Notes under the pieces: generated by a model
Databases searched by the model: none
What the model was told of the DNA's origin: nothing
What the model saw: the letters and a program-made list of their open reading frames with translations, nothing else
Translations under genes and position numbers: made by a program
Shown: in pieces, positions 1 through 64,000 of the stretch
Layout of the letters: every line of letters starts with the position of its first letter
Position numbering within the stretch: position 1 is the first letter of the stretch
DNA from: Clostridiales bacterium
GTDB lineage: Bacteria > Bacillota > Clostridia > Saccharofermentanales > Saccharofermentanaceae
Reading direction: 5' to 3'
Length of the DNA: 64,000 bases
Assembly: GCA_017617525.1 (NCBI GenBank)
Contig: JAFZWA010000006.1
Span: 62,001-126,000 of the forward strand

Positions 1-197
1 ATGGCGATGGTGATGGCATCCGTGCCGTTTGCGCAGGTGATACAATGCTTAACACCAACGTATTCGGCCAGTGCTTTTTCCAGTTCCTTGATCTCAGGTC
101 CGGAAATATAGTGAGCAGACGCGGCAACTTTAACCATTGCCTCATCGATCTGAGGTTTTAAGACCTCATACTGTTTTTGCAAATCACGAAACTGCAT
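1..197 (-). CDS. DegT/DnrJ/EryC1-type sugar aminotransferase, N-terminal part (WbpE-like)
   Basis: Only the first 65 codons are in the window; the gene runs off the left edge. The start (MQFRDLQKQYEVL) has a GGAGGT ribosome site and lies 1 nt after the stop of the acetyltransferase gene. The visible part, with ISGPEIKELEKALAEYVG and CANGTDAI, is the usual N-terminus of PLP-dependent sugar aminotransferases that aminate a nucleotide-linked 3-keto sugar. Coming after WbpI-, WbpB- and WbpD-like genes, it most likely aminates the 3-keto product of the oxidoreductase. The catalytic lysine lies outside the window, so specificity is inferred from context. Confidence 0.85.
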   Translation of the reverse strand, partial: MQFRDLQKQYEVLKPQIDEAMVKVAASAHYISGPEIKELEKALAEYVGVKHCITCANGTDAITIA

Positions 198-198
198 G

Positions 199-765
199 TT
201 ACTTTACCTCCTTAAGTCCTTCACTGGACTCTTCGTATTTACGACCGCATTTTTTGCAGATAAGATCTTCAGAAAGGATTTCGCCGCACTCGCATACCCA
301 GCCTTTTCTTCGGGCAGGCACACCGAGCATTAACGCGTGGGCAGGAACATTGCAAGCGACAACAGCGCCTGCGCCGATAAGAGCCCATCTTCCGACCTTG
401 TGTCCGCAGACGACGGTTGCGTTGGCTCCGATACTGGCGCCCTCTTCTACAACTGTCTTCTTATAACCTGCGTGTCCCTTCGGATACTTAGCTCTCGGTG
501 TCAGGTCATTGGTAAAGACACATGACGGACCGCAGAAAACGTAATCCTCAAGTTCAACGCCCTCATAAAGAGAAACGTTATTCTGAACCTTTACACCGTC
601 TCCGATAATAACGTTATTGGAGACATTTACGTTCTGGCCGAAAGAACAGTTCTTTCCGATACGAGCGCCGGACTGGATATGGCTGAAATGCCATACCTTA
701 GTGCCTTCGCCGATCTGGACATCATCATCGACAACACTGGTCGGATGAACGAAATAATCACTCAT
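199..765 (-). CDS. left-handed beta-helix N-acetyltransferase (WbpD/WlbB-like)
   Basis: The 188-residue protein is built from hexapeptide repeats (IGEGTKVWHFSHI, IGKNCSF, IGDGVKVQNNVSLYEGV, IGANATVVCGHKVG), the trimeric acyl-CoA transferase fold. It should N-acetylate the 3-amino group of a UDP-amino-uronic acid. The start at 765 is chosen because it forms an ATGA overlap with the upstream oxidoreductase and has a GGAGAG site; the longer open frame begins inside that gene. The last 40 residues contain CECG and CKKCG, a four-cysteine zinc-ribbon-like tail after the normal end of the helix. Family confidence is high; the exact substrate is inferred. Confidence 0.85.
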   Translation of the reverse strand: MSDYFVHPTSVVDDDVQIGEGTKVWHFSHIQSGARIGKNCSFGQNVNVSNNVIIGDGVKVQNNVSLYEGVELEDYVFCGPSCVFTNDLTPRAKYPKGHAGYKKTVVEEGASIGANATVVCGHKVGRWALIGAGAVVACNVPAHALMLGVPARRKGWVCECGEILSEDLICKKCGRKYEESSEGLKEVK

Positions 766-1847
766 CTCTTCTCTCCTTCTCCGAATCTGCCAACGAAATC
801 CATAGTGCTGCAATCGTCAAGCGGCAGTTTTACCGGACGATGCTCAGCGGCTGACTTATAGATAGCAAGAACAAGCTCCAAAGCGCGCTTGCCGGCTTCA
901 CCGTCAACATACGGTGCTCTCTTGTTCTTGATCGCGTCAATAACATCAGCATAAAGAGGTGTATGACCGAAGCCGTATACATTCGGCGGATTCTCGCCAT
1001 ATGTCTCTTTTACATATTCCGGATCATCGAGACCATCAGCGAAGTTCCACTCTTCGATGATGTTGTCACTTGTACCGGCTGCCTTAGCTGTACCCTGCTG
1101 ACCGAAGATATAAAGTGTTTCTTCAAGATTCTTCGGATAAACGTTTGTAGTACCTTCGATAAGACCGTAGGAACCGTTCTTAAACTTAACGAGAGCCATA
1201 CCGAGGTCTTCTGCCTCAAGATATGTGTGCTCGATCTGATCGGTGTAAGCCATGACCTCATCGATATCATCACCCATCATCCAACGGAGAAGGTCGATGT
1301 TATGGATGCACTGGTTCATCAGGCAGCCACCGTCCTGAGCCCAGGTTCCGCGCCACGGAGCCTGATCGTAATAACCCTTACCACGGTTCCAGCGGATATG
1401 AGCCGCACCGTGAGAAAGCTTACCAAAACGGCCTTCCTCAAGTGCTTTTCTGATGTACTGAACAGACTTATTGAAACGGTTCTGGTGGTTTGCGCATACC
1501 AGAACACCCTTTTCCTTACCTGCTGCGATGATCGCGTTAGCGTCAGCGATAGAAAGCGCGATCGGCTTTTCGATGATGACGTTGCATCCTGCAGCGATGC
1601 AATCGAGCGCGATAGCCGCGTGCTTACCGGATTCTGTTGCGATCGCTACGAGTTCCGGCTGCTCCTTTTCGAGAAGCTCTTTATAATCTGTGTATTTACG
1701 AACGTTTTCGAGGCCGAATTTCTCGGACTTTTCCTGCATGATCTCAGGAACGATATCACACATGGCAACGAAATCGAGCTTGTTGTTCTTTGCTGCCTCG
1801 ATGTGATTAGGCGAGATTCTTCCGCATCCTATAAGTGCATACTTCAT
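762..1847 (-). CDS. Gfo/Idh/MocA-family NAD-dependent sugar oxidoreductase (WbpB/WlbA-like)
   Basis: The 361-residue protein starts with a Rossmann motif (ALIGCGRISPNHIEAA) and has the family's EKPIAL lysine motif and a WRGTWAQDGGCLMNQCIHNIDLL catalytic stretch, quoted here only to place it near residues 165-187. Family members oxidise a ring hydroxyl with NAD. In the WbpB/WlbA route, C3 of UDP-GlcNAcA is oxidised before amination. ATGA overlaps join it to the epimerase upstream and the acetyltransferase downstream, so translation is probably coupled. At 361 residues it is longer than the roughly 315 residues I recall for WbpB, so another Gfo/Idh substrate is possible. Confidence 0.85.
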   Translation of the reverse strand: MKYALIGCGRISPNHIEAAKNNKLDFVAMCDIVPEIMQEKSEKFGLENVRKYTDYKELLEKEQPELVAIATESGKHAAIALDCIAAGCNVIIEKPIALSIADANAIIAAGKEKGVLVCANHQNRFNKSVQYIRKALEEGRFGKLSHGAAHIRWNRGKGYYDQAPWRGTWAQDGGCLMNQCIHNIDLLRWMMGDDIDEVMAYTDQIEHTYLEAEDLGMALVKFKNGSYGLIEGTTNVYPKNLEETLYIFGQQGTAKAAGTSDNIIEEWNFADGLDDPEYVKETYGENPPNVYGFGHTPLYADVIDAIKNKRAPYVDGEAGKRALELVLAIYKSAAEHRPVKLPLDDCSTMDFVGRFGEGEKR

Positions 1848-2929
1848 AATGTCTTCCTTTCGTACTTATCTAAGATTTCACATATTTTTTCAGCCGCGTG
1901 GCCATCGCCGAAGGGCTGGTAAGCTGGGTTGATGGTTTGAGTCTTGCTCAATTTATCAATAATATCATTATGATCAGCTTTTGCAAGTTGATTTCTATTA
2001 TCTACCATTGTTTCCGGCCAGACAACGAAGTCTAACACAAAAACGCACTGAACGCCAGCATAAAATGCTTCACACTGCAATCCGCCGGAATCCGTAACTA
2101 CTTTCTTGGCATTCTTGGTCAAATGGACCGAATCAGAGTATCCGACAGGCTGGGCCAGAATGATGTTGGTGAAGTTCTCCTTCTCAACGATCCTCTTCGC
2201 TCTTTCATGGTTTCTCGGATGTACTGCGTAGATCGTCGGAGCGTCCAGACTGTTCATCGCTAAAAGGATCTCGGTCAGAGGTTCGTCGGAGAATGTGTTC
2301 TCCTGACGATGACACGTCATATAGTAATAGGTATCAGGAACCTTGACCGGATTTCCGTCAAAATCATGAACGATCCTGTTCTCCCACGGCAGATCCGCAA
2401 AGTGCAGGAAAGAATCATACATGATGTTTCCTACGCAGTACGAGCGATCAGCCAATCCTTCACGTTTAAGTTTATCATAAGCATCTTCTGTCGCACAGAA
2501 GTTTAAGGTCGCAAGATGATCCGTCGTGATTCTGTTTACTTCTTCCGGACTGTCGAGAGTGCCCAAACGGTTACCTGCCTCAACATGGAAGACCGGAATG
2601 TGAAGTTTAACCGCCGCAAGACCCGCTGCCAGAGTGGAGTTTGTATCTCCATAAACAAGAAGCGCGTCAGGTTCTTCCTTCAGAAGGATCTCTTCGATAC
2701 CGACAAGCATCTTTGCCGTCATCTGCGCATGAGTACCGCCGGATACGCCGAGATTATAATCCGGCTCCGGAATGCCCATTTCGCGGAAGAACACCGCTGA
2801 CATATTATCATCGAAGTGTTGTCCTGTATGGACAAGGATCTCCTGATGATTTTTTCTAATTGCCCTCGAGCCCGCCGCCGCTTTGATAAACTGCGGTCTG
2901 GCTCCTACAACTGTGACTATCTTCATCAT
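1844..2929 (-). CDS. non-hydrolysing UDP-GlcNAc 2-epimerase family protein (WecB/WbpI-like)
   Basis: This 361-residue protein has the WecB-family hallmarks: VVGARPQFIKAAA at the N-terminus, HTGQHFD, VYGDTNSTLAA, HVEAGNR and a late TDSGGLQCEAF. These enzymes invert C2 of UDP-HexNAc sugars through a 2-acetamidoglucal intermediate. With WbpB-, WbpD- and WbpE-like genes downstream, a WbpI role (gluco to manno diacetamido-uronate) fits better than plain ManNAc formation. The start lies 74 nt inside the upstream polymerase gene, and the downstream oxidoreductase follows by an ATGA overlap. Two adjacent ATG codons (2929 and 2926) leave the exact start open. Confidence 0.87.
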   Translation of the reverse strand: MMKIVTVVGARPQFIKAAAGSRAIRKNHQEILVHTGQHFDDNMSAVFFREMGIPEPDYNLGVSGGTHAQMTAKMLVGIEEILLKEEPDALLVYGDTNSTLAAGLAAVKLHIPVFHVEAGNRLGTLDSPEEVNRITTDHLATLNFCATEDAYDKLKREGLADRSYCVGNIMYDSFLHFADLPWENRIVHDFDGNPVKVPDTYYYMTCHRQENTFSDEPLTEILLAMNSLDAPTIYAVHPRNHERAKRIVEKENFTNIILAQPVGYSDSVHLTKNAKKVVTDSGGLQCEAFYAGVQCVFVLDFVVWPETMVDNRNQLAKADHNDIIDKLSKTQTINPAYQPFGDGHAAEKICEILDKYERKTL

Positions 2930-4232
2930 AGTCCTCCTTTTTGAAATTAAAGAAATATAGGATAAGTGCTATTAAGAACATCGGAGAAAAATCGATCATT
3001 TGAATGGCTCCGGCATCTGTCAGGCTAAAAACCGTATAGATCGTCAGACAGCATGTGAAGATCTTACCGTTTGTTGATTCGCATTTCTTTACGCAGAACA
3101 AGAATAAAGCGATCAGAACAGCCGCGACAAAAATACCAAAGTATCCGAAATGAGCCAATTCGGTTCCGAACATACCGGTGTTAGCGCTGCTCCCCTCGAG
3201 ATAATACTCATTGCCGATGACCTTCGTATAAGGCATCTGCTGATAAGGATCAGAAAAACCCATACGAGTCAGGATAGGAGCAACAAATGTGCCGAACAAT
3301 CCGTTATGAGGATTGTTATTGATAACAAAGTAATCATAGTAACTGTACTTGAGATAACCCGGAAGATACAGAGTTCTTCTGACCGTAATACTATAGGCAA
3401 GTTCAACGTATCTGCCTAATCTGGGTGAAAAGCGTGTCATGAGATTTTCGAGCACCGAAATTGAGATGACACCTGCGCACATGATCTTAGAAAACTTAAG
3501 TGATCCGTTTTTGACCTTGGCGACAATGTATCCGATTACAAGAACACCGATCGAAAAGACGGTCGTCTTATTTGCCAGCCACAGGAAGAAAATAAACTGG
3601 ACACCCAAAAGAACGAAAACGATCTTATACTTCTTTTTCAGGAAGAATACCGCGATCAGGAACGGAACGATCGCTTTGGTCGCCATATTGAAAAGCACAG
3701 AAGCCAAAGAAGAAAGCGTGTACGAAGATCTGATCTTATAGGTGTTCATGAAGTTAAGGGAATCAAGACCAGGGACTCCGCGCTCACGATATACAGCGAA
3801 CACCGATAACATCAGAAGTACAAAGAATCCCAGGATAAAGGTGTTAGAAAGATTATGATCTCTAGACCCGAAAACGAATTTCGCGGGCTCTAACTTCTTT
3901 ACGAGGGATTCAACAAGTACCATACAGATGGCCACGGAAAGGAAATAGAACGTTTCCCTGTCCTGACACGAATAGATGACACCAATGGGGAAAACAACGA
4001 GATACAGGATAATGAGCAGATTGATGCTGAACGCACTGTCATCGCGAGGAACCTGCATCAGCATGAACCATACGGCAATAGTCGCAAGACCGAATTTGAA
4101 AATGTTGAAATCAAGCGGAAAAGTAGCCGAAAACGAGATCTGCAATGTCCCGGCAAAGCTCAAGGACAACGCAAACCAGTAGATCATTCCCCATATGACC
4201 AGTTTGTTACTGTTTGTACTACTTTCGGCCAC
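2856..4232 (-). CDS. polytopic membrane protein, probable O-antigen/EPS polymerase (Wzy-like)
   Basis: A 458-residue protein with about 10-12 hydrophobic segments spread over its length and a large loop around residues 290-370 rich in Tyr, Asn, Pro and Gly. This is the usual look of Wzy polymerases, which have little sequence conservation. The call therefore rests on topology and on its place among glycosyltransferases. It lies 25 nt after the glycosyltransferase at 4258. The final charged, Ser/Gly-rich 25 residues overlap the epimerase gene by 74 nt and look like read-through past an older stop. A flippase was not found in the window, so a transport role cannot be fully excluded. Confidence 0.7.
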   Translation of the reverse strand: MAESSTNSNKLVIWGMIYWFALSLSFAGTLQISFSATFPLDFNIFKFGLATIAVWFMLMQVPRDDSAFSINLLIILYLVVFPIGVIYSCQDRETFYFLSVAICMVLVESLVKKLEPAKFVFGSRDHNLSNTFILGFFVLLMLSVFAVYRERGVPGLDSLNFMNTYKIRSSYTLSSLASVLFNMATKAIVPFLIAVFFLKKKYKIVFVLLGVQFIFFLWLANKTTVFSIGVLVIGYIVAKVKNGSLKFSKIMCAGVISISVLENLMTRFSPRLGRYVELAYSITVRRTLYLPGYLKYSYYDYFVINNNPHNGLFGTFVAPILTRMGFSDPYQQMPYTKVIGNEYYLEGSSANTGMFGTELAHFGYFGIFVAAVLIALFLFCVKKCESTNGKIFTCCLTIYTVFSLTDAGAIQMIDFSPMFLIALILYFFNFKKEDYDEDSHSCRSQTAVYQSGGGLEGN

Positions 4233-4257
4233 TCAAAACCTCATCATCTCAGCGATA

Positions 4258-5424
4258 TCATTTCAGCAAATCCGAATATGCAGATATCAACAGATTTCTC
4301 TCCTTCTCCCAATTCAATTCTTCTTTTGCCTTGAGAGCATTATCCTTCAATTCATTATATAACTTATTATCCGTTCTGAGTTTATCAACACACTCATTAA
4401 TACTGTTCATATCCTCAGGATCACACATCAGACCGTTCTTGTACTTTTCGACGATACTCTTAAACGCAGGATAGTTCGGACATACGACCGGAGTTCCCGC
4501 CTGGATGTTCTCGAAAAGCTTATTCGGAAGCGAATACAGATGGTTCTTACATGTAGCTCTGGCAAGGATCATACCGACGTTTACGGCACCGACATACTTC
4601 CAGAGTTCAACAAGCGGTACTGCCTTATGGAAAGCAACACGATCATTTACACCAAAGCTGTCAACAAGGTCAGTGAGCTTCTTTTTATACTCATCGGAGC
4701 AATTGCCGAGGATTACTGCTTTTACTTCTGGATTAATGGAAACAAGCTCGATGACTCTTTCTACATCACGTCCGGGAACAACAGCGCCATGGTACATAAT
4801 GAGGAAAGCGTCATCTTTTTCAGGAAACATTTCGAGCAGTTCTTTTCTCTTCTCGGCGCAGACAGACTCATCAACAGTCCATCTGTTCGGAATGTTTCTG
4901 ACAACGACCGGACGTTCCTTGAGCTTATAGATCTTTACGATCTCATCGGCGATACTGTCGTTTACTACGATCGTAAAAGCAGACTTCTTAATGCATTTTT
5001 TCTCCCAGAATTTGATCATGCCAAGCTGGATCTTGCTTCTTTTTGAGTTTCTACCAAGCTCAAATTCGTGAGAATCATATACGAGTACCGGCTTCTTCTT
5101 TTTGCTGTAGAACTTGGAAAGCCATCCGATCGTCCATCCGCCGATATCGTGACCTGTGATGACGTCAGCCTTCAATGTAGCGGCGTACTTTGCCCACTGG
5201 AAGATCGAGATGATTCGGTTGATTCCGACCGGCAGTTTCTTATACGGTCTTGTAGTGTAACGCATGACCTTGTAACCGTTTACTTCATCTTCTCTTCCAC
5301 GGTCATCGGCATTACCTTTTGCAAGAACAACGATCTCTGCGCCAAGATCTCGGCAAACACTCAATTCGCGAGAATCTCGGCTGGCATTCTCCCATGTTCC
5401 GATGCAAATCTTCAGTACTTTCAT
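4258..5424 (-). CDS. glycosyltransferase family 4-like protein
   Basis: The 388-residue cytoplasmic protein has a GT-B fold pattern. The N-terminal half carries DVITGHDIGGWTIGWL and YDSHEFE. The C-terminal nucleotide-sugar half carries LIMYHGAVVPGRDVERVIE, then LPNKLFENIQAGTPVVCPNYPAF, equivalent to the E-x7-E donor-binding motif. It would add one sugar to the undecaprenyl-linked repeat unit. The start at 5424 (MKVLKIC) has GGGAGA in front and lies 1 nt after the previous gene's stop. It is the third of three adjacent GT4-like genes; donor and linkage cannot be read from the sequence. Confidence 0.85.
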   Translation of the reverse strand: MKVLKICIGTWENASRDSRELSVCRDLGAEIVVLAKGNADDRGREDEVNGYKVMRYTTRPYKKLPVGINRIISIFQWAKYAATLKADVITGHDIGGWTIGWLSKFYSKKKKPVLVYDSHEFELGRNSKRSKIQLGMIKFWEKKCIKKSAFTIVVNDSIADEIVKIYKLKERPVVVRNIPNRWTVDESVCAEKRKELLEMFPEKDDAFLIMYHGAVVPGRDVERVIELVSINPEVKAVILGNCSDEYKKKLTDLVDSFGVNDRVAFHKAVPLVELWKYVGAVNVGMILARATCKNHLYSLPNKLFENIQAGTPVVCPNYPAFKSIVEKYKNGLMCDPEDMNSINECVDKLRTDNKLYNELKDNALKAKEELNWEKERNLLISAYSDLLK

Positions 5425-5425
5425 G

Positions 5426-6499
5426 TTAATTTCTCCCACCTAATTCGTTATATAAGGAAATCAGTCTTTTTGCTTCAATGCTCCATGTGCAGTTGTTGAC
5501 TACATAATCACGGCCTTTTCTGCCCATTTCCTGTGCCTTGGAAAGATCTTTGAGCAGCGTATTGATCGCTTCTGTGATCGCGGCGTTATCCATCGGATCG
5601 ACGCAGATACCGGCGCCACTTTCTTCAGCAACTTTTCTCCATCCCGGAAAATCGGAGCAGACAAAAGGAAGTCCTGCTGCCATGTATTCATACATCTTTA
5701 TCGGCTGTGAATAGAAATAGTTGTCGATCGGCTTCAGGATGCAAAGTCCGACAACAGCGCGGCCATAAAGCTCGTTGATACCTTTTCTGTCGAGGCGTCC
5801 CGGATACTTAACACTTCCCTTATCAACGATCTCGTGATCACCCGCAATGATCAAAGTAGCGTCAACATTCTTCATTGCTTCGATCATGATGCTTTCACCG
5901 CGGAGTTCATTGATGCCGCCTGCGTAGCAGACGATCTTCTCACGGGAATCAAACGGAGAATCATGATACTCGATATCGTCGAGTTTCGGATAGTTGTTTA
6001 CGACGACTACCTTATTAGCTCTTCCCTCAAACTTGTCGGCAATATGAGATGTCGCGGTAACTACGGCATCTATTTTTTTAACAACACGTGTCTCGTGCTT
6101 TTTCATCATGCCGGATACGATCTTCCGCAAAGGTTTCGGGATCCATGTTTTGTCCATGATCTGAGCAGGAACATCCTCATGGCTGTCATAGATGACTTTC
6201 TTTCCGAGTTTCTTCAGTTTTAAACCATAACGAAGAAGTTCCGGATCATGAAAATGATAGATATCCGCGTCCAGTTTGACCGCTTCCTGATAAACCTTTT
6301 TCGCGGTCTCGGTCATTCTTTTTCTTCTGCTCGTCGTCGGCTCACCGATTCCGATCAGATGAACGCCGTTTCTGTCATAAGTCTTTCCGCATGAGATCTG
6401 ATATGTTTCAAATCCGGCTTCATATGAGGAAACACATTCCTTATGAAAAATACGGATATCATCCTGTGGATGAGCACTTGTTAAATGGCAAACCTTCAT
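5426..6499 (-). CDS. glycosyltransferase family 4-like protein
   Basis: This 357-residue GT-B enzyme starts MKVCHLTSAHPQDDIRIFHKEC, the style of EPS glycosyltransferases related to WbpH/WbuB-type enzymes. Other landmarks are YHFHDPELL and IYDSHEDVPAQI in the acceptor domain. The donor domain has CYAGGINELRGESIMIEA and KMYEYMAAGLPFVCSDFPGW, with the paired acidic residues that hold the sugar nucleotide. The gene is 9 nt downstream of the next glycosyltransferase and 1 nt upstream of another, so the three are clearly one transcription unit. Donor sugar is unknown. Confidence 0.86.
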   Translation of the reverse strand: MKVCHLTSAHPQDDIRIFHKECVSSYEAGFETYQISCGKTYDRNGVHLIGIGEPTTSRRKRMTETAKKVYQEAVKLDADIYHFHDPELLRYGLKLKKLGKKVIYDSHEDVPAQIMDKTWIPKPLRKIVSGMMKKHETRVVKKIDAVVTATSHIADKFEGRANKVVVVNNYPKLDDIEYHDSPFDSREKIVCYAGGINELRGESIMIEAMKNVDATLIIAGDHEIVDKGSVKYPGRLDRKGINELYGRAVVGLCILKPIDNYFYSQPIKMYEYMAAGLPFVCSDFPGWRKVAEESGAGICVDPMDNAAITEAINTLLKDLSKAQEMGRKGRDYVVNNCTWSIEAKRLISLYNELGGRN

Positions 6500-6508
6500 T
6501 ACTATCTC

Positions 6509-7744
6509 CTATTTCTTTTCGAAAAGCTCTTCAAACTGTTTCGCGAGTTTCTCATAACTGTATTTTTCCAGAATCTCGGTCCTTCCGCGCTGACCCATTT
6601 CGCGACGCTCTTCTTCGCTCATATTCATCATCGCTCGAACCGCTTTTTTCAGTTCTTCCTTATCTTCAGGCGGAATAACGATTCCGCAGTTGGCGTCCGA
6701 GACAGGTGTCGGCGGAGCGTTGATCGCGAAGATAACAGGTATTCCGGCCATCATGCCGTCAAACATCTTATTCATACAAGCGCCGAAACGATAAAGCGGA
6801 GAATCCATGGCACCGATATAAGTGCAGTCAAACGCTTCCGTTAAGTTGGGGATCGCGCGCTTATTGACCGGCGGAAGGAATGATACGTTACTGATCTTTT
6901 TTTCTTCCGCGTACTTCACGAGAGATTCTTTCTCAACACCGTCGCCTACCAGTACAAAATGCACATTCTCATCCTGCATCTGCTCAGCGGTCTGAATAAA
7001 CGGCATAAGACAGTTGGACAAAGCGTGCCCGCCGAAATATCCGACGATGAATTTGCCGTCCGCCTTAAGCTTTTCGAGAAGTTCCTTATGTTCTGTCGGA
7101 AGAGCATCCGGATTCTCCCATTCACTCATTACGATGCCGTTTGCGACGTGATAGAACTTATCTTCTTTCAGGCCATGTTTCATCATGTATTCCTTGGAAT
7201 ACTTCGGAAGAGATACAACAGCATCCGCGTGCTTATATGCATAGTTCTCACCGTACTGCATGACCATAACGAAAGGATTCAGCTTTGACATGCCGCCGAT
7301 CTCGATAAGTGTGGACGGCCACATATCGTGAACTTCATGGATATGCACGGCTTTCTTTTTTCTACCTTTAGCGATCTTTCTGGACGGGATGGAATCGATC
7401 GGATAGGTAGATGAAGAAATAACTACATCCGGGTCGATATTTTCATGGATCCATTTCTTCCACTTCTTCAGTTTTCTGCAGAAACGTACCATAGTCATAG
7501 CGCGAGTAACGCCATTTCCCTCGTAGGATCCGGTCTTCAGCCAGTAGTAGTCGATACCGTCGATGACAGTATGTTGCATATCTTCCGTGACATCCGGATT
7601 CTTCTTTCGAAGATGAGAATAGTCACCTGCGATGATCGATACTTTATGTCCCATCTTCACCCATTCACGGGAAAGATAATACGGACGGAACTCCATGCCC
7701 ATCTCCGGGGAACCCGCATAATGTTCTACATAAAGGATGTTCAT
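6509..7744 (-). CDS. glycosyltransferase family 4 protein (WbuB-like)
   Basis: The 411-residue protein starts MNILYVEHYAGSPEMGMEFR, close to the N-terminus of WbuB-type transferases, which often add an N-acetylated sugar to the first undecaprenyl-linked sugar. Acceptor-side landmarks are VHIHEVHDMWPSTLIEIGG; donor-side ones are IVGYFGGHALSNCL, LVGDGVEKESLVKYA and a late GIVIPPEDKEELKKAV. The start overlaps the stop of the phosphoglycosyl transferase by ATGA. This adjacency suggests it adds the second sugar, an inference from order only. Confidence 0.86.
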   Translation of the reverse strand: MNILYVEHYAGSPEMGMEFRPYYLSREWVKMGHKVSIIAGDYSHLRKKNPDVTEDMQHTVIDGIDYYWLKTGSYEGNGVTRAMTMVRFCRKLKKWKKWIHENIDPDVVISSSTYPIDSIPSRKIAKGRKKKAVHIHEVHDMWPSTLIEIGGMSKLNPFVMVMQYGENYAYKHADAVVSLPKYSKEYMMKHGLKEDKFYHVANGIVMSEWENPDALPTEHKELLEKLKADGKFIVGYFGGHALSNCLMPFIQTAEQMQDENVHFVLVGDGVEKESLVKYAEEKKISNVSFLPPVNKRAIPNLTEAFDCTYIGAMDSPLYRFGACMNKMFDGMMAGIPVIFAINAPPTPVSDANCGIVIPPEDKEELKKAVRAMMNMSEEERREMGQRGRTEILEKYSYEKLAKQFEELFEKK

Positions 7745-8439
7745 TTGTACTCCTTTCCCAAAACGGCGGCAACTGTCCTGAACATAGTCAGAAAATCACG
7801 TCCGAAACTGAATCTTCTTATTGACTCGAGATTCCATTTCATCTTTGCAGGCAGGATCTGCTCGACATATACGTCATCAACATTAGTTGTATCTTTGAGA
7901 AGCTTGTCCTCATCCTTATATCGGATGCTGGCCTCGGATGTAATTCCTGCGGGCATAAGGAGTGTAGCGTTGAATTCGGGAATATAACGATCCACATACT
8001 TTACGGCTTCAGGTCTGGTTCCGACAAAAGACATATCGCCGATTAGAACATCAATAAGCTGCGGAAGTTCATCCAGTCTGAGACCGCGAAGCTTGCTTCC
8101 GATCTTTGTGATCCTGCTGTCATTATCAACAGTAACCACAGAACCTTTCTTATCCGCGTTATTGACCATTGTTCTGAATTTGTGGATTCGGAAGTGTTTT
8201 CCGTAAGTAGTCACACGTTCCTGACGATAAAGTACCGGACCTTCGGAATCCGCTTTGATCAGGATCGCGATGATCAACATGGGGATCAAAAGAATGATCA
8301 GCATAATAAAAGCGATAAGAAAATCGAAGATTCGCTTCAGAAGAAGCTGAAATCGTTTCTTTCGAAGGATGTCCCAATATTCACGAACTTCCGAAGTCCG
8401 CATAAAATCAGGTATGGCTTCCCATTTTCTCAACAACAT
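7741..8439 (-). CDS. undecaprenyl-phosphate sugar phosphotransferase (bacterial sugar transferase, PglC-like)
   Basis: The 232-residue membrane protein transfers a sugar-1-phosphate to undecaprenyl phosphate, the first committed step of repeat-unit assembly. A re-entrant hydrophobic helix lies at about residues 38-62 (FDFLIAFIMLIILLIPMLII). It is followed by the family signature GPVLYRQERVTTYGKHFRIHKF and RLDELPQLIDVLIGDMSFVGTRPE with the catalytic Asp-Glu dyad. The short length means the PglC type without the extra N-terminal TM domain of WbaP/WcaJ. A roughly 30-residue soluble N-terminal extension is present. A GAGGA site 9 nt before ATG supports the start. Gap to the aminotransferase is 39 nt. 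Confidence 0.9.
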   Translation of the reverse strand: MLLRKWEAIPDFMRTSEVREYWDILRKKRFQLLLKRIFDFLIAFIMLIILLIPMLIIAILIKADSEGPVLYRQERVTTYGKHFRIHKFRTMVNNADKKGSVVTVDNDSRITKIGSKLRGLRLDELPQLIDVLIGDMSFVGTRPEAVKYVDRYIPEFNATLLMPAGITSEASIRYKDEDKLLKDTTNVDDVYVEQILPAKMKWNLESIRRFSFGRDFLTMFRTVAAVLGKEYK

Positions 8440-8478
8440 TCCTATTAATCCTCAATCAGATGTGCCTGTTAAATCCTC

Positions 8479-9807
8479 TTACTTACCGTCTCTAAACTCT
8501 TTCATCACTTCACGGAGATTCTCGCAGATGTACTCTACCTCATCATCTGTAAGCAACGTGTGAAGCGGCAGTGTGATCAAATTGTGATAGTAATCGAAAG
8601 CGTTCGGGAAATCCTTGATATCCCAGCCGAGATTCTTGTACGCAGTCATCATCGGGAGCGGTTTGTAGTGAACATTCGTTGTCACACCGCGAAGCGCGAG
8701 CTGCTCGATGATCTTATTTCTGTCATCCTCGCTGATGCCCGGAATACGCATGAGATAGAGATGATTCGAACTGCTGATATCATCTGTGTGATGAATAAGA
8801 TGAGAAATCCCCAGTTCATCACAAAGAGTATCATATTTCGCGATGATCTCAGAGCGACGCTCAAGAAGACCTGCATAACGGTCCAGTTGACGAAGTCCGA
8901 TCGCGGCCATGATATCCGTCATATTGCACTTGTACCAGGGGCCGATAATGTCATATTCCCAGACGCCGACCTTTGTCTTGGCAAGTGCGTCTTTATTCTG
9001 TCCGTGAAGGCTTAAGAGCTGGAAGAACTTGTAGATCTCGGCGTTATCGATTCCCGGGATCTCTTTCCATGTAGCGGCACCTCCCTCAGCTGTCGTAAAG
9101 TTCTTGACGGCATGGAAACTGAAACCGGTAAAATCAGCTAGAGCGCCGCAGTATTTCACAGATCCCTCGAAGACTCTGCTGCCGCCCAGACCATGCGCGC
9201 AGTCGGAGACAACGGCAACACGTCCAAGTGCTTTTTGAATACGGGAAGAAAAATCATGGAGAGGTTCTCCATTCGGCTCAGTCGGTCTGAACAACGACTT
9301 CTTCTCTTCGACTACTTTGAAAACCTTTTCGTAATCGCAAACGATACCGGCGAGATCAACACAGACAACCGCTTTTGTCTTTTCAGTGATCAATTCGGCC
9401 AGTTTGTCATAATCCATTTCAGGCATATGAGTTACCGGATCGCCGTCTTTAATGATGTCGACGAACTTTACGGTAGCGCCACAGTGGATCGCTGCGGAAG
9501 CGGATGCAGAGTAAGTATAAGAAGGTACGAGGACTTCATCGCCCTCAGTAACACCGAGGATGCGAAGGTTCAGTTCTTCTGCCGCGGTCGCGGAATTAAG
9601 GCATACGACACGATTGTTCCAGCGATCCGGATCCGAATCGACATCAGCATCGTTCTTTCCTGTCTCAATATATGCGGCAAGTCTTCTTTCGAGCAGCTTT
9701 GTTCTCGGACCAGTTGTGATCCAGCCACTGCGAAGAGCTTCAACAACCTCAGAAATTTCTGCTTCTGTGATATCCGGCGGACTGAACTTAATTACTCTTT
9801 TTTCCAT
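8479..9807 (-). CDS. DegT/DnrJ/EryC1 PLP-dependent sugar aminotransferase
   Basis: The 442-residue protein opens with FSPPDITEAEISEVVEALRSGWITTGP and carries the PLP-lysine motif SFHAVKNFTTAEGGA, typical of nucleotide-sugar aminotransferases. It is longer than most family members because of an insert around residues 50-70 and another near 165-185. As first gene of the EPS operon it probably makes an amino sugar for the initiating transferase next to it (PglE/PglC-like pairing); this is inference, and no partner dehydratase is present here. The ATG at 9807 with GAGGT in front is preferred over an in-frame TTG at 9825. Confidence 0.85.
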   Translation of the reverse strand: MEKRVIKFSPPDITEAEISEVVEALRSGWITTGPRTKLLERRLAAYIETGKNDADVDSDPDRWNNRVVCLNSATAAEELNLRILGVTEGDEVLVPSYTYSASASAAIHCGATVKFVDIIKDGDPVTHMPEMDYDKLAELITEKTKAVVCVDLAGIVCDYEKVFKVVEEKKSLFRPTEPNGEPLHDFSSRIQKALGRVAVVSDCAHGLGGSRVFEGSVKYCGALADFTGFSFHAVKNFTTAEGGAATWKEIPGIDNAEIYKFFQLLSLHGQNKDALAKTKVGVWEYDIIGPWYKCNMTDIMAAIGLRQLDRYAGLLERRSEIIAKYDTLCDELGISHLIHHTDDISSSNHLYLMRIPGISEDDRNKIIEQLALRGVTTNVHYKPLPMMTAYKNLGWDIKDFPNAFDYYHNLITLPLHTLLTDDEVEYICENLREVMKEFRDGK

Positions 9808-9851
9808 GGTACCTCGTTGGCGCAAAACGCCTAATAACCTAATTTAGAAAC

Positions 9852-9857
9852 ATTATA
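9852..9857 (-). promoter_or_regulatory. probable extended -10 promoter of the EPS operon
   Basis: TGTTATAAT is read on the minus strand, with a TG one base before the hexamer and no good -35 box. It gives a leader of about 40 nt before the aminotransferase start and lies just past the tRNA-Leu terminator. Confidence 0.45.
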
Positions 9858-9894
9858 ACAATCATGTCTGAAATTGTGTACTTACTATAAATAC

Positions 9895-9926
9895 AATAAA
9901 ATCACCTGCAAAGAGGTGATTTTATT
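9895..9926 (-). terminator. intrinsic terminator after tRNA-Leu(CAA), probably bidirectional
   Basis: A perfect 13-bp inverted repeat (arms 9895-9907 and 9914-9926) closes a 6-nt loop. The outer pairs are A/T so either strand ends in a U-rich arm. It lies 15 nt after the tRNA 3' end. Confidence 0.75.
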
Positions 9927-9941
9927 GCACTTCAACAAATA

Positions 9942-10026
9942 TGGTGGGGCTGATGGGACTTGAACCCATACGATTTAAGGTCGGCAGATTTTGAGTCTGC
10001 TGCGTCTGCCATTCCGCCACAACCCC
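9942..10026 (-). tRNA. tRNA-Leu (anticodon CAA)
   Basis: Full cloverleaf of 85 nt including encoded CCA. The acceptor GGGGTTG pairs with CAGCCCC, followed by A and CCA. The anticodon stem GCAGA/TCTGC holds loop CTCAAAA, so the anticodon is CAA, reading UUG. A long variable arm follows, as expected for leucine tRNA, then a T-arm with GTTCAAG. It is single, with its own promoter upstream and terminator downstream. Confidence 0.95.
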
Positions 10027-10041
10027 GAAATAGCGAAAATT

Positions 10042-10070
10042 ATATTAGCATACCGATATCAGCGTGTCAA
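10042..10070 (-). promoter_or_regulatory. sigma-A promoter of tRNA-Leu(CAA)
   Basis: TTGACA (10065-10070) and TAATAT (10042-10047) with a 17-bp spacer, ending about 15 bp before the tRNA 5' end. The spacer contains one arm of the galE terminator hairpin. Confidence 0.72.
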
Positions 10071-10094
10071 ACCGATAAACAACGTTGATATCGG
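10052..10094 (-). terminator. stem-loop after galE
   Basis: Nine-base arms CCGATATCA (10052-10060) and TGATATCGG (10086-10094) enclose 25 nt. It starts 8 nt after the galE stop. The following U content is poor, so it may be a weak terminator or a 3' end protector. It overlaps the tRNA-Leu promoter. Confidence 0.5.
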
Positions 10095-10102
10095 TTATAG
10101 GC

Positions 10103-11110
10103 TTATTTCACGACACTCTTACAGACAAAGTTATAAGAGTCTTTGCACATCTTCTCAAGATCGAATTGTGCCTTCCATCCGAGTTCTTTTTCTGCCTTGG
10201 AAGGATCCGAATAACAAGAAGCGATGTCACCCGGTCTTCTCTCCACGATCTGATATGGAACAGCAACATTATTTGCCTTTTCAAAAGCATGTACAATGTC
10301 GAGAACACTATATCCGCGACCGGTTCCGAGATTGTAAATGTAGACACCGGGTTCATCATCGATCTTCTTCATGACATCCACGTGACCTTTTGCGAGATCG
10401 ACAACATGGATATAGTCACGTACGCCTGTTCCGTCAGGAGTGTCGTAGTCATTTCCGAAAACACGAAGATACGGGAGTTTTCCGGATACGACTTGCATAA
10501 TGTAAGGCATAAGGTTATTCGGTATGCCATTCGGTTCCTCGCCGAGAAGACCGCTCTCATGAGCACCGATCGGATTGAAATAACGAAGGAGCATAACATG
10601 CCAGTCCGGATTCGCCTTCTGATAGTCAGACAGGATACGTTCCAGCATTTTCTTCGTCTCACCGTATGGATTTGTCGTTTGACCCAGAGGACAATTTTCC
10701 GTGATCGGGATCTCAGCCGGATTTCCGTAAACAGTTGCCGAAGATGAGAAAACGATATTCTTCACGTTGTTTTCTTTCATAACACGGATCAGATTTAACG
10801 TTCCGCCGATGTTATTGCTGTAGTATTCCCAAGGTTTTGCGACACTTTCGCCGACAGCCTTTAACCCGGCAAAATGAATGACCACATCGATATTATTCTC
10901 AGTAAAAACAGGACGGAGCGATTCAATATCACACATATCTGCGTTATAGAACTTCGGACGCTTCCCCGTGATCTCACAGACTTTATCCAGACTCGTCTCG
11001 CTTGAATTCGAAAGATTATCGAAAACTACTACATCATAACCTGCATTGATCAGCTCAACACAAGTATGGGAACCAATATATCCGGTGCCGCCGGTAACGA
11101 GAATCTGCAT
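10103..11110 (-). CDS. galE: UDP-glucose 4-epimerase
   Basis: The 335-residue SDR enzyme interconverts UDP-glucose and UDP-galactose (or their N-acetyl forms). Seen: the NAD-binding [11 protein letters not shown] at the very N-terminus, FSSSATVYG with the catalytic Ser, YGETK with the catalytic Tyr and Lys, and [13 protein letters not shown]. The start at 11110 is set by GGAGGT 6 nt upstream; an upstream in-frame extension lacks a site. It lies alone between tRNA genes, close to the EPS operon, and may supply galactose donors to it or serve galactose catabolism. Confidence 0.95.
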
Positions 11111-11151
11111 AAAAGACCTCCATAGCCGAAGAATAATATCAAACAAAGTTT

Positions 11152-11181
11152 ATTCTATCATTTTATGGAACGTTTTTACAA
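11152..11181 (-). promoter_or_regulatory. possible galE promoter
   Basis: TTGTAA (11176-11181), an 18-bp spacer and TAGAAT (11152-11157). It lies directly after the tRNA-Tyr terminator and gives a leader of about 35 nt. Confidence 0.42.
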
Positions 11182-11187
11182 ATAAGA

Positions 11188-11213
11188 AAACCTCTTCTTT
11201 TCAGAAGAGGTTT
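11188..11213 (-). terminator. intrinsic terminator of the tRNA-Ile2/tRNA-Tyr unit
   Basis: Eleven-base perfect arms (11188-11198 and 11203-11213) close a 4-nt loop; on the minus strand a U-rich run follows. Confidence 0.8.
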
Positions 11214-11214
11214 C

Positions 11215-11299
11215 TGGTGGGAGAAGGTGGATTCGAACCACCGAAGTCGGTGACAACAGATTTACAGTCTGCCCCCTTTGGCCGCTCGGGAATTCTCCC
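11215..11299 (-). tRNA. tRNA-Tyr (anticodon GTA)
   Basis: 85 nt with encoded CCA. The acceptor GGGAGAA pairs with TTCTCCC. The anticodon loop CTGTAAA gives GTA. A long variable arm is present, as in bacterial tyrosine tRNA. It is 32 nt downstream of the CAU tRNA and shares its promoter and terminator. Confidence 0.95.
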
Positions 11300-11331
11300 T
11301 CGATATATATGTTATTTGCTTGGCTTCGAAG

Positions 11332-11408
11332 TGGTGGGCCTTCAGGGACTCGAACCCAGGACCGACCGGTTATGAGCCGGTTGCTCTAACCAACTGAGCT
11401 AAAGGCCC
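11332..11408 (-). tRNA. tRNA with CAT anticodon, probably tRNA-Ile2 (lysidine-modified)
   Basis: 77 nt with encoded CCA; acceptor GGGCCTT pairs with AAGGCCC and the anticodon loop CTCATAA gives CAU. Three CAU tRNAs exist. Initiator features (GGG/CCC anticodon stem, unpaired 1-72) are absent. C4-G69, C5-G68, C11, U12, A37 and A38 are the features I recall as TilS recognition elements, and the sequence resembles Bacillus Ile2 closely. Ile2 is therefore preferred over elongator Met. Confidence 0.85.
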
Positions 11409-11450
11409 GCTTGTTTTGAGTTTGTACCCATTTCTCAAAGCGCAAGAAAG

Positions 11451-11479
11451 ATTATAGCGATAAAGATGTATTTCGTCAA
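11451..11479 (-). promoter_or_regulatory. sigma-A promoter of the tRNA-Ile2/tRNA-Tyr unit
   Basis: TTGACG (11474-11479), 17-bp spacer, TATAAT (11451-11456), about 42 bp before the first tRNA. Confidence 0.75.
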
Positions 11480-11496
11480 CACCTTTTCGAAAAATA

Positions 11497-11545
11497 CCGA
11501 GACTCGTTGAATATCCATAGTTTACAAGACATCAACGAGTCTCGG
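11497..11545 (-). terminator. intrinsic terminator of asd
   Basis: Fourteen-base perfect arms (11497-11510 and 11532-11545) enclose 21 nt, followed on the minus strand by a U-rich run. It begins 26 nt after the asd stop. Confidence 0.75.
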
Positions 11546-11571
11546 ATAGTTCTTTTTCCAAAGTCTTAAGA

Positions 11572-12657
11572 TCAATCCTTAGCGGACAGATAACCCTTCT
11601 TATAGAGAAGTTCTGCAGTCAGCATAGCTCCACCTGCGGCACCACGCAGAGTATTGTGTGAAAGGCAGGTAAACTTGTAATCGAAGATCGGATCCTCTCT
11701 TAAGCGGCCGATGGAAACTCCCATGCCACCTTCGAACTTAGCGTCCAGAGCCGGCTGCGGGCGGTTATCCTCATCAATATACTGGAGGAACTGCTTCGGA
11801 GCGTGCGGAAGATCGAGTTCCTGCGGTACGCCCTTATAGTTCTTCCATGCTTCAAGCATCTCTTCCTTCGTCGGCTTCTTATCAAACTTAACAGAAACCG
11901 CTGCAGTATGACCTTCCTGAACAGCTACGCGATAGCACTGAGCGGAGATGACCGGAGCGTCTGCCTTAACGATCTCGTTGCCTTCGATGTGACCCCAGAC
12001 CTTAAGCGGCTCCTGCTCGCTCTTCTCTTCTTCACCGCCGATGTAAGGAATCATGTTTCCTACCATTTCCGGCCAGTCCTTAAAGGTCTTACCGGCACCG
12101 GAGATCGCCTGATAAGTACATACATTGATGTACTTAATGCCAAATCCGAGAAGCGGAGTTAATGCCGGAACATAGCTCTGAATGGAGCAGTTCGGCTTAA
12201 CAGCGATAAAGCCACGCTTTGTTCCGAGTCTTTCTCTCTGCTTTTCAATGATAGCCGCGTGATCGGAATTGATCTCAGGAACCATCATCGGAACGTCAGG
12301 TGTCCATCTGTGAGCGGAGTTGTTGGAAACAACCGGAGTCTCGAGCTTAGCAATCTTCTCTTCCAGCGCGCGGATCTCATCCTTCTTCATATCAACAGCG
12401 CAGAAAACAAAATCGACTTTCTCACAAACCTTCTCGATATCCTCTGTGCTCTCGACGATCATATCCTTCACATAAGAAGGCATATCAACATCGATCTTCC
12501 AACGGCCTTCTACAGCCTCAGCATACGGCTTTCCGGCAGAACGCGGAGAAGCAACTACTGCGACACACTCGAACCACGGATGATCATCCAGAAGCGAGAT
12601 AAATCTCTGTCCTACATAACCTGTTGCGCCAATGACGCCAACTCTTAACTTAGCCAT
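11572..12657 (-). CDS. asd: aspartate-semialdehyde dehydrogenase (archaeal/fungal-type)
   Basis: The 361-residue enzyme reduces aspartyl-4-phosphate to aspartate semialdehyde with NADPH, at the branch to lysine/diaminopimelate, threonine and methionine. Visible are GATGYVGQRF (residues 10-19), SNNSAHRW, the catalytic cysteine in KPNCSIQ (Cys157) and EGHTAAVSV with the active-site His. The motif set and length match the archaeal/fungal branch rather than the E. coli type. The start at 12657 follows a GAGG site; an upstream extension reaches the promoter and is not real. It is transcribed alone and complements the ddh gene at 34012. Confidence 0.93.
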   Translation of the reverse strand: MAKLRVGVIGATGYVGQRFISLLDDHPWFECVAVVASPRSAGKPYAEAVEGRWKIDVDMPSYVKDMIVESTEDIEKVCEKVDFVFCAVDMKKDEIRALEEKIAKLETPVVSNNSAHRWTPDVPMMVPEINSDHAAIIEKQRERLGTKRGFIAVKPNCSIQSYVPALTPLLGFGIKYINVCTYQAISGAGKTFKDWPEMVGNMIPYIGGEEEKSEQEPLKVWGHIEGNEIVKADAPVISAQCYRVAVQEGHTAAVSVKFDKKPTKEEMLEAWKNYKGVPQELDLPHAPKQFLQYIDEDNRPQPALDAKFEGGMGVSIGRLREDPIFDYKFTCLSHNTLRGAAGGAMLTAELLYKKGYLSAKD

Positions 12658-12712
12658 TTTCTTTTCCTCTTTCATTGTCCGCGTACGGTGGACATTTGTC
12701 TTTGATGGGTGT

Positions 12713-12741
12713 ATTATAGCGCAACACAATTGGGAAAGCAA
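12713..12741 (-). promoter_or_regulatory. sigma-A promoter of asd
   Basis: TTGCTT (12736-12741), 17-bp spacer, perfect TATAAT (12713-12718). The leader is only about 48 nt, too short for a lysine riboswitch. Confidence 0.68.
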
Positions 12742-12806
12742 GTCATTTTTTGATATTTATGATAAGATTATCCTAACAGTTTAGTTTTGTTTAATCAGGA
12801 GATCAT

Positions 12807-13811
12807 ATGAGTCGTCCCAAAGGCAAATCATCAGGCGAAAACGCCACTTTCCCGATTCTTGAACAGTACCTTCGCTATATGCAGGCCGTTCAGGAAAAAT
12901 CTCCGTTGACGATTAAAGAATACAAATATGATCTTATTCTTCTTTTCCGTTTCCTGAAACAAGATCGAGGTCTTGTAAAAATTTCGGAAGACTTTAAGTT
13001 TGAAGATATTCCGATCAATGATATCGATGAGAAGTTCTTAAACAGCATCACTTCTGATGATCTGTTCGCGTTCATGATCTTTCTTTCCCGCCAGAGAAAG
13101 GCATCTTCTGCCACACGTGCAAGAAAGGTCGCTACGGTCAAATCTTTCTTTAAGTACTTATCCCAAAAGAAAAGGATCGTTAAGGATGATCCGTCATATG
13201 ACCTGGAAACTCCGAGACGCGCAAAAAGACTTCCTAAATACCTTAACCTCGAACAGAGCCGTGATCTTCTTCTGGCAGCCGAGCACTCGGAAAGTGCTTT
13301 TGCCGCTCGAGACTATTGTATCGTTACTTTATTCCTTAACTGCGGAATGCGTCTTTCTGAACTTCGAAGCATCGATCTTTCCGATATATCCGAAGATACT
13401 CTTCGAGTTGTAGGTAAAGGTAATAAGGAAAGGACGATCTATCTGAACGACGCATGTATTCGAGCGCTTACCGATTACTATCCGGAAAGAGATGCCATGA
13501 AGAAAAAGGATAAGGAAGCTCTATTCTTAAGCAGTCGAGGAACGAGGATCAGCGCCCCAATGATCCAGAACATCATCAAGCGCCTCTTCACAGCTTCCGG
13601 AATCGACGCTCAGGCTTATTCGGTCCATAAACTCAGGCACACATGTGCAACTCTTATGTATAAATACGGTCAGGTCGATATCCGAACACTTCAGACGATA
13701 CTCGGCCACCAAAGTGTCGCGACTACACAGATCTATACACACGTAGACGAAGATTCTCTGCATGACGCCGTATCCAAGAATCCGCTTGCGAACATAAAAA
13801 AAGACAGCTGA
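12807..13811 (+). CDS. tyrosine recombinase, XerC/XerD-like
   Basis: The 334-residue site-specific recombinase has a SAM-like N-terminal domain (about 15-125). The catalytic domain has Arg182 (GMRLSELRS), Lys204 (GKGNKER), His274-x-x-Arg277 (HKLRHTCATLM), His301 (LGHQSVATTQ) and nucleophile Tyr310. All active-site residues are present. Length and motifs fit the chromosomal dimer-resolving class rather than a phage integrase, and no attachment repeats or phage genes flank it. A 12-residue basic N-terminal tail is extra. It is the only plus-strand gene in its area and shares a terminator with the gene to its right. Confidence 0.88.
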   Translation: MSRPKGKSSGENATFPILEQYLRYMQAVQEKSPLTIKEYKYDLILLFRFLKQDRGLVKISEDFKFEDIPINDIDEKFLNSITSDDLFAFMIFLSRQRKASSATRARKVATVKSFFKYLSQKKRIVKDDPSYDLETPRRAKRLPKYLNLEQSRDLLLAAEHSESAFAARDYCIVTLFLNCGMRLSELRSIDLSDISEDTLRVVGKGNKERTIYLNDACIRALTDYYPERDAMKKKDKEALFLSSRGTRISAPMIQNIIKRLFTASGIDAQAYSVHKLRHTCATLMYKYGQVDIRTLQTILGHQSVATTQIYTHVDEDSLHDAVSKNPLANIKKDS

Positions 13812-13831
13812 GATATCCCGGCTGTCTTTTT
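13798..13831. terminator. bidirectional terminator between convergent genes
   Basis: Eleven-base arms (13798-13808, 13821-13831) have A-rich and T-rich outer ends and a 12-nt loop. The recombinase stop lies inside the loop and the esterase stop is 3 nt beyond, so one hairpin serves both strands. Confidence 0.8.
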
Positions 13832-13833
13832 CA

Positions 13834-15444
13834 TTATTCATTCTTCAGATAACTCTCAAGGAATCGAAGCGCGACTTCCTTTTTATTCTGCGGATGCAGA
13901 TCATTATAGAATCCCAGATCATAAGTGGGTATCAGATACGACTTCGGAATCTCATTGACTACACTTCTCTGAACGTCTCTTACTCCGTCAAAAGGATCAG
14001 ATTCGTAAACAGGACCATCGCCGAGCCAGTAAGTGACCTCAGCCATATAGAAAGGAGTCTCTTTCCCGAACAAACCTCTCCACTCTTTTACCATGTCCTT
14101 GAGAAGCGGTCCATAGTACTGCGGATACTCACAGTTGGATTCGCCCTGATAGAACAATATCGCTTTACAGGACAGGTTTCTGATCGGATACAGCATCGAA
14201 TTAAAGAGAGCCGTCGGAGACCAGATAAAGAAGGTCTGTCCTTCGAGAGGACCGGACTCATAACCGAAACGCATCTTCCATTCACCCGTCAGATCGATCG
14301 TTTGATCACCGAGTTTAAGGTAATAAGGACATTCCTTTACGGCGCCGCCGATATTGGTATCTACAACCAGACGTACCGTGATCGTGTTTTTTCCTTCCTT
14401 TAATGTTCCGGGCTTAAGAAAGTATCTTCTCGGCGGATATTTGAACGTAAAACCTCCGACCTGAACACCATTGACAAATGTGGTATCTCCGTCCATCAAT
14501 GTTCCGAGACGAAGCTCAACTACCTTATCGCACCAGTCAGAAGGCAAATCGACGGTTTTCTGGATCCAGAATACGCCTTTGAAATTCTCATATTTCGACT
14601 GATAGAAGGTCGAAGGCATCGTAAATGTTTCATACTCCCCTTCTTCCCACAACTCTTTCCAGTTTTCTTTAAGACCGATATCGTTATCGTCAACATCTCT
14701 GTGCCAGGCGTCCTGACGACGCATATCCTCAGCGACAACCGATTCGACATATTTCATGTCGCCGTATTTTTCAAGTTTTTCCTTATAGCACCACAGACAT
14801 CCCTTACTCTTGTCCCTATTACATTCACCGGAATGAATAAACTCAGGTTCGATACGCGAAAAGGACTCGCGCAGGTTTTCTTCGCTCATGAGGCTTTCTA
14901 CCGGGGCTCCGCCGACAGCTGTCTGTACAAGACCGACCGGAACATTGTCATTTAAGAACTTATACTTCGCAAAATAGAATCCGATCGCACTGAAGCCGTT
15001 GATATTCTCCTGATCAGCATTGACCCATTTACCGTCGGAAAGCATATCTTCTTTTCTTCCGAACAACGGGAGTTTGGGAACTTCAAACTGTCGGATCATT
15101 GAAAAATCAGCGCTTCTGATCTCGTCATAATGAAAGTCAGTCGTCCATATCAATGGAAGTTCCATATTGGACTGACCGCCCAATACAAAGACATCACCGA
15201 ACAGGATATCGGAAATCTTTGTTTCCCCGTCATTTCCCGATATGATGATCTCGTGAGGACCGCCTGCATTCATAGAAGGAATGACAGCTTTCCACTTTTG
15301 ATTATTCTCATCGCAGACTACTTCGAGATCCTTACCGTCAAATACGGCCTTTACTATCTCTCCTGCTTCAAAAGCACCGGAGATCTCATTTTCGGCATTT
15401 CTTTGAAGGATCATGCCATTGCTGAAAATACTGGAAAGCTTCAT
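13834..15444 (-). CDS. SGNH-type carbohydrate acetylesterase (sialate O-acetylesterase/DUF303 family)
   Basis: The 536-residue protein has the family blocks GGQSNMELPL (about 90-100, catalytic Ser in GQSN), FYQGESNCEYPQYYG and a late DLHPQNKKEVALRF with the Asp/His pair. A beta-sandwich insert occupies roughly residues 245-400. There is no signal peptide, so it acts in the cytoplasm on imported oligosaccharides. In this arabinose/xylan-type locus it more likely removes acetyl groups from xylo- or arabino-oligomers than from sialic acid, as no nan genes are present. The start at 15444 has an AGGAGG site; 13 nt separate it from the gene upstream. Confidence 0.82.
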   Translation of the reverse strand: MKLSSIFSNGMILQRNAENEISGAFEAGEIVKAVFDGKDLEVVCDENNQKWKAVIPSMNAGGPHEIIISGNDGETKISDILFGDVFVLGGQSNMELPLIWTTDFHYDEIRSADFSMIRQFEVPKLPLFGRKEDMLSDGKWVNADQENINGFSAIGFYFAKYKFLNDNVPVGLVQTAVGGAPVESLMSEENLRESFSRIEPEFIHSGECNRDKSKGCLWCYKEKLEKYGDMKYVESVVAEDMRRQDAWHRDVDDNDIGLKENWKELWEEGEYETFTMPSTFYQSKYENFKGVFWIQKTVDLPSDWCDKVVELRLGTLMDGDTTFVNGVQVGGFTFKYPPRRYFLKPGTLKEGKNTITVRLVVDTNIGGAVKECPYYLKLGDQTIDLTGEWKMRFGYESGPLEGQTFFIWSPTALFNSMLYPIRNLSCKAILFYQGESNCEYPQYYGPLLKDMVKEWRGLFGKETPFYMAEVTYWLGDGPVYESDPFDGVRDVQRSVVNEIPKSYLIPTYDLGFYNDLHPQNKKEVALRFLESYLKNE

Positions 15445-15457
15445 AACGAACCTCCTG

Positions 15458-16111
15458 TTATGAATATAGATAATCGACAAACTTCGCGTTTAAGTCATCC
15501 TGATCCTTCTTGATCGCAAAGACCAGATAAATATCGGTATCACTTAAACCGAGTTTTGTTAGAACGTTTTCTGATAGTCTAATCCCTACGGTTTCCCCTG
15601 TAATTCCCGTAACGAACTCAATATCAGCATACTTAGGATCTTTTTGCAGATACGAAATATCCTGATAGAAGTCGACCTCTTCAAAGTATTCGAATTGCTT
15701 CTTTGTCATGAAGAGATAGTTATACATTCCGGCATTGACCTGAGCGACAAATGCCGTCTCAATAGAGTTTTTGTCGTATTCCTGACCTTCCGGAACCAAT
15801 AAAGCGTTTCCGCCGAATTTGGCGGTCTTACCTTTATATCCATCCCCCAGATAGTTGATAAAGCCATCTGTCAGGAAAGAATTCTTATCTTCATAGAGAT
15901 CGAAACCGACCGTTCCGCCGGTATAGATCGTTTTACTGTTCTTGATGGCGTCTTTGATGAATAAACCGACAAAGACTAAAGCTAAAATAACAAGTATTAC
16001 CTTGATCAGGTAGTAATCTTTGAAATAATCCAGTTTCTGTTTAAAAGTCATCGGCTGCTTTTTTGTTTTTTCAGTCGTGACGCTTTCTTTAACCTGATCC
16101 GAGTCAGACAT
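15458..16111 (-). CDS. single-pass membrane protein of unknown function in the yesL operon
   Basis: Not recognised. The 217 residues have a charged cytoplasmic head (1-35), one transmembrane helix at about 36-52 (LIKVILVILALVFVGLFI) and an outer domain of about 160 residues with no cysteines. The gene starts one base into the YesL stop (TAATG overlap), so the two are translationally coupled. Such pairs next to DUF624 genes suggest a role with the sugar ABC system, perhaps an assembly or sensor partner; that is inference only. Confidence 0.7.
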   Translation of the reverse strand: MSDSDQVKESVTTEKTKKQPMTFKQKLDYFKDYYLIKVILVILALVFVGLFIKDAIKNSKTIYTGGTVGFDLYEDKNSFLTDGFINYLGDGYKGKTAKFGGNALLVPEGQEYDKNSIETAFVAQVNAGMYNYLFMTKKQFEYFEEVDFYQDISYLQKDPKYADIEFVTGITGETVGIRLSENVLTKLGLSDTDIYLVFAIKKDQDDLNAKFVDYLYS

Positions 16112-16779
16112 TATACTTTCTCCTCCACAGGTTCAGATTCTTCTGATTCTTCTTCTGACGCGCCGAACTGTTTTTCAAGTTTTGTGAATCCTCTTTGCAA
16201 AACCAGGCAATGGCAGAAAACAATAACAACGTGCGAAAAGACAAGGACCAGTGGTAAAAAGCGGATGTATTTGATGCAAAGGAAAACAGTTCCGAACATC
16301 AATACGATGATCGGGATCAAACTGTAAAAATATAACATAGAAAAAAGTGCGGATGTCTTAAATGCCTCTTTTACAGTTACTTTGAATCTCGCGATGATCG
16401 GGAATATCGTCATGATGATGAAAAGAACGATCGTGGTAACAAAAACGGTCGCCGCAAAATAACCGGCCGGAATATCCAGCATACCGTTTTCATAGATCCA
16501 GGTCCAGTCCATGCAAAGCAAAAGGCATGCGCCAAGAAGGATCATCCATATGATCATGGCCTGCTTGAAGTTGGATTTAAAAGCCTTAAAGAAAGGCTTA
16601 AAGACAGTCGGCTCTTCTTTTCGAACGATACGCATGGCGACATCATACTTCGCAGTAAGAGCGGGGCCGATCGTGATGATCGGGATACAACAGATCAAAC
16701 AAAGAAGATTAAGGATAAAAAGATCCGTAACCTTATTCAGAAACTGTATCAGCGGACTGTCATAGTTTAATAGATTCAT
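16111..16779 (-). CDS. yesL: DUF624 family membrane protein (YesL-like)
   Basis: The 222-residue protein has about five hydrophobic helices and the DUF624 N-terminal pattern (LNKVTDLFILNLLCLICCIPIITIGPALTA, here residues 14-43). A highly acidic C-terminal tail (EEESEESEPVEEKV) is extra. YesL proteins accompany YesM/YesN regulators and Lpl-type ABC transporters in plant polysaccharide loci; their biochemical role is unsettled. A TATAAT lies 30-40 nt upstream, right after the LplC terminator, so it probably has its own promoter with the two following genes. Confidence 0.88.
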   Translation of the reverse strand: MNLLNYDSPLIQFLNKVTDLFILNLLCLICCIPIITIGPALTAKYDVAMRIVRKEEPTVFKPFFKAFKSNFKQAMIIWMILLGACLLLCMDWTWIYENGMLDIPAGYFAATVFVTTIVLFIIMTIFPIIARFKVTVKEAFKTSALFSMLYFYSLIPIIVLMFGTVFLCIKYIRFLPLVLVFSHVVIVFCHCLVLQRGFTKLEKQFGASEEESEESEPVEEKV

Positions 16780-16840
16780 GTGTTTTTCTATCTCCTTACA
16801 ACCATGAAAGTATTATACAACAAAGCAAAAAAAATACTAC

Positions 16841-16865
16841 CTGCCCGAAAAGTGCTTCCGGGCAG
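16841..16865 (-). terminator. intrinsic terminator after the lplC permease gene
   Basis: Arms CTGCCCG and CGGGCAG (16841-16847, 16859-16865), extended by an imperfect ACT/AGT pair. On the minus strand a long U run follows. Confidence 0.82.
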
Positions 16866-16888
16866 GCAGTACAACACAAAAGACTTTA

Positions 16889-17995
16889 TTACTCTTTTAC
16901 ACCACCAAGCTGGATACCTGTAACGAAGTATCTCTGCAGGAACGGATACAGGCAGATGATCGGAAGCATTGTCGCGATCGTTGCTGCGGAACGAACCTGA
17001 ATGGAAGTCGTCGGAGACTGAGTAGTTGTCTTACCGCCACTATCAGCAGAACCTGTCTTCTGAGTCAAACTTGCAAGAAGTTTCTGGAGCTCATACTGAA
17101 GTGTTGTGAGTTTGATATTGAACTTGTTATAGATCAAAGCATCAAACCAGGAGTTCCAGTGGCCTACGGCAACGAACAGGAAGATCGTCGCGTAAACCGG
17201 CTTACAAAGAGGTGAAATGATCTTAGCAAAGATCGTCATATAACCTGCACCATCAAGCTGTGCAGACTCTTCGTAAGACTCCGGGATACCATCCATGAAT
17301 GTACGAAGTACAAGGATGTTAAATGCACTAACCATACCAGGAATGACATATACCCAGAAAGTACCTACAAAATGCAGTTTTGTCATCAGGTAGATGGTCG
17401 GGATAAGACCACCGCTGGCGTACATTGTGATTACCCAGAACAGAGACAGACCGTTTCTGAAGAGGAACTTCTTTCTCGAGATGATGAATGCAAGAAGCGC
17501 ATTCGCTGCAAGAGAAAGAATGGAACCGATTGCCGTACGGCCAACCGTTGTAAGAAGACCCCAACGGATACCGGGCATTTCAAAAACCTGCTCATAAGCT
17601 GCAGTAGTAAATTTCTTCGGCAAAAGATGTACGTTCTTCAGGATAGCTTCACGACCGTCTGTAAACGAATAAGCTGCAGTATTCAATACAGGATACAGAG
17701 TTACGATACAGAAGCAGATCAGGAAGATGGTATTGCAGATTACAAATGCCCAATCCCAACCGTTCATCTTCGCGCGAGGCTTTTTGAACTTTATTTCATG
17801 AACAGCAGCTTCGCCATTAGAAACTACTACATCATCAGCACTTGCTTTTTCAGCTACTTCTTTAACGGCAGCGCTTCTGGCAGCCATAGCCTTTCTGGCT
17901 TCTCTGGCTTTTTCAAGCGCGTCATCTTTTGAAACGTTCTCTTTCACCTCGTTCTCGAGAACTTCATTTTCATTGATTTTTTCTTTATCACTCAT
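16889..17995 (-). CDS. sugar ABC transporter permease, LplC/MalG type
   Basis: The 368-residue inner-membrane subunit has six predicted helices and the EAA loop YEESAQLDGAGYMTIFAKI, which contacts the ATPase. It ends with FVTGIQLGGVKE, typical of LplC. With the LplB-type permease and LplA-type lipoprotein upstream it forms a CUT1 importer for oligosaccharides; the ATPase is not here and is probably a shared MsmX-type protein. Odd points: a hydrophilic, Ala/Lys/Glu-rich N-terminal extension of about 75 residues, and a Ser/Thr-rich insert near residues 310-330. The start has a GGAGGG site. Confidence 0.9.
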   Translation of the reverse strand: MSDKEKINENEVLENEVKENVSKDDALEKAREARKAMAARSAAVKEVAEKASADDVVVSNGEAAVHEIKFKKPRAKMNGWDWAFVICNTIFLICFCIVTLYPVLNTAAYSFTDGREAILKNVHLLPKKFTTAAYEQVFEMPGIRWGLLTTVGRTAIGSILSLAANALLAFIISRKKFLFRNGLSLFWVITMYASGGLIPTIYLMTKLHFVGTFWVYVIPGMVSAFNILVLRTFMDGIPESYEESAQLDGAGYMTIFAKIISPLCKPVYATIFLFVAVGHWNSWFDALIYNKFNIKLTTLQYELQKLLASLTQKTGSADSGGKTTTQSPTTSIQVRSAATIATMLPIICLYPFLQRYFVTGIQLGGVKE

Positions 17996-18010
17996 ATGAA
18001 ATTCCCTCCT

Positions 18011-18958
18011 TTAGAACAGGTGATCTTCGCCCGTCTTCCGGGCTATGAAGTTAAACGTGAATACGAATATCATCGACACGAAGGTCTTGAAGATACCAGC
18101 CGCAGTACCAAGTGAGAAGTTCTTCATACCATGATTGAGGACGTAGATATCAATGGTAGTAGAAACCGGTGAAAGAACACCTGTACCAAGCAGATACTGG
18201 ATCTCAAATCCTGCGTTGATTACGTTACCGATATTCATGATAAGAAGAATGATAATCGTAGAACGCAGACCCGGAAGTGTGATGTTCTTTATCTTCTGCC
18301 ATCTGCCGGCGCCATCAATAGCCGCTGCTTCATAAAGAGCCGGGTCGATAGCCGTGATGGTAGCGAGATAAATAATTGCATTCCAACCAGTTTCCTTCCA
18401 AACGTTTGAAATTGCAACGATCGGCCAGAAATACTGAGTATGCATGAAATAACTGATAGGTGTTTTCAAGATATGTAAATTAACAAGAAGTTCGTTTACC
18501 ATACCGTTTGTAGCGAATGCTTCACGAACGATACTTGTTACTACGATCCAAGACAAGAAATGAGGCAGATAAGAAATCGTCTGAACGAGCTTCTTACCAA
18601 AGGTATTTCTTACCTCATTGAGCAGAATAGCGAAACCAATAGCAGTAACAGTCTGCGATATGAGATTCAGAGAACCCATTGCGAGAGTATTTCTGATAAC
18701 TCGCGGGAAAGAAGAATTCTTTTTGAAAAGGTATTTGAACCAACGAAGCCCTGCTTTTTCAGATTTGAAGATACCTTTACCTATGCTGAAGTTCTCAAAA
18801 GCCATGACCCAGCCAGCAAGCGGCAGGTAATAGAAAACGATACCATAGATAACATACAGTGCAGCGATGATGAGCAATACTTTCTGACGCTTTAATTCGG
18901 TTTTGCTGATCTTGCTCTTAAGCTTGATCTCCGAAGCATCTTTTTCATTAGAGCTCAT
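18011..18958 (-). CDS. sugar ABC transporter permease, LplB/YteP type
   Basis: The 315-residue permease has six hydrophobic helices, the family opening FYYLPLAGWVMAFENFSIGKG, and the EAA loop LYEAAAIDGAGRWQKIKNI. It pairs with the LplC-type permease 15 nt downstream. It ends GEDHLF, close to the usual end of YteP-type permeases. A strong GGGAGG site precedes the start. A stable hairpin separates it from lplA and probably lets the binding protein be made in excess over the permeases. Confidence 0.92.
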   Translation of the reverse strand: MSSNEKDASEIKLKSKISKTELKRQKVLLIIAALYVIYGIVFYYLPLAGWVMAFENFSIGKGIFKSEKAGLRWFKYLFKKNSSFPRVIRNTLAMGSLNLISQTVTAIGFAILLNEVRNTFGKKLVQTISYLPHFLSWIVVTSIVREAFATNGMVNELLVNLHILKTPISYFMHTQYFWPIVAISNVWKETGWNAIIYLATITAIDPALYEAAAIDGAGRWQKIKNITLPGLRSTIIILLIMNIGNVINAGFEIQYLLGTGVLSPVSTTIDIYVLNHGMKNFSLGTAAGIFKTFVSMIFVFTFNFIARKTGEDHLF

Positions 18959-18985
18959 GTATAATTGCCTCCCCTAAATTCAGAA

Positions 18986-19019
18986 GTGGCGACCACAGTC
19001 ATACAACCGTGGTCGCCAC
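18986..19019 (-). other. intercistronic stem-loop between lplA and lplB
   Basis: Perfect 11-bp arms (18986-18996, 19009-19019) with a 12-nt loop and no U run afterwards. It fits an RNA-stabilising or attenuating hairpin rather than a terminator, as is common after binding-protein genes. Confidence 0.75.
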
Positions 19020-19051
19020 CACCGTCACTTAACTAAATTCGTCAGTTGAAA

Positions 19052-20803
19052 TTAGCTGTTAGCAAGTTCAACACGGCGATCAAGCTCTTCCTGCATTTCG
19101 TCGAGGAATGCCTGCGGGTTACAAGCTTCATAAGCCTTCATGTAGTCAGCCCATGCGGAATCGAAATCCTTAGCTGTGATAACCTTCGGGAGCCACTCGT
19201 GCTTGCACTCGCCCATTTCTGTCCAAGCAGCACCACCCTCAGTCATTGTGGACATCAGGTTGGAGTAGGAGTACATCGGATACCAGAAGCCCATCTCATC
19301 ATGCTCAGACTTGAGGAAGTCATCATAAGAGTCATAATCATAAGCTCTGAAGCAATCCTGCAGCGGCTTAGCGAGACCATCAAAGAACTCGCTCTCCTGA
19401 TCCTCAGGCTTCATAGCGTTAGCAGAAGTCTTGGAAGTACCGTTGTACTGCGGGAAGTAGGAATAAGAACAGATGTGGTTAGCCTGGTAGTTTTCGTCTG
19501 CCCACTTGTCTCTCATTTCCTGTGTTCTGTAATACATACCATTGTCGTCTACGAGGTAGTCAACATCCTTGATACCCCAGAAACGGAGGTCGAGGATTTC
19601 CTGATCAAGACATCTGGAGAGGAACTCGAAAGCCTTATCCGGATCGTCGCACTTTGTTGTAACGCAGATACCGGAAGCGGAGTTCAGAGTATCACCATAT
19701 GTATGCCAGTGATTCTTAATGCCTTTCTCAGCAACGAGACCGAGAGGTACATAGTTGTAACCGAGTTCGTCATAGCCGGAAGCCTTGAACTTATCGTTTA
19801 CTGTGTAAGCAAAATCCCACCACTGATCGCACATACCGAGTACAGCACCTGTAGCCAGCTTAGCGATATAGTCGTCATAGGACATTGTAGCGAATTCCTG
19901 ATCCATGAGACCAGCGTTGTAAACCTCATTCAGCTTCTTGAAGTACATCTTAGCTGTAGGTGTTGTGTTGTAGTCAACGATTGTCGGCTTCTCACCATCA
20001 AGATTTACGATAACGGAACCGTCGTTCGGATAACCATCGAGGAACTGCGGAGCGTTCTCAACGCAGAAGTATCTCCAACCTTCGCAAAGAGCTGTATAAG
20101 GAATTACGGAAACGCCGTCGGCGTTTGTCGGGTTAGCTTCAGCATATCTCTTCAGGAGATCGAAGTACTCATCAAGAGTCTCGATTACCGGATAGTTATC
20201 CCAAGCAAGTACACGGTTCTGAATCCAGAAAGCCTCGTCGTTGTGACCACGAGCCTGAGATTCGCCGTATGTGTTACCGAAAACGTTTGCCCAGTAGATG
20301 TGTCCATCGTCCTTACGGAAGAGTTCCCATTCCTTATCGGTGTACATTTCCTTAAGGTTCGGGTACTTCTCAATGTAATCATCCCACGGTACGAGTACGC
20401 CAGCTTCTACGAGTTGGTCGGAAGCGTCACCACCGTCGATGAAGTCCGGCAGATCGTTTGTAACGATCATAGCGCCGATAGCCTCAGCCGGCTCCTGACC
20501 AGCCATCCATGTTTCCTTAACACGAACGCCTGTCAGCTTAGCGATTTCTTCCTGGATCTCGTTGCCGTCATTGATCTCCTTACCGGACATACAAGCATAG
20601 AATGTCCAATCCTTGATCTCAGAAGCGTCAACACTTGTTGTGTCTACGGCCTCAGTGCTGCCGTCAACAACTTCAGAGCCGCCATCTGTAGCAGCTTCTG
20701 TTGCTTTGGACTCACCGTTATCGTCCTTCTTGGAGCAACCAGCGAATGCGCTTACACCAAGAACACATGCCATAACGAGAGCAAAAATCTTCTTTGATTT
20801 CAT
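19052..20803 (-). CDS. extracellular oligosaccharide-binding lipoprotein, LplA/YtcQ type
   Basis: The 583-residue protein has a lipoprotein signal peptide: a KSKK N-terminus, hydrophobic core and lipobox AFAGC with acylated Cys23. A Ser/Thr/Glu-rich linker follows. The large size (over 500 residues) is typical of binding proteins for the MsmX-dependent Lpl/Yte importers for rhamnogalacturonan, arabinan or xylan oligomers. The mature part is rich in Trp and Tyr, consistent with sugar stacking. Its promoter has a pair of 11-bp direct repeats, so it is likely under YesN control. The long antisense frame here is a shadow. Confidence 0.92.
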   Translation of the reverse strand: MKSKKIFALVMACVLGVSAFAGCSKKDDNGESKATEAATDGGSEVVDGSTEAVDTTSVDASEIKDWTFYACMSGKEINDGNEIQEEIAKLTGVRVKETWMAGQEPAEAIGAMIVTNDLPDFIDGGDASDQLVEAGVLVPWDDYIEKYPNLKEMYTDKEWELFRKDDGHIYWANVFGNTYGESQARGHNDEAFWIQNRVLAWDNYPVIETLDEYFDLLKRYAEANPTNADGVSVIPYTALCEGWRYFCVENAPQFLDGYPNDGSVIVNLDGEKPTIVDYNTTPTAKMYFKKLNEVYNAGLMDQEFATMSYDDYIAKLATGAVLGMCDQWWDFAYTVNDKFKASGYDELGYNYVPLGLVAEKGIKNHWHTYGDTLNSASGICVTTKCDDPDKAFEFLSRCLDQEILDLRFWGIKDVDYLVDDNGMYYRTQEMRDKWADENYQANHICSYSYFPQYNGTSKTSANAMKPEDQESEFFDGLAKPLQDCFRAYDYDSYDDFLKSEHDEMGFWYPMYSYSNLMSTMTEGGAAWTEMGECKHEWLPKVITAKDFDSAWADYMKAYEACNPQAFLDEMQEELDRRVELANS

Positions 20804-20852
20804 TACATAACCTCCTCAAAATTTGTTGCTTGTTGCAACTTACTTCGTATTA

Positions 20853-20881
20853 ATTTTAGATTTCCGTATTGTTTCATACAA
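20853..20881 (-). promoter_or_regulatory. sigma-A promoter of lplA
   Basis: TTGTAT (20876-20881), exactly 17 bp, TAAAAT (20853-20858). It gives a leader of about 45 nt. The near copy of the direct repeats lies 3 bp upstream of the -35 box. Confidence 0.65.
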
Positions 20882-20884
20882 CAT

Positions 20885-20917
20885 GAAAAACTCTACCTCA
20901 TTACCCGAAAAACTCTA
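20885..20917 (-). promoter_or_regulatory. paired direct repeats, probable YesN operator at lplA
   Basis: Two identical 11-mers TAGAGTTTTTC (minus strand: 20917-20907 and 20895-20885) start 22 bp apart, two helical turns. The near copy ends 3 bp before the -35 box. Two tandem half-sites next to the -35 are the expected layout for an AraC-family activator dimer. The divergent promoter at 30283 has the same layout with related sequences. Confidence 0.62.
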
Positions 20918-20935
20918 GGTAAGAATCACAACAAA

Positions 20936-20959
20936 AAAGAGCGAAACGCTTCGCTCTTT
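20936..20959 (-). terminator. intrinsic terminator of the yesM-yesN unit
   Basis: Arms AAAGAGCG and CGCTCTTT (20936-20943, 20952-20959) with an 8-nt loop. On the minus strand a U run follows. Confidence 0.8.
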
Positions 20960-20988
20960 ATGCGTATTTACATAATGTAAAATTGTCT

Positions 20989-22578
20989 TTACACAGAGTG
21001 ATTTTTTCGATACTTCGAAGGCGTACAACCCTGAGTTTCAATGAATTTGCGGATAAAGTAATCACAGTCCCTGTACCCTACGTCAGCAGCGATCTGATTG
21101 ATCTTTTTATCGGTACTGATAAGTTGTCTGGCCGCTTCATTGATTCTATAGTTTGTCAGGTAATCTTTGAAAGACTGGTTATACTTTTTCCGGAAGATCT
21201 GACCCAAGTAAGAACTGTTGATGTAGTACTTTTCACCCAGATTCCTTAAACTGATGTTTTCGGCATAGTGATCGCGGATCTCTGCTTCGATATCTGACAG
21301 TATACCTCTGGAAACATTCTTTCTAAGGCCATTCAAATAATCGGCGTATTCGATCGCGAATCTTTCGATATGCTGTCTGGAACCACGATTGATCGAATTT
21401 TCGAAAGATTTCTCGGAAATATACTGGATGACTTCTTCCTGATTAACATTATCATCCTGTTCGGATGCCAGGTGGATCAACTGGAACAGAAGGTAATTGA
21501 TGTTGAGGTCAACAATATTGTTGTTTTCCCCGGAAACATTCATTTCTTCATAAAGATCAGATACCGCTTTTCGGATCATCTCTTCATTATTCGTCTGGAT
21601 CGCCGAAATTACTTCATCAAGCCCGTTCTTACAAAGGACCATGCCGCTCAGGACGACCTGAATATCATCTTCATAGTAATAGATGCTCTTCTGGCTGTGG
21701 AATCCTTTAATACTACTTATTCTTATACAAGAGCTATATGACTTCGAAAGAGCAGAAACGTCATTGACCATCTTTCCGCACATGATACGGACAGGCTTAA
21801 TGAAAAGCACTTCCAGTTTCTTAAGGAACATCTCGAAGAAAGCCTTTTCATCCAGATCACGTCTCGTTGCCATATTTTCACAATAAATGAAGCCGACATC
21901 ATAATTGTCTTTTTCGTAAGAAACGTCAAAGATAAAGTGATTCGCGCTGTCTTTTAAGATATCCTTGCAGGCAATGAATAACTGTTTCTGAGACAGACGA
22001 AGATCAGAGTCATCCTCATCATCAACGATCACGTCGGTGACCATTTCAATATCGACAAAGCGGATACCGCCGGTAAGTTGAAGGTGCTTATTTACATATT
22101 CAACATTCTGATCGTCATACTTCCCTTTAATGATCGACATGAGATTCGAAGCAAGATAAGCATCTTCCATGTTCTTCTGAGTTTCTCTGACACTCTCCTT
22201 CTCACTCGAAAGATTCGAAACCTTATGGAGAATAGCGATAAGATCTTCTTTGCTGACAGGCTTAAGGATATAGTCCATGCAGTTGTTTCTGATCGCGCGC
22301 TGCATGTAGGAAAAATCGTCATAACCGGTAAGCAGGACGAACTTTGCTTCGGAAAGATGCTGCTTCTCTATCTCCTCCAAAAGCTCCAGACCGTTCATGA
22401 CCGGCATCTTGATATCGGAAATGATCAGATCGACTGTATGATCCTTAAGATAGTCGAGCGCCTCTTTACCGTTGGACATCAGCGCATCGATCTCAAAACC
22501 TTCACTGTTCCAGTCCACAAGGACCTGAAGACCCTGAAGGATATAAGGCTCGTCATCAACAACCATAACTTTTAACAT
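20989..22578 (-). CDS. yesN: response regulator with AraC-type DNA-binding domain (YesN-like)
   Basis: The 529-residue regulator has a receiver domain (1-120) with acidic pocket VVDDE and phospho-acceptor Asp55 (LIISDIKMP), and a long linker of unknown fold (about 125-420). The C-terminal AraC/XylS double helix-turn-helix (about 430-529) has LGEKYYINSSYLGQIFRKKYNQSF and IAADVGYRDCDYFIRKF, quoted to place the two HTH units. It is paired with the YesM-type kinase 12 nt upstream and lies directly beside the lpl operon it probably activates. The ATG at 22578 has AGGAGT upstream; the frame extends 3 codons with no proper start. Confidence 0.92.
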   Translation of the reverse strand: MLKVMVVDDEPYILQGLQVLVDWNSEGFEIDALMSNGKEALDYLKDHTVDLIISDIKMPVMNGLELLEEIEKQHLSEAKFVLLTGYDDFSYMQRAIRNNCMDYILKPVSKEDLIAILHKVSNLSSEKESVRETQKNMEDAYLASNLMSIIKGKYDDQNVEYVNKHLQLTGGIRFVDIEMVTDVIVDDEDDSDLRLSQKQLFIACKDILKDSANHFIFDVSYEKDNYDVGFIYCENMATRRDLDEKAFFEMFLKKLEVLFIKPVRIMCGKMVNDVSALSKSYSSCIRISSIKGFHSQKSIYYYEDDIQVVLSGMVLCKNGLDEVISAIQTNNEEMIRKAVSDLYEEMNVSGENNNIVDLNINYLLFQLIHLASEQDDNVNQEEVIQYISEKSFENSINRGSRQHIERFAIEYADYLNGLRKNVSRGILSDIEAEIRDHYAENISLRNLGEKYYINSSYLGQIFRKKYNQSFKDYLTNYRINEAARQLISTDKKINQIAADVGYRDCDYFIRKFIETQGCTPSKYRKNHSV

Positions 22579-22590
22579 AGCAATCACTCC

Positions 22591-24357
22591 TTAAGACTGT
22601 CTTTTCAGCTTGTTCGCAGGTACACGGATCGTAACACTCATTCCGACTCCGACCTCACTCTCGATGGAGAATTTGACCTGATTATCCGAATGCATCTTGA
22701 TACGCAGGCAGGCATTCAAAATACCTACATGCTTTCTTCCCTTGATCATATCGATGCTTACATTATTAATATTATTGGAAAGCTCGGCAACTTCCTCGTC
22801 GGACATACCGCCGCCTGTATCCTCGATCTCCATATAGATATCATTATCCTTTTTATATACACGAACGAAGATCCATCCGGCGGAAGATTTTGACTCGATG
22901 CCGTGAACACAAGCGTTCTCAACGAATGTAACCAGTGTGAGTTTCGGGATCAGATACTGTTCACACTCGGGTTCGACGTCTATATCAAAAGAAAGACGGT
23001 CGCCGAAACGATAACTCTGAAGATAGAGATAAGCCTCGATCGATTCTGCCTCTTTTTTGATCGTAACAAGATCATTTCCCCATTCAACGTTCTGTCGGGT
23101 CATGACAGCCAGTTTCTCAACCATGTCCGCAGTCTGCTCTTCGCCTTTCAGGATACTGTGCATGCGGATGCTTTCCAGAGAGTTAAACAGGAAGTGCGGA
23201 TTGATCTGGCTCTGAAGTGCGAGAAGCTCAGCATTCTTACGGGAAAGCGCGTTCGCTTGTTCTTTCAGTTTGTCTTTGTAAAGCGTATTGATAAGGTCAT
23301 TGTTGATCGAAACGATATTATTGTAATTGAGCATGAGCTGCGAGATCTCGTCATCACCGTCAATGCCCTCGATCGGAAGGAACTTGTTATCCTGCTTACC
23401 ACTGAAGGCTTTCTCGAGTTTCTTGATTCGTGAAGCCAATGACTGCTCGATCAAGTTCATGATGATAACCGGAAGCATAAGGGTTATGATGATCATAATG
23501 ACGATGATCCAGTAGTTTTCAAGGAAAATCGAATAAACACTCAGATTGTCGCTGAAAAGATAAACATCAAGTGTCGTTCCGAGATATGAGAATTCCTGGT
23601 GAACACCGATCTTATAATCCTTCTGAAGTTTTTCGGTATTGATCGTCTTCACACCTTCACCGTAACGGGCAAAAACAACGTAGTCTCCATTACAAACAAA
23701 CATAGGATATTCATCCGATATGTCGATCAACTGATTTCGAAGGATCGAGTTATCGATCTCGATCTTAATCAGCTTCTCATGGCTGGAGGTATACTTGGTC
23801 ATCTTCTGTATATAGATGATCTTCTGCTGCTTTTCGAGACGAGGATCGACCGTATCATCATAATAGACTAGAAGACAGTCATTCAATCCCATCTCCTGAT
23901 AACGACGGTACCATTCGGTATTTTGCGCTTCAGTCATGGATTTGAAGTAACTGCCGTAAGACATTGTCGGGTTGTCGACATAGATCGTGATCTTATCGGT
24001 TCTCGTCTGCATGAGAGATTTGAAGAATGATTTGTTGATAAACTGATAGTATTCTTCGAAATACGCATATGGCGTCTCATACTCAGCATCCAGAAAACGG
24101 TATAGTTCATGGTTTCCGGAAAAGGCTCTGGCGACTCTGGCGCTATATTCAAAGGTGCTTTTCATGCTGGAAATGTACTGGTTGGCGATATTTTCGAGCT
24201 GAAACTCTTTTGAGTTATATTCTCGGTCATAGATCGCTCGGACGATAACTGCGTCTGTGATAAACAAAGGAATGATAACGCAGAACACATACATAATAAG
24301 AAACTTATTATGCAGTTTCAGTTTGTTAAACAGTTTTATCAGCAGTTTCTTGATCAA
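22591..24357 (-). CDS. yesM: sensor histidine kinase, YesM type
   Basis: The 588-residue membrane kinase has transmembrane helices at about 18-40 and 282-305 around an outer Cache-like sensing domain of about 240 residues. A HAMP-like segment follows, then the LytS/YesM His_kinase domain with phospho-acceptor His388 (SQINPHFLFNSLESIR) and ATPase motifs FVENACVHGI and DTGGGM. It should sense an extracellular oligosaccharide and phosphorylate YesN. The reading frame opens with TTG at 24357, with no clean ribosome site. The next in-frame Met would remove half of the first helix, so TTG or another non-ATG start is likely. Confidence 0.9.
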   Translation of the reverse strand: MIKKLLIKLFNKLKLHNKFLIMYVFCVIIPLFITDAVIVRAIYDREYNSKEFQLENIANQYISSMKSTFEYSARVARAFSGNHELYRFLDAEYETPYAYFEEYYQFINKSFFKSLMQTRTDKITIYVDNPTMSYGSYFKSMTEAQNTEWYRRYQEMGLNDCLLVYYDDTVDPRLEKQQKIIYIQKMTKYTSSHEKLIKIEIDNSILRNQLIDISDEYPMFVCNGDYVVFARYGEGVKTINTEKLQKDYKIGVHQEFSYLGTTLDVYLFSDNLSVYSIFLENYWIIVIMIIITLMLPVIIMNLIEQSLASRIKKLEKAFSGKQDNKFLPIEGIDGDDEISQLMLNYNNIVSINNDLINTLYKDKLKEQANALSRKNAELLALQSQINPHFLFNSLESIRMHSILKGEEQTADMVEKLAVMTRQNVEWGNDLVTIKKEAESIEAYLYLQSYRFGDRLSFDIDVEPECEQYLIPKLTLVTFVENACVHGIESKSSAGWIFVRVYKKDNDIYMEIEDTGGGMSDEEVAELSNNINNVSIDMIKGRKHVGILNACLRIKMHSDNQVKFSIESEVGVGMSVTIRVPANKLKRQS

Positions 24358-24402
24358 GGCCCCGTAACATCCTCTTATAATTCATTATATTATAACAGAA
24401 AA

Positions 24403-24437
24403 GCACTGCCCCCGCACATGATATGCGGAAGCAGTGC
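24403..24437 (-). terminator. intrinsic terminator after the arabinose isomerase-like gene
   Basis: Imperfect 14-base arms (24403-24416, 24424-24437), GC-rich in the middle, followed on the minus strand by TTTTCTG and an AT-rich stretch. That stretch contains TATAAT sequences and may be the yesM promoter. Confidence 0.75.
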
Positions 24438-24510
24438 CTCTTAACTTCTATCTTTCCGGAACCCCGGAACAACATTTCAGAATATCAATTATCTGAATAA
24501 GAAGTGTTCA

Positions 24511-25992
24511 TTAGTTGAACGGATTCTCTGTCTTGTAGAGATCTCCTGCCGGCTTGTTGTAGCCGATCTTGCACGGGCAGATGCCGAGGAGCTTAAATGT
24601 CTCGAACATCAGCTTGCCGTAGTGACCGAATGCAACTGCGCCGTGGTGCGGGAATCTGCCCTGGATGAGAACGTGACGATAGAATCTAGCCATCTCATTA
24701 ATTGCGAAGATAGCGATACCACCGAAGGAACGTGTCTTAACCGGGAGGATCTCACCTTCAGCGATGTAAGAAACGAGTTCTCCGCCGCTGTTGCACTGCA
24801 GACGATAGAATGTGATCGGAGATGCAGCGATATCGCCCTCGAGAGTACCACGTGTGAAATCCGGATCAGAACCAGCCGGCTCAAGGAGTCTGTGCTGGAT
24901 GAGCTGATACTTGATCGCACGGTCGGAGCACATCTTGCAGGACGGTGTGTTACCGCAGTGGAAGCCCATAAATGTATCTGTGAGCTTGTAATCGAACTTG
25001 CCCTTGATATCTTCATCGTAGATGTACTGCGGTACAGAGTTGTTGATGTCGAGAAGTGTAACAGCATCGTTAGAGAGGCAGATACCGATGTACTCGGAAA
25101 GTGCGCCGTAGATATCTACTTCGCAGGAAACCGGGATACCACGGGATGCCAGACGGCTGTTAACGTAGCAAGGCTCGAAACCGAACTGGGACGGGAATGC
25201 CGGCCAGCACTTATCAGCAAATGCTACATACTTTCTTGCACCCTTGTGCTTCTCAGCCCAGTCGAGAAGTGTGAGTTCGAACTGTGCCATACGAGCGCTC
25301 ATCTCAGGATAGTACTTGCCTTCGCCCATTTCCTTAGCCATATCTTCGCATACAGCCGGGATACGCGGGTCATTCTCGTGCTCCTTGTAGGAAACGAGAA
25401 GGTCGAGCTCAGAGTTCTCTTCGATCTCAACGCCGAGTTCGTAGAGGCCCTTGATCGGAGCGTTACAAGCGAAGAAGTCCTGCGGACGTGGACCAAATGT
25501 GATGATCTTGAGGTTCTTAACACCGATAACCGCACGTGCGATCGGTACGAAATCAGCGATCATAGCAGCGATATCTTCAGCTGTTCCGACAGGATATTCT
25601 GGAATATATCCGTCAAGATGTCTCATACCGAGGTTGTATGAGCAGTTGAGCATACCACAGTAAGCATCGCCACGGCCGTTGACCATGTCTCCGTCACCCT
25701 CTGCTGCAGCCACGAACATGCAAGGACCATCAAAATTCTTCGCGATCAGTGTCTCAGGTGTTTCAGGACCGAAGTTACCGAGGAAAACAACGAGTGCGTT
25801 GCATTCAGCCTTCTTTACATCTTCCACTGCCTTGAGCATATCGAGCTCATTCTCAACAGTGACCGGGCACTCATAAAGATCGCCCTTATAAGCAGCCTTA
25901 ATCGCAGCTCTTCTCTTCTCGGAAAGCGCGATCGGGAAACAGTCACGGGAAACAGCAACGATACCTAATTTGATTTCTGGAATGTTGTTCAT
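24511..25992 (-). CDS. L-fucose/L-arabinose isomerase family protein, probable arabinose isomerase
   Basis: The 493-residue protein lacks the classical AraA N-terminus and instead resembles the fucose-isomerase-related family (COG2407 type). Visible are VVFLGNFGPETPE, AAAEGDGDMVNGRGDAYCG, CWPAFPSQFGFEPCYVNSRL, CEVDIYGALSEYIG and HHGAVAFGHYGKLMFETFKLLG near the C-terminus. The Glu/Asp/His residues in the last three blocks are the likely metal ligands. Being the last gene after an AraB-like kinase and AraD, with no other isomerase in the locus, it most likely converts L-arabinose to L-ribulose. A perfect AGGAGG site supports the start. Confidence 0.8.
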   Translation of the reverse strand: MNNIPEIKLGIVAVSRDCFPIALSEKRRAAIKAAYKGDLYECPVTVENELDMLKAVEDVKKAECNALVVFLGNFGPETPETLIAKNFDGPCMFVAAAEGDGDMVNGRGDAYCGMLNCSYNLGMRHLDGYIPEYPVGTAEDIAAMIADFVPIARAVIGVKNLKIITFGPRPQDFFACNAPIKGLYELGVEIEENSELDLLVSYKEHENDPRIPAVCEDMAKEMGEGKYYPEMSARMAQFELTLLDWAEKHKGARKYVAFADKCWPAFPSQFGFEPCYVNSRLASRGIPVSCEVDIYGALSEYIGICLSNDAVTLLDINNSVPQYIYDEDIKGKFDYKLTDTFMGFHCGNTPSCKMCSDRAIKYQLIQHRLLEPAGSDPDFTRGTLEGDIAASPITFYRLQCNSGGELVSYIAEGEILPVKTRSFGGIAIFAINEMARFYRHVLIQGRFPHHGAVAFGHYGKLMFETFKLLGICPCKIGYNKPAGDLYKTENPFN

Positions 25993-26032
25993 GTCTAAAT
26001 CCTCCTTAATTGGTTATTCCATTATAGCATTA

Positions 26033-26725
26033 TTATTGTCCATAATAAGCATTTTTTCCATGTTTTCTGAAATAATGTTTATCCTGCAATTCAGAAGGTG
26101 CAGGGAGCACTTCCTTGTTGATCAATTCAGTGCGATAAGCCATCTTTGCGACCTCTTCGAGAACGACCGCGTTGTGCACGGCTTCGTGCGCGTCTTTGCC
26201 CCATGTAAAAGGACCGTGGTTCTTGCAAAGAACACCCGGAACCGCCTCGTAGTCGAGGTTTTCCGCCTCAAAAGAGTCAGCGATCAGGATACCTGTATTG
26301 GTCTCATAATCCGCGTTGATCTCTTCTTTTGTCAGGCAGCGGACACAAGGGATCGCTCCATAATAATAGTCCGCATGAGTCGTTCCGTAACAAGGGATAC
26401 TTCTTCCGCTCTGAGCCCAGGATGTCGCATACGAGGAGTGTGTATGAACGACACCTCCGATGTTCGGGAATCTCTTATAAAGTATAAGATGTGTCGGTGT
26501 ATCGGAAGACGGTTTGTACTTCCCTTCCACTCTGTTTCCTTCAAGATCCATGACGACCATATCATCCGCCGTCATCGTCTCATAAGGAACACCGCTCGGC
26601 TTGATGACGAAAAGTCCGCTCTCACGATCGATCGCACTGACATTGCCCCATGTGAATGTAACAAGTCCGTACTTAGGAAGAAGCATGTTTGCTTCAAATA
26701 CTTTCTGTTTTAAATCTTCTAACAT
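26033..26725 (-). CDS. araD: L-ribulose-5-phosphate 4-epimerase
   Basis: The 230-residue class II aldolase-like enzyme makes D-xylulose 5-phosphate, which enters the pentose phosphate pathway. Family marks: [22 protein letters not shown] at the N-terminus, [14 protein letters not shown] with two zinc-binding His, [12 protein letters not shown] with a further His, and [24 protein letters not shown] with the acid/base region. Length matches AraD (about 231). GGAGG lies upstream of the ATG. It is 37 nt after the kinase gene and 40 nt before the isomerase. Confidence 0.96.
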
Positions 26726-26762
26726 TGTGATGCCTCCGCTGATGAAATCTGCTGATCAAAGA

Positions 26763-28352
26763 TCAAAGGAATACAACGGCAGCCTGTTCAACAGAAAGAC
26801 CGGCTACGTACTTCTTCATGAAAGCCGTGAAGCCTTCGATATCTTCAGGAGAAGCCATCAGTTCTGTACCCGTGGAACCTGCAAAGATCACATCTTCAAG
26901 GTAAGCAGCAAGAGTCTGTTTGTCCTTCTTCTCGATCATATAAAGAGCGAGAAGTGCGATACCCCAGGCACCGCCCTCACCGGCTGTCTCCATAACGCTT
27001 ACCGGAGAACCAGTAGCGGCGGAAGCGATCGTCTGACCGGCCTTCGGTGTCTTAAAGAAACCGCCGTGACCGTACATCTTCTTCACCTTGACCTTCTCTT
27101 CTACGGTAAGGATATCCAGACCTACTTTAAGAGTAGCCAGAGCAGAGTAAAGATGCATTCTCATGAAGTTCGGAAGAGTAAAGGAATCTTCGGCTGTTCT
27201 TACGAAGAGTGGGCTGCCCTTGGAGAAACCGGTTACCGGCTCGCCGGAGAAATAGTTATAAGAAATAAGACCGCCACAGTCCTTATCACCGTCAAGTGCT
27301 ACACCATAGAGCTTTGAGAAGAGTTCGCCACGATCGAATTCCTTGCCCATGAGCTTACCGAACTCGTCAAAGATACGAACCCAAGCGTTGATCTCGGATG
27401 TGCAGTTATTGCAGTGAACCATGGCAACCGGATCACCTGCCGGTGTCGTTACCATATCGATCTCTTTATGGAGATTCTTCATGTTCTCTTTAAGAACGAT
27501 CATGGCAAATACGGAAGTACCCGCGGAGATGTTACCGGTCTCGACCAGTACGGAATTGGTGGCAACCATACCTGTTCCTGCGTCACCTTCTGGAGGACAC
27601 ATCGGGATACCGGCGGAAAGATCACCGTCAACGTCAAGAAGTTTAACGCCTTCTTCTGTAAGCTCACCTGCGTTCTCACCTGCGGAAAGAACTTCCGGAA
27701 GGATATCACAGAGTTTCCACGGGAAGTTGCTGTCCTTAACGAGACCGTCAAAAATCTTCAGCATCTTCTTGTCATAGTTTCCTGTCTTGGAATCGATCGG
27801 GAACATACCGGAAGCGTCACCGACGCCGAGTACTTTTCGACCGGAAAGCTTGAAATGAACATATCCGGCAAGTGTCGTGAAATGACGGATGGACGGAACA
27901 TGATACTCACCATTCAGGATCGCCTGATAAAGGTGCGCGATGCTCCATCTCTGCGGAATATTGAAGTTCAGCGCCTCAGTAAGTTTAGCGGCCGCTTCTT
28001 CAGTGATCGTATTTCTCCAGGTTCTGAAAGGAACCAGAAGCTTGTCATTTTCATCAAACGGAAGATAACCATGCATCATTCCGGAAAAACCGATAGCACC
28101 GAGTTTCTTGATCGTAACGCCATACTGGTCTTTTACATTCTTCTTCAGGTCAGCGTAGCACTCGGCAAGTCCGTCCCAGATCGCCTTTTCCGAATAGGTC
28201 CAGATACCGTCAAGAAGCTCGTTCTCCCATTCCTTGCTTCCCGAAGCGATCGGATTTCCCTTTTCATCGACCAGAACTGCCTTGATACGAGTCGAACCGA
28301 ATTCGATGCCCAAAACGCTTTTTCCCTTTTCAATCAAATTCTTCGCATCCAT
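26763..28352 (-). CDS. FGGY-family carbohydrate kinase, probable L-ribulokinase
   Basis: The 529-residue kinase has two actin-like ATPase domains: [19 protein letters not shown] at the N-terminus, [12 protein letters not shown], a middle [15 protein letters not shown] phosphate loop and a C-terminal [25 protein letters not shown]. It is closer in look to xylulokinase-like proteins than to E. coli AraB. Its place between the arabinofuranosidase and araD makes L-ribulose the likely substrate. The ATG at 28352 is chosen because GAGGTG is then at correct spacing; the longer frame begins at a GTG that lies within the ribosome site. Confidence 0.88.
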
Positions 28353-28362
28353 CTTTTTCACC

Positions 28363-28614
28363 TCACCACTTTTTATCAGGGCATCTGCCCCTCTTTATAG
28401 CAGCACGTATCTCCACATAGCATCCGCACGAAAGACACGTTCCACTTAATAAGTTATCACAAGAAAGGCAAATAGATAACCTCTTCTGATAATCTTTTTC
28501 ATCGGTTTTATCATTTTGCGAAATCTCCGAAACAGACCGAGCGACAGTCTCTTGAATGGACTTGTCGTTCAGCTCGGAAATCAGGCATTTCCGACACGGT
28601 TTCGGGGCACTCAT
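28363..28614 (-). CDS. small cysteine-rich protein, DUF6171-like
   Basis: The 83-residue protein has CRKC near the start and a C-terminal [27 protein letters not shown] pattern. Eight cysteines in all suggest a zinc-ribbon or other metal site. I recall this layout from the clostridial DUF6171 family, of unknown function; that match is from memory. The ATG at 28614 overlaps the stop of the arabinofuranosidase by one base (TGATG), with GAGG 10 nt upstream, and the kinase starts 10 nt after its stop. It is therefore translated as part of the arabinose operon. Confidence 0.72.
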
Positions 28615-30125
28615 CAAAGCTCTACCTCGAGATGTATCACGCTGTTTTTCGGGATCGTGAATGTGATCTTATCACCTTCTGCTTTTACTGCTTCAAAAGC
28701 ACTGATCTTCACGCATTCCGGATCCTCGAATGTATTCTTGTCATCCATCTTACCCGTAAGGATCTCCGCCTTTACGTTCTTAACAGCGTTATCGAGAAGA
28801 TCCGCGCTGATCTCATAGTCTTCGGAAACAGAAAGATTCGCGAGAGTAATGTGATACTTACCGTCAACGTCTTTCGATACAGACTCATGGAGATTCGGAA
28901 CTTTATACTCTTCTTCAAGGCCGATCGTTTTCGTGTCGACGAAGCTCTCGATCAAAGTACCGTTCTGATGATGCTTATACATTTTAAACACATAGTAAGT
29001 CGGCGTCTTGATCATCTGATCGCCTTCTGTAAGGATCACTGCCTGAAGAACATTTACGAGCTGTGCGATATTGGCCATCTTTACACGATCACAGTGCTTG
29101 TTGAAGATATTGAGGTTGATTGCGGCAACAAGAGCGTCACGGATCGTGTTCTGCTGGTAAAGGAATCCGGGATTCGTTCCTTCTTCAACATCGTACCAGG
29201 TACCCCACTCATCAACGATCAGACCGATTTTGTGGTCCGGATCGTAACGCTCGATGATCGCGGAATGCTTCGTTACGAGTTCTTCCATAAAGAGAGTTTT
29301 GGAAAGAGTCATGTACCACTCTTTCTCATTAAATCCGGTGGCGGCACCTTTCTTTGCCCAGTCGTAAGGCAACGTGTAATAGTGAAGCGAAATGCCGTCC
29401 ATAAAACCATGCGCGTTATTCCAGGAACCGGAAAGCTTATGGCACTGATTCAGAACTGTCTCTGTCCATTCGTAGTCCTGCGCGTTCGGTCCGCAGGCGA
29501 TCTTCTTGATCGGCTTTTCCGGATCATAGTTCTTTACATAAGACTGATACTGACGGAAAAGATTCGCGTAGTATTCGGGAACCATGTTTCCGCCGCAACC
29601 CCAGTTTTCGTTACCGACACCGAAGAAATCGACTGTCCATGGTTCTGCGTGTCCATTCTCTTTACGAAGCTCCGCCATCGGAGAAACTCCGTTAAAAGTC
29701 ATATACTCGACCCACTCGCTCATTTCCTGAACAGTTCCGGATCCTACGTTTCCGTTTACATATGTCTTACAGCCGAGCTGTCGGCAGAGTTCCATATACT
29801 CATGGGTGCCGAAACTGTTGTCCTCCACGACACCGCCCCAGTTGGTATTAATCATCTTCTTTCTCTTGGACTTATCACCGATACCGTCTTTCCAATGGTA
29901 TTCATCGGCAAAGCATCCGCCCGGCCAGCGAAGAACGGGGATGTTCAGTTCTTTTAACGCGGAAACGACATCATCTCTCATACCATTAGTATTCGGAATA
30001 TCAGAATTCTCACCTACATAAACGCCGCCGTAGATACAACGGCCGAGGTGTTCGGAAAAATGTCCCTGAAGCTCGGGATTGATATGTCCAAGTTCTTTTT
30101 GAGGATCGATAACCAGTTTAAACAT
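28614..30125 (-). CDS. alpha-L-arabinofuranosidase, GH51
   Basis: The 503-residue enzyme releases terminal L-arabinofuranose from arabino- and arabinoxylo-oligosaccharides by a retaining mechanism. GH51 marks are HFSEHLGRCIYGGVYVGE, LRWPGGCFADEYHWKDGIG, acid/base Glu173 (GVGNENWGCGG) and nucleophile Glu306 (VDEWGTWYD). A beta-sandwich makes up the last 120 residues. No signal peptide, so it is intracellular like other GH51 enzymes and works on imported oligomers. First gene of the arabinose operon, with AGGAGT before ATG. Its promoter region faces that of the esterase-GH43 gene. Confidence 0.95.
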   Translation of the reverse strand: MFKLVIDPQKELGHINPELQGHFSEHLGRCIYGGVYVGENSDIPNTNGMRDDVVSALKELNIPVLRWPGGCFADEYHWKDGIGDKSKRKKMINTNWGGVVEDNSFGTHEYMELCRQLGCKTYVNGNVGSGTVQEMSEWVEYMTFNGVSPMAELRKENGHAEPWTVDFFGVGNENWGCGGNMVPEYYANLFRQYQSYVKNYDPEKPIKKIACGPNAQDYEWTETVLNQCHKLSGSWNNAHGFMDGISLHYYTLPYDWAKKGAATGFNEKEWYMTLSKTLFMEELVTKHSAIIERYDPDHKIGLIVDEWGTWYDVEEGTNPGFLYQQNTIRDALVAAINLNIFNKHCDRVKMANIAQLVNVLQAVILTEGDQMIKTPTYYVFKMYKHHQNGTLIESFVDTKTIGLEEEYKVPNLHESVSKDVDGKYHITLANLSVSEDYEISADLLDNAVKNVKAEILTGKMDDKNTFEDPECVKISAFEAVKAEGDKITFTIPKNSVIHLEVEL

Positions 30126-30246
30126 GTTGACTCCTTACTCATCCTGCCCCTTTGCAGATATTACTTTTTTGATGTGCAGGGCATTGATTCCATAGAATAA
30201 AGTTACAAGACCGTGGTAAGAAAATCAACACGGAGTTATTGAAATA

Positions 30247-30279
30247 TATAGTTTTGGGGGGACAGACCTAGACTTTATC
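30247..30279 (+). promoter_or_regulatory. paired direct repeats, probable YesN operator at the esterase-GH43 gene
   Basis: TATAGTTTTGG (30247-30257) and TAGACTTTATC (30269-30279) match the lplA repeat TAGAGTTTTTC at 8 and 9 of 11 positions. They start 22 bp apart and the near copy ends 3 bp before the -35 box, the same geometry as at lplA. Confidence 0.5.
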
Positions 30280-30282
30280 ATG

Positions 30283-30311
30283 TTGAAGTGAAAAACAAAG
30301 TTTTTTATGAT
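30283..30311 (+). promoter_or_regulatory. sigma-A promoter of the esterase-GH43-CBM6 gene
   Basis: TTGAAG (30283-30288), 17-bp spacer, TATGAT (30306-30311). It gives a leader of about 47 nt. The 30126-30246 stretch must also hold the arabinose operon promoter, but no clear box pair was found there. Confidence 0.6.
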
Positions 30312-30364
30312 GATTTATATAGTTCATGGCGCATCTTATGCATGCAGCCGTCCGGGAGGAATCA

Positions 30365-33340
30365 ATGCTCAAATTAGTCCAGACTGAAAACGGCTTAGTA
30401 AGAGGTTTTCAGGGTAATAATACACGTATTTCCGTATTTAAGGGTATTCCGTTTGCCGCTCCGCCGGTTGGAGAAAACCGTTGGAAGGCACCGCAACCTT
30501 GTGAATCTTGGGAAGGCGTTCGCGAATGCGGTAAATTCATGCCGATCTCTGTTCAGGATCAACCCGGCGTAGGCACAGATATCTACTGCCGCGAATGGCA
30601 TGTCGATAAGGACATCGAGATCGACGAGGATTGCCTCTATCTCAACGTTTGGACACCGGCAAACAGTGAAAACGATAATCTTCCGGTATTTGTATGGTTC
30701 TTCGGTGGCGGATTCCAGTGGGGGTATCCTCGCGAGATGGAATTCAACGGCGAGAATATGGCAAAAAGAGGCATCATCGTCGTAAGTGTTAACTATCGTC
30801 TTGGCGCGCTCGGCTTCCTTTCTCACCCGGATCTGATAAAAGAATCTCCGGATGCTCCTGCAAACTTCGGTAATCTCGACCAGCAGGCAGGTATCAAGTG
30901 GGTCGTAAAGAATATCAAGAACTTCGGTGGTGACCCGAAGAACATCACGATCGCGGGCCAGTCCGCGGGTGGCGGATCAGTTCTCACCCACCTTACTTCT
31001 GAATCCAGTATCGGTCTTTACCAGAAGGCCATCATCTACTCAGGAATCATTGAAAGCCCGTATATCAAGGACCAGGTGATTTCTCCCAAGCCGATCGAAG
31101 AAACATCGAAGATTGGCGAAAAGTTCCTTGAATCTCTCGGAGTTAAAACGATCGAAGAAGCAAGAAATATCGATGCGTTTACGATCCGTTCCAAATATGC
31201 TGAATTCCGTGAAAAAGAGATGTTCTTCTTCACACCTTGTATCGACCATGTATACCTGAAAGACGAACCTTTCAAGCTTATGCTTGAAGGAAAGCAGGCC
31301 AATGTCCCGCTCATTGCAGGTAATACATTCGATGAATTCAAGAGCTTTATCTATGCAGATAATGAGGAAAGCTTCGAAGAGCAGGCAAACGATATCTTCG
31401 GTGATCGTGCTGCTCAGTTCCTTTCTTTCCCGGAAAGCCACATCGTTGAAGACGGCAATAAGTATGCAGGTCTTCGCGGTATCGAATGTTCTGTTAAGGC
31501 GGCTCTTGATAAGACAAAAGCACCTTGCTTCTACTACAGTTTTGAGGTAGATATTCCGGGTGAAGATGATCCGGGAACATTCCATTCCGTTGATCTTTGG
31601 TTCTTCTTCGAAACTCTGGCCGCATGCTGGAGACCGTTCGTCGGCCGTCATTACGACATCGCGAGAAGAATGACCAACTATATCACGAACTTCGTTAAGA
31701 GCGGCAATCCGAACGGCGAAGACATCACCGGCGAAGCAATGCCGAACTGGCTTGCTTATTCTGATGATTCCAGAAACGAGATGCATTTTACTTCTGACGG
31801 CTGTATCCCAAAGGTTCAGGATTCAGAATTCATCCAGTTCTTTATCGACTGGCTTACAGATAAAACACTGGGGAAAATCGATGTTTCTGAAAGGAAAAGC
31901 GCCAGCATCGCTGCCCTTGCCGCTCCTTCTAAAAAACAGGCGTTCAACCCGTATCTTCCGTCCTGGGAGTATATTCCGGATGGTGAGCCGTATGTATTCG
32001 GTGATCGTCTCTATATCTACGGATCGCACGATTACTACAACTGCTCGTTTTTCTGCCCGGGTGACTATGTTTCATGGTCTGCTCCTGTAAACGATCTCGG
32101 CAACTGGAAGTACGAAGGTGTTTCTTTCAAACGTACGGATGATCCGGACAATCAGGAGAATAAGGGCTGCCTGTACGCACCTGATATCACGATCGGACCT
32201 GACGGACAGTACTACCTCTTCTATGTTCTTGACAATCAGAGCGTGGTAGCCGTTGCCAAATGCGATAAGCCGCAGGGACCGTTCAAGTTCTATGGTCATG
32301 TACATTACGAAGACGGCACTCTTCTCGGTCTTAAAGAAGGCAATGAGCCTCAGTTTGATCCGGGTGTTATTACTGTCGGAGACACAACGTATCTTTATAC
32401 CGGTTTCTGCGGTCAGACCGACGCTTCCCGTCATGGTGCCATGGTCACCGTGATCGGACCGGATATGCTTACGATCAAAAAAGGACCGGAATTCATTATT
32501 CCGGGTACCATGTACTCTAAGGGAACCGAATATGAAGGACACGCTTTCTTTGAAGCTCCATCCATTCGTTTCAGAAACGGTATCTATTATTTCATCTATT
32601 CTTCTCAGGTCATGCACGAGCTCTGCTACGCGACTTCTAAAGACCCGGAAGGTCCGTTTAAGTACGGCGGAGTTATCGTCAGCAACTGCGATCTAGGAAT
32701 CGATTCCTATAAGAGCGCGGATAAGCCGACAGCTTACGGCGCTAACAATCACGGCAGTATCATTGAGATCAATGGTGAATGGTACATCTTCTATCACAGA
32801 CATACGAACAATACATGGTATTCCCGTCAGGGCTGCGCTGAGAAGATCGAGTTCTCTGAAGACGGCAGCATCAAGCAGGTCGAGATGACATCCTGCGGAT
32901 TAAACGGCGGACCTCTTAAGGATACCTGTGAATATCCTTCTTATATCGCCTGCAACATCTTCTCCGATAAAAAGGAAGAAGACCCGTATGTCGGTAAGCA
33001 CAAGGTCGCCAGAGTGATCCAGGATGGCCGTGACGGCGATCACGAGATCGGTTACATTTCTTCGATCAACGAAGGTACTACGATCGGATTTAAATACTTC
33101 GACGTGAAGGATGCTAAAGGACTCATCCTCCATGTCAGAGGATACGGAAACGGTACATTTGAAGTAAGAACAACCATTGACGGACCTGTTCTTGCGGAGA
33201 TCCCCGTTCGATTCATGACAGTCTGGGAGAAATATGAAGCATCCTTCTCTTCTCCTATTACAGATCCGAAAGCGTCACTATTCCTCACCTACAAGGGGGG
33301 CGGCGATGTACAGCTTAAGTCCTTTGCATTTACACACTAA
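30365..33340 (+). CDS. fusion of type-B carboxylesterase, GH43 glycosidase and CBM6-like domain
   Basis: The 991-residue protein has three parts. Residues 1-510 are a complete type-B carboxylesterase: nucleophile Ser200 in AGQSAGGGS, oxyanion WFFGGGFQWG, an acidic residue in NTFDEFKSF and His in TFHSVDLWFFF. Residues about 525-850 are a GH43 five-blade propeller: base Asp in YIPDGEPYVFGDRLYIYGSHD (about 536), YAPDITIGPDGQYYLFYV, and acid Glu in GHAFFEAPSIR (about 725). Residues about 872-991 look like CBM6 (ARVIQDGRDGD, FEVRTTIDGP, FLTYKGGGDVQLKSF). No signal peptide is seen, so it appears cytoplasmic. It probably removes both acyl and arabinosyl/xylosyl groups from imported oligomers. Start chosen at 30365 with GGGAGG. 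Confidence 0.9.
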   Translation: MLKLVQTENGLVRGFQGNNTRISVFKGIPFAAPPVGENRWKAPQPCESWEGVRECGKFMPISVQDQPGVGTDIYCREWHVDKDIEIDEDCLYLNVWTPANSENDNLPVFVWFFGGGFQWGYPREMEFNGENMAKRGIIVVSVNYRLGALGFLSHPDLIKESPDAPANFGNLDQQAGIKWVVKNIKNFGGDPKNITIAGQSAGGGSVLTHLTSESSIGLYQKAIIYSGIIESPYIKDQVISPKPIEETSKIGEKFLESLGVKTIEEARNIDAFTIRSKYAEFREKEMFFFTPCIDHVYLKDEPFKLMLEGKQANVPLIAGNTFDEFKSFIYADNEESFEEQANDIFGDRAAQFLSFPESHIVEDGNKYAGLRGIECSVKAALDKTKAPCFYYSFEVDIPGEDDPGTFHSVDLWFFFETLAACWRPFVGRHYDIARRMTNYITNFVKSGNPNGEDITGEAMPNWLAYSDDSRNEMHFTSDGCIPKVQDSEFIQFFIDWLTDKTLGKIDVSERKSASIAALAAPSKKQAFNPYLPSWEYIPDGEPYVFGDRLYIYGSHDYYNCSFFCPGDYVSWSAPVNDLGNWKYEGVSFKRTDDPDNQENKGCLYAPDITIGPDGQYYLFYVLDNQSVVAVAKCDKPQGPFKFYGHVHYEDGTLLGLKEGNEPQFDPGVITVGDTTYLYTGFCGQTDASRHGAMVTVIGPDMLTIKKGPEFIIPGTMYSKGTEYEGHAFFEAPSIRFRNGIYYFIYSSQVMHELCYATSKDPEGPFKYGGVIVSNCDLGIDSYKSADKPTAYGANNHGSIIEINGEWYIFYHRHTNNTWYSRQGCAEKIEFSEDGSIKQVEMTSCGLNGGPLKDTCEYPSYIACNIFSDKKEEDPYVGKHKVARVIQDGRDGDHEIGYISSINEGTTIGFKYFDVKDAKGLILHVRGYGNGTFEVRTTIDGPVLAEIPVRFMTVWEKYEASFSSPITDPKASLFLTYKGGGDVQLKSFAFTH

Positions 33341-33379
33341 CGCATAATTACAATTTTTTTCTACCTCATCCTCATCAGG

Positions 33380-33406
33380 AAAGGGCGGTCATATTGACCG
33401 CCCTTT
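33380..33406. terminator. terminator after the esterase-GH43 gene, probably bidirectional
   Basis: A 12-bp perfect stem (arms 33380-33391 and 33395-33406) with a 3-nt loop and A/T ends. It lies 40 nt after the plus-strand stop and 32 nt after the minus-strand small gene. Confidence 0.75.
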
Positions 33407-33437
33407 TCAAACGCTTGATAAGTTGTAGTTCGAAGGA

Positions 33438-33656
33438 TCAGAACAGGTTCTTGATCTTATCTACGATACCGCCGGCTTTATCCACGGAGATCTTAGCCTT
33501 AACGCCATCAACAACGTTATTGATAACATCATCCGGAAGATCAACTCCGATAATGCCTTCAACTGTCTTAACCGGCTCTTTTTCGAAATCCTTAGCAACA
33601 GACGGATCGCTCTGAACTTTCTTTACGACTTCATCAACCTTAGCTTTAATATCCAT
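33438..33656 (-). CDS. small helical protein of unknown function
   Basis: Not recognised with confidence. The 72-residue protein (MDIKAKVDEVVKKV...) has a strong GGAGGTG site at good spacing. It is acidic/basic and lacks Cys, Trp and membrane segments. Predicted amphipathic helices flank a central GVDLPDDVINNVVDG, and it ends with a basic helix. The pattern of a 'DP..F..EP' stretch followed by G-DLP recalls RiPP leader regions and other small clostridial proteins, but no modifying enzyme is nearby. It is a single-gene unit between a terminator and tRNA-Leu(CAG). Confidence 0.65.
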   Translation of the reverse strand: MDIKAKVDEVVKKVQSDPSVAKDFEKEPVKTVEGIIGVDLPDDVINNVVDGVKAKISVDKAGGIVDKIKNLF

Positions 33657-33685
33657 GTATTTCACCTCCAAGATAAGCTGATTTC

Positions 33686-33691
33686 ATTGTA
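33686..33691 (-). promoter_or_regulatory. possible extended -10 for the small helical protein
   Basis: TGTGATACAAT on the minus strand gives a TG-extended TACAAT, with a leader of about 25 nt. No clear -35 is present. Confidence 0.35.
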
Positions 33692-33757
33692 TCACATTTT
33701 CAAATCAGGCTCATAAAAATGGCAAATTCTAATCTGTCAATAATTGGAAAAATAACC

Positions 33758-33786
33758 TTGCATTTTGAAGTTTGTTATATTATTAT
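33758..33786 (+). promoter_or_regulatory. sigma-A promoter of tRNA-Leu(CAG)
   Basis: TTGCAT (33758-33763), 17-bp spacer, TATTAT (33781-33786), 12 bp before the tRNA 5' end. Confidence 0.7.
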
Positions 33787-33798
33787 ATTAAAGCGCTC

Positions 33799-33885
33799 GC
33801 GGATATGGCGGAATTGGCAGACGCGCTAGCTTCAGGTGCTAGTGATCGCAAGGTCGTACAGGTTCAAGTCCTGCTATCCGCACCA
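33799..33885 (+). tRNA. tRNA-Leu (anticodon CAG)
   Basis: 87 nt with encoded CCA. The acceptor GCGGATA pairs with TATCCGC; stem CTAGC/GCTAG holds loop TTCAGGT, giving CAG (reads CUG). A long variable arm follows. Own promoter and terminator. Confidence 0.96.
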
Positions 33886-33919
33886 GATCGGAAATCGAAA
33901 GGTTTCCGATCTTTTTTTC
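33886..33919 (+). terminator. intrinsic terminator of tRNA-Leu(CAG)
   Basis: A 9-bp perfect stem (33886-33894, 33903-33911) directly after CCA, followed by seven T residues. Confidence 0.88.
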
Positions 33920-33932
33920 TTGGGAAAAGAAA

Positions 33933-33984
33933 AAGCTTTCTTGTGCCGGTCCTCGGGTTTACCCTGCAGAGCACAAGAAAGCTT
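33933..33984 (-). terminator. intrinsic terminator of ddh
   Basis: Perfect 14-bp arms (33933-33946, 33971-33984) enclose 24 nt that include a small GGG/CCC inner hairpin. On the minus strand a U-rich tract follows. Confidence 0.75.
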
Positions 33985-34011
33985 CTTTTCTTGACTTAAA
34001 TGATTTCTCGA

Positions 34012-34998
34012 TTAAACGAGTTCTTTTCTCAGTTCTTCACCGGAAAGCGGGCTGAGATAAGACGGAGCGATGTCGAGAACTGTCTTGCAGCCTGTAACGC
34101 CTTCTTTGGAAAGACGAGCGATCGCGCGAGCATAAGCTGTGAGAACGCCTGCTGTGAATTCCGGGTTGGAATCAAGCTTGAGGCTGTACTCGATAACGTG
34201 TTTGTTTTCTTTGTTGAAGCCGGAAACACCGGATCTGAAGCAGAAACCGCCATGCGGGATACCGCTGTGGTTCTTCTGAAGCTCTTCTTCTGTAATGAAG
34301 TGAACGGTTGTATCGTAATCGGAGAAGTAGTTCGGCATTGTCTTGATATCATTCTCGATCTGCTTAAGATCAGCGCCCTCTTCCGGAACTACGAAGCACT
34401 CACGAGTGTGCTTTTCGCGAGTTGTGAGAGTCGGCTGAGAACCGGAACGAACTGCTTCAAGAGCGCTCTCAACAGGAATCGTGTACTGCTTGCCGTTCTT
34501 AACGCCCTTAACGCGACGGATGGCGTCGGAGTGGCCCTGGCTTACGCCCTTGCCCCAGAATGTATAGCTCTCACCTTCCGGAAGGATGCTCTGGGAATAG
34601 ATTCTTGCCAGAGAGAACATGCCCGGATCCCAACCAACGGAGATCGCACCGACTGTACCTGCAGCCTTAGCAGCTGCATCGACCTCAGCAAAGTGCTGCG
34701 GGATGTTTGCGTGTGTATCGAAGCTGTCTACTACGTTGAACATAGAAGCGAGCTTCGGTGTCTGTTCCGGAAGATCTGTAGCGGAACCGCCGCAGAGGAT
34801 CATAACATCAATGCTATCCTTCATGGAAGCAACATCATTAACGGACATGACCTTAGCGGATTCTGTCTGAATTTTCAATGTAGAAGGATCACGACGTGTG
34901 AAAACAGCCACGAGCTCCATATCCGGATTTTGACGGATGCTGGATTCTACTCCTCTACCGAGATTACCATAACCATAAATACCAATTCGAATCGCCAT
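34012..34998 (-). CDS. ddh: meso-diaminopimelate dehydrogenase
   Basis: The 328-residue enzyme reductively aminates tetrahydrodipicolinate to meso-DAP in one NADPH-dependent step, a short cut of the lysine/peptidoglycan route. Family marks are RIGIYGYGNLGRGVE, FTRRDP, DSFDTHANIP, ISVGWDPGMFSLAR, FWGKGVSQGHSDAIRRVKGV and HGGFCFRSG, with length matching Ddh (about 326). It is transcribed alone from the promoter at 35048 with AGGAG before ATG. Together with asd it indicates meso-DAP peptidoglycan. Confidence 0.96.
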   Translation of the reverse strand: MAIRIGIYGYGNLGRGVESSIRQNPDMELVAVFTRRDPSTLKIQTESAKVMSVNDVASMKDSIDVMILCGGSATDLPEQTPKLASMFNVVDSFDTHANIPQHFAEVDAAAKAAGTVGAISVGWDPGMFSLARIYSQSILPEGESYTFWGKGVSQGHSDAIRRVKGVKNGKQYTIPVESALEAVRSGSQPTLTTREKHTRECFVVPEEGADLKQIENDIKTMPNYFSDYDTTVHFITEEELQKNHSGIPHGGFCFRSGVSGFNKENKHVIEYSLKLDSNPEFTAGVLTAYARAIARLSKEGVTGCKTVLDIAPSYLSPLSGEELRKELV

Positions 34999-35047
34999 TT
35001 TGCAACTTTCTCCTTTTAGTATTTCATATATTTATATAACAAAGTGA

Positions 35048-35076
35048 AGTATAGCACTATTATTTGAGGTGTACAA
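35048..35076 (-). promoter_or_regulatory. sigma-A promoter of ddh
   Basis: TTGTAC (35071-35076), 17-bp spacer, TATACT (35048-35053), leader of about 43 nt. Confidence 0.65.
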
Positions 35077-35141
35077 CGCAAATCTGCATTAATCTCTGAA
35101 CGAAATTGCATATTCTTCTTATCACCTGTAATAACCTCATT

Positions 35142-35150
35142 TGATATAAT
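35142..35150 (+). promoter_or_regulatory. extended -10 promoter of the nuclease-helicase gene
   Basis: TGATATAAT is a TG-extended perfect TATAAT with no good -35. Transcription would start near 35157, at the ATG itself (35158), so the mRNA may be leaderless. No Shine-Dalgarno sequence is visible. Confidence 0.45.
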
Positions 35151-35157
35151 GATTTAT

Positions 35158-37599
35158 ATGGAAAAAGCACTTCACAAGATCTCTGTCCGCGCGCTCTGCG
35201 AGCGTATTTACCGTTCCGGTTCCCTTCTCGGTGCCGGTTATGGCGGCGTGTCAGGATTAGACGGAACAAGGATGCATCAGAGAGTCTTCAAGGATATTAA
35301 GAAAGAATACGGTGAAGACGGTGTTACTTCCGAGTATTCACTCGGAACTACAAGAGAATATGAGCTTTTTACCATACAGATCTCAGGCCGTGCCGACTGT
35401 GTTATCGAAGAAGAAAACGGAAACGTCAATATCATCGAGATCAAGACGCATAACCGTGTCGTTGAAAAGGTAGAGTCCCTGATCCTCCCTACTCATGAAG
35501 CCCAGGTGAAGATCTACGCATATCTGTATTATCTTTCTCACGCGGAAGTTGAAGATCTTACGATCACTCTTCGTTATGTTTCGTTCCTGAACTACCAATT
35601 CCTGGAAAAGAGCCGTGTGTTTACAAGAGAGGAAGCCGCGGACTTCTTTGAGGATACAGTGGCTCTTTATCTTCAGGAAGCTACCAGGATCGCCAATTAC
35701 GAGAATGCACGAAACGAGTCGATTGCCTCTATGAAGTTCCCGTATTCCGTGGTAAGAAACGGCCAGAAAGACTTCATGAAGGCGGTGCTTTCCTCGCTTA
35801 AGCACAAAGAGACACTGATTGCAGAGGCTCCTACGGGAATCGGAAAGACGATCAGTACCCTCTACCCTGCCATTAAATGGCTCCCAAACGCCGAAGGCGG
35901 AAAGATCTTTTACGCCACGGCCAAGCTTGCGACCAGAGAAGTCGCGGATAAGGCACTGAATGACATGAGAAATCAGGGGCTGGTCATTAAATCGATCCAG
36001 CTGGCCCCGAAGGAACAGATGTGTACGGCAAAGGAAGAATTCTGTGACAGCCGCTTCTGTCCTTTTGCCGACGGATACTATTCAAGACTCAACGCCGCTC
36101 TGGAAGACGTTCACGCACTTGACGCGATCTATCCGGAGGATATCCGACGAATCGCCCAGAAACACAGGATCTGCGCGCATGAGCTTCAGCTCGACGCCTC
36201 GAATATGTGTGACGTCATCATCTGCGACTATAACCATATCTTCCATCCGAGGATCCGTCTGCAGCGATACTTTGCCGTAAACGAGTTCTGTCATACGATC
36301 CTGATCGACGAGGCACATAACATGATCTCCAGATCCAGGGACATGTTTAGCGCCGTTCTTTCCAGAAGCACGCTTCTGACAGCGCTTCCGCTTCTTACCA
36401 CGATCTCTCCGAAGACCGAGAAGTACAGCCACCAGATCGCTGACTATTTCACTCTTCTGGATTACGCTTTTGAAAAAGACTCGGCAGGGATCAATATGGT
36501 CGAACCGACGATAAAAGAGAATGAGATCGTCATCGGAGAAGACTTCAGAGCGACAAGAACCGTCCCGAAGAATCTCTACCAGCTTCTTTGGGCACTGTGC
36601 TTTCATATCGCCAATATCCTGGCGGATCTCGAAGATCGCGAAAAACGAAGGATCCTCACCGAGTTCTATTTCGAGGCAAGATTCTTCCTTACCATACTTG
36701 AGCTTTACTTCGATAATGCCTACATTATCGAAGTCACGCGTTCAGGTGTCTGCGAGAACGGTCAGTACGACATCTCGATCACATTAGACTGTCTGGACGC
36801 TTCCGATAAGCTCGCTTCGATCCTGGCAGACAATCACAATGCCGTTTTCTTCTCGGCGACGATGTCCCCGGCGCAGTACTACCAGAGCATGATCGTCGGT
36901 AAAGAAACTTCTTTTTCAAAGATGCTGCAGCTCCCGAGTCCTTTTCCACCGGAAAACCTGCAGGTCGTGATCATCAATGATATTCAGACAACTTATCAGG
37001 AGAGAAACTTCTCCGCGGAGAAAGTCGCGAACACTATCCTTCGCATCGTAAACGGCCACAAGGAGAACTTCATGGTCTTCTTTCCGTCATTTAAGTACAT
37101 GGAGATGGTCTACACCAAGATATTTAAAACCACGCAGATGGATCCTGACATTGAGCTCATGATCCAGAATCCCGGAATGAATCCCGAGGATAAGAAGCAC
37201 TATCTTGACCGTTTCAACCGTCATGGAGACAAGACTCTTCTCGGTTTTGCCGTCATGGGCGGACATTTCGGTGAAGGCATCGATCTTGTCGGAGACAAGC
37301 TGAAAGGCGCTTTCATCGTAGGCGTAGGACTACCTCAGATCAGTAAAGAAAGAGAGATCCTGAGCCAGTATTATCAGAACAAATTCGGTGACGGCTTCTC
37401 CTTCGCGTATAAGTTCCCGGGCTGGGAAAAAGTCCTTCAGGCCGCAGGCAGAGTCATCCGCGACGAAAACGACAAAGGTTTCATCGTGTTGATGGATGAA
37501 CGATATTGCAGGGATGATTACCGCCAATTGTGGCCGGAACACTGGAAAGCAACGGAATACACATCCGATGACGCCGAGATCCTCTGGGACGAGCTCTGA
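35158..37599 (+). CDS. PD-(D/E)XK nuclease fused to XPD/DinG-type iron-sulfur helicase
   Basis: The 813-residue protein combines two DNA-repair modules (numbers are from the ATG at 35158). An N-terminal RecB/Cas4-like nuclease has SGRADCVI (Asp80), NIIEIKT (Glu94, Lys96) and EAQVKIYAYLYYL (Gln116, Tyr120). The superfamily 2 helicase follows: EAPTGIGKT (223-231), DEAH at 384-387, and a late QAAGRVIRDENDKG arginine-finger motif. Between motifs I and II four cysteines (289, 296, 301, 339) have the spacing of the 4Fe-4S cluster of XPD/DinG. The expected role is 5'-3' unwinding with end cleavage. An ATG three codons earlier is the alternative start. Confidence 0.9.
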   Translation: MEKALHKISVRALCERIYRSGSLLGAGYGGVSGLDGTRMHQRVFKDIKKEYGEDGVTSEYSLGTTREYELFTIQISGRADCVIEEENGNVNIIEIKTHNRVVEKVESLILPTHEAQVKIYAYLYYLSHAEVEDLTITLRYVSFLNYQFLEKSRVFTREEAADFFEDTVALYLQEATRIANYENARNESIASMKFPYSVVRNGQKDFMKAVLSSLKHKETLIAEAPTGIGKTISTLYPAIKWLPNAEGGKIFYATAKLATREVADKALNDMRNQGLVIKSIQLAPKEQMCTAKEEFCDSRFCPFADGYYSRLNAALEDVHALDAIYPEDIRRIAQKHRICAHELQLDASNMCDVIICDYNHIFHPRIRLQRYFAVNEFCHTILIDEAHNMISRSRDMFSAVLSRSTLLTALPLLTTISPKTEKYSHQIADYFTLLDYAFEKDSAGINMVEPTIKENEIVIGEDFRATRTVPKNLYQLLWALCFHIANILADLEDREKRRILTEFYFEARFFLTILELYFDNAYIIEVTRSGVCENGQYDISITLDCLDASDKLASILADNHNAVFFSATMSPAQYYQSMIVGKETSFSKMLQLPSPFPPENLQVVIINDIQTTYQERNFSAEKVANTILRIVNGHKENFMVFFPSFKYMEMVYTKIFKTTQMDPDIELMIQNPGMNPEDKKHYLDRFNRHGDKTLLGFAVMGGHFGEGIDLVGDKLKGAFIVGVGLPQISKEREILSQYYQNKFGDGFSFAYKFPGWEKVLQAAGRVIRDENDKGFIVLMDERYCRDDYRQLWPEHWKATEYTSDDAEILWDEL

Positions 37600-38358
37600 T
37601 CAAAGTGGTGGAAGCGTATCCAGGATCGCCATCTTATCGTAGTTCTTTTCGAGCCGTTCACATAAATATCTGTGTGTGACCGAGCAAAGATCGTCGAGCA
37701 CGTATTTTTCCGCACGAAAAGCACTCAGCCTCTCCAGCGGAGCTTCTCTTATATACCTGAGAGCTTCCACACAGCCCAGAGATACAAATTGATAGTCCTT
37801 TGCTTTCTCGACACAGCGAATATTCGAACAATACAGTCTGCACTTACTGAAAGAAAACGCGCGAGTCGGCATTTCATCTGGTTTTCCGCAGTCGCATTCA
37901 TTCAGATCAAAAGCGAAACCAAGTGCGTCCATGACGCGCCATTCAAACGCGGCAACTATCTGACGGTATTTTTCCGGGTGCTTTGAAAGATCGTACAAAA
38001 CATAAAGCAACAACGGATAAAGAGCCTGCGCGGACTCAGGATCGATCGCGGTGTCTTTTACGACTTCAAGGATATGGGAAGCAGATGTTAAGCCTTCGAA
38101 GGAATCATAAAGGCCACGGAAACTCTCGACCGTCTCCCCTTCCTTTAAGTAATAGAAACTTTTACTTTCGGATAAGACCATGTCGGCAAGAAGCGGCGGA
38201 GTCGCAAGTGAAGCGAGGCGCGAAGAATGCTTCTTGGCACCGGGAACCATCACAGAAACAAGTCCCCGTTTGGGAGTCAGGATAGTAATGATGGCGTCCT
38301 GATCACGATGCGGACGGGAAGCGATCACCACACCACGTATCGTAAAAGTCGCGCCCAT
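37600..38358 (-). CDS. recO: DNA repair protein RecO
   Basis: The 252-residue protein loads RecA with RecR. It has the OB-fold opening FTIRGVVIASRPHRDQDAIITILTPKRGL, a helical middle and a zinc-like cluster NECDCG ... CRLYCSNIRC. It follows the YbeY-Era gene by 3 nt, keeping the era-recO order found in many Firmicutes. Its stop directly abuts the stop of the convergent helicase gene (TGATCA), so no terminator fits between them. Confidence 0.92.
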   Translation of the reverse strand: MGATFTIRGVVIASRPHRDQDAIITILTPKRGLVSVMVPGAKKHSSRLASLATPPLLADMVLSESKSFYYLKEGETVESFRGLYDSFEGLTSASHILEVVKDTAIDPESAQALYPLLLYVLYDLSKHPEKYRQIVAAFEWRVMDALGFAFDLNECDCGKPDEMPTRAFSFSKCRLYCSNIRCVEKAKDYQFVSLGCVEALRYIREAPLERLSAFRAEKYVLDDLCSVTHRYLCERLEKNYDKMAILDTLPPL

Positions 38359-38361
38359 CTC

Positions 38362-39870
38362 TTAATCTTCCTTCTTCTTATAACCGAACTCGTCAAGGAA
38401 TACCTGACGATTCTTCCAATCCTTGCGTACTTTGATATGAAGATCCAAAAAGACCTTGCAATCCGTCATCTTCTCGATGTTTTCTCTGGCAGCCGTTCCG
38501 ATGCGTTTGATCATCTGGCCGTTCTTTCCGAGAAGGATGCTCTTATGAGAATCTCTTTCACAGATGATCGAAGCGTGGATCTTGATGAGGCTTCTGTCAT
38601 AGCTGTCTTCCGCGTCATCTTTCAGCACTTCTTCAAAAGCATCGATCTCGACAGCGGTTCCGTGCGGGATCTCTTCATTCGTGTAATGCAGGATCTGTTC
38701 ACGGATCAACTCGGCAGAGATCTCTCTTTCGGACTGATCGGTCACTTCCTCGATCGGGAAATATCTCGGCGCGCTCGGGAGCTTACTGATAATGACATCC
38801 ATAAGTTCATCAACGCCGTCATCTTTCAGAGCGGAGATCGGAACGATATCTACAAAATCAGCGATCTTCGAATAATTCGCGATAAGAGGCAGGAGCGATT
38901 CTTTCGTTACCGCGTCTGCTTTATTGACTGCAAGGATGATCGGCTTCTTCAGTTTTCTTGCCATCTCTGCGGCACGGATCTCTACATTTGCCGGCTTCGG
39001 GAATCTGCCGTCCGCCATGAGAACGACAACATCCGCCCCCTTTGCGGCTCTGAAAGAAGAATCTACCATGAACTCGGCAAGTTTGGACTGCGGTTTATGA
39101 ATACCGGGAGTATCTACAAAGATCACCTGGGCGTCATCTCTGTTATAGATCGCCTGGATGTTATTTCTTGTCGTCTGCGGCTTATGCGATGTGATCGCAA
39201 GCTTCATGCCGGAGATCGTATTAAGAAGTGTGGATTTACCGACATTCGGACGTCCTACGAGCGCGCAGTATCCGCAATGGGAAAGCATCTCACCGACCGG
39301 GTGATCGTCTTCAACGGATTCGATCATTTTGGAATCGTCATTCGAAGATCTCGGAAGTCCGATGCCTGTCATGATCTCTTCCTGCTTACTGAACATCAGA
39401 TCTTCATCTCTTCCGTTTTCATGGTCAAATCCAAGAAGATGCAAAAGTGAATGAACGGCCAGGAAAACCATCTCGCGGTCCATCGAATGTCCGTACTCTT
39501 CCGCCTGTTTTCTAGCTCTTTCCGGGCAGATCACGACATCGCCGATCGGAAGGAGTTTTTTGTCTTCGTCATAAGAGAAATCATAAGGCATGAGCTTGTT
39601 CTGGAGTTTTCCGTCAGTCATATCAAGGATCGGGAAAGAAAGGACATCCGTAACCTTATCTTTCTCCCTGTACTGCGCGTTCAGCTTTCTGATGGCATCG
39701 GATCCGACCAGACGGATATCCACACTGATCTCAGCGTCAGTATCTTTGATCGCCTTATCGATATAATCCATAGAAAGGATGAGCGAAAGTGCTTTTTCCA
39801 CATAGGAAACAAAAACTTCCGCTTCTTCTTTACTAAATGATCTTGTCTTGTTCTCTATCGAAATACTCAT
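38362..39870 (-). CDS. YbeY-Era fusion: rRNA-maturation endonuclease joined to ribosome-assembly GTPase
   Basis: The 502-residue protein contains two complete proteins in one frame. Residues 1-172 are YbeY: GDVVICPERA and the zinc triad His140, His144, His150 (HSLLHLLGFDH). After a linker (173-198), residues 199-502 are Era: G1 GRPNVGKS (206-213), SHKPQTTRNN, G3 DTPG (253-256), G4 NKAD (316-319) and a C-terminal KH domain with IICERDSHKSILLGKNG, then KVRKDW near the end. No frameshift or internal start is needed. Both act late in 16S rRNA 3'-end processing. The usual diacylglycerol kinase gene between them is absent. It overlaps pgpH by ATGA. Confidence 0.95.
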   Translation of the reverse strand: MSISIENKTRSFSKEEAEVFVSYVEKALSLILSMDYIDKAIKDTDAEISVDIRLVGSDAIRKLNAQYREKDKVTDVLSFPILDMTDGKLQNKLMPYDFSYDEDKKLLPIGDVVICPERARKQAEEYGHSMDREMVFLAVHSLLHLLGFDHENGRDEDLMFSKQEEIMTGIGLPRSSNDDSKMIESVEDDHPVGEMLSHCGYCALVGRPNVGKSTLLNTISGMKLAITSHKPQTTRNNIQAIYNRDDAQVIFVDTPGIHKPQSKLAEFMVDSSFRAAKGADVVVLMADGRFPKPANVEIRAAEMARKLKKPIILAVNKADAVTKESLLPLIANYSKIADFVDIVPISALKDDGVDELMDVIISKLPSAPRYFPIEEVTDQSEREISAELIREQILHYTNEEIPHGTAVEIDAFEEVLKDDAEDSYDRSLIKIHASIICERDSHKSILLGKNGQMIKRIGTAARENIEKMTDCKVFLDLHIKVRKDWKNRQVFLDEFGYKKKED

Positions 39871-41954
39871 TCCGGATATTTCACCCTTTCGTGGAAGTAG
39901 CCTGCGTATACCTGAATAAAGGCACCGATGATCAGTTCAAGATCGTCGAACGAGAGTCCGGAATGCACAAGCTGATCTTCCTCAATCTTTTGCTTTATGA
40001 TCTTTCTGAAAAGCGTCTCCGCTTCTTCGATATCATGGACACCGCGGGAACGGATCGCTGCCTCACAGGAGTCCGCGATCATGATGATCGCTGATTCACG
40101 AGTGGACGGAACGGATCCGCGATAAGAGAACTTCTCTCTCGGCGGTGCCGGTTCGCCCTTCTCCTGTGCTTCTTTCTGAGCTTTGTAATAGAAGTAACCC
40201 GGACATGTCGTACCGTGATGCTCCAAAATGATATTCTGGATCGGCGCCGGGAGCCTGTACTTCTTGGCGAGTTTCAAACCATCAGACGGGTGCGACGTAA
40301 TGATAGCGACGCTTTCTTCCATCGAGAGATTATCGTGCGGATTTACTCCGTCCTTCTGATTCTCGGTAAAGTATTCAGGTCTTTCGAGTTTGCCGATATC
40401 GTGGTAGTAAGAACCGACCTTTGCGAGAAGTGCGTTCGCGCCGATCGCTTCCGCCGCAGAATCGGCAAGGTTCGCAACCATCATGGAGTGCTGGGATGTA
40501 CCCGGAGCCTCAAGGAAAAGTCTCTTCTGAAGAGGATGACTCTGCTGCGCGAGGTCAAGGAGACGCATAGGAGATGCCGTATTCGAGATCAGCTCGAAAA
40601 GCGGCTGTGTACCGATCGCAGCGACGACAGAACATCCGGTACTGATGACAGACCACAAGGCAGAATTAAACGTGTCCGTCTTGGAGGACTGGCTTACAAG
40701 GTTATAGCCGAGCGAAGCGATGAGAGATGCAGCTGACGTATAGATGATCAGCGTCGCCGCGTTGAATTTGTGATTTCTCTGACCTGCTATCGCCGCGCAT
40801 ACGAAAATACTGATGATCGAAACAAACATGAGTTCCGTATTGAATCCGCTCATCGGAAGGACCATGAGCAGCGAAAGGATACTCATCACGACGCCGCCCT
40901 GCATACCAAGGTATATGGAGAAAATATACGAGGTAAACATGATCGTCGAGAAAAGAGGTGAGATCTGTGTCAGATAACGGCTCGAGATCAACGGAATAAC
41001 AAACGCGAGCATCAAAGATATCCAAGTCTTGGAGTCGATCGGATACTCATTTTTGATCTTACTCAGATAGAAAGCGCCGGCAGAAACGATAATGCAGATA
41101 TAAACGACGATACCGATCAGTAGTATGTAGTTAAATGAATCTGTCGGCAAAAGATCCAGATCTTCCAGCTGGCTGTAAACATGAGGAGTGATCGTCTCAC
41201 CGACACTTACGATACGAGTGCCCTTCTGGATCATGACCGGATCCGCGACAGCGTTCTTATACGCCGCGACTCTTTCGTTCTCCGTTGCTTTTTCATCATA
41301 AACCGCATTCGGCTTCAAAAGACTTCTGAGCGTTCTGACAAGAAGATCTTTTGATGAGATATATTCCGAATCGTCATGTGTCTTTGTCTCTTCGACAGAG
41401 GAAGCATAGTTATTGATCTCCTGCAAAAGCGCCTGTTCATCAAGCGCGTCCATGCTGATCATCGCGGCGATCTGATTTGCTTCGAGTTCGACATATGCGT
41501 AATCCACAAAGGAAATATTCGCGAGCGTATAGGAGACATCATCCGGCAGCTCGATATCGTAAGATTCTTTAACTGCCTTCTTCAAAAGCGTAGCCATCTC
41601 GGACTTGTTTCGGATGACCATTCCCAATTCGTCAATATTCGCCTTACGGAGTTCTTCACAGTAATTAAAGAAATCCGCGACAAGCTGCATATTCTCATTG
41701 GAGATCTCTTCGGAAATGACATAGATAGGAGCAACTTCAGTTTTTGCCAGGACAGCACGGCGCTCAGTCTCATACGAATCCTTAACGGTCCTTGTCGCCG
41801 TGATATCGTATTCAGAAGTCTGTCCCTGACGGACATCATACTGTTTCGGAAGAGAACCAAAATACACGACCAAGACCATCAGTACGGCAAGTACTGCAAT
41901 GGACGCGATACGAATCACTTGGAAAAGCTTCTGGTTCTTCTTCGAATTACGCAT
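39867..41954 (-). CDS. 7TM-HD family phosphohydrolase, PgpH/YqfF-like
   Basis: The 695-residue membrane protein has one N-terminal helix (about 15-35), a large outer domain (7TMR-HDED, 40-300), about seven helices (300-480) and a cytoplasmic HD domain with HSMMVANLADSA, SYYHDIGKLERPEYF, EHHGT and IADSCEAAIRS. PgpH of Listeria and its relatives hydrolyse c-di-AMP, the likely role here. The start at 41954 is preferred (GAGGAG upstream, 8-nt overlap with phoH); an ATG at 41981 has no site. The 3' end overlaps the YbeY-Era gene. Confidence 0.9.
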   Translation of the reverse strand: MRNSKKNQKLFQVIRIASIAVLAVLMVLVVYFGSLPKQYDVRQGQTSEYDITATRTVKDSYETERRAVLAKTEVAPIYVISEEISNENMQLVADFFNYCEELRKANIDELGMVIRNKSEMATLLKKAVKESYDIELPDDVSYTLANISFVDYAYVELEANQIAAMISMDALDEQALLQEINNYASSVEETKTHDDSEYISSKDLLVRTLRSLLKPNAVYDEKATENERVAAYKNAVADPVMIQKGTRIVSVGETITPHVYSQLEDLDLLPTDSFNYILLIGIVVYICIIVSAGAFYLSKIKNEYPIDSKTWISLMLAFVIPLISSRYLTQISPLFSTIMFTSYIFSIYLGMQGGVVMSILSLLMVLPMSGFNTELMFVSIISIFVCAAIAGQRNHKFNAATLIIYTSAASLIASLGYNLVSQSSKTDTFNSALWSVISTGCSVVAAIGTQPLFELISNTASPMRLLDLAQQSHPLQKRLFLEAPGTSQHSMMVANLADSAAEAIGANALLAKVGSYYHDIGKLERPEYFTENQKDGVNPHDNLSMEESVAIITSHPSDGLKLAKKYRLPAPIQNIILEHHGTTCPGYFYYKAQKEAQEKGEPAPPREKFSYRGSVPSTRESAIIMIADSCEAAIRSRGVHDIEEAETLFRKIIKQKIEEDQLVHSGLSFDDLELIIGAFIQVYAGYFHERVKYPE

Positions 41955-42933
41955 GTCCCCCGTGTCTCCTCTCTCTTGCATTATAAGCCATTATTATCTT
42001 TTGTACCAACGGGTTTCTGACAATATCCGTCTCCTGAAGCGATACGATCGAAATTCCGGGAATATCACGAAGGATATGCATAGCGTCATCAAGTCCGTTC
42101 GGATAACCGGATGGAAGATCGATCTGCGTTGTATCACCGCAAACACAGACACGGGAATTCATGCCCATACGTGTAAGGAACATCATCATCTGCTCGATCG
42201 TGGTATTCTGCGCTTCATCAAGAAGGATAAAGCTGTCGTCGAGGTTTCTTCCGCGCATGTAAGCGAGCGGAGATACTTCGATAATGCCGCGTTCGAGATT
42301 TCTTTCAAATGCTTCTCTTCCCATCAGTTCGAGAAGCGCATCATAGATCGGTCTCATGTAAGGATCGACCTTTTCTTCAATATCGCCCGGAAGATAACCG
42401 AGCTTTTCACCTGCTTCAACCGCAGGGCGAGTCAGAATGATCCTTGAGACAGATCGATCACGAAGGGCGAGTACAGCCATAGCGACACCGAGGAAAGTCT
42501 TACCGGATCCCGCGGGTCCTTTACAGATAACGACTTCATTCTTCGCCATGGAATCTACATAGACTCTCTGACCGAGTGTTTTCGCGCGAACGGAACGTCC
42601 GGCCGGTGTGGTAAGGATGATCGGATCTTCATCTTCCATAAACTCTTCGAGCAGGCCTTCCTTTTCGAGCTGGCAGAGATACTTTACAGTCAGGATATCC
42701 AGTTGTTCTTTCTTTCCGACGATCTTGTCCATACAAGAAAGAACCGCTTCTGCCTTCGGAAGAACACCGGTCTCACCACGAACGGAGATACCGCTGTCCA
42801 GCGCGACGACTTCACAGTCGAAAGAATCGGCAACAGCTTTCAACCAGGCACAGTTATTGGAAGAAAGTTCAACAAGATGATTCACTCTTAAAACAGTCTC
42901 TTCGATCAAATCCATCTCTCCTTTAAACGTCAT
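41947..42933 (-). CDS. PhoH-like ATPase (YbeZ type)
   Basis: The 328-residue protein has an N-terminal RNA-binding-like region, Walker A GPAGSGKT (about residue 140), TRPAVEAGEKLGYLPGD, MRGRNLDDSFILLDEAQNT (Walker B) and VCGDTTQIDLP. PhoH/YbeZ proteins work with YbeY in RNA processing, and their genes are usually close, as here. Two starts are possible: ATG 42933 overlaps rluD by 11 nt, and ATG 42915 follows GGAG by only 2-3 nt. The first is kept. Confidence 0.92.
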   Translation of the reverse strand: MTFKGEMDLIEETVLRVNHLVELSSNNCAWLKAVADSFDCEVVALDSGISVRGETGVLPKAEAVLSCMDKIVGKKEQLDILTVKYLCQLEKEGLLEEFMEDEDPIILTTPAGRSVRAKTLGQRVYVDSMAKNEVVICKGPAGSGKTFLGVAMAVLALRDRSVSRIILTRPAVEAGEKLGYLPGDIEEKVDPYMRPIYDALLELMGREAFERNLERGIIEVSPLAYMRGRNLDDSFILLDEAQNTTIEQMMMFLTRMGMNSRVCVCGDTTQIDLPSGYPNGLDDAMHILRDIPGISIVSLQETDIVRNPLVQKIIMAYNARERRHGGHA

Positions 42934-43831
42934 TTCTCAGTGTTTCGAGAAGCTTCTTATAATGCTCCGGGATGTCCGCGGTAAATTCAATGACCTCTTC
43001 CGTGCGAGGATGAATAAAACGAATGGATGTACTGTGAAGCGCCTGGCCGTGAAGATTGTACTTTTCTCTTTTCGGCGCGTAGAGCGGATCACCGATACAC
43101 GGATGACCGATATACGTCATGTGCGCGCGGATCTGATGTGTTCTACCTGTTTCCAGTCGGCAAAGAAGATCCGTTCCTTTTCTGAAACGCTCAAGCACTT
43201 CAAAGTGAGTGATCGAATCCTTTCCACCCTCACAAACTGTCATCTTTCTTCTGTCATTCGTAGCGCGTCCGATCGGCGCGTGGATCGTTCCTTTATCGGA
43301 ATCTACGATACCGTAAACGCAGGCGCGATACTCTCTCACTACTTCGTGATTCGCGATCATCTCGGCCATAGCAAGATGCGTCTCATTATTCTTAACGACG
43401 ACCATCAGACCGGAAGTGTCCATATCGATTCGGTGAACGATACCCGGACGAATGACGCCATTGATATCGGAAAGCTTTCCCGCGCAATGATAAAGAAGCG
43501 CGTTAACAAGCGTACCGGAATAATGTCCGGGAGCAGGATGGACGACCATGCCCTGGGGTTTATTGATAACGATCAGATCATCATCTTCAAAAACGATATC
43601 CAGCGGGATATTCTCCGGCTTTGCGTCAGTGTCCACCGGCGGCGGAAAATCGATATCGATCTTCTCTCCGCCGAAAACCTTAAACGAAGCTTTTACAGGC
43701 TTACCGTCGACGCATACGGCGCCATCCGAGATCAGCTGCGCAGCACGCGAGCGGGTCAGATCCGGACAGACCTGCGGAATATAGGCATCAACACGACCCT
43801 GATAGTTTTCAACGATGTAGGACTCGATCAT
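42923..43831 (-). CDS. RluD-family 23S rRNA pseudouridine synthase
   Basis: The 302-residue enzyme has an S4 RNA-binding domain (TRSRAAQLISDGAVCVDGKPV, residues 26-46) and the RluA/RluD catalytic core with HRIDMDTSG (catalytic Asp), INKPQGMVVHPAPGH and ETGRTHQIRAHM. It isomerises uridine in 23S rRNA; which positions cannot be told from the sequence. It is 3 nt downstream of lspA, the common lspA-rluD order of Firmicutes. Confidence 0.94.
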   Translation of the reverse strand: MIESYIVENYQGRVDAYIPQVCPDLTRSRAAQLISDGAVCVDGKPVKASFKVFGGEKIDIDFPPPVDTDAKPENIPLDIVFEDDDLIVINKPQGMVVHPAPGHYSGTLVNALLYHCAGKLSDINGVIRPGIVHRIDMDTSGLMVVVKNNETHLAMAEMIANHEVVREYRACVYGIVDSDKGTIHAPIGRATNDRRKMTVCEGGKDSITHFEVLERFRKGTDLLCRLETGRTHQIRAHMTYIGHPCIGDPLYAPKREKYNLHGQALHSTSIRFIHPRTEEVIEFTADIPEHYKKLLETLRNDV

Positions 43832-43834
43832 GCG

Positions 43835-44440
43835 TTACTCCTCGTCAGCTTCGTCTTCGTCTTCTTTTCCCGAAAAGTCGATAAGACCGCTTTCCTTCTG
43901 TGGTTCTTCCTTCGGCGGATTAAACGGGATCTCCGGAATGAATTTCTCATTAAAAAGCAAGAATACCGCGAGCGCGATGCAGGAAAGTGTTACATAAATA
44001 TCCGCGACATTGAAGATCGGAAACGTATAGCTTCCGAAATCAAAGCAGATAAAATCAACGACATACTTCAAACGGACTCTGTCGATCAGATTGCCGAGAG
44101 TTCCTGCGGACAGGAAGATCAGACACAAAGAAAGCTTTCTGCTTCTGAAACGTGCAAGCACAAAGAACGCAAGAACGATCAAGAGTATAAAAGCGATCGA
44201 AGAGATCACGGAAAGGAATGTGATCCCCCATGTTTTATCCGAGAACATGCTGAAAGCACTACCCGTGTTTCTTACATACATGAAGGAAAAGAACCCGTCG
44301 ATAATAGGGTCTTTCTGCGCAAGCGCAAATGATTTAACGATCAGATCCTTTGTGAACTGGTCGATAAAAACGAGAACAACAAAAAGTTCCGAGAAAAGAA
44401 CGTATGTCATCCAGGTCGGTTTTCTGAGTTCATTATTCAT
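43835..44440 (-). CDS. lspA: lipoprotein signal peptidase
   Basis: The 201-residue four-helix membrane protease removes signal peptides from acylated prolipoproteins, such as the two binding lipoproteins in this window. The catalytic aspartates are Asp120 (GNLIDR) and Asp147 (FNVADI); VRNTGSAFSMF is also typical. It is longer than most LspA proteins (about 160) because of a C-terminal tail of about 40 residues that is strongly acidic (KEDEDEADEE). It overlaps ymdB by 8 nt. Confidence 0.94.
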   Translation of the reverse strand: MNNELRKPTWMTYVLFSELFVVLVFIDQFTKDLIVKSFALAQKDPIIDGFFSFMYVRNTGSAFSMFSDKTWGITFLSVISSIAFILLIVLAFFVLARFRSRKLSLCLIFLSAGTLGNLIDRVRLKYVVDFICFDFGSYTFPIFNVADIYVTLSCIALAVFLLFNEKFIPEIPFNPPKEEPQKESGLIDFSGKEDEDEADEE

Positions 44441-45221
44441 TCAATTTGATCCTTTCTATTTTCAGGCATTTACCGGTCTTCTCATCCAGATCCGCAAGAA
44501 CAGCCTGAATGGTGGCCGATCCTTCTGCCGGCTGATATCTGGCCGGAAGCTTATCGGCAAGACGACGCAGTGAAGCGTCCGCGTCCATACCGAGGATTCC
44601 TTCTTCCGTGCCAGTCATTCCGACATCAGTGATATATCCCGTTCCACAAGGGAGTATCTTTTCATCAGAGGTCTGTACATGCGTATGTGTACCGAGTACC
44701 AAAGAGACTTTGCCGTCACAGAAGTAACCCATGGCGCCCTTTTCGCTCGTTGTTTCCGCATGAAAATCTATAAGAATGTTCGTAGGAGCATACTCCTTCT
44801 TCCATCTCTCGATATTATTCTGAAAATACTTAAACGGAGAATCCGCCAAGGGAGTGACGAATACCTGACCCATCAGGGAAATAACGAGAAGTCTGCCCTT
44901 GTCTTTCAGATCGACAAGGTACTCACAAGTTCCCGGCCATGAATCACTGACATTTCCCGGACGGATAACACGAGGTTCGGATTCCGCGAATTGAAGATAA
45001 CTCGGACAGGAAAAAGAATGGTTTCCAAGAGTGATACAGTCAGCGCCGAATGAAAAGATCTCTTTTGCCGAAGCGTAATTGATACCGAGTCCAGCGGCTA
45101 CATTCTCCGCATTTACGATACAGGCATCTACGGCATTTTCAGATAAAAATGCCTTCAGTTTGTTCTTTAATATGCGCTTTCCCGGATGGGCGACGACATC
45201 ACCTACAAAAAGGACCCGCAA
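44433..45221 (-). CDS. YmdB-family metallophosphoesterase
   Basis: The 262-residue enzyme matches the YmdB/TIGR00282 family: FVGDVVAHPGKRILKNKL, NAENVAAGLGI, LGNHSFSC, IDFHAETTSEKGAMGYF and LGTHTHVQTSDEKI, with metal-binding Asp/Asn/His residues. Bacillus YmdB hydrolyses 2',3'-cAMP and shapes development. The start is TTG at 45221 with GAGG 8 nt upstream. It follows rny, as in Bacillus, but with a terminator between them. Confidence 0.93.
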   Translation of the reverse strand: MRVLFVGDVVAHPGKRILKNKLKAFLSENAVDACIVNAENVAAGLGINYASAKEIFSFGADCITLGNHSFSCPSYLQFAESEPRVIRPGNVSDSWPGTCEYLVDLKDKGRLLVISLMGQVFVTPLADSPFKYFQNNIERWKKEYAPTNILIDFHAETTSEKGAMGYFCDGKVSLVLGTHTHVQTSDEKILPCGTGYITDVGMTGTEEGILGMDADASLRRLADKLPARYQPAEGSATIQAVLADLDEKTGKCLKIERIKLNE

Positions 45222-45289
45222 TTCTTATTCCTCAATTCTAAAAATATACTCTGTATTTTACCATAAACGCAGCGTTTTCGGGAACAAAA

Positions 45290-45322
45290 AAAGAGCCCGT
45301 CCCATATAAGGACAGGCTCTTT
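45290..45322 (-). terminator. intrinsic terminator of rny
   Basis: A 12-bp stem with one mismatch (arms 45290-45302 and 45310-45322) and a 7-nt loop, followed on the minus strand by a long U run. It begins 11 nt after the rny stop. Confidence 0.85.
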
Positions 45323-45333
45323 CTGTTTCGGGT

Positions 45334-46908
45334 TTACTTTGCTACATCCGAGGCACGTGTTTCACGAATGATATTGACCTTGATCTGACCCGGATAATCG
45401 AGTTCTTCCTCGATTCTCTTACAGATATCACGGGCTCTCAGGATCATTTCATCATCAGACACCTTGTCCGGGCTGACGATTACGCGGATCTCACGACCTG
45501 CCTGGATCGCAAAGGCTTTCTCGACACCATCAAAACTGGTAGCGATTTCTTCAAGCTTCTGAATTCTCTTGATATAAGTTTCCATGTTCTCACGACGTGC
45601 GCCCGGTCTTGCTGCGGAAATAGCATCCGCTGCGGCAACCAGTACTGCGATCTCAGTTGTCGGTTCGCAGTCACCGTGGTGGGACATGATCGCGTTGATT
45701 ACTGTGTCATTTTCTTTATAACGACGTGCAATGTCAGCGCCTAACTCAATATGAGAACCCTCAAGTTCAAAGTCAGCAGCCTTTCCGATATCATGCAACA
45801 AGCCTGCTCTACGAGCAAGCATCTCATCCAGACCTAATTCCGCCGCCATCATGCTGGCAAGCCAGGCGACTTCAATTGAATGCTGCAACACATTCTGCCC
45901 GTAACTTGTACGATAACGTAAACGTCCGAGATACTTGATGATCTCCGGATTCAGACCGACGATTCCTGTATCAAAAGCAGCTCTTTCACCTTCCTGCTTG
46001 ATCGTCTGGTTGACTTCTTTACGGGCTTTGTGAGACATCTCTTCGATTCTCGCAGGATGGATACGGCCATCCAAAATCAATCTTTCAATTGTCAATCGGG
46101 CGATCTCACGCCGGATTGGGTCAAAACTCGAAAGGATAACGGCCTCAGGTGTATCGTCGATAATAATGTCAACACCGGTGCTTGTCTCGATCGCACGGAT
46201 GTTTCTACCTTCACGGCCGATGATACGTCCCTTCATTTCATCATTCGGCAGGGACACAACCGAAACGGTCACTTCGGACACATAGTCTGAAGCATAACGC
46301 TGGATCGCATTCACGACGATCTCACGCGATTTCTTGTCGGCTTCAGCTTTCGCCTGTTCTTCCATCTGCTTGAGCATTACGGCCATATCGTGGCTGTATT
46401 CACGCTGAGCAGCGTCAAGAACAAGATTTCGAGCATCACTTACAGATAAACCGGATACTTTCTCAAGCTCGATCACTTTCTGACGTTCCAGTTCCTTTGC
46501 TTTCTCCTCCAATGCCATAACATCGCTGACACGGGTTTCAAGAGCAGATTCCTTCTGTTCCATCGCTTCGATCTTGCGGTTTAATGATTCCTCTTTCTGC
46601 TCAAGACGGTTCCTCTCTCTGGCGATCTCGGACTTTCTCTCTCTAACGTCCTTCTCAAGATCGAGTTTCGCGTTAGTTATTTCCTCCTTCGCCTGTAAAA
46701 GAAGTTCCCTCTTTCTGCTTTCTGCATTCTTCTGCGCCTCACCAATTACTCTTTCTGCATCTTCTTCTGCTTTAGCCACATCCTCTTCAAGCTTCTTCTG
46801 CTTAGCGGAAAGGCCTTTGCGGTAATATAATACGGAAAATCCTACACTGATGAGAGCACCGACTACGAAAGCAATTACAATCAATAGAATTGCTAACCAA
46901 AGTTCTAT
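45334..46908 (-). CDS. rny: ribonuclease Y
   Basis: The membrane-anchored endoribonuclease starts mRNA decay. From 46908 it has 524 residues: an N-terminal helix, a long coiled coil (about 30-200, Lys/Glu/Arg-rich), a KH domain with [18 protein letters not shown], and an HD domain with [12 protein letters not shown] and [12 protein letters not shown]. The only ribosome site is a perfect GGAGGTGA (46921-46914), 5 nt before ATA at 46908. No ATG is near; an in-frame TTG (46923) and GTG (46917) lie inside the site itself. Initiation at AUA is therefore the best reading, though unusual. Confidence 0.93.
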
Positions 46909-46974
46909 GGTACTCACCTCCAATATTTAATTTTCAAGATTCAAATCATATGTCCCTCTTAAGAACACCATATA

Positions 46975-47004
46975 ATTTTAATGAAAAAATACTTCGATTG
47001 TCAA
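46975..47004 (-). promoter_or_regulatory. probable promoter of rny
   Basis: Perfect TTGACA (46999-47004), 18-bp spacer, TAAAAT (46975-46980). It gives a leader of about 60 nt. Confidence 0.55.
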
Positions 47005-47014
47005 CTTAATCGGT

Positions 47015-47656
47015 TTATTTGTTGCCGTTTTTGTTAGATTTTTTTGTTTTTTTCGAAGGCATCCTTCTTTTCAATGCTTCTTTCGAAGCTACGGAATAAC
47101 CGAAAAAACCGAGCATTTTTCCGAGAGTGTAGTATTCACCGTGTGAATACGTTACGAGATTGGCTTTTTCCAGGCAGATCTTACCCTTCTCATCGATGAG
47201 CTTTTCATCAACGGAAACACCCGTGATCTCGGCAAGGAACATATCATGAGAACCAAGCTCAATGATATCTTTCAACTTGCAAAACAGAGATACCGGCGCT
47301 TCTTTGATCTGCGGCGCGTATTTCAGGCCGTCCGCTTTAATGGCGGTAAGTCCTGTCTTCTCAAACTTGTCTTCTTTGTCGCCGGATCTTACACCGCAGT
47401 AATCGCAAGACTTGGCAAGATCTTCAGTGACCAGGTTGATGACGAATTCCGAAGTCTCACAGATCAAGTCATGGGAATGACGGGATTTACGGATCGAAAC
47501 AAAAACCATAGGCGGTTCGGAATTGATCGTTCCTGCCCAAGCGACCGTGATGATATTCGGTCTCTTTTCGATCTTTTTCGGTTCTTTTCCCGCACAGGAA
47601 ACCATGACGACCGGAACCGGATTCAGCATCGTAGATGGCGGCATAACTATTTTCAT
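47015..47656 (-). CDS. flavin reductase family protein (FMN-binding split barrel)
   Basis: The 213-residue protein fits the flavin reductase-like/FMN-binding family: PVPVVMVSCAGKEPK, NIITVAWAGTINSEPPMVFVSIRKSRHSHDLI, and SHDMFLAEITGV. Such proteins bind FMN and reduce flavin or act as small flavoproteins; the actual partner is unknown. A basic C-terminal tail (KKTKKSNKNGNK) is odd for the family. GGGAGA precedes the ATG, and the gene is 16 nt after the GNAT-MGMT gene, so they are probably one transcript. Confidence 0.85.
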   Translation of the reverse strand: MKIVMPPSTMLNPVPVVMVSCAGKEPKKIEKRPNIITVAWAGTINSEPPMVFVSIRKSRHSHDLICETSEFVINLVTEDLAKSCDYCGVRSGDKEDKFEKTGLTAIKADGLKYAPQIKEAPVSLFCKLKDIIELGSHDMFLAEITGVSVDEKLIDEKGKICLEKANLVTYSHGEYYTLGKMLGFFGYSVASKEALKRRMPSKKTKKSNKNGNK

Positions 47657-47672
47657 ATTAATCTCCCTTCAA

Positions 47673-48770
47673 TCACTCAATAATGTGGATGCCGAACATT
47701 TCGTGGTTCAGCAGAAATTCTTTGATCTCAAGACCACCGGAGAAACCGACAAGTCGTCCGTCCTTACCGATAATACGGTGACAGGGAACCAAAAGCGGCA
47801 GCGGATTGTCACCACAAGCGGAACCGACCGCACGCGTTAGGTTTCGTGCGGATACTTTATCTCCGCCGGTAAGTTCAAGCGCGATATCTTCATAGCTGCA
47901 AGTCGCGCCATACGGGATCGTACAGACCTTATCCCAGACTTTTTTCTGGAAATCACTTCCGTGAAGCGGCTTGGCATGAATGGTAAAACCGGTCCTCCTT
48001 TTCGAAAAGTACTCGCCGAACTCGATCATGCATCTTTTAACTTCATCCGGAAAATCAAGTTTCACGAGATCTTTATACTCCGGTGAACCCTCTTCTTTCA
48101 GGACACCATGACCGTCCGCGATGCCAGTACGGATCGCAACACTTCTTTCCAGATTTCCGGTAACCTCTTTCCCGTAAGCGAAGAACTGCGTCATCTCGAC
48201 AACATCGTTATCTCCGCGGATCGCGACGACACCCTTTTTGAACGGAACAAACCCGACGGAATAATTCGGATACTCGGAATCCAGCTGCGAAAACAGCGCC
48301 GCGTCGCAGAAAGTGCCGTCGATATATAATGCCTCATCCAAAAGCGCTTCCTGACGCATATTACATGCCAAAAGGACACGCGATTCCGCTTCATCTGTTA
48401 CAGGGATCATGGTCGAAACTCTGTGGATCTGAAGGTCGAAAAACGCATAGCGGAGAAGGCTGTCATAAGCGGATACAAAATATTCTTCGGGGATATTCCT
48501 CTCACCTTCATCCGTTACGATCGTATCAACGAAATACATGACAGAAGAAGCGCTTCTATTCTTTTCCGAATAACCGTCGAGACCTAAAACGCCGAAGACA
48601 AGTTCTTTTCCCAATTCAAAAAACGAAGCGGTAAAGTACTTCCTGTTCGGATCCGAAAGGACCGAACGGATAAAAGATGACACATCATCAGTGACTCGAT
48701 CCAGGATCCCCTGTTCCCGGATCTTCGTCTTGTCCAAGACTCTTAATGGCGATAATCGAATGTCTGCCAT
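47673..48770 (-). CDS. fusion of GNAT-like acetyltransferase and O6-alkylguanine-DNA alkyltransferase
   Basis: The 365-residue protein has two parts. Residues 1-165 look like a GNAT domain of the RimJ type (FFDLQIHRVSTMIPVTDEAESRVLLACNMRQE near 110-140, with the family's late helix where a ribosomal-protein or small-molecule acceptor is acylated). Residues about 179-365 are a full MGMT/Ogt: IPYGATCSYEDIA, RAVGSACGDNPLPLLVPCHRII with acceptor Cys330, and GGLEIKEFLLNHE. The repair half is intact and should remove O6-alkyl groups in a suicide reaction. The GNAT half is called from pattern, not a clear acetyl-CoA loop. GAGG precedes the ATG. Confidence 0.82.
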   Translation of the reverse strand: MADIRLSPLRVLDKTKIREQGILDRVTDDVSSFIRSVLSDPNRKYFTASFFELGKELVFGVLGLDGYSEKNRSASSVMYFVDTIVTDEGERNIPEEYFVSAYDSLLRYAFFDLQIHRVSTMIPVTDEAESRVLLACNMRQEALLDEALYIDGTFCDAALFSQLDSEYPNYSVGFVPFKKGVVAIRGDNDVVEMTQFFAYGKEVTGNLERSVAIRTGIADGHGVLKEEGSPEYKDLVKLDFPDEVKRCMIEFGEYFSKRRTGFTIHAKPLHGSDFQKKVWDKVCTIPYGATCSYEDIALELTGGDKVSARNLTRAVGSACGDNPLPLLVPCHRIIGKDGRLVGFSGGLEIKEFLLNHEMFGIHIIE

Positions 48771-48811
48771 TTACTACCTCTTTCAGCCTTTTCGGCGACT
48801 GTCACGACCCC

Positions 48812-50233
48812 TCAGTTCTCATCATCGTTTTTCGAAGTTATTGTTTCATATATTGTTTTCGATATATAGTCCACATCATTGATGAATGTTTCACTTTCGG
48901 ATACTTCAGGGATCAGGATCGCCTGATCCATCAGTTCCTGATACTGCATCAGGTAGTTTCCATACTTCTGGTTCTTTACCGTGCTCTGCCATACGGAGGG
49001 TGTCTTAACGACCGGAAGATAACCGGTTCTTTCCGAAAGTCGGGATATAAGAAGCAGGGCGTCCTCATCAAGCGCGATGAAAGATGCTAGTTCACAAGCC
49101 TCCTTCGGGTTCTTGCACGTAGAAGAAACGCAGAATGGATACGCGATAATAAGAGGCGCAGAATACTCATCGTCCTTGATGCCCGGAAGCTGCATCATGT
49201 TTAGGGTATTCGGCATATAGTTGTCATATACGGGGATCTCATCGGTCGTTCCGACCCAGATTCCGACCTTACGAGAAAGCATCGGAGAAATACCTTCGAA
49301 CAGAGCTTCCGATTCGCCTTCTTTTAAACTTTCATAGGAATAACCCGAATTGATGATCGATTCGACATAAGCGACAGAATCACGGAAGTTCGGATCGATC
49401 CTTTCTTCACCGTTTGAGGCGGACAGGTATTCTCTGCTATAGATCGAAGACGGAAGATACGGAACCATATTCGCGGCAAGATAAAACGGGAGAACAGTCT
49501 TCTCTTCTTCATTCAGCTTAGCGATCTCGGAAATCAGTTCCAGAAGGGACGACTTACTCTGTCTGAAACTGACAGAAGGAATATTCGCCTGGCGAAGTAC
49601 TTCCATATCACAGAAAAGCACCGCCGCGGACATCTGATAAGGAATACCGTACTGACTGTTCTCGACGTGGAATTCGGAGATGAGTTCGGGATAGATACGG
49701 TCAGACGAAAAGAGCGGGATCTCCGCGAGATATTCGTTGATCGGAAGTGCGTATCCCTTTGATACCGCCTGATCAAAGCTGTCTGTCAAGAAGATATCCG
49801 GCATGTCCGAGCCTTTCCACTGGCTCAAAGTCGAAATATTACAACCGTTTTCGGATGTTGTATATACATCAAGTACAAAAGGAAGATCGATCGAAGAAAG
49901 ATAATCCAGGTCGACGGTAGCTCCGGTCACACCATCGCCGAGAAGACCGTTGCTTTTCGCGTAGTACAAACGGGCAAGATACTGACAGGTCTCATACGAG
50001 AGCGGAGAAGCGATCGTAAGTTCAAGAGATGAAGGCTGCGCAGAGGTTTCAGAGGTCTCGGATTCAAATGTTTCCGACGTTTCAGAAGTCGGGATCGTCG
50101 GGAACTTGTTGCTCGTCTTTTTACACGCAGAAAGAGAAAGACTCAGAAGGATCGACAAAACCACGCAGAGCGATAAAGTCCGCTTAGCACCGAACAGACG
50201 GGCACTATTCCTTTTGGAGTCTGAAGAAACCAT
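48812..50233 (-). CDS. orphan extracellular sugar-binding lipoprotein (SBP family 1-like)
   Basis: The 473-residue protein has a lipoprotein signal: a basic N-terminus, hydrophobic core and lipobox LSAC with Cys37, then a Ser/Thr/Glu linker. The mature part has the type-1 solute-binding pattern: DMPDIFLTDSFDQAVSKGYALPINEYL, YGIPYQMSAAVLFCD, VGIWVGTTDEIP and a late SERTGYLPV. No permease or ATPase gene adjoins it, so it either serves a distant transporter or works as a sensor. The ATG at 50233 is used; a TTG at 50242 is equally near the GAGGA site. Confidence 0.82.
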   Translation of the reverse strand: MVSSDSKRNSARLFGAKRTLSLCVVLSILLSLSLSACKKTSNKFPTIPTSETSETFESETSETSAQPSSLELTIASPLSYETCQYLARLYYAKSNGLLGDGVTGATVDLDYLSSIDLPFVLDVYTTSENGCNISTLSQWKGSDMPDIFLTDSFDQAVSKGYALPINEYLAEIPLFSSDRIYPELISEFHVENSQYGIPYQMSAAVLFCDMEVLRQANIPSVSFRQSKSSLLELISEIAKLNEEEKTVLPFYLAANMVPYLPSSIYSREYLSASNGEERIDPNFRDSVAYVESIINSGYSYESLKEGESEALFEGISPMLSRKVGIWVGTTDEIPVYDNYMPNTLNMMQLPGIKDDEYSAPLIIAYPFCVSSTCKNPKEACELASFIALDEDALLLISRLSERTGYLPVVKTPSVWQSTVKNQKYGNYLMQYQELMDQAILIPEVSESETFINDVDYISKTIYETITSKNDDEN

Positions 50234-50268
50234 ATTCGACAAAATTCCTCACTTCTTGTTCTATTTCA

Positions 50269-50274
50269 ATTATA
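50269..50274 (-). promoter_or_regulatory. possible -10 of the orphan lipoprotein gene
   Basis: Perfect TATAAT on the minus strand between the tRNA-Thr terminator and the gene, with a weak -35 (AGTTCT, 50292-50297). Confidence 0.35.
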
Positions 50275-50288
50275 CAATAAAACATAAA

Positions 50289-50332
50289 AAAAGAACTGTC
50301 TCTTCAGCTTGTCGCCTTGAAACAGTTCTTTT
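50289..50332 (-). terminator. intrinsic terminator of tRNA-Thr
   Basis: Perfect 11-base arms (50289-50299, 50322-50332) directly after the tRNA, a 22-nt loop and a U run on the minus strand. Confidence 0.78.
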
Positions 50333-50407
50333 TGGAGCCAATGGTGGGAATCGAACCCACGGCCTATTCATTACGAGTGAATTGCTCTACCCCTGAGCCA
50401 CATTGGC
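50333..50407 (-). tRNA. tRNA-Thr (anticodon CGT)
   Basis: 75 nt with encoded CCA; acceptor GCCAATG pairs with CATTGGC, discriminator U. Stem ATTCA/TGAAT with loop CTCGTAA gives CGU, reading ACG. Own promoter and terminator. Confidence 0.95.
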
Positions 50408-50427
50408 ATTGCCCTAAAGCACATAAA

Positions 50428-50456
50428 AATATACCGATTATTTCCTTAGATGTCAA
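50428..50456 (-). promoter_or_regulatory. sigma-A promoter of tRNA-Thr
   Basis: Perfect TTGACA (50451-50456), 17-bp spacer, TATATT (50428-50433), 20 bp before the tRNA. Confidence 0.78.
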
Positions 50457-50481
50457 GTTGCTATTAAGGATCCATATACAA

Positions 50482-50509
50482 AATGACCGGTCCATAAGAA
50501 CCGGTCATT
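50482..50509 (-). terminator. intrinsic terminator of pncA-pncB
   Basis: Perfect 10-base arms AATGACCGGT and ACCGGTCATT (50482-50491, 50500-50509) with an 8-nt loop, then TTTTG on the minus strand. Confidence 0.78.
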
Positions 50510-50547
50510 CACTTTATGGTTTATCTATCATGGATCACACGTTTCGA

Positions 50548-51759
50548 TCACTCGTGTTCCATTCTCCAGTCGATACAACGCTGAAGATAATTGACGTAGT
50601 CTGGGTTCTTGCACATGCCTTTTCCTTCTACATCAGAGATCTTAGCGACATCCTGCCCGTTACAGAGCGTCGTCTTCATGACGATGTTAAGAGCAGGAAC
50701 ACAGGTGTCGTTTGCGATATATGTTCCGATACCGAAAGCAACCTTCGCGCGTCCACGGAAATGCTTATAGATCTTATCGGCTTTTTCGAAATTGAGGCTG
50801 TCTGAGAAAAGCAGCGTTTTCGTTGTCGCGTCGATCCCCAGAGACTTATAGTGAGCGATCATCTTCTCGCCCCACTCGATCGGATCACCGGAGTCATGAC
50901 GAACACCGGAAAAGAGCGTCGAATACGTAAGCTGGAAGTCACGAAGGAAGCAGTCTGTCGTGATCGCGTCCGTCAAAGCGGTACCATTTAAGACACCGTA
51001 TTCATCGACCCAGGCACGAAGCGCGTACCAGTTCGAATACGCCGGGTTATGCTTATGATCACCCTGGCCGACACACATGATCCACTCATGCGCCATGGTT
51101 CCTACAGGTGTCAGGTTATATTTCTTGGCAAGATAAACATTGGAAGTACCGACAAAATGGCTGTCCGATCCGGAGAGATCCGCGTCCGCAAGTGCTTTTA
51201 CGGCCATATCCTGAGCTTCCGCGGAAAGACGACGTCTCATGCCGAACTCACTGAAGGAAGAAAGGCTGTATTTTCCGCTCTTCAGCCATCCGATCTTCTC
51301 ATTCAAACGCTCCTCGAAGCTCTTAATGAGATCATCATAGTTATATGCCATACGGAAATATACTTCGTTTACGATCGCAAGCGTCGGTATCTCATACATG
51401 GAGGTATTCAGCCATGTGCCGCGAGCCTCGATGGAAAGGTTACATTCCGCGTCTGTTGTGATCTCAAAGTCCTCATATCTGGGCTCCCAGAGTCTGAGAA
51501 AGTCTACATACGAACCCTTGATCCACTTGATATCGTCCAGATACTGAAGCTCCTCTTCAGTGAAACGAAGTTTACAGTATGCCTGAAGCTGCTCCTTGAT
51601 CTCCTGGATCATCTCTTCCGTGAACTTAACGTCTTTATTTCTGCAACGGAACGTCCATGTGGTCTTATATGACGGATACTGGTGATAGATCGCCTGGCCC
51701 ATGGAAAACTTATACATATCAGTCTCAAGGAGACTTGTGATGATCGGATGTAATTTCAT
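50548..51759 (-). CDS. pncB: nicotinate phosphoribosyltransferase
   Basis: The 403-residue enzyme joins nicotinate to PRPP, making nicotinate mononucleotide for NAD. Family marks: SLLETDMYKFSMGQAIYHQYP at the N-terminus, FSEFGMRRRLS, GTSNVYLAKKYNLTPVGTMAHEWIM with the phosphorylatable His region, SGVRHDSGDP and FGIGTYIAND with phosphate-binding residues. The start at 51759 has GGAGGG and lies 1 nt after the pncA stop, so the two steps of nicotinamide salvage are translated together. Confidence 0.95.
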   Translation of the reverse strand: MKLHPIITSLLETDMYKFSMGQAIYHQYPSYKTTWTFRCRNKDVKFTEEMIQEIKEQLQAYCKLRFTEEELQYLDDIKWIKGSYVDFLRLWEPRYEDFEITTDAECNLSIEARGTWLNTSMYEIPTLAIVNEVYFRMAYNYDDLIKSFEERLNEKIGWLKSGKYSLSSFSEFGMRRRLSAEAQDMAVKALADADLSGSDSHFVGTSNVYLAKKYNLTPVGTMAHEWIMCVGQGDHKHNPAYSNWYALRAWVDEYGVLNGTALTDAITTDCFLRDFQLTYSTLFSGVRHDSGDPIEWGEKMIAHYKSLGIDATTKTLLFSDSLNFEKADKIYKHFRGRAKVAFGIGTYIANDTCVPALNIVMKTTLCNGQDVAKISDVEGKGMCKNPDYVNYLQRCIDWRMEHE

Positions 51760-51760
51760 G

Positions 51761-52306
51761 TTATGCTTCCCTCCACGGTTCTTTTCCCTCATGCAGAATA
51801 TCGATCTGACAGCACTTCATGGTAAGAAGCGCCGCGTCGTGCGAAGCCGGTGAAACGCCGGCACAGCAGGCAGAATCGACGATAATATCTCTTTCCGGAA
51901 ACATGTTTTTGATCGCAAGGGCATTTGAAACAACACAGATATCCGTGCAAAGACCGATGACTTCGATCGGGTCTGTATCATCCTTTAAAAACTTTTTCCA
52001 GCCTGTATATCCAAAGGAAGGCTTTTCAATGACAAGCGCGTCTTCCGGAGCTGCTTTTCTTATCTTTTCGGAAATCAGCCAGCCGTCGGATCCTTTGATA
52101 CAATGCGGAACCGGCAGATATTTCCCTTCCCTGGTATTCATATAGTTCTTCTTATGAGTGTCCTGCGTAAAGATCACGCGGTCACCCTTCTTAACATAGG
52201 ATTTGATCTTCTTTACAACGTTTGAAACGATCTTGGTGGCTTCCTTGGATCCCAGTGCGCCATCGATAAAATCAGTCTGCATGTCAACAACGATCAGTGT
52301 TTTCAT
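51761..52306 (-). CDS. pncA: nicotinamidase, cysteine hydrolase family
   Basis: The 181-residue enzyme deamidates nicotinamide to nicotinate. Catalytic residues visible are Asp in VVDMQTDFIDG, Lys in VIEKPSFGYT and nucleophile Cys in GLCTDICVVSNA; the metal-site region is FTQDTHKKNYM. Its product feeds the pncB enzyme directly downstream. The start at 52306 follows AGGAGGG; an upstream extension is not supported. Confidence 0.94.
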   Translation of the reverse strand: MKTLIVVDMQTDFIDGALGSKEATKIVSNVVKKIKSYVKKGDRVIFTQDTHKKNYMNTREGKYLPVPHCIKGSDGWLISEKIRKAAPEDALVIEKPSFGYTGWKKFLKDDTDPIEVIGLCTDICVVSNALAIKNMFPERDIIVDSACCAGVSPASHDAALLTMKCCQIDILHEGKEPWREA

Positions 52307-52337
52307 AAGATACCCTCCTGTAAGATAACTTAAGGTC

Positions 52338-52366
52338 ATTATAAATCAATATAAAGAAAAAAAGAA
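52338..52366 (-). promoter_or_regulatory. possible promoter of pncA-pncB
   Basis: TATAAT (52338-52343), 17-bp spacer, weak -35 TTCTTT (52361-52366) that overlaps the tRNA-Arg terminator. Confidence 0.4.
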
Positions 52367-52391
52367 AGACTCCTCAAAAGGGAGTCTTTCT
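52363..52391 (-). terminator. intrinsic terminator of tRNA-Arg and the secA operon
   Basis: An 11-bp stem (arms 52363-52373 and 52381-52391, outer pairs A-T) with a short loop, followed on the minus strand by a long U-rich run. It overlaps the last base of the tRNA CCA. Confidence 0.82.
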
Positions 52392-52467
52392 GGCGTCCAC
52401 GAGGGGATTCGAACCTCCGGCCTACCGCTTAGGAGGCGGTCGCTCTATCCTGCTGAGCTACGTGGAC
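52391..52467 (-). tRNA. tRNA-Arg (anticodon CCT)
   Basis: 77 nt with encoded CCA; acceptor GTCCACG pairs with CGTGGAC, discriminator G. Stem ACCGC/GCGGT with loop CTCCTAA gives CCU, reading AGG. It starts 34 nt after the deaminase stop with no terminator or convincing promoter between, so it is probably cut from the end of the operon transcript. Confidence 0.95.
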
Positions 52468-52501
52468 ATATGAAATCAGCAATAAACTGTTTTCATCAGG
52501 A

Positions 52502-53818
52502 TCATTTCAGACGTTCCATCGTCTTTTTCGTTTCGGCTTTGACCTTTTCCATATCGATCGTCTTCAGTTCATGCTTATAAAGAACGAACTGGCCATCGAT
52601 CATGACGGATTCAACACACTTAGGACCGCAAGAATAAACAAGCGCGGACAGCGGATTTCCGAGAGGCCACATCTGCGGGCAGTCATAGTCAATGATCTGA
52701 AGATCTGCACGCATGCCTTGCTCTATAATACCACAATCCTCAAAACCGCATGCCAGATAACCGTTTCTGGTCGACATCGTGAAAACGTCTTCTGCCGTAA
52801 GGACTGTCGGATCAAGAGTCGTACCTTTTGCCATAAAGGACGCAAGGCGCATCTCCATGAACATATCCTGATTGTTGTTACTTGCGGCTCCATCTGAACC
52901 GATGCAAAGACGTACACCGTCCTTCTGCATATTGACCATATCCGCAAAACCGGACGCGAGCTTCATATTGCTCGAAGGATTATGCGCGACCCAGACTTTT
53001 CGATCCGCAAGGATCTTTCTGTCTTCAGGAGTTAAATGAACACAGTGAGCCGCGACGGTCTTATCATTTAAAAGGCCTGCCCAGTCAAGCTTTTGAACCG
53101 GAGAACATCCGTAGCTCTTCTGGCAATTATCATTTTCTGTGATCGTCTCGGAAATATGCACACTGACCGGAAGATCATATTCTTTTGCAAGTTCTGCCAA
53201 AGGCTTATAGAAGTCTTCAGGGTAAAGATAGATCGAATGAACCAGAAGACTATGTGTGATCAGTCCTTTTCCCTCATTGGCGATAAAGGAATTAAGTTCA
53301 TCAACACTCGTACGGTCAACGGACCACTTCCCGTCAACACATTTCTTGCCCATGGAAGTCTGTTGTACACGAAAACCCGTTTCTACCGCACCTTTCGCGA
53401 TAAGAAGCGCGCCATCGTACATATTGGCGACACAGCCCGTTCCACCTTCGATCATCTCGGCAAGTGTAAGAAGATTACCATAATAGAAATCATCCGCAAT
53501 CATTCTGTCTTCACGAGGAATGATCTGACCGAAAAGCCAGTCCTGAAGCGATCTGTCATCCGCGATGTTTCGAAAGATCGACATCGGAGTATGACCATGC
53601 GCGTTCGCAAACGTCGGACAAAGGATCTTGTTTTTACCGTCATACTGAAAGACTTCAGATGCATCCTTCAGGGCTTCAGAAGCCTCGTCTTTCGATGTTC
53701 CGACATAGACGATCTTATTTCCGGTAACAGAGCAATAAGCATGCTCGACGATCGAAACAGGAGCTCCATCATGGGGTGTAACGATCGTAATATCAGAGAA
53801 CAGAATTGATTTATTCAT
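52502..53818 (-). CDS. amidohydrolase, 5-methylthioadenosine/S-adenosylhomocysteine deaminase-like
   Basis: The 438-residue TIM-barrel deaminase has metal ligands in ANAHGHTPMS, VHISET, AHCVHLTPED and IGSDGAASNNNQD. Family members (MtaD, DadD) deaminate SAH, methylthioadenosine, 5'-deoxyadenosine and adenosine to the inosine forms. Next to ahcY (2-nt gap) and a purine nucleoside phosphorylase it should work in recycling of used SAM. Which substrate dominates cannot be read from sequence. It is the last protein gene before tRNA-Arg. Confidence 0.88.
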   Translation of the reverse strand: MNKSILFSDITIVTPHDGAPVSIVEHAYCSVTGNKIVYVGTSKDEASEALKDASEVFQYDGKNKILCPTFANAHGHTPMSIFRNIADDRSLQDWLFGQIIPREDRMIADDFYYGNLLTLAEMIEGGTGCVANMYDGALLIAKGAVETGFRVQQTSMGKKCVDGKWSVDRTSVDELNSFIANEGKGLITHSLLVHSIYLYPEDFYKPLAELAKEYDLPVSVHISETITENDNCQKSYGCSPVQKLDWAGLLNDKTVAAHCVHLTPEDRKILADRKVWVAHNPSSNMKLASGFADMVNMQKDGVRLCIGSDGAASNNNQDMFMEMRLASFMAKGTTLDPTVLTAEDVFTMSTRNGYLACGFEDCGIIEQGMRADLQIIDYDCPQMWPLGNPLSALVYSCGPKCVESVMIDGQFVLYKHELKTIDMEKVKAETKKTMERLK

Positions 53819-53819
53819 T

Positions 53820-55085
53820 TCACTCCTCCAAATCCCAGGAATGGATGTATCGATCCTGCTCAGGAGTAAGCTTATCGATCGAATACCCTTTTGACTGAAG
53901 CAGGAATTCGCCTACACGGTCATCAATGACTGTCGGTGTGTCATACACCTTCTTTTCCAGTTCTTTTCCGTGTTCGGCAATATATCTGGCGCTCTGAGCC
54001 TGAAGCGCAAAGCTCATATCCATGATCTCAACAGGATGTCCGTCACCGCTGGCGAGGTTAACAAGACGTCCTTCAGCAAGGATGCAGATCGTTCTGCCGT
54101 CTTCCATAACGAAGCCTTCGATATTCTTACGAAGTTCCTTGCGCTCTTTCGCCATCTCCGCAAGCTGGACCAGATTGATCTCAACATCGAAATGGCCGGC
54201 ATTACAGCAGATCGCGCCGTCTTTCATCTTCTCGAAATGCTGCTTGGTAATTACGTCCTTACAGCCGGTTACGGTTACGAATACATCGCCAAGAGGAGCA
54301 GCTTCATCCATCGTCATGACGTCATAGCCTTCCATGATCGCTTCGCACGCCTTAACCGGATCGATCTCAGTCACGATAACACGAGCGCCCATGCCCTTCG
54401 CGCGAAGTGCGACACCCTTACCACACATACCAAAGCCTGCAACTACTACATACTTACCTGCAACGATAAGATTCGTTGTTGCCATGATCGCTGTCCAAAC
54501 GGATTGACCCGTACCGAAACGGTTATCAAACAGATGCTTACAACGAGCATCATTTACGGCAATTACAGGATAAGCGAGCTTTCCTTCTTCTTCCAGGATC
54601 TTAAGTCTGTGAACGCCCGTAGTCGTTTCTTCACAGGCACCAAGCATACCGGAAACAAGGTTCTTATGAGTGGAATGCAAAAGCATCGCAAGGTCTCCGC
54701 CGTCATCGATCACGATGTCCGGTCCGAAAGCAAGTGTCATTTCCAGGTGTCTTCTATAAGTATCCGGATCTGCTCCGTGGATGCAGTAAACCTTCATGCC
54801 ACGCTCAACAAGAGCCGCAGCGACATCGTCTTGAGTGGAAAGCGGATTACAGCCGGTAAGAGCTACATCAGCGCCGCCCTCACGAAGCACCAGAGCCAGA
54901 TTCGCCGTCTTTGCCTCAACATGGACACTTACGGAGATCTTCAAACCCTCAAAAGGTCTGGTTTCCTTCAGTTCTTTTTCAATGATCCGAAGAACAGGCA
55001 TGTTCCTGTAAGCCCAGTCGATCTTGTGGTGTCCTTCCGGAGCCAGTTTGATGTCCTTGATTTCATAAAGAGGTAAATCACTCAT
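53820..55085 (-). CDS. ahcY: adenosylhomocysteinase (S-adenosyl/S-inosyl-homocysteine hydrolase)
   Basis: The 421-residue NAD enzyme splits SAH into homocysteine and adenosine. Visible are VHVEAKTANLALVL, the TGCNPLSTQDDVAAAL substrate loop, the catalytic Lys/Asp region AVNDARCKHLFDNRFGTGQS, the NAD loop VVAGFGMCGKGVA and CCNAGHFDVEI. It is the shorter type without the C-terminal eukaryotic insert, seen in archaea and Thermotoga. Because a deaminase gene follows, the true substrate could be S-inosylhomocysteine, as described for Methanocaldococcus; this is inference. Confidence 0.94.
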   Translation of the reverse strand: MSDLPLYEIKDIKLAPEGHHKIDWAYRNMPVLRIIEKELKETRPFEGLKISVSVHVEAKTANLALVLREGGADVALTGCNPLSTQDDVAAALVERGMKVYCIHGADPDTYRRHLEMTLAFGPDIVIDDGGDLAMLLHSTHKNLVSGMLGACEETTTGVHRLKILEEEGKLAYPVIAVNDARCKHLFDNRFGTGQSVWTAIMATTNLIVAGKYVVVAGFGMCGKGVALRAKGMGARVIVTEIDPVKACEAIMEGYDVMTMDEAAPLGDVFVTVTGCKDVITKQHFEKMKDGAICCNAGHFDVEINLVQLAEMAKERKELRKNIEGFVMEDGRTICILAEGRLVNLASGDGHPVEIMDMSFALQAQSARYIAEHGKELEKKVYDTPTVIDDRVGEFLLQSKGYSIDKLTPEQDRYIHSWDLEE

Positions 55086-55096
55086 AGACGTTCTCC

Positions 55097-55924
55097 TTAA
55101 AGTTTCGAGAAGAATTTCTCCATTAACGCGATACTGTTTTTCGATGATTTATTCGCATTCTCCATTACTTCAGAATGGGAAAGCGGCTGACCGGAGATAC
55201 CGGCCGCAAAATTGGTAATACATGAGACTGCCAGAACTTTCATTCCACTGTGACTTGCCGCGATAGCCTCAGCTACCGTAGACATTCCGACAGCATCCGC
55301 GCCCAAAACCTTAAGGGCTCTGATCTCGGCCGGAGTCTCATACTGAGGTCCGCGTGTATACGCATAAACACCTTTGTGAAGCGGAATGCCGAGTTCTTCG
55401 GCAGATTCGATCATCTTCTCGGAAAGCACCTTATCGTACACTCTGGTCTGATCCGGGAAACGAGGTCCGAACTCATCAAGATTCGGGCCACGAAGCGGAG
55501 AATCACAGAAAAGTCCGATATGATCGGTGATCAGCATCAGCTCACTCGGATTCATAGCTGTATTGATCCCACCGGCAGCATTGGTCATTACCAAAGTGGA
55601 AACACCAAGCTTCGCCATTACTCGAACATAAAAGGTTGCTTCCTGTGTCGAATATCCTTCGTAATAATGGAAACGGCCCTTCATGATAAATGTCAGAACG
55701 CCTGAAAGCTTAGCAACGAGTAACTTTCCGTCATGTCCGGCAACAGTAGTCTTTGGAAAATGCGGGACATCCTCATACGGAATCTCAGTGATCGTTTCAA
55801 CACGATCCGTTAGCGGTCCCAGTCCTGAACCCAGGACAAGGCAAACATCCGGTATCTCCGTCACTTTCGAACGGATATACTCGGATGCCTCCAAAACATC
55901 AGAATAATAATCTGACTTAGTCAT
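55097..55924 (-). CDS. purine nucleoside phosphorylase (trimeric PNP-I type)
   Basis: The 275-residue enzyme splits inosine or guanosine with phosphate. Marks: CLVLGSGLGPLTD (phosphate Ser), GRFHYYEGYS, TNAAGGINTAMNPSELM, GVYAYTRGPQYETPAEIR with the purine-site Glu, and GMSTVAEAIAASHSGM. The length fits trimeric PNP (about 270-290). The ATG at 55924 has AAAGGA in front and overlaps the secA end by 8 nt. It should take the inosine made from SAM by-products by the downstream enzymes and recover hypoxanthine. Confidence 0.92.
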   Translation of the reverse strand: MTKSDYYSDVLEASEYIRSKVTEIPDVCLVLGSGLGPLTDRVETITEIPYEDVPHFPKTTVAGHDGKLLVAKLSGVLTFIMKGRFHYYEGYSTQEATFYVRVMAKLGVSTLVMTNAAGGINTAMNPSELMLITDHIGLFCDSPLRGPNLDEFGPRFPDQTRVYDKVLSEKMIESAEELGIPLHKGVYAYTRGPQYETPAEIRALKVLGADAVGMSTVAEAIAASHSGMKVLAVSCITNFAAGISGQPLSHSEVMENANKSSKNSIALMEKFFSKL

Positions 55925-58739
55925 TGGAATCCTTTCCACAGCAATTCTTATACTTCTTGCCGCTTCCGCACGGGCACGGATCATTACGGCCTACCTTCTT
56001 AGCGTCACGCTTAGCCGGCTGATTCTGGGAAATACCAGCCTGCTGGTTTGCCTTAGCGTCTTCACCGGACTGTGCGCGCTTAGCGACAGAATCCAACTGA
56101 GCGTTGCCGTGACCTTCCTGAAGTTTCTTTACGGAATTCTTTCTTTCGATGCGCTGGCCTGCCTCGATGTTTGCCTTCATGATCAGGCGAACAGTATCGT
56201 TCTGAATGAGCATGTTCATTTCATCAAACATCTCGGAACCTTCAATACGATATTCGACTACCGGGTCCTTCTGACCGACAGATCTCATACCGATCGCGTT
56301 TCTCAGCTGATCCATAGCGTCGATGTGATCCATCCACTTCTGGTCAACATTGAAAAGAAGGATCTGACGCTCAGCCTCACGGAAGATCTCCGGAGTGATC
56401 TCTTCATCACGCTTCTCAAGCTTTTCAAGGCTCTGCTCAACGAGCTTGGAAGAGATCTCATCTGCATCAGCAGATTCTTTAGCAGAAATCTTCTTATCAA
56501 GATCTTCAAGAACCGGAACCGCGCCAAAGACATCGGAAATACCGGCCTTAAGACCTACGCACTCTTCAGATCCGATATCACCGTCAAGAGCAACACGATC
56601 TACGACACGCTCCGCAACAGCTTCTACCATCTTCTTGATGGTCTCGTGGATATCCACACCATCAAGAACCTTGCGGCGCTGTTCATAGATGAGGTTTCTC
56701 TGAACATTCATAACATCGTCGTACTCAAGTACGTGACGTCTCATGCTGAAGTTCTGACCTTCAACCTTCTTCTGAGCACTTTCGATCTGTCTGCTGAGGA
56801 TACCGGACTGGATCTCAACTGTTTCGTCTACACCGAGAGTCTCGAATGCGGCATTCGCACGCTCACCACCAAAGAGACGCATGAGATCGTCATCAAGTGC
56901 CAGGAAGAACTTCGTACGTCCCGGGTCACCCTGACGACCGGCACGACCACGCAGCTGGTTGTCAATACGACGGGATTCGTGACGCTCAGTACCGATAATG
57001 AAAAGACCGCCGGCTTCTCTAACCTTTTCGGTTTCATCCTTGATCTTCTCTTTGAATTCTTTCTCAAGAGTGGAGAAACGCTCACGAGCTTCGATGATAA
57101 CTTCATCATCAGTTTCGTTATATGCCGTAGACGCATCGATCAGTTCCTCGGAATAACCGAGTTTACGCATTTCCTGCTTTGCCATGAACTCAGGGTTACC
57201 ACCGAGCAGAATATCGGTACCACGACCAGCCATGTTAGTAGCGATCGTAACCGCGCCATAACGGCCGGCCTGAGCAACGATCTCAGCCTCACGAAGGTGG
57301 TTCTTAGCGTTCAATACATCGTGCTTGATTCCCGCACGGGTAAAGATCTTGGAAAGGAACTCAGACTTACTTACTTCAACAGTACCGACGAGTACCGGTT
57401 GTCCCTTTTCATGAGCTTCCTTGACCTGCCGGAGAACCGCGGCATACTTACCGCTCTGGTTCTTGTAAACTGCGTCATGCTCATCGATACGAGCGATCGG
57501 CTTATTAGTCGGGATCTGAATAACGTCGAGGCTGTAGATCTGACGGAACTCGGATTCCTCTGTGAAAGCCGTACCTGTCATACCGGAGAGTTTTTCATAC
57601 ATACGGAAGTAATTCTGGAAAGTAATGGTAGCAAGTGTCTTGGACTCTCTTTCTACCTTAACGCCTTCCTTCGCTTCGATCGCCTGGTGGAGACCGTCAC
57701 TGAAACGACGACCGTACATCAGACGGCCGGTAAAGTCGTCAACAATGATAACCTCTCCGTTGGTAACAACGTATTTCTGGTCACGTTCCATCGTGCCGTT
57801 TGCTTTAAGGGCGTTGTTGATGTAGTGCTGCAGATCGAAGTTCTCCGGATCGGAAAGATTCTCGACACCGAAGTGCTTCTCGGCCTTAGCGATACCGTTT
57901 GCTGTAAGAACAGCCGTCTTTGCCTTTTCATCTACTACGTAATCGCAGTCCCCGCTGACATCATCGATGTCGACCTTTTCATCGGTCTCAACAACGACGA
58001 ACTTCTTAAGAGTCTTAACGAAGCGGTCAGCCTTCGTGTACATATCAGAGGATTCTCCGCCCATACCGGAAATGATAAGAGGAGTTCTCGCTTCATCGAT
58101 CAGGATACTGTCGACCTCGTCGACGATCGCGTAAACGAGTTCACGCTGAACCATCTTTTCTTTTCGGTCGACCATGTTATCACGCAGATAGTCGAATCCG
58201 AATTCATTGTTTGTACCGTATGTGATGTCGGAATTATAAGCTTTTCTTCTTTCTTCATTGTCCAGGTCATGAACGATAAGACCAACGGACAAGCCGAGAT
58301 AACGATAAACCTTACCCATCCACTCACTGTCTCTTCGAGCGAGGTAATCGTTAACTGTTACTACGTGAACACCGCGGCCTGTAAGAGCGTTGAGATAAAC
58401 AGGAAGTGTAGCAACGAGTGTTTTACCTTCACCTGTCTTCATCTCGGCGATACGGCCCTGGTGAAGAATGATACCACCGATGAGCTGGACTTTATAAGGA
58501 CGAAGTCCCAATACTCTCCATGCAGCTTCTCTGATCGTTGCGAATGCGTCCGGGAGAATATCATCCAGTGTCTCTCCATCCGCAAGACGTTTTTTGAGGA
58601 CATCTGTCATGCCCTTAAGTTCACTTTCCGACATATTCTTGAATTTGTCGGAGCGACTCTCGATAGCCTCCACGATCGGCATGATGTGTTTGATCTCGTG
58701 ATCGCTGTGCGTACCGAAAATCTTACTAATAATGCTCAT
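55917..58739 (-). CDS. secA: preprotein translocase ATPase SecA
   Basis: The 940-residue motor drives proteins through SecYEG. Walker A MKTGEGKT is at about residues 100-107; VNDYLARRD, DEVDSILIDEARTPLIISG, TVEVSKSEFLSKIF, TNMAGRGTDI and the QLRGRAGRQGDPG motif follow in order. The C-terminal SEC-C zinc site DPCPCGSGKKYKNCC is at about 920-934. Length is somewhat over B. subtilis SecA (841). It overlaps the yerC-like gene by ATGA. The long antisense frame is a shadow. Confidence 0.97.
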   Translation of the reverse strand: MSIISKIFGTHSDHEIKHIMPIVEAIESRSDKFKNMSESELKGMTDVLKKRLADGETLDDILPDAFATIREAAWRVLGLRPYKVQLIGGIILHQGRIAEMKTGEGKTLVATLPVYLNALTGRGVHVVTVNDYLARRDSEWMGKVYRYLGLSVGLIVHDLDNEERRKAYNSDITYGTNNEFGFDYLRDNMVDRKEKMVQRELVYAIVDEVDSILIDEARTPLIISGMGGESSDMYTKADRFVKTLKKFVVVETDEKVDIDDVSGDCDYVVDEKAKTAVLTANGIAKAEKHFGVENLSDPENFDLQHYINNALKANGTMERDQKYVVTNGEVIIVDDFTGRLMYGRRFSDGLHQAIEAKEGVKVERESKTLATITFQNYFRMYEKLSGMTGTAFTEESEFRQIYSLDVIQIPTNKPIARIDEHDAVYKNQSGKYAAVLRQVKEAHEKGQPVLVGTVEVSKSEFLSKIFTRAGIKHDVLNAKNHLREAEIVAQAGRYGAVTIATNMAGRGTDILLGGNPEFMAKQEMRKLGYSEELIDASTAYNETDDEVIIEARERFSTLEKEFKEKIKDETEKVREAGGLFIIGTERHESRRIDNQLRGRAGRQGDPGRTKFFLALDDDLMRLFGGERANAAFETLGVDETVEIQSGILSRQIESAQKKVEGQNFSMRRHVLEYDDVMNVQRNLIYEQRRKVLDGVDIHETIKKMVEAVAERVVDRVALDGDIGSEECVGLKAGISDVFGAVPVLEDLDKKISAKESADADEISSKLVEQSLEKLEKRDEEITPEIFREAERQILLFNVDQKWMDHIDAMDQLRNAIGMRSVGQKDPVVEYRIEGSEMFDEMNMLIQNDTVRLIMKANIEAGQRIERKNSVKKLQEGHGNAQLDSVAKRAQSGEDAKANQQAGISQNQPAKRDAKKVGRNDPCPCGSGKKYKNCCGKDSND

Positions 58740-59074
58740 TTCTTCCCTTTTCCTTCCATTTTTCCTTTTTCAGACTTTTCAGCCTGTATATTCATTCTGT
58801 CAAGCACTGTCCTATAGCCATCTGCGCCATAATCGAGACAACGTTTGACACGACTGATCGTAGCAGTACTGACGCCTGTCTTTTCAAAGATCTCAGTATA
58901 TGTGTACCCTTTATCAAGAAGGATAGCAACCTGAAATCTTGAAGCAAGCGACTTGATCTCGGAGATCGTGCAAAGGTCTTCAAACAGAGAATAGCATTCA
59001 TCTGTTGTTTCCAACGTCAGGATCGCCCTGAAGAGGTCATCCATATGTTCATCTTTTAACTTGCCATTCACCAT
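58736..59074 (-). CDS. TrpR/YerC-YecD family DNA-binding protein
   Basis: The 112-residue protein has the TrpR-like helix-turn-helix: LFEDLCTISEIKSLASRFQVAILLDKGYTYTEIFEKTGVSTATISRVKRCLDYGADGY, quoted here only as positions about 24-82 with key stretch GVSTATISRVKRCL. YerC-type proteins are small regulators of uncertain target. Its position just before secA (ATGA overlap) suggests it could regulate its own operon. GGAGTG lies before the ATG at 59074, 4 nt after the previous stop. Confidence 0.9.
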   Translation of the reverse strand: MVNGKLKDEHMDDLFRAILTLETTDECYSLFEDLCTISEIKSLASRFQVAILLDKGYTYTEIFEKTGVSTATISRVKRCLDYGADGYRTVLDRMNIQAEKSEKGKMEGKGKK

Positions 59075-59078
59075 TGTT

Positions 59079-59312
59079 TCACTCCGCAAGACCGATCAGA
59101 TAGTCAACAAAGCGGTCAAATGTACCATTCAAAGCAAAGAACACACATATCGTGAACAAAAGAATAACGACTATGGCAATCAGAATGCGCTTAGTCATTA
59201 ACTCTTTTCTTGCCTTACGAAGAACATCACCGATCGATGCTTCTTCATTGGAACCGATGGATGCCTGTCTTGTAGAACCGACTTCTCTAACCTGTTCACC
59301 GCTCTGTTTCAA
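59079..59312 (-). CDS. small single-pass membrane protein upstream of yerC-secA
   Basis: The 77-residue protein has a polar Ser/Glu-rich head (1-35), a basic stretch LRKARKELMTKR and one transmembrane helix (about 43-62, ILIAIVVILLFTICVFFAL), with a short tail FDRFVDYLIGLAE. The start is TTG at 59312 with a perfect GGAGG 7 nt upstream. Shape and tail faintly recall SecE, but the SecE WPSRKE motif is absent, so no function is assigned. It is first gene of the operon that continues into secA. Confidence 0.72.
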   Translation of the reverse strand: MKQSGEQVREVGSTRQASIGSNEEASIGDVLRKARKELMTKRILIAIVVILLFTICVFFALNGTFDRFVDYLIGLAE

Positions 59313-59358
59313 TCAAAATCCTCCGAAAACACAGTTACTCAAATTATCAGCAACTAAT

Positions 59359-59387
59359 ACTATACCGCAAGGTTCCAGATGTGACAA
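59359..59387 (-). promoter_or_regulatory. sigma-A promoter of the secA operon
   Basis: TTGTCA (59382-59387), 17-bp spacer, TATAGT (59359-59364), leader of about 40 nt. Confidence 0.67.
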
Positions 59388-59419
59388 CAACTTTTTAATA
59401 TATATAATATATAAAACGC

Positions 59420-60448
59420 TTAGATTTCAGTGTCTTTTTCCTCATAGCGGTGTGATACCTCATATTTCTCTATGCAAAGTATTACGTTTCGTTGTTCCGC
59501 GTATGAATGAAGATCCGAAATATACCCGTAGACCTCGTCTGAACAGTTCTGCGGCACAACTATGATCAGTGTCTTTTTCGTATTTTCATTCACTTCAACC
59601 GTGACACCTGAAAAATCGGAGCCGTCAAAGTTTGAAAGATCCCTGATGTACTTTTTGACTTTATCGTTCACTTCGATTCTTGAAGAATAAAAAGGAGATG
59701 TCGCGTCCAGGCTCTTGATCGACGTTACCTCATTTCCTTCGCAACAACTGATCACCGGATAGTTATAAGGAAGATTCCCTCCGAATTTCGCTCTGATCTC
59801 GATCCCGCGATCGAAATTTTCCAGATCCCATATTGTCTGTTCATTCTCTTCTTTCTCATCCGAATCGGTACGAAGCGGGATCATATCCGCGTAAAGTGCC
59901 AAAGAAGAACAGTAAGATCTATTCAATGTAAATCCTCCTGCTTCAATGTCATAATAGACCTTCAGATAGACACTTCTCTCCTCAGTCTCAACGTCAATGT
60001 ATACAGAAACGTTATTTACCAGATCGCCATAGACCCATCCATTTCCCGTAAGTTTTTCGAATTCATTCAAGATCCGGTCACGCACATATCTTCCGAGAAG
60101 ACCGGTACTCAGCACATCCTCGATATCGACGCCTGTTGTTCCTGATACACCGCCAAGAAAGCCCAAAGCTTCATCCAGACCGGATGTGTCGATCGAAGTC
60201 TCTTCAGATATACCGAATTCAGAGATTATTTCGTCAGCGGTCGAAATTCCGTTGGCAACTAAAGGAATCGCAACATTGAGTTCAGATACCACATTCTCCG
60301 TCGCTCTTTGCATGTAAAGGTCCGCATTTACAACAGTCATGGAGCTTAGTACCGAGAAAAGAAGTACTAGGAACATTGGAAATGCTATAGTCGCCTCTAA
60401 GACAATCGATCCAAGTCTTAAGGCTCTTCTTTTATTCCGGATTCTCAT
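59420..60448 (-). CDS. TadE-like membrane-anchored protein
   Basis: The 342-residue protein starts with a short basic stretch, then GSIVLEATIAFPMFLVLLFSVL (about residues 13-34), the TadE/pseudopilin-like pattern of a Glu following a Gly-Ser stretch and then a hydrophobic helix. The rest is an outer domain of about 300 residues, Ser/Asp-rich, with no clear fold. TadE-type minor pilins belong to Flp/Tad pilus systems, but no TadA ATPase or TadB/C is present here. The start at 60448 has GGAGG 10 nt upstream. It overlaps the DUF5702-like gene by 17 nt. Confidence 0.72.
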   Translation of the reverse strand: MRIRNKRRALRLGSIVLEATIAFPMFLVLLFSVLSSMTVVNADLYMQRATENVVSELNVAIPLVANGISTADEIISEFGISEETSIDTSGLDEALGFLGGVSGTTGVDIEDVLSTGLLGRYVRDRILNEFEKLTGNGWVYGDLVNNVSVYIDVETEERSVYLKVYYDIEAGGFTLNRSYCSSLALYADMIPLRTDSDEKEENEQTIWDLENFDRGIEIRAKFGGNLPYNYPVISCCEGNEVTSIKSLDATSPFYSSRIEVNDKVKKYIRDLSNFDGSDFSGVTVEVNENTKKTLIIVVPQNCSDEVYGYISDLHSYAEQRNVILCIEKYEVSHRYEEKDTEI

Positions 60449-61835
60449 AAAGCTCAAACCTCCTTTTTACGGTATATTTATCTCCACGCAAAGAACCTTC
60501 CGCTTTAACTCCCGTATATATTTCATCCCCACAGTCACGCTGGATCACATCAAGCATTCTTTCAAGAAGAACATCTTCCGGGACAAAAAGAAGGAAAACA
60601 CGATAGTAATCTCGATACTGTGTGTCGGCAAAATCACCTAACGCTTCACAGACAGAATCGTTATAAAAAATCGGAACCGTCATGCCCATGGTAAGTTTAG
60701 TTACATCAACCATTGCCGCAGTATATGCAAAAAAGAACAGAACAAAATACATTACAACTGTTGGCGACAGATTGACCGTAAAGAAAGTAAGTAACGATAT
60801 CAGGATACACATTATTTCGGCAAGCACTAATGCGGCACTTCTCTTTGCGTCGTCTAAGATGAAAGCACTGTAGTTCAATATCAGCCTTGTTCCAAACAAA
60901 GTTCCGTAAGAGATCAGCTTGTTGAAAACAGCATCTTCCGAACCGACAAACAGATATTCAAGATCTCCCTTATCGTTCGAATCGTGTATCTCATCAAACG
61001 GGATTCCGAGAATATTGCACTCTGGTTCATAATCATCATCACCTTGATATCTGGTAACAAAGGAATCAAACGAAAAAACGGCATATTCGTTGATCAGAAG
61101 CCTGTCCACGATCGAAGGAAGATCTACATCAATATACGAGTCAAATGCTGATGTCAATGAATCTATGCTTCCAGGATCAAAAAGAGAAATGGTTACCGAA
61201 GATTCCCCGCATTCAAAGAACTGACTACTGCTCTTCTCCCAAGCTTCCGTCACATCATCACAGAAAGAGGAAAAGTAAGGAAGCTGATCTCCAAGCCCCA
61301 TGTGATCACAAATCACTTCAAAATCGGCCAATCGATCCTTATACTTATCCTTGTTCGAGAGATAATCCTTAAACGTCGGAATCCAGTTCCCGATGCCGAT
61401 ACCGCCTGTATGGCTGCTACCGGAGAGCTGCGAAACTGACAGATCAAGCCGATCAAGCAATGCATTTCCCTCAAAAGCAATGCCTCGAAGCTTCATGTAT
61501 TCTACCGCAGATGCACGTAGATCATCTTCATCAAACTCATCTGTCAGACTATATTCGAACGACATATCCGAATAATCCTTCGTCATCTCTTCAAACACTG
61601 AACTTCCGTATTTCACGTCATCGATCGCATAGATGCCATACCAGTCCAGATATTCTCTGTTAAACTGCGAAAAGATCTGTTCCACCTGATGTGAAACAGC
61701 TTCAGTAAGGATCACTTCCTGTTTTCTACGATAAGCGCCTTGCAGGTAGATCGTTTCCAGAAGGATCGCCGCGGAAAGGATGATACAAAGGAAAAGCGTT
61801 ATCGAGCCACGCCTTCCGAAAAGCTTTCTTTTCAT
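60432..61835 (-). CDS. DUF5702-like membrane protein of the Tad-associated type
   Basis: The 467-residue protein starts RRGSITLFLCIILSAAILLETIYLQGA, quoted to place its TadG/DUF5702-like helix at residues 8-34. A long outer domain follows (35-330). Two or three further hydrophobic helices (about 335-385) precede a basic tail. Genes like this stand beside TadE-like genes in clostridial genomes, as I recall, and are taken as structural parts of a Tad-like apparatus; the function is not known. It is 9 nt after the small gene upstream and runs into the TadE-like gene. Confidence 0.7.
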   Translation of the reverse strand: MKRKLFGRRGSITLFLCIILSAAILLETIYLQGAYRRKQEVILTEAVSHQVEQIFSQFNREYLDWYGIYAIDDVKYGSSVFEEMTKDYSDMSFEYSLTDEFDEDDLRASAVEYMKLRGIAFEGNALLDRLDLSVSQLSGSSHTGGIGIGNWIPTFKDYLSNKDKYKDRLADFEVICDHMGLGDQLPYFSSFCDDVTEAWEKSSSQFFECGESSVTISLFDPGSIDSLTSAFDSYIDVDLPSIVDRLLINEYAVFSFDSFVTRYQGDDDYEPECNILGIPFDEIHDSNDKGDLEYLFVGSEDAVFNKLISYGTLFGTRLILNYSAFILDDAKRSAALVLAEIMCILISLLTFFTVNLSPTVVMYFVLFFFAYTAAMVDVTKLTMGMTVPIFYNDSVCEALGDFADTQYRDYYRVFLLFVPEDVLLERMLDVIQRDCGDEIYTGVKAEGSLRGDKYTVKRRFELYENPE

Positions 61836-61844
61836 AAGTGCCTC

Positions 61845-62117
61845 CTAACCCATCAGGATACTGACGGAATCTCGAATTCCTTTTGAAAAGCGATATGCCT
61901 TTTCGGGGCAGCTCATTTCTACATCCCAGGTGTTATTGCTACTTGTTTTTGTAGTTACTTCGAACATCTCATCTTTTTGGTTATTCTCCTGATGACAGGA
62001 AACTGACAATACTGCGATCTCCGAAGTTCTCGCATACATGATCGGATTCATGGATATGATCCCGCAAATGACCGCAAATACAATTGAAAACACAATTGAA
62101 GCCTGTACTGTATGCAT
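61845..62117 (-). CDS. small membrane-anchored protein, first gene of the Tad-like trio
   Basis: The 90-residue protein has an N-terminal hydrophobic helix (MHTVQASIVFSIVFAVICGIIS, residues 1-22) and an outer tail of about 65 residues with two cysteines (CHQ, CPEKAYRF). The helix at the extreme N-terminus with a following variable domain fits a pilin-like or TadE-like minor subunit, but no cleavage motif is clear. AGGAGG is 8 nt before the ATG at 62117. It is 9 nt before the DUF5702-like gene. Confidence 0.65.
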   Translation of the reverse strand: MHTVQASIVFSIVFAVICGIISMNPIMYARTSEIAVLSVSCHQENNQKDEMFEVTTKTSSNNTWDVEMSCPEKAYRFSKGIRDSVSILMG

Positions 62118-62163
62118 AATCATCACCTCCTGCCTCAATATAGCAAGCGGCGAAAAATAAAAA

Positions 62164-62187
62164 CGGCTTCTGTGAATACAAAAGCCG
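62164..62187 (-). terminator. intrinsic terminator of the metallo-hydrolase operon
   Basis: Arms CGGCTT and AAGCCG (62164-62169, 62182-62187), 12-nt loop, then TTTTTATTTTT on the minus strand. Confidence 0.75.
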
Positions 62188-62215
62188 ACAAAAACACTAT
62201 ATTTACGAGATTATA

Positions 62216-62845
62216 TCAGAAATACGGATTACACTTTTTCTCGGTTCCGAGAAGAGTTTCCGGACCATGTCCCGGATAGCAGACAATATCGTCATCCATT
62301 GTCTTCAGAAGCTCTATTGAGCGCATCATATCTGAATACGATCCGCCAAGATCCGTTCTACCGATACTTCTCATGAAAAGCATATCCCCTGTAAACATGT
62401 GCTTTTCGGAATTACTCAGCGTGAACAGAAAACAAACAGATCCGGCAGTATGTCCGGGAGTCGGGACGATCTTCAGGGAAAACTCCTCAGAATCAGATAA
62501 TCCGAGCATACTCTTGTCCATTTCATCTGACGGAATTACTTTAGAAGGCGCAGAAACAGATACTTTCAGGCCAAAATCAACGCCGTGATTTAAGATCGGA
62601 TCCGGCAGCATCTTCTGATCTTTCTCAGAAACATAGATCGGACACATAAAGCGCGAATAGATATCATCCGCTTCAGCGATGTGATCAAAATGCCCATGCG
62701 TACAGAAAACCGCCTTTACTTCAACATCTTCGAGACCCGTTTCACTCCAGGGACAGCATGGATCGATAACAATAGCTTCTCTTCCGAAAAGCAGCACATA
62801 CATATTGGCGCTTGCCAATCCATAGGAAAAAGGAAGAATCTTCAT
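62216..62845 (-). CDS. metallo-beta-lactamase-fold hydrolase (glyoxalase II-like)
   Basis: The 209-residue protein has the binuclear metal motif CTHGHFDHIAEADD (HxHxDH), PTPGHTAGSVCFLF, FTGDMLFMRSIGRTDL and a late YPGHGPET. This set is that of hydroxyacylglutathione hydrolase-like proteins (YcbL type). With no glutathione system visible, the natural thioester is unknown. It follows the methylglyoxal-synthase-fold gene by 8 nt, hinting at methylglyoxal detoxification, but that partner looks inactive (see the gene at 62854). Confidence 0.88.
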   Translation of the reverse strand: MKILPFSYGLASANMYVLLFGREAIVIDPCCPWSETGLEDVEVKAVFCTHGHFDHIAEADDIYSRFMCPIYVSEKDQKMLPDPILNHGVDFGLKVSVSAPSKVIPSDEMDKSMLGLSDSEEFSLKIVPTPGHTAGSVCFLFTLSNSEKHMFTGDMLFMRSIGRTDLGGSYSDMMRSIELLKTMDDDIVCYPGHGPETLLGTEKKCNPYF

Positions 62846-62853
62846 AAGGATGC

Positions 62854-63255
62854 TCAGAATTTATTGTCGCGAACGAGTTCACGCCAATCGAGGTCACCAC
62901 GGTCGATCGCAAGAATAAGGATCTCGGCGCTTGCAAGATTTGTCGCGTAAGGAATGCTGTTATAATCGCAAGCCTTAAGAAGCGGATTGATCTCATTGTA
63001 ATTCGCAAGCTGAGTGTCTCTTAAGTAAATAACGCAGTCGATCTCGTTATACTCCGCTCGAGAAGCAAGCTGATCAAAACCACCGGAATAGTCTGTGGAA
63101 AGACCGACAACGCTAAGTTCTGCGGCAGATTCAAGAAGTGTAGCCGTGTTATGCAGCGAGATCAATGTATGTTTAGAAAGAAGCTGACGATATGCTATGC
63201 AAAAGTTTACAAGAAGCTCATTCTTTCGATTATCAGCCATAATAACGATCTTCAT
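62854..63255 (-). CDS. methylglyoxal synthase-fold protein with degenerate active site
   Basis: The 133-residue protein aligns over its whole length with Bacillus MgsA as I recall it: IVIMADNRKNELLVNF, FDQLASR, VIYLRDTQ and IPYATNLASAEILI. Key features are changed: AHDKKK becomes ADNRKN, the phosphate-binding TGTTG becomes NTAT, and the HEPDV block with the catalytic His becomes NEIN. Asp61 and Asp80 remain. It is therefore probably not a methylglyoxal synthase but a binding or regulatory version of the fold. The start at 63255 has GGAGG 8 nt upstream. It precedes the metallo-hydrolase by 8 nt. Confidence 0.75.
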   Translation of the reverse strand: MKIVIMADNRKNELLVNFCIAYRQLLSKHTLISLHNTATLLESAAELSVVGLSTDYSGGFDQLASRAEYNEIDCVIYLRDTQLANYNEINPLLKACDYNSIPYATNLASAEILILAIDRGDLDWRELVRDNKF

Positions 63256-63354
63256 TCTCGCTGCCTCCAAAAAAGTATATATATATTCTACTAACTCGGG
63301 GCAGAATCTGCAACCGAAATTTACTATTTTGCATAAAAAAGCATCAAATACTGA

Positions 63355-64000
63355 TCAGCCAGGTTCTTCAGTTGTTTGAGGTGCAGTGGTTTCTTCAACG
63401 ACACCGACATCTCCCATCGGCGGAGAAGTTTTCTCGGGAGCACCTGCGCTCGGGTCGGAAATGCCGAAATATGCGATGAGCAGTTTCTTTGCGATATCAC
63501 TCGTATAGGAACCCCACTCACCTCTTTCAATACAGAGGGCAATACAGACTTCCGGATCATCTGCAGGAGCGTAACAAACGAACAATCCGTTTGAGTACTC
63601 TTTCTTCTTCTCCTCAAATCCCGTTTCGGCCGTACCTGTCTTACAGGCTACCTTGATCGGGAATTTGTAGAAAACGTCATGCGCGGTTCCCTGCTCACTC
63701 GTAACAACGGCACGCATGCCTGTATGGATCGCGTCGAGATAATCCTGATTAAAGCCGCAAGGAACAGCCTGCGTATTGCCGTTATAGAGTATCGAACCGT
63801 CATCAGCGACAACATTTCGGATAACATGAGGAGTTACCAGATTATTCGTAGCGATAGCCGCCGTATATCTTGCAAGCTGAGTAACCGTAAAGCAGTTGTC
63901 GAACTGACCGATCGCGGCCTGTGCCGTATCAGCAACGTGCCAGTCCAAGTCCTCGTCAGTCATAGTCTGACGGAGAAGTCTCTTATTTACACGGTTGGCG
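63355..64000 (-). CDS. penicillin-binding protein transpeptidase domain, C-terminal part
   Basis: The frame is open to the right edge, so only the last 214 codons are present. Visible are AIGQFDNCFTVTQLARYTAAIAT and KVACKTGTAETGF, the KTG box of class B (FtsI/PbpA-like) transpeptidases, plus GLFVCYAPADDPEVCIALCIERG. The tail is a Pro/Thr/Glu-rich stretch ending APQTTEEPG. It cross-links peptidoglycan outside the membrane. Whether it is the division or elongation enzyme cannot be told without the rest. An 84-nt AT-rich gap with no clear terminator separates it from the next gene. Confidence 0.92.
   Translation of the reverse strand, partial: ANRVNKRLLRQTMTDEDLDWHVADTAQAAIGQFDNCFTVTQLARYTAAIATNNLVTPHVIRNVVADDGSILYNGNTQAVPCGFNQDYLDAIHTGMRAVVTSEQGTAHDVFYKFPIKVACKTGTAETGFEEKKKEYSNGLFVCYAPADDPEVCIALCIERGEWGSYTSDIAKKLLIAYFGISDPSAGAPEKTSPPMGDVGVVEETTAPQTTEEPG

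Follow-up and report, generated by a model that had tools for sequence, protein, structure and literature searches.

YbeY and Era encoded as one frame, retained across a family of Clostridia and probably joined more than once

Within the 64,000-nucleotide stretch of DNA analysed here (hereafter the window), one open frame encodes both YbeY and Era in full, and comparison with related genomes indicates that this joining has been kept in the window's family and has probably taken place several times over. We favour, with fair confidence and on the evidence of sequence comparison, the interpretation that the product is one bifunctional 30S-assembly factor, in which the tether would make a weak YbeY-Era contact permanent, at a 1:1 ratio, during maturation of the platform and the 3' end. 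The architecture itself is known; what is new here is its retention in a family, the repeated joining, the motif at the junction and the distribution of the fusion.

The fused ybeY-era gene occupies 38362..39870, the coordinates given in a preliminary description of this DNA, and both ORF reading and profile matches identify it as a single uninterrupted frame of 502 aa plus stop that carries YbeY and Era. Its strand, which that description had not given, is minus, and the plus strand of 38362-39870 is interrupted by stops. The YbeY endoribonuclease domain comprises residues 37-168 (39367..39762, minus strand; PF02130, E 7.9e-40, 136.2 bits vs a Pfam cut-off of 25), and the NCBIfam model TIGR00043 (YbeY) matches residues 39-173 with 136.7 bits vs a cut-off of 45. 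On the Era side, the GTPase domain comprises residues 202-317 (38920..39267, minus strand; PF01926, MMR_HSR1, E 1.9e-26) and includes the P-loop (39232-39255, minus strand), and the KH domain comprises residues 400-485 (38416..38673, minus strand; PF07650, KH_2, E 1e-17, 64.1 bits). The NCBIfam model NF000908 (GTPase Era, NF000908/TIGR00436) matches residues 198-497 over its full length (profile positions 2-291 of 291), with 353.7 bits vs a cut-off of 237. Consistent with the early claim that the catalytic parts of both proteins are all intact, these profile matches are full and the key residues are invariant in an alignment of 19 fusions: H140, H144 and H150 of the segment HSLLHLLGFDH (39421..39453, minus strand), which we take to be the zinc site; G206, G211, K212 and S213, presumably the P-loop; and G448 and G451, presumably the GxxG of the KH domain. 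The linker had been put at about 25 residues, and 24 (174-197) separate the TIGR00043 and NF000908 matches. Because two full-length domains are present, and because the frame is kept across a linker of variable length in 20 genus genomes (the window's own counted), the frame is far beyond chance.

The fused gene sits tightly among its neighbours, its ATG overlapping the stop of the upstream HD gene by 4 bases (39867-39870, as ATGA) and recO (37600..38358, minus strand; RecO_N and RecO_C) starting 3 bases past its stop. The upstream gene (39867..41981, minus strand), with the Pfam domains 7TMR-HDED, 7TM-7TMR_HD and HD, is presumably PgpH-like, and it is preceded by a YbeZ-like phoH (41947..42933, minus strand; PF02562, E 8e-86). 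Together they belong to an RNA-centred cluster on the minus strand (37600-46923), which starts with the RNase Y gene (45334-46923, minus strand) and runs through YmdB, LspA (signal peptidase II), an RNA pseudouridine synthase, PhoH, the 7TM-HD protein and YbeY-Era to RecO. The genes dgkA and cdd, members of the S. aureus era operon, are absent between ybeY and era in the window. Among the other loci read, one (L052:2234-3937) has a 567-aa frame resembling PhoH, about 280 residues of which precede the PhoH match, and no HD gene was found in that locus. At a distance from the cluster, the plus strand of the window (30326-33340) encodes a protein of 1004 aa with a carboxylesterase domain (best stretch 17-355), a glycosyl hydrolase family 43 domain (562-848) and about 155 further residues, possibly a hemicellulose-degrading esterase-glycosidase.

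Stand-alone copies of either gene, which the preliminary description had suggested looking for, were sought throughout the genome (2.47 Mb, about 95% complete). The fusion is the sole PF02130 match, and the KH_2 search returned the fusion and one other gene, which reads as uS3 (RpsC), a name we assign from its sequence. With one YbeY match, and with uS3 as the other KH_2 gene, there is therefore no stand-alone ybeY or era in the assembled part of this genome, about 95% complete, and the fusion most likely replaces both stand-alone proteins. The 16S 3' end was sought in the window's assembly with a 22-base pattern allowing up to 2 mismatches, and no match was obtained.

Mapping of YbeY-Era fusions over 188 genomes of the order revealed an arrangement that is kept in the window's family and patchy beyond it. 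In 105 of the 110 family genomes with a YbeY match (115 searched, the window's own counted), the frame around YbeY is at least 490 aa; in three of the remaining five the gene meets a contig end (G007, G069, G089), and in two the frame is broken (G080, G035). These broken frames (loci L148 and L149) go beyond a mere contig end and represent either error or decay. The five family genomes lacking a YbeY match have completeness values of 64-88%, and their GTPase-domain matches are weak, as from other GTPases. Family f3 is fused in 11/11 genomes with a match, including G156, where two contig ends are involved and the YbeY piece continues into Era; G159 has no match. Family f2 is mixed. In genera g6 (5/5 with a match), g9 (3/3), g10 (5/5) and g11 (12/12), every matched frame is either fused or longer than YbeY by itself would account for; here G128, G137 and G144, with frames of 375-438 aa, are counted by frame length, and in f2 genome G140 a 264-aa frame holds YbeY and the start of Era. 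The f2 genera g7 (2/2), g8 (1/1) and g12 (7/7, with G149 and G150 assigned by frame length alone) are split. Of the 23 genomes in family f4, 12 are split on reading, 7 carry frames of 175-229 aa, the length of a stand-alone gene, G178 shows a fragment only, and G167, G174 and G180 have no match.

Fusions also occur outside the order: at least two in a class sample of 393 genomes, 373 of them from outside the order (G207 of family f24 and G198 of f15), and at least one among the 381 genomes from other classes in a phylum sample of 398 (G876 of f112), both counts being lower bounds, since they are drawn from the matches listed and a fusion that has diverged may appear there as two separate hits. 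Among the matches listed for public-contig loci of named genomes there were 0/80 fusions; a YbeY match is present in 42 of these 80 loci, lies within 100 nt of Era in 7, and none of the loci is close to the window's family. Long Era frames in G197, G317, G244, G663, G690, G737, G214, G923, G187, G896 and G862 were considered as candidates and rejected, each being an Era frame without YbeY. Locus L158 (G130) has an unusually long fusion of 621 aa, whose YbeY part contains KQSDKLA/KQADKQA-like repeats before the zinc-site segment.

A tree of PhoH, HDIG and RecO was built from 59 loci selected by hand, all of them retained and 15 of them lying outside the order; its well supported branches require the fused state to have changed five times or more. 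Placing all 28 fused order rows in one clade is rejected on this tree (AU p 3e-60), as is one clade for the nine f2 fusions (p 0.0007), whereas a single clade of f1 plus f3 (19 rows) cannot be rejected (p 0.24). The YbeY+Era tree discriminates less well, with six changes needed, three of them forced, and seven needed if G198 is taken as fused. Fused G876 lies outside the tree amid f112 members that are split (G760, G801, G690, G737), and thus should add one more change. Because 13 of the 15 out-of-order tree rows are split and no linker sequence is common to the clades, repeated fusion is favoured, with some of the changes perhaps being fissions, since a count of changes does not distinguish a gain from a loss. 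The two genes lie directly side by side in many unfused relatives, in several of them with a lone in-frame stop in between, and among the 54 genomes in which the pair is close but split the two genes share a frame in 27. The fusion probably arose on several occasions, by the disappearance of the boundary that had separated two abutting genes.

We also compared YbeY-Era with other neighbour pairs of the operon, using 238 loci chosen for their ybeY-era gene; in 139 of these YbeY and Era lie within 100 nt of each other or in one frame, and in 80 they are in one frame. Counted once per genome, the pair is joined in 66 of the 120 genomes where it is close. No other pair was found in one frame in these loci: Era-RecO in 0/107 genomes, HDIG-YbeY in 0/109, PhoH-HDIG in 0/66 and PhoH-YbeY in 0/44. 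The reading frames of these pairs agree in 31/107, 9/109, 14/66 and 10/44 genomes, respectively, and with so few in the same frame these pairs, HDIG-YbeY most of all, would be harder to join. The absence of other joined pairs thus lends support to, and falls short of proof for, a joining specific to YbeY and Era, in loci that were themselves chosen for this gene.

The junction was examined in 20 genomes of the window's genus, g1 (the window's own counted, of 22 with a match; G100 and G102 have no locus). The linker comprises approximately residues 176-197 (39280..39345, minus strand), with a variable start and a conserved end, HPVGEML. Its length ranges over 18-36 residues, always in whole codons and free of stops in 20/20 genomes. 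Counted from the Era side in ungapped positions, the first part is variable at almost all codon positions (n = 20), and in the last eight codons the third position varies in 8/8, the first in 5/8 and the second in 2/8 (n = 20). The HPVGE codons vary at third positions only in 19/20 genomes (L024 left out), a pattern that points to a translated, selected protein rather than a kept ribosome-binding site. As read from these codon patterns, selection on the junction as protein is shown. In most members of genus g5 that were compared, the place equivalent to HPVGEML looks like yPAGSpC, and no such segment was seen in members of g2, g3 and g4 (L187-L189). The HCGY that follows the linker is presumably the ordinary first strand of Era and for that reason was left out of the motif. 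A broader proposal can be built on these observations, which we advance tentatively and would rate somewhat short of an even chance: that joining has been convergent within the phylum (at least in f1 and/or f3; in f2 genus g9; in f2 genera g6/g10/g11; in f15; in f24; and in f112 of another class), that other operon neighbours have not been joined, and that the linker end in g1 and g5 is a conserved docking segment (HPVGEML / yPAGSpC) before the Era P-loop strand. If this proposal were true, YbeY and Era would act on the 30S subunit simultaneously and selection would favour a permanent complex.

Could the fusion be an artefact, or be made as two proteins? The broken frames of G080 and G035, 2 of 110 family genomes, indicate that such assemblies may contain errors, so a merging of two genes by sequencing or assembly is conceivable in principle; yet 105 of 110 family genomes share the architecture, as do members of f3, of four f2 genera and of lineages outside the order, and these relatives already refute the in-frame sequencing error that the preliminary description had named as its refutation, leaving it a vanishingly small probability. 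The alternative of two products, a separate Era from an internal start or a chain cleaved after translation, is improbable. An internal start near residue 195 had been proposed as a check, and one candidate does lie there: Met195, at the Era boundary (39286..39288, minus strand), is an ATG in the window, with GGTGAG, a weak ribosome-binding site, ahead of it. It is likewise ATG in 16/20 genus genomes (the window's own counted), and in g5 an ATG lies two codons beyond this place in L026 and eight codons before it in L022 and L029. Against a kept start, the codon is GTG in 1 of the 20 genus genomes and an Ile codon in 3, the bases upstream vary freely at third codon positions, and none of the 10 g5 members compared has Met at the equivalent place. 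Another ATG 13 codons before Met195 has a ribosome-binding site that is no better. Because the site at Met195 is weak and the Met is unconserved in both the genus and g5, two separate products are unlikely.

More serious is the possibility that joining was neutral, such that abutting, co-translated genes simply lost their boundary and gained a tether with no special role, each half working as before. The abutting genes of many unfused relatives are what this reading would predict, as are loci where a single stop separates ybeY and era in the same frame (between the local matches in L143, L207, L209, L210, L212, L215, L219-L223, L225-L227 and L229). Fused loci, moreover, have anywhere from 3 to 91 residues between the local matches, and 174 in L158, with no clade-shared sequence visible. 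What a neutral process explains less well is that no other operon pair is joined in the loci read, even in the 31 genomes with agreeing Era and RecO frames; that the fusion is retained in every family member with an uncut, unbroken gene; and that the linker end is conserved within g1, the window's genus, and alike in most g5 members compared. On balance we consider neutral joining unlikely, at a probability that is still appreciable, and prefer the interpretation of a single bifunctional assembly factor.

Era is known to bind the 16S 3' end and helix 45 through its KH domain. Under the bifunctional reading, a single chain consisting of YbeY, a short flexible linker and Era would be translated; the tether would hold YbeY beside Era, making a normally weak contact permanent and 1:1; with Era still on the particle, YbeY would help to install uS11 and to bring the platform and the 3' end to maturity; and the two would leave the particle together. 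Several published observations on separate proteins are relevant here. In an E. coli two-hybrid assay the YbeY-Era interaction was positive in 2/4 plasmid combinations (PMC5101352), the S. aureus interaction was weak (PMC6738653), and Era overexpression relieved a ybeY deletion (PMC10582724). Human YBEY is needed for incorporation of uS11m and meets ERAL1 in situ, yet ERAL1 did not co-precipitate (PMC7515705). A 2023 review of Era, in the sections bearing on this point, finds no direct part for Era in final 3' processing and argues that Era is gone beforehand, and it raises the possibility that YbeY and Era work together to install uS11 and close the platform (PMC10582724). If Era departs before final 3' processing, the two proteins would more probably share the platform and uS11 step than the final 3' cut, and the review's view speaks against cleavage of the 3' end by a tethered YbeY, except where release is delayed. 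The preliminary description had proposed that a covalent link fixes the ratio of the two proteins and brings the nuclease to the rRNA. A 1:1 ratio does follow by construction, if the chain is translated whole, and it is plausible that the link places the putative nuclease on the Era-bound rRNA end. A family whose intact genes are fused, beside unfused relatives with the same operon, offers natural pairs in which to ask whether YbeY has to work during the time that Era is bound; and convergent joining, if that is what occurred, would favour action at the same moment over models that assign YbeY and Era to separate stages.

YbeY-Era fusions of clostridial species are already in print (PMC6738653, 2019; PMC10582724, 2023), and in the open-licence literature no title or abstract opening naming a YbeY-Era fused protein was found. 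The window protein is the same in having an N-terminal YbeY (the order stated in PMC10582724) and a C-terminal Era GTPase plus KH in one chain, and nothing in the portions of these two papers that describe the fusions (PMC6738653; PMC10582724) sets it apart in any essential way. Judged by its sequence, the window gene thus has the published YbeY-Era architecture: one frame, that domain order and no stand-alone copies. The S. aureus operon (ybeZ, ybeY, dgkA, cdd, era, recO; PMC6738653) shares with the window its phoH/ybeZ and recO neighbours and its domains, but has dgkA and cdd between ybeY and era, whereas the window has neither these genes nor a gene boundary in that place. Other Era fusions (RNase III-Era, CS/SGS and DUF916; PMC10582724) likewise carry an extra domain, with a partner and lineage that differ from those of the window, and among them RNase III-Era resembles the window protein in that a ribonuclease is joined to Era (PMC10582724).
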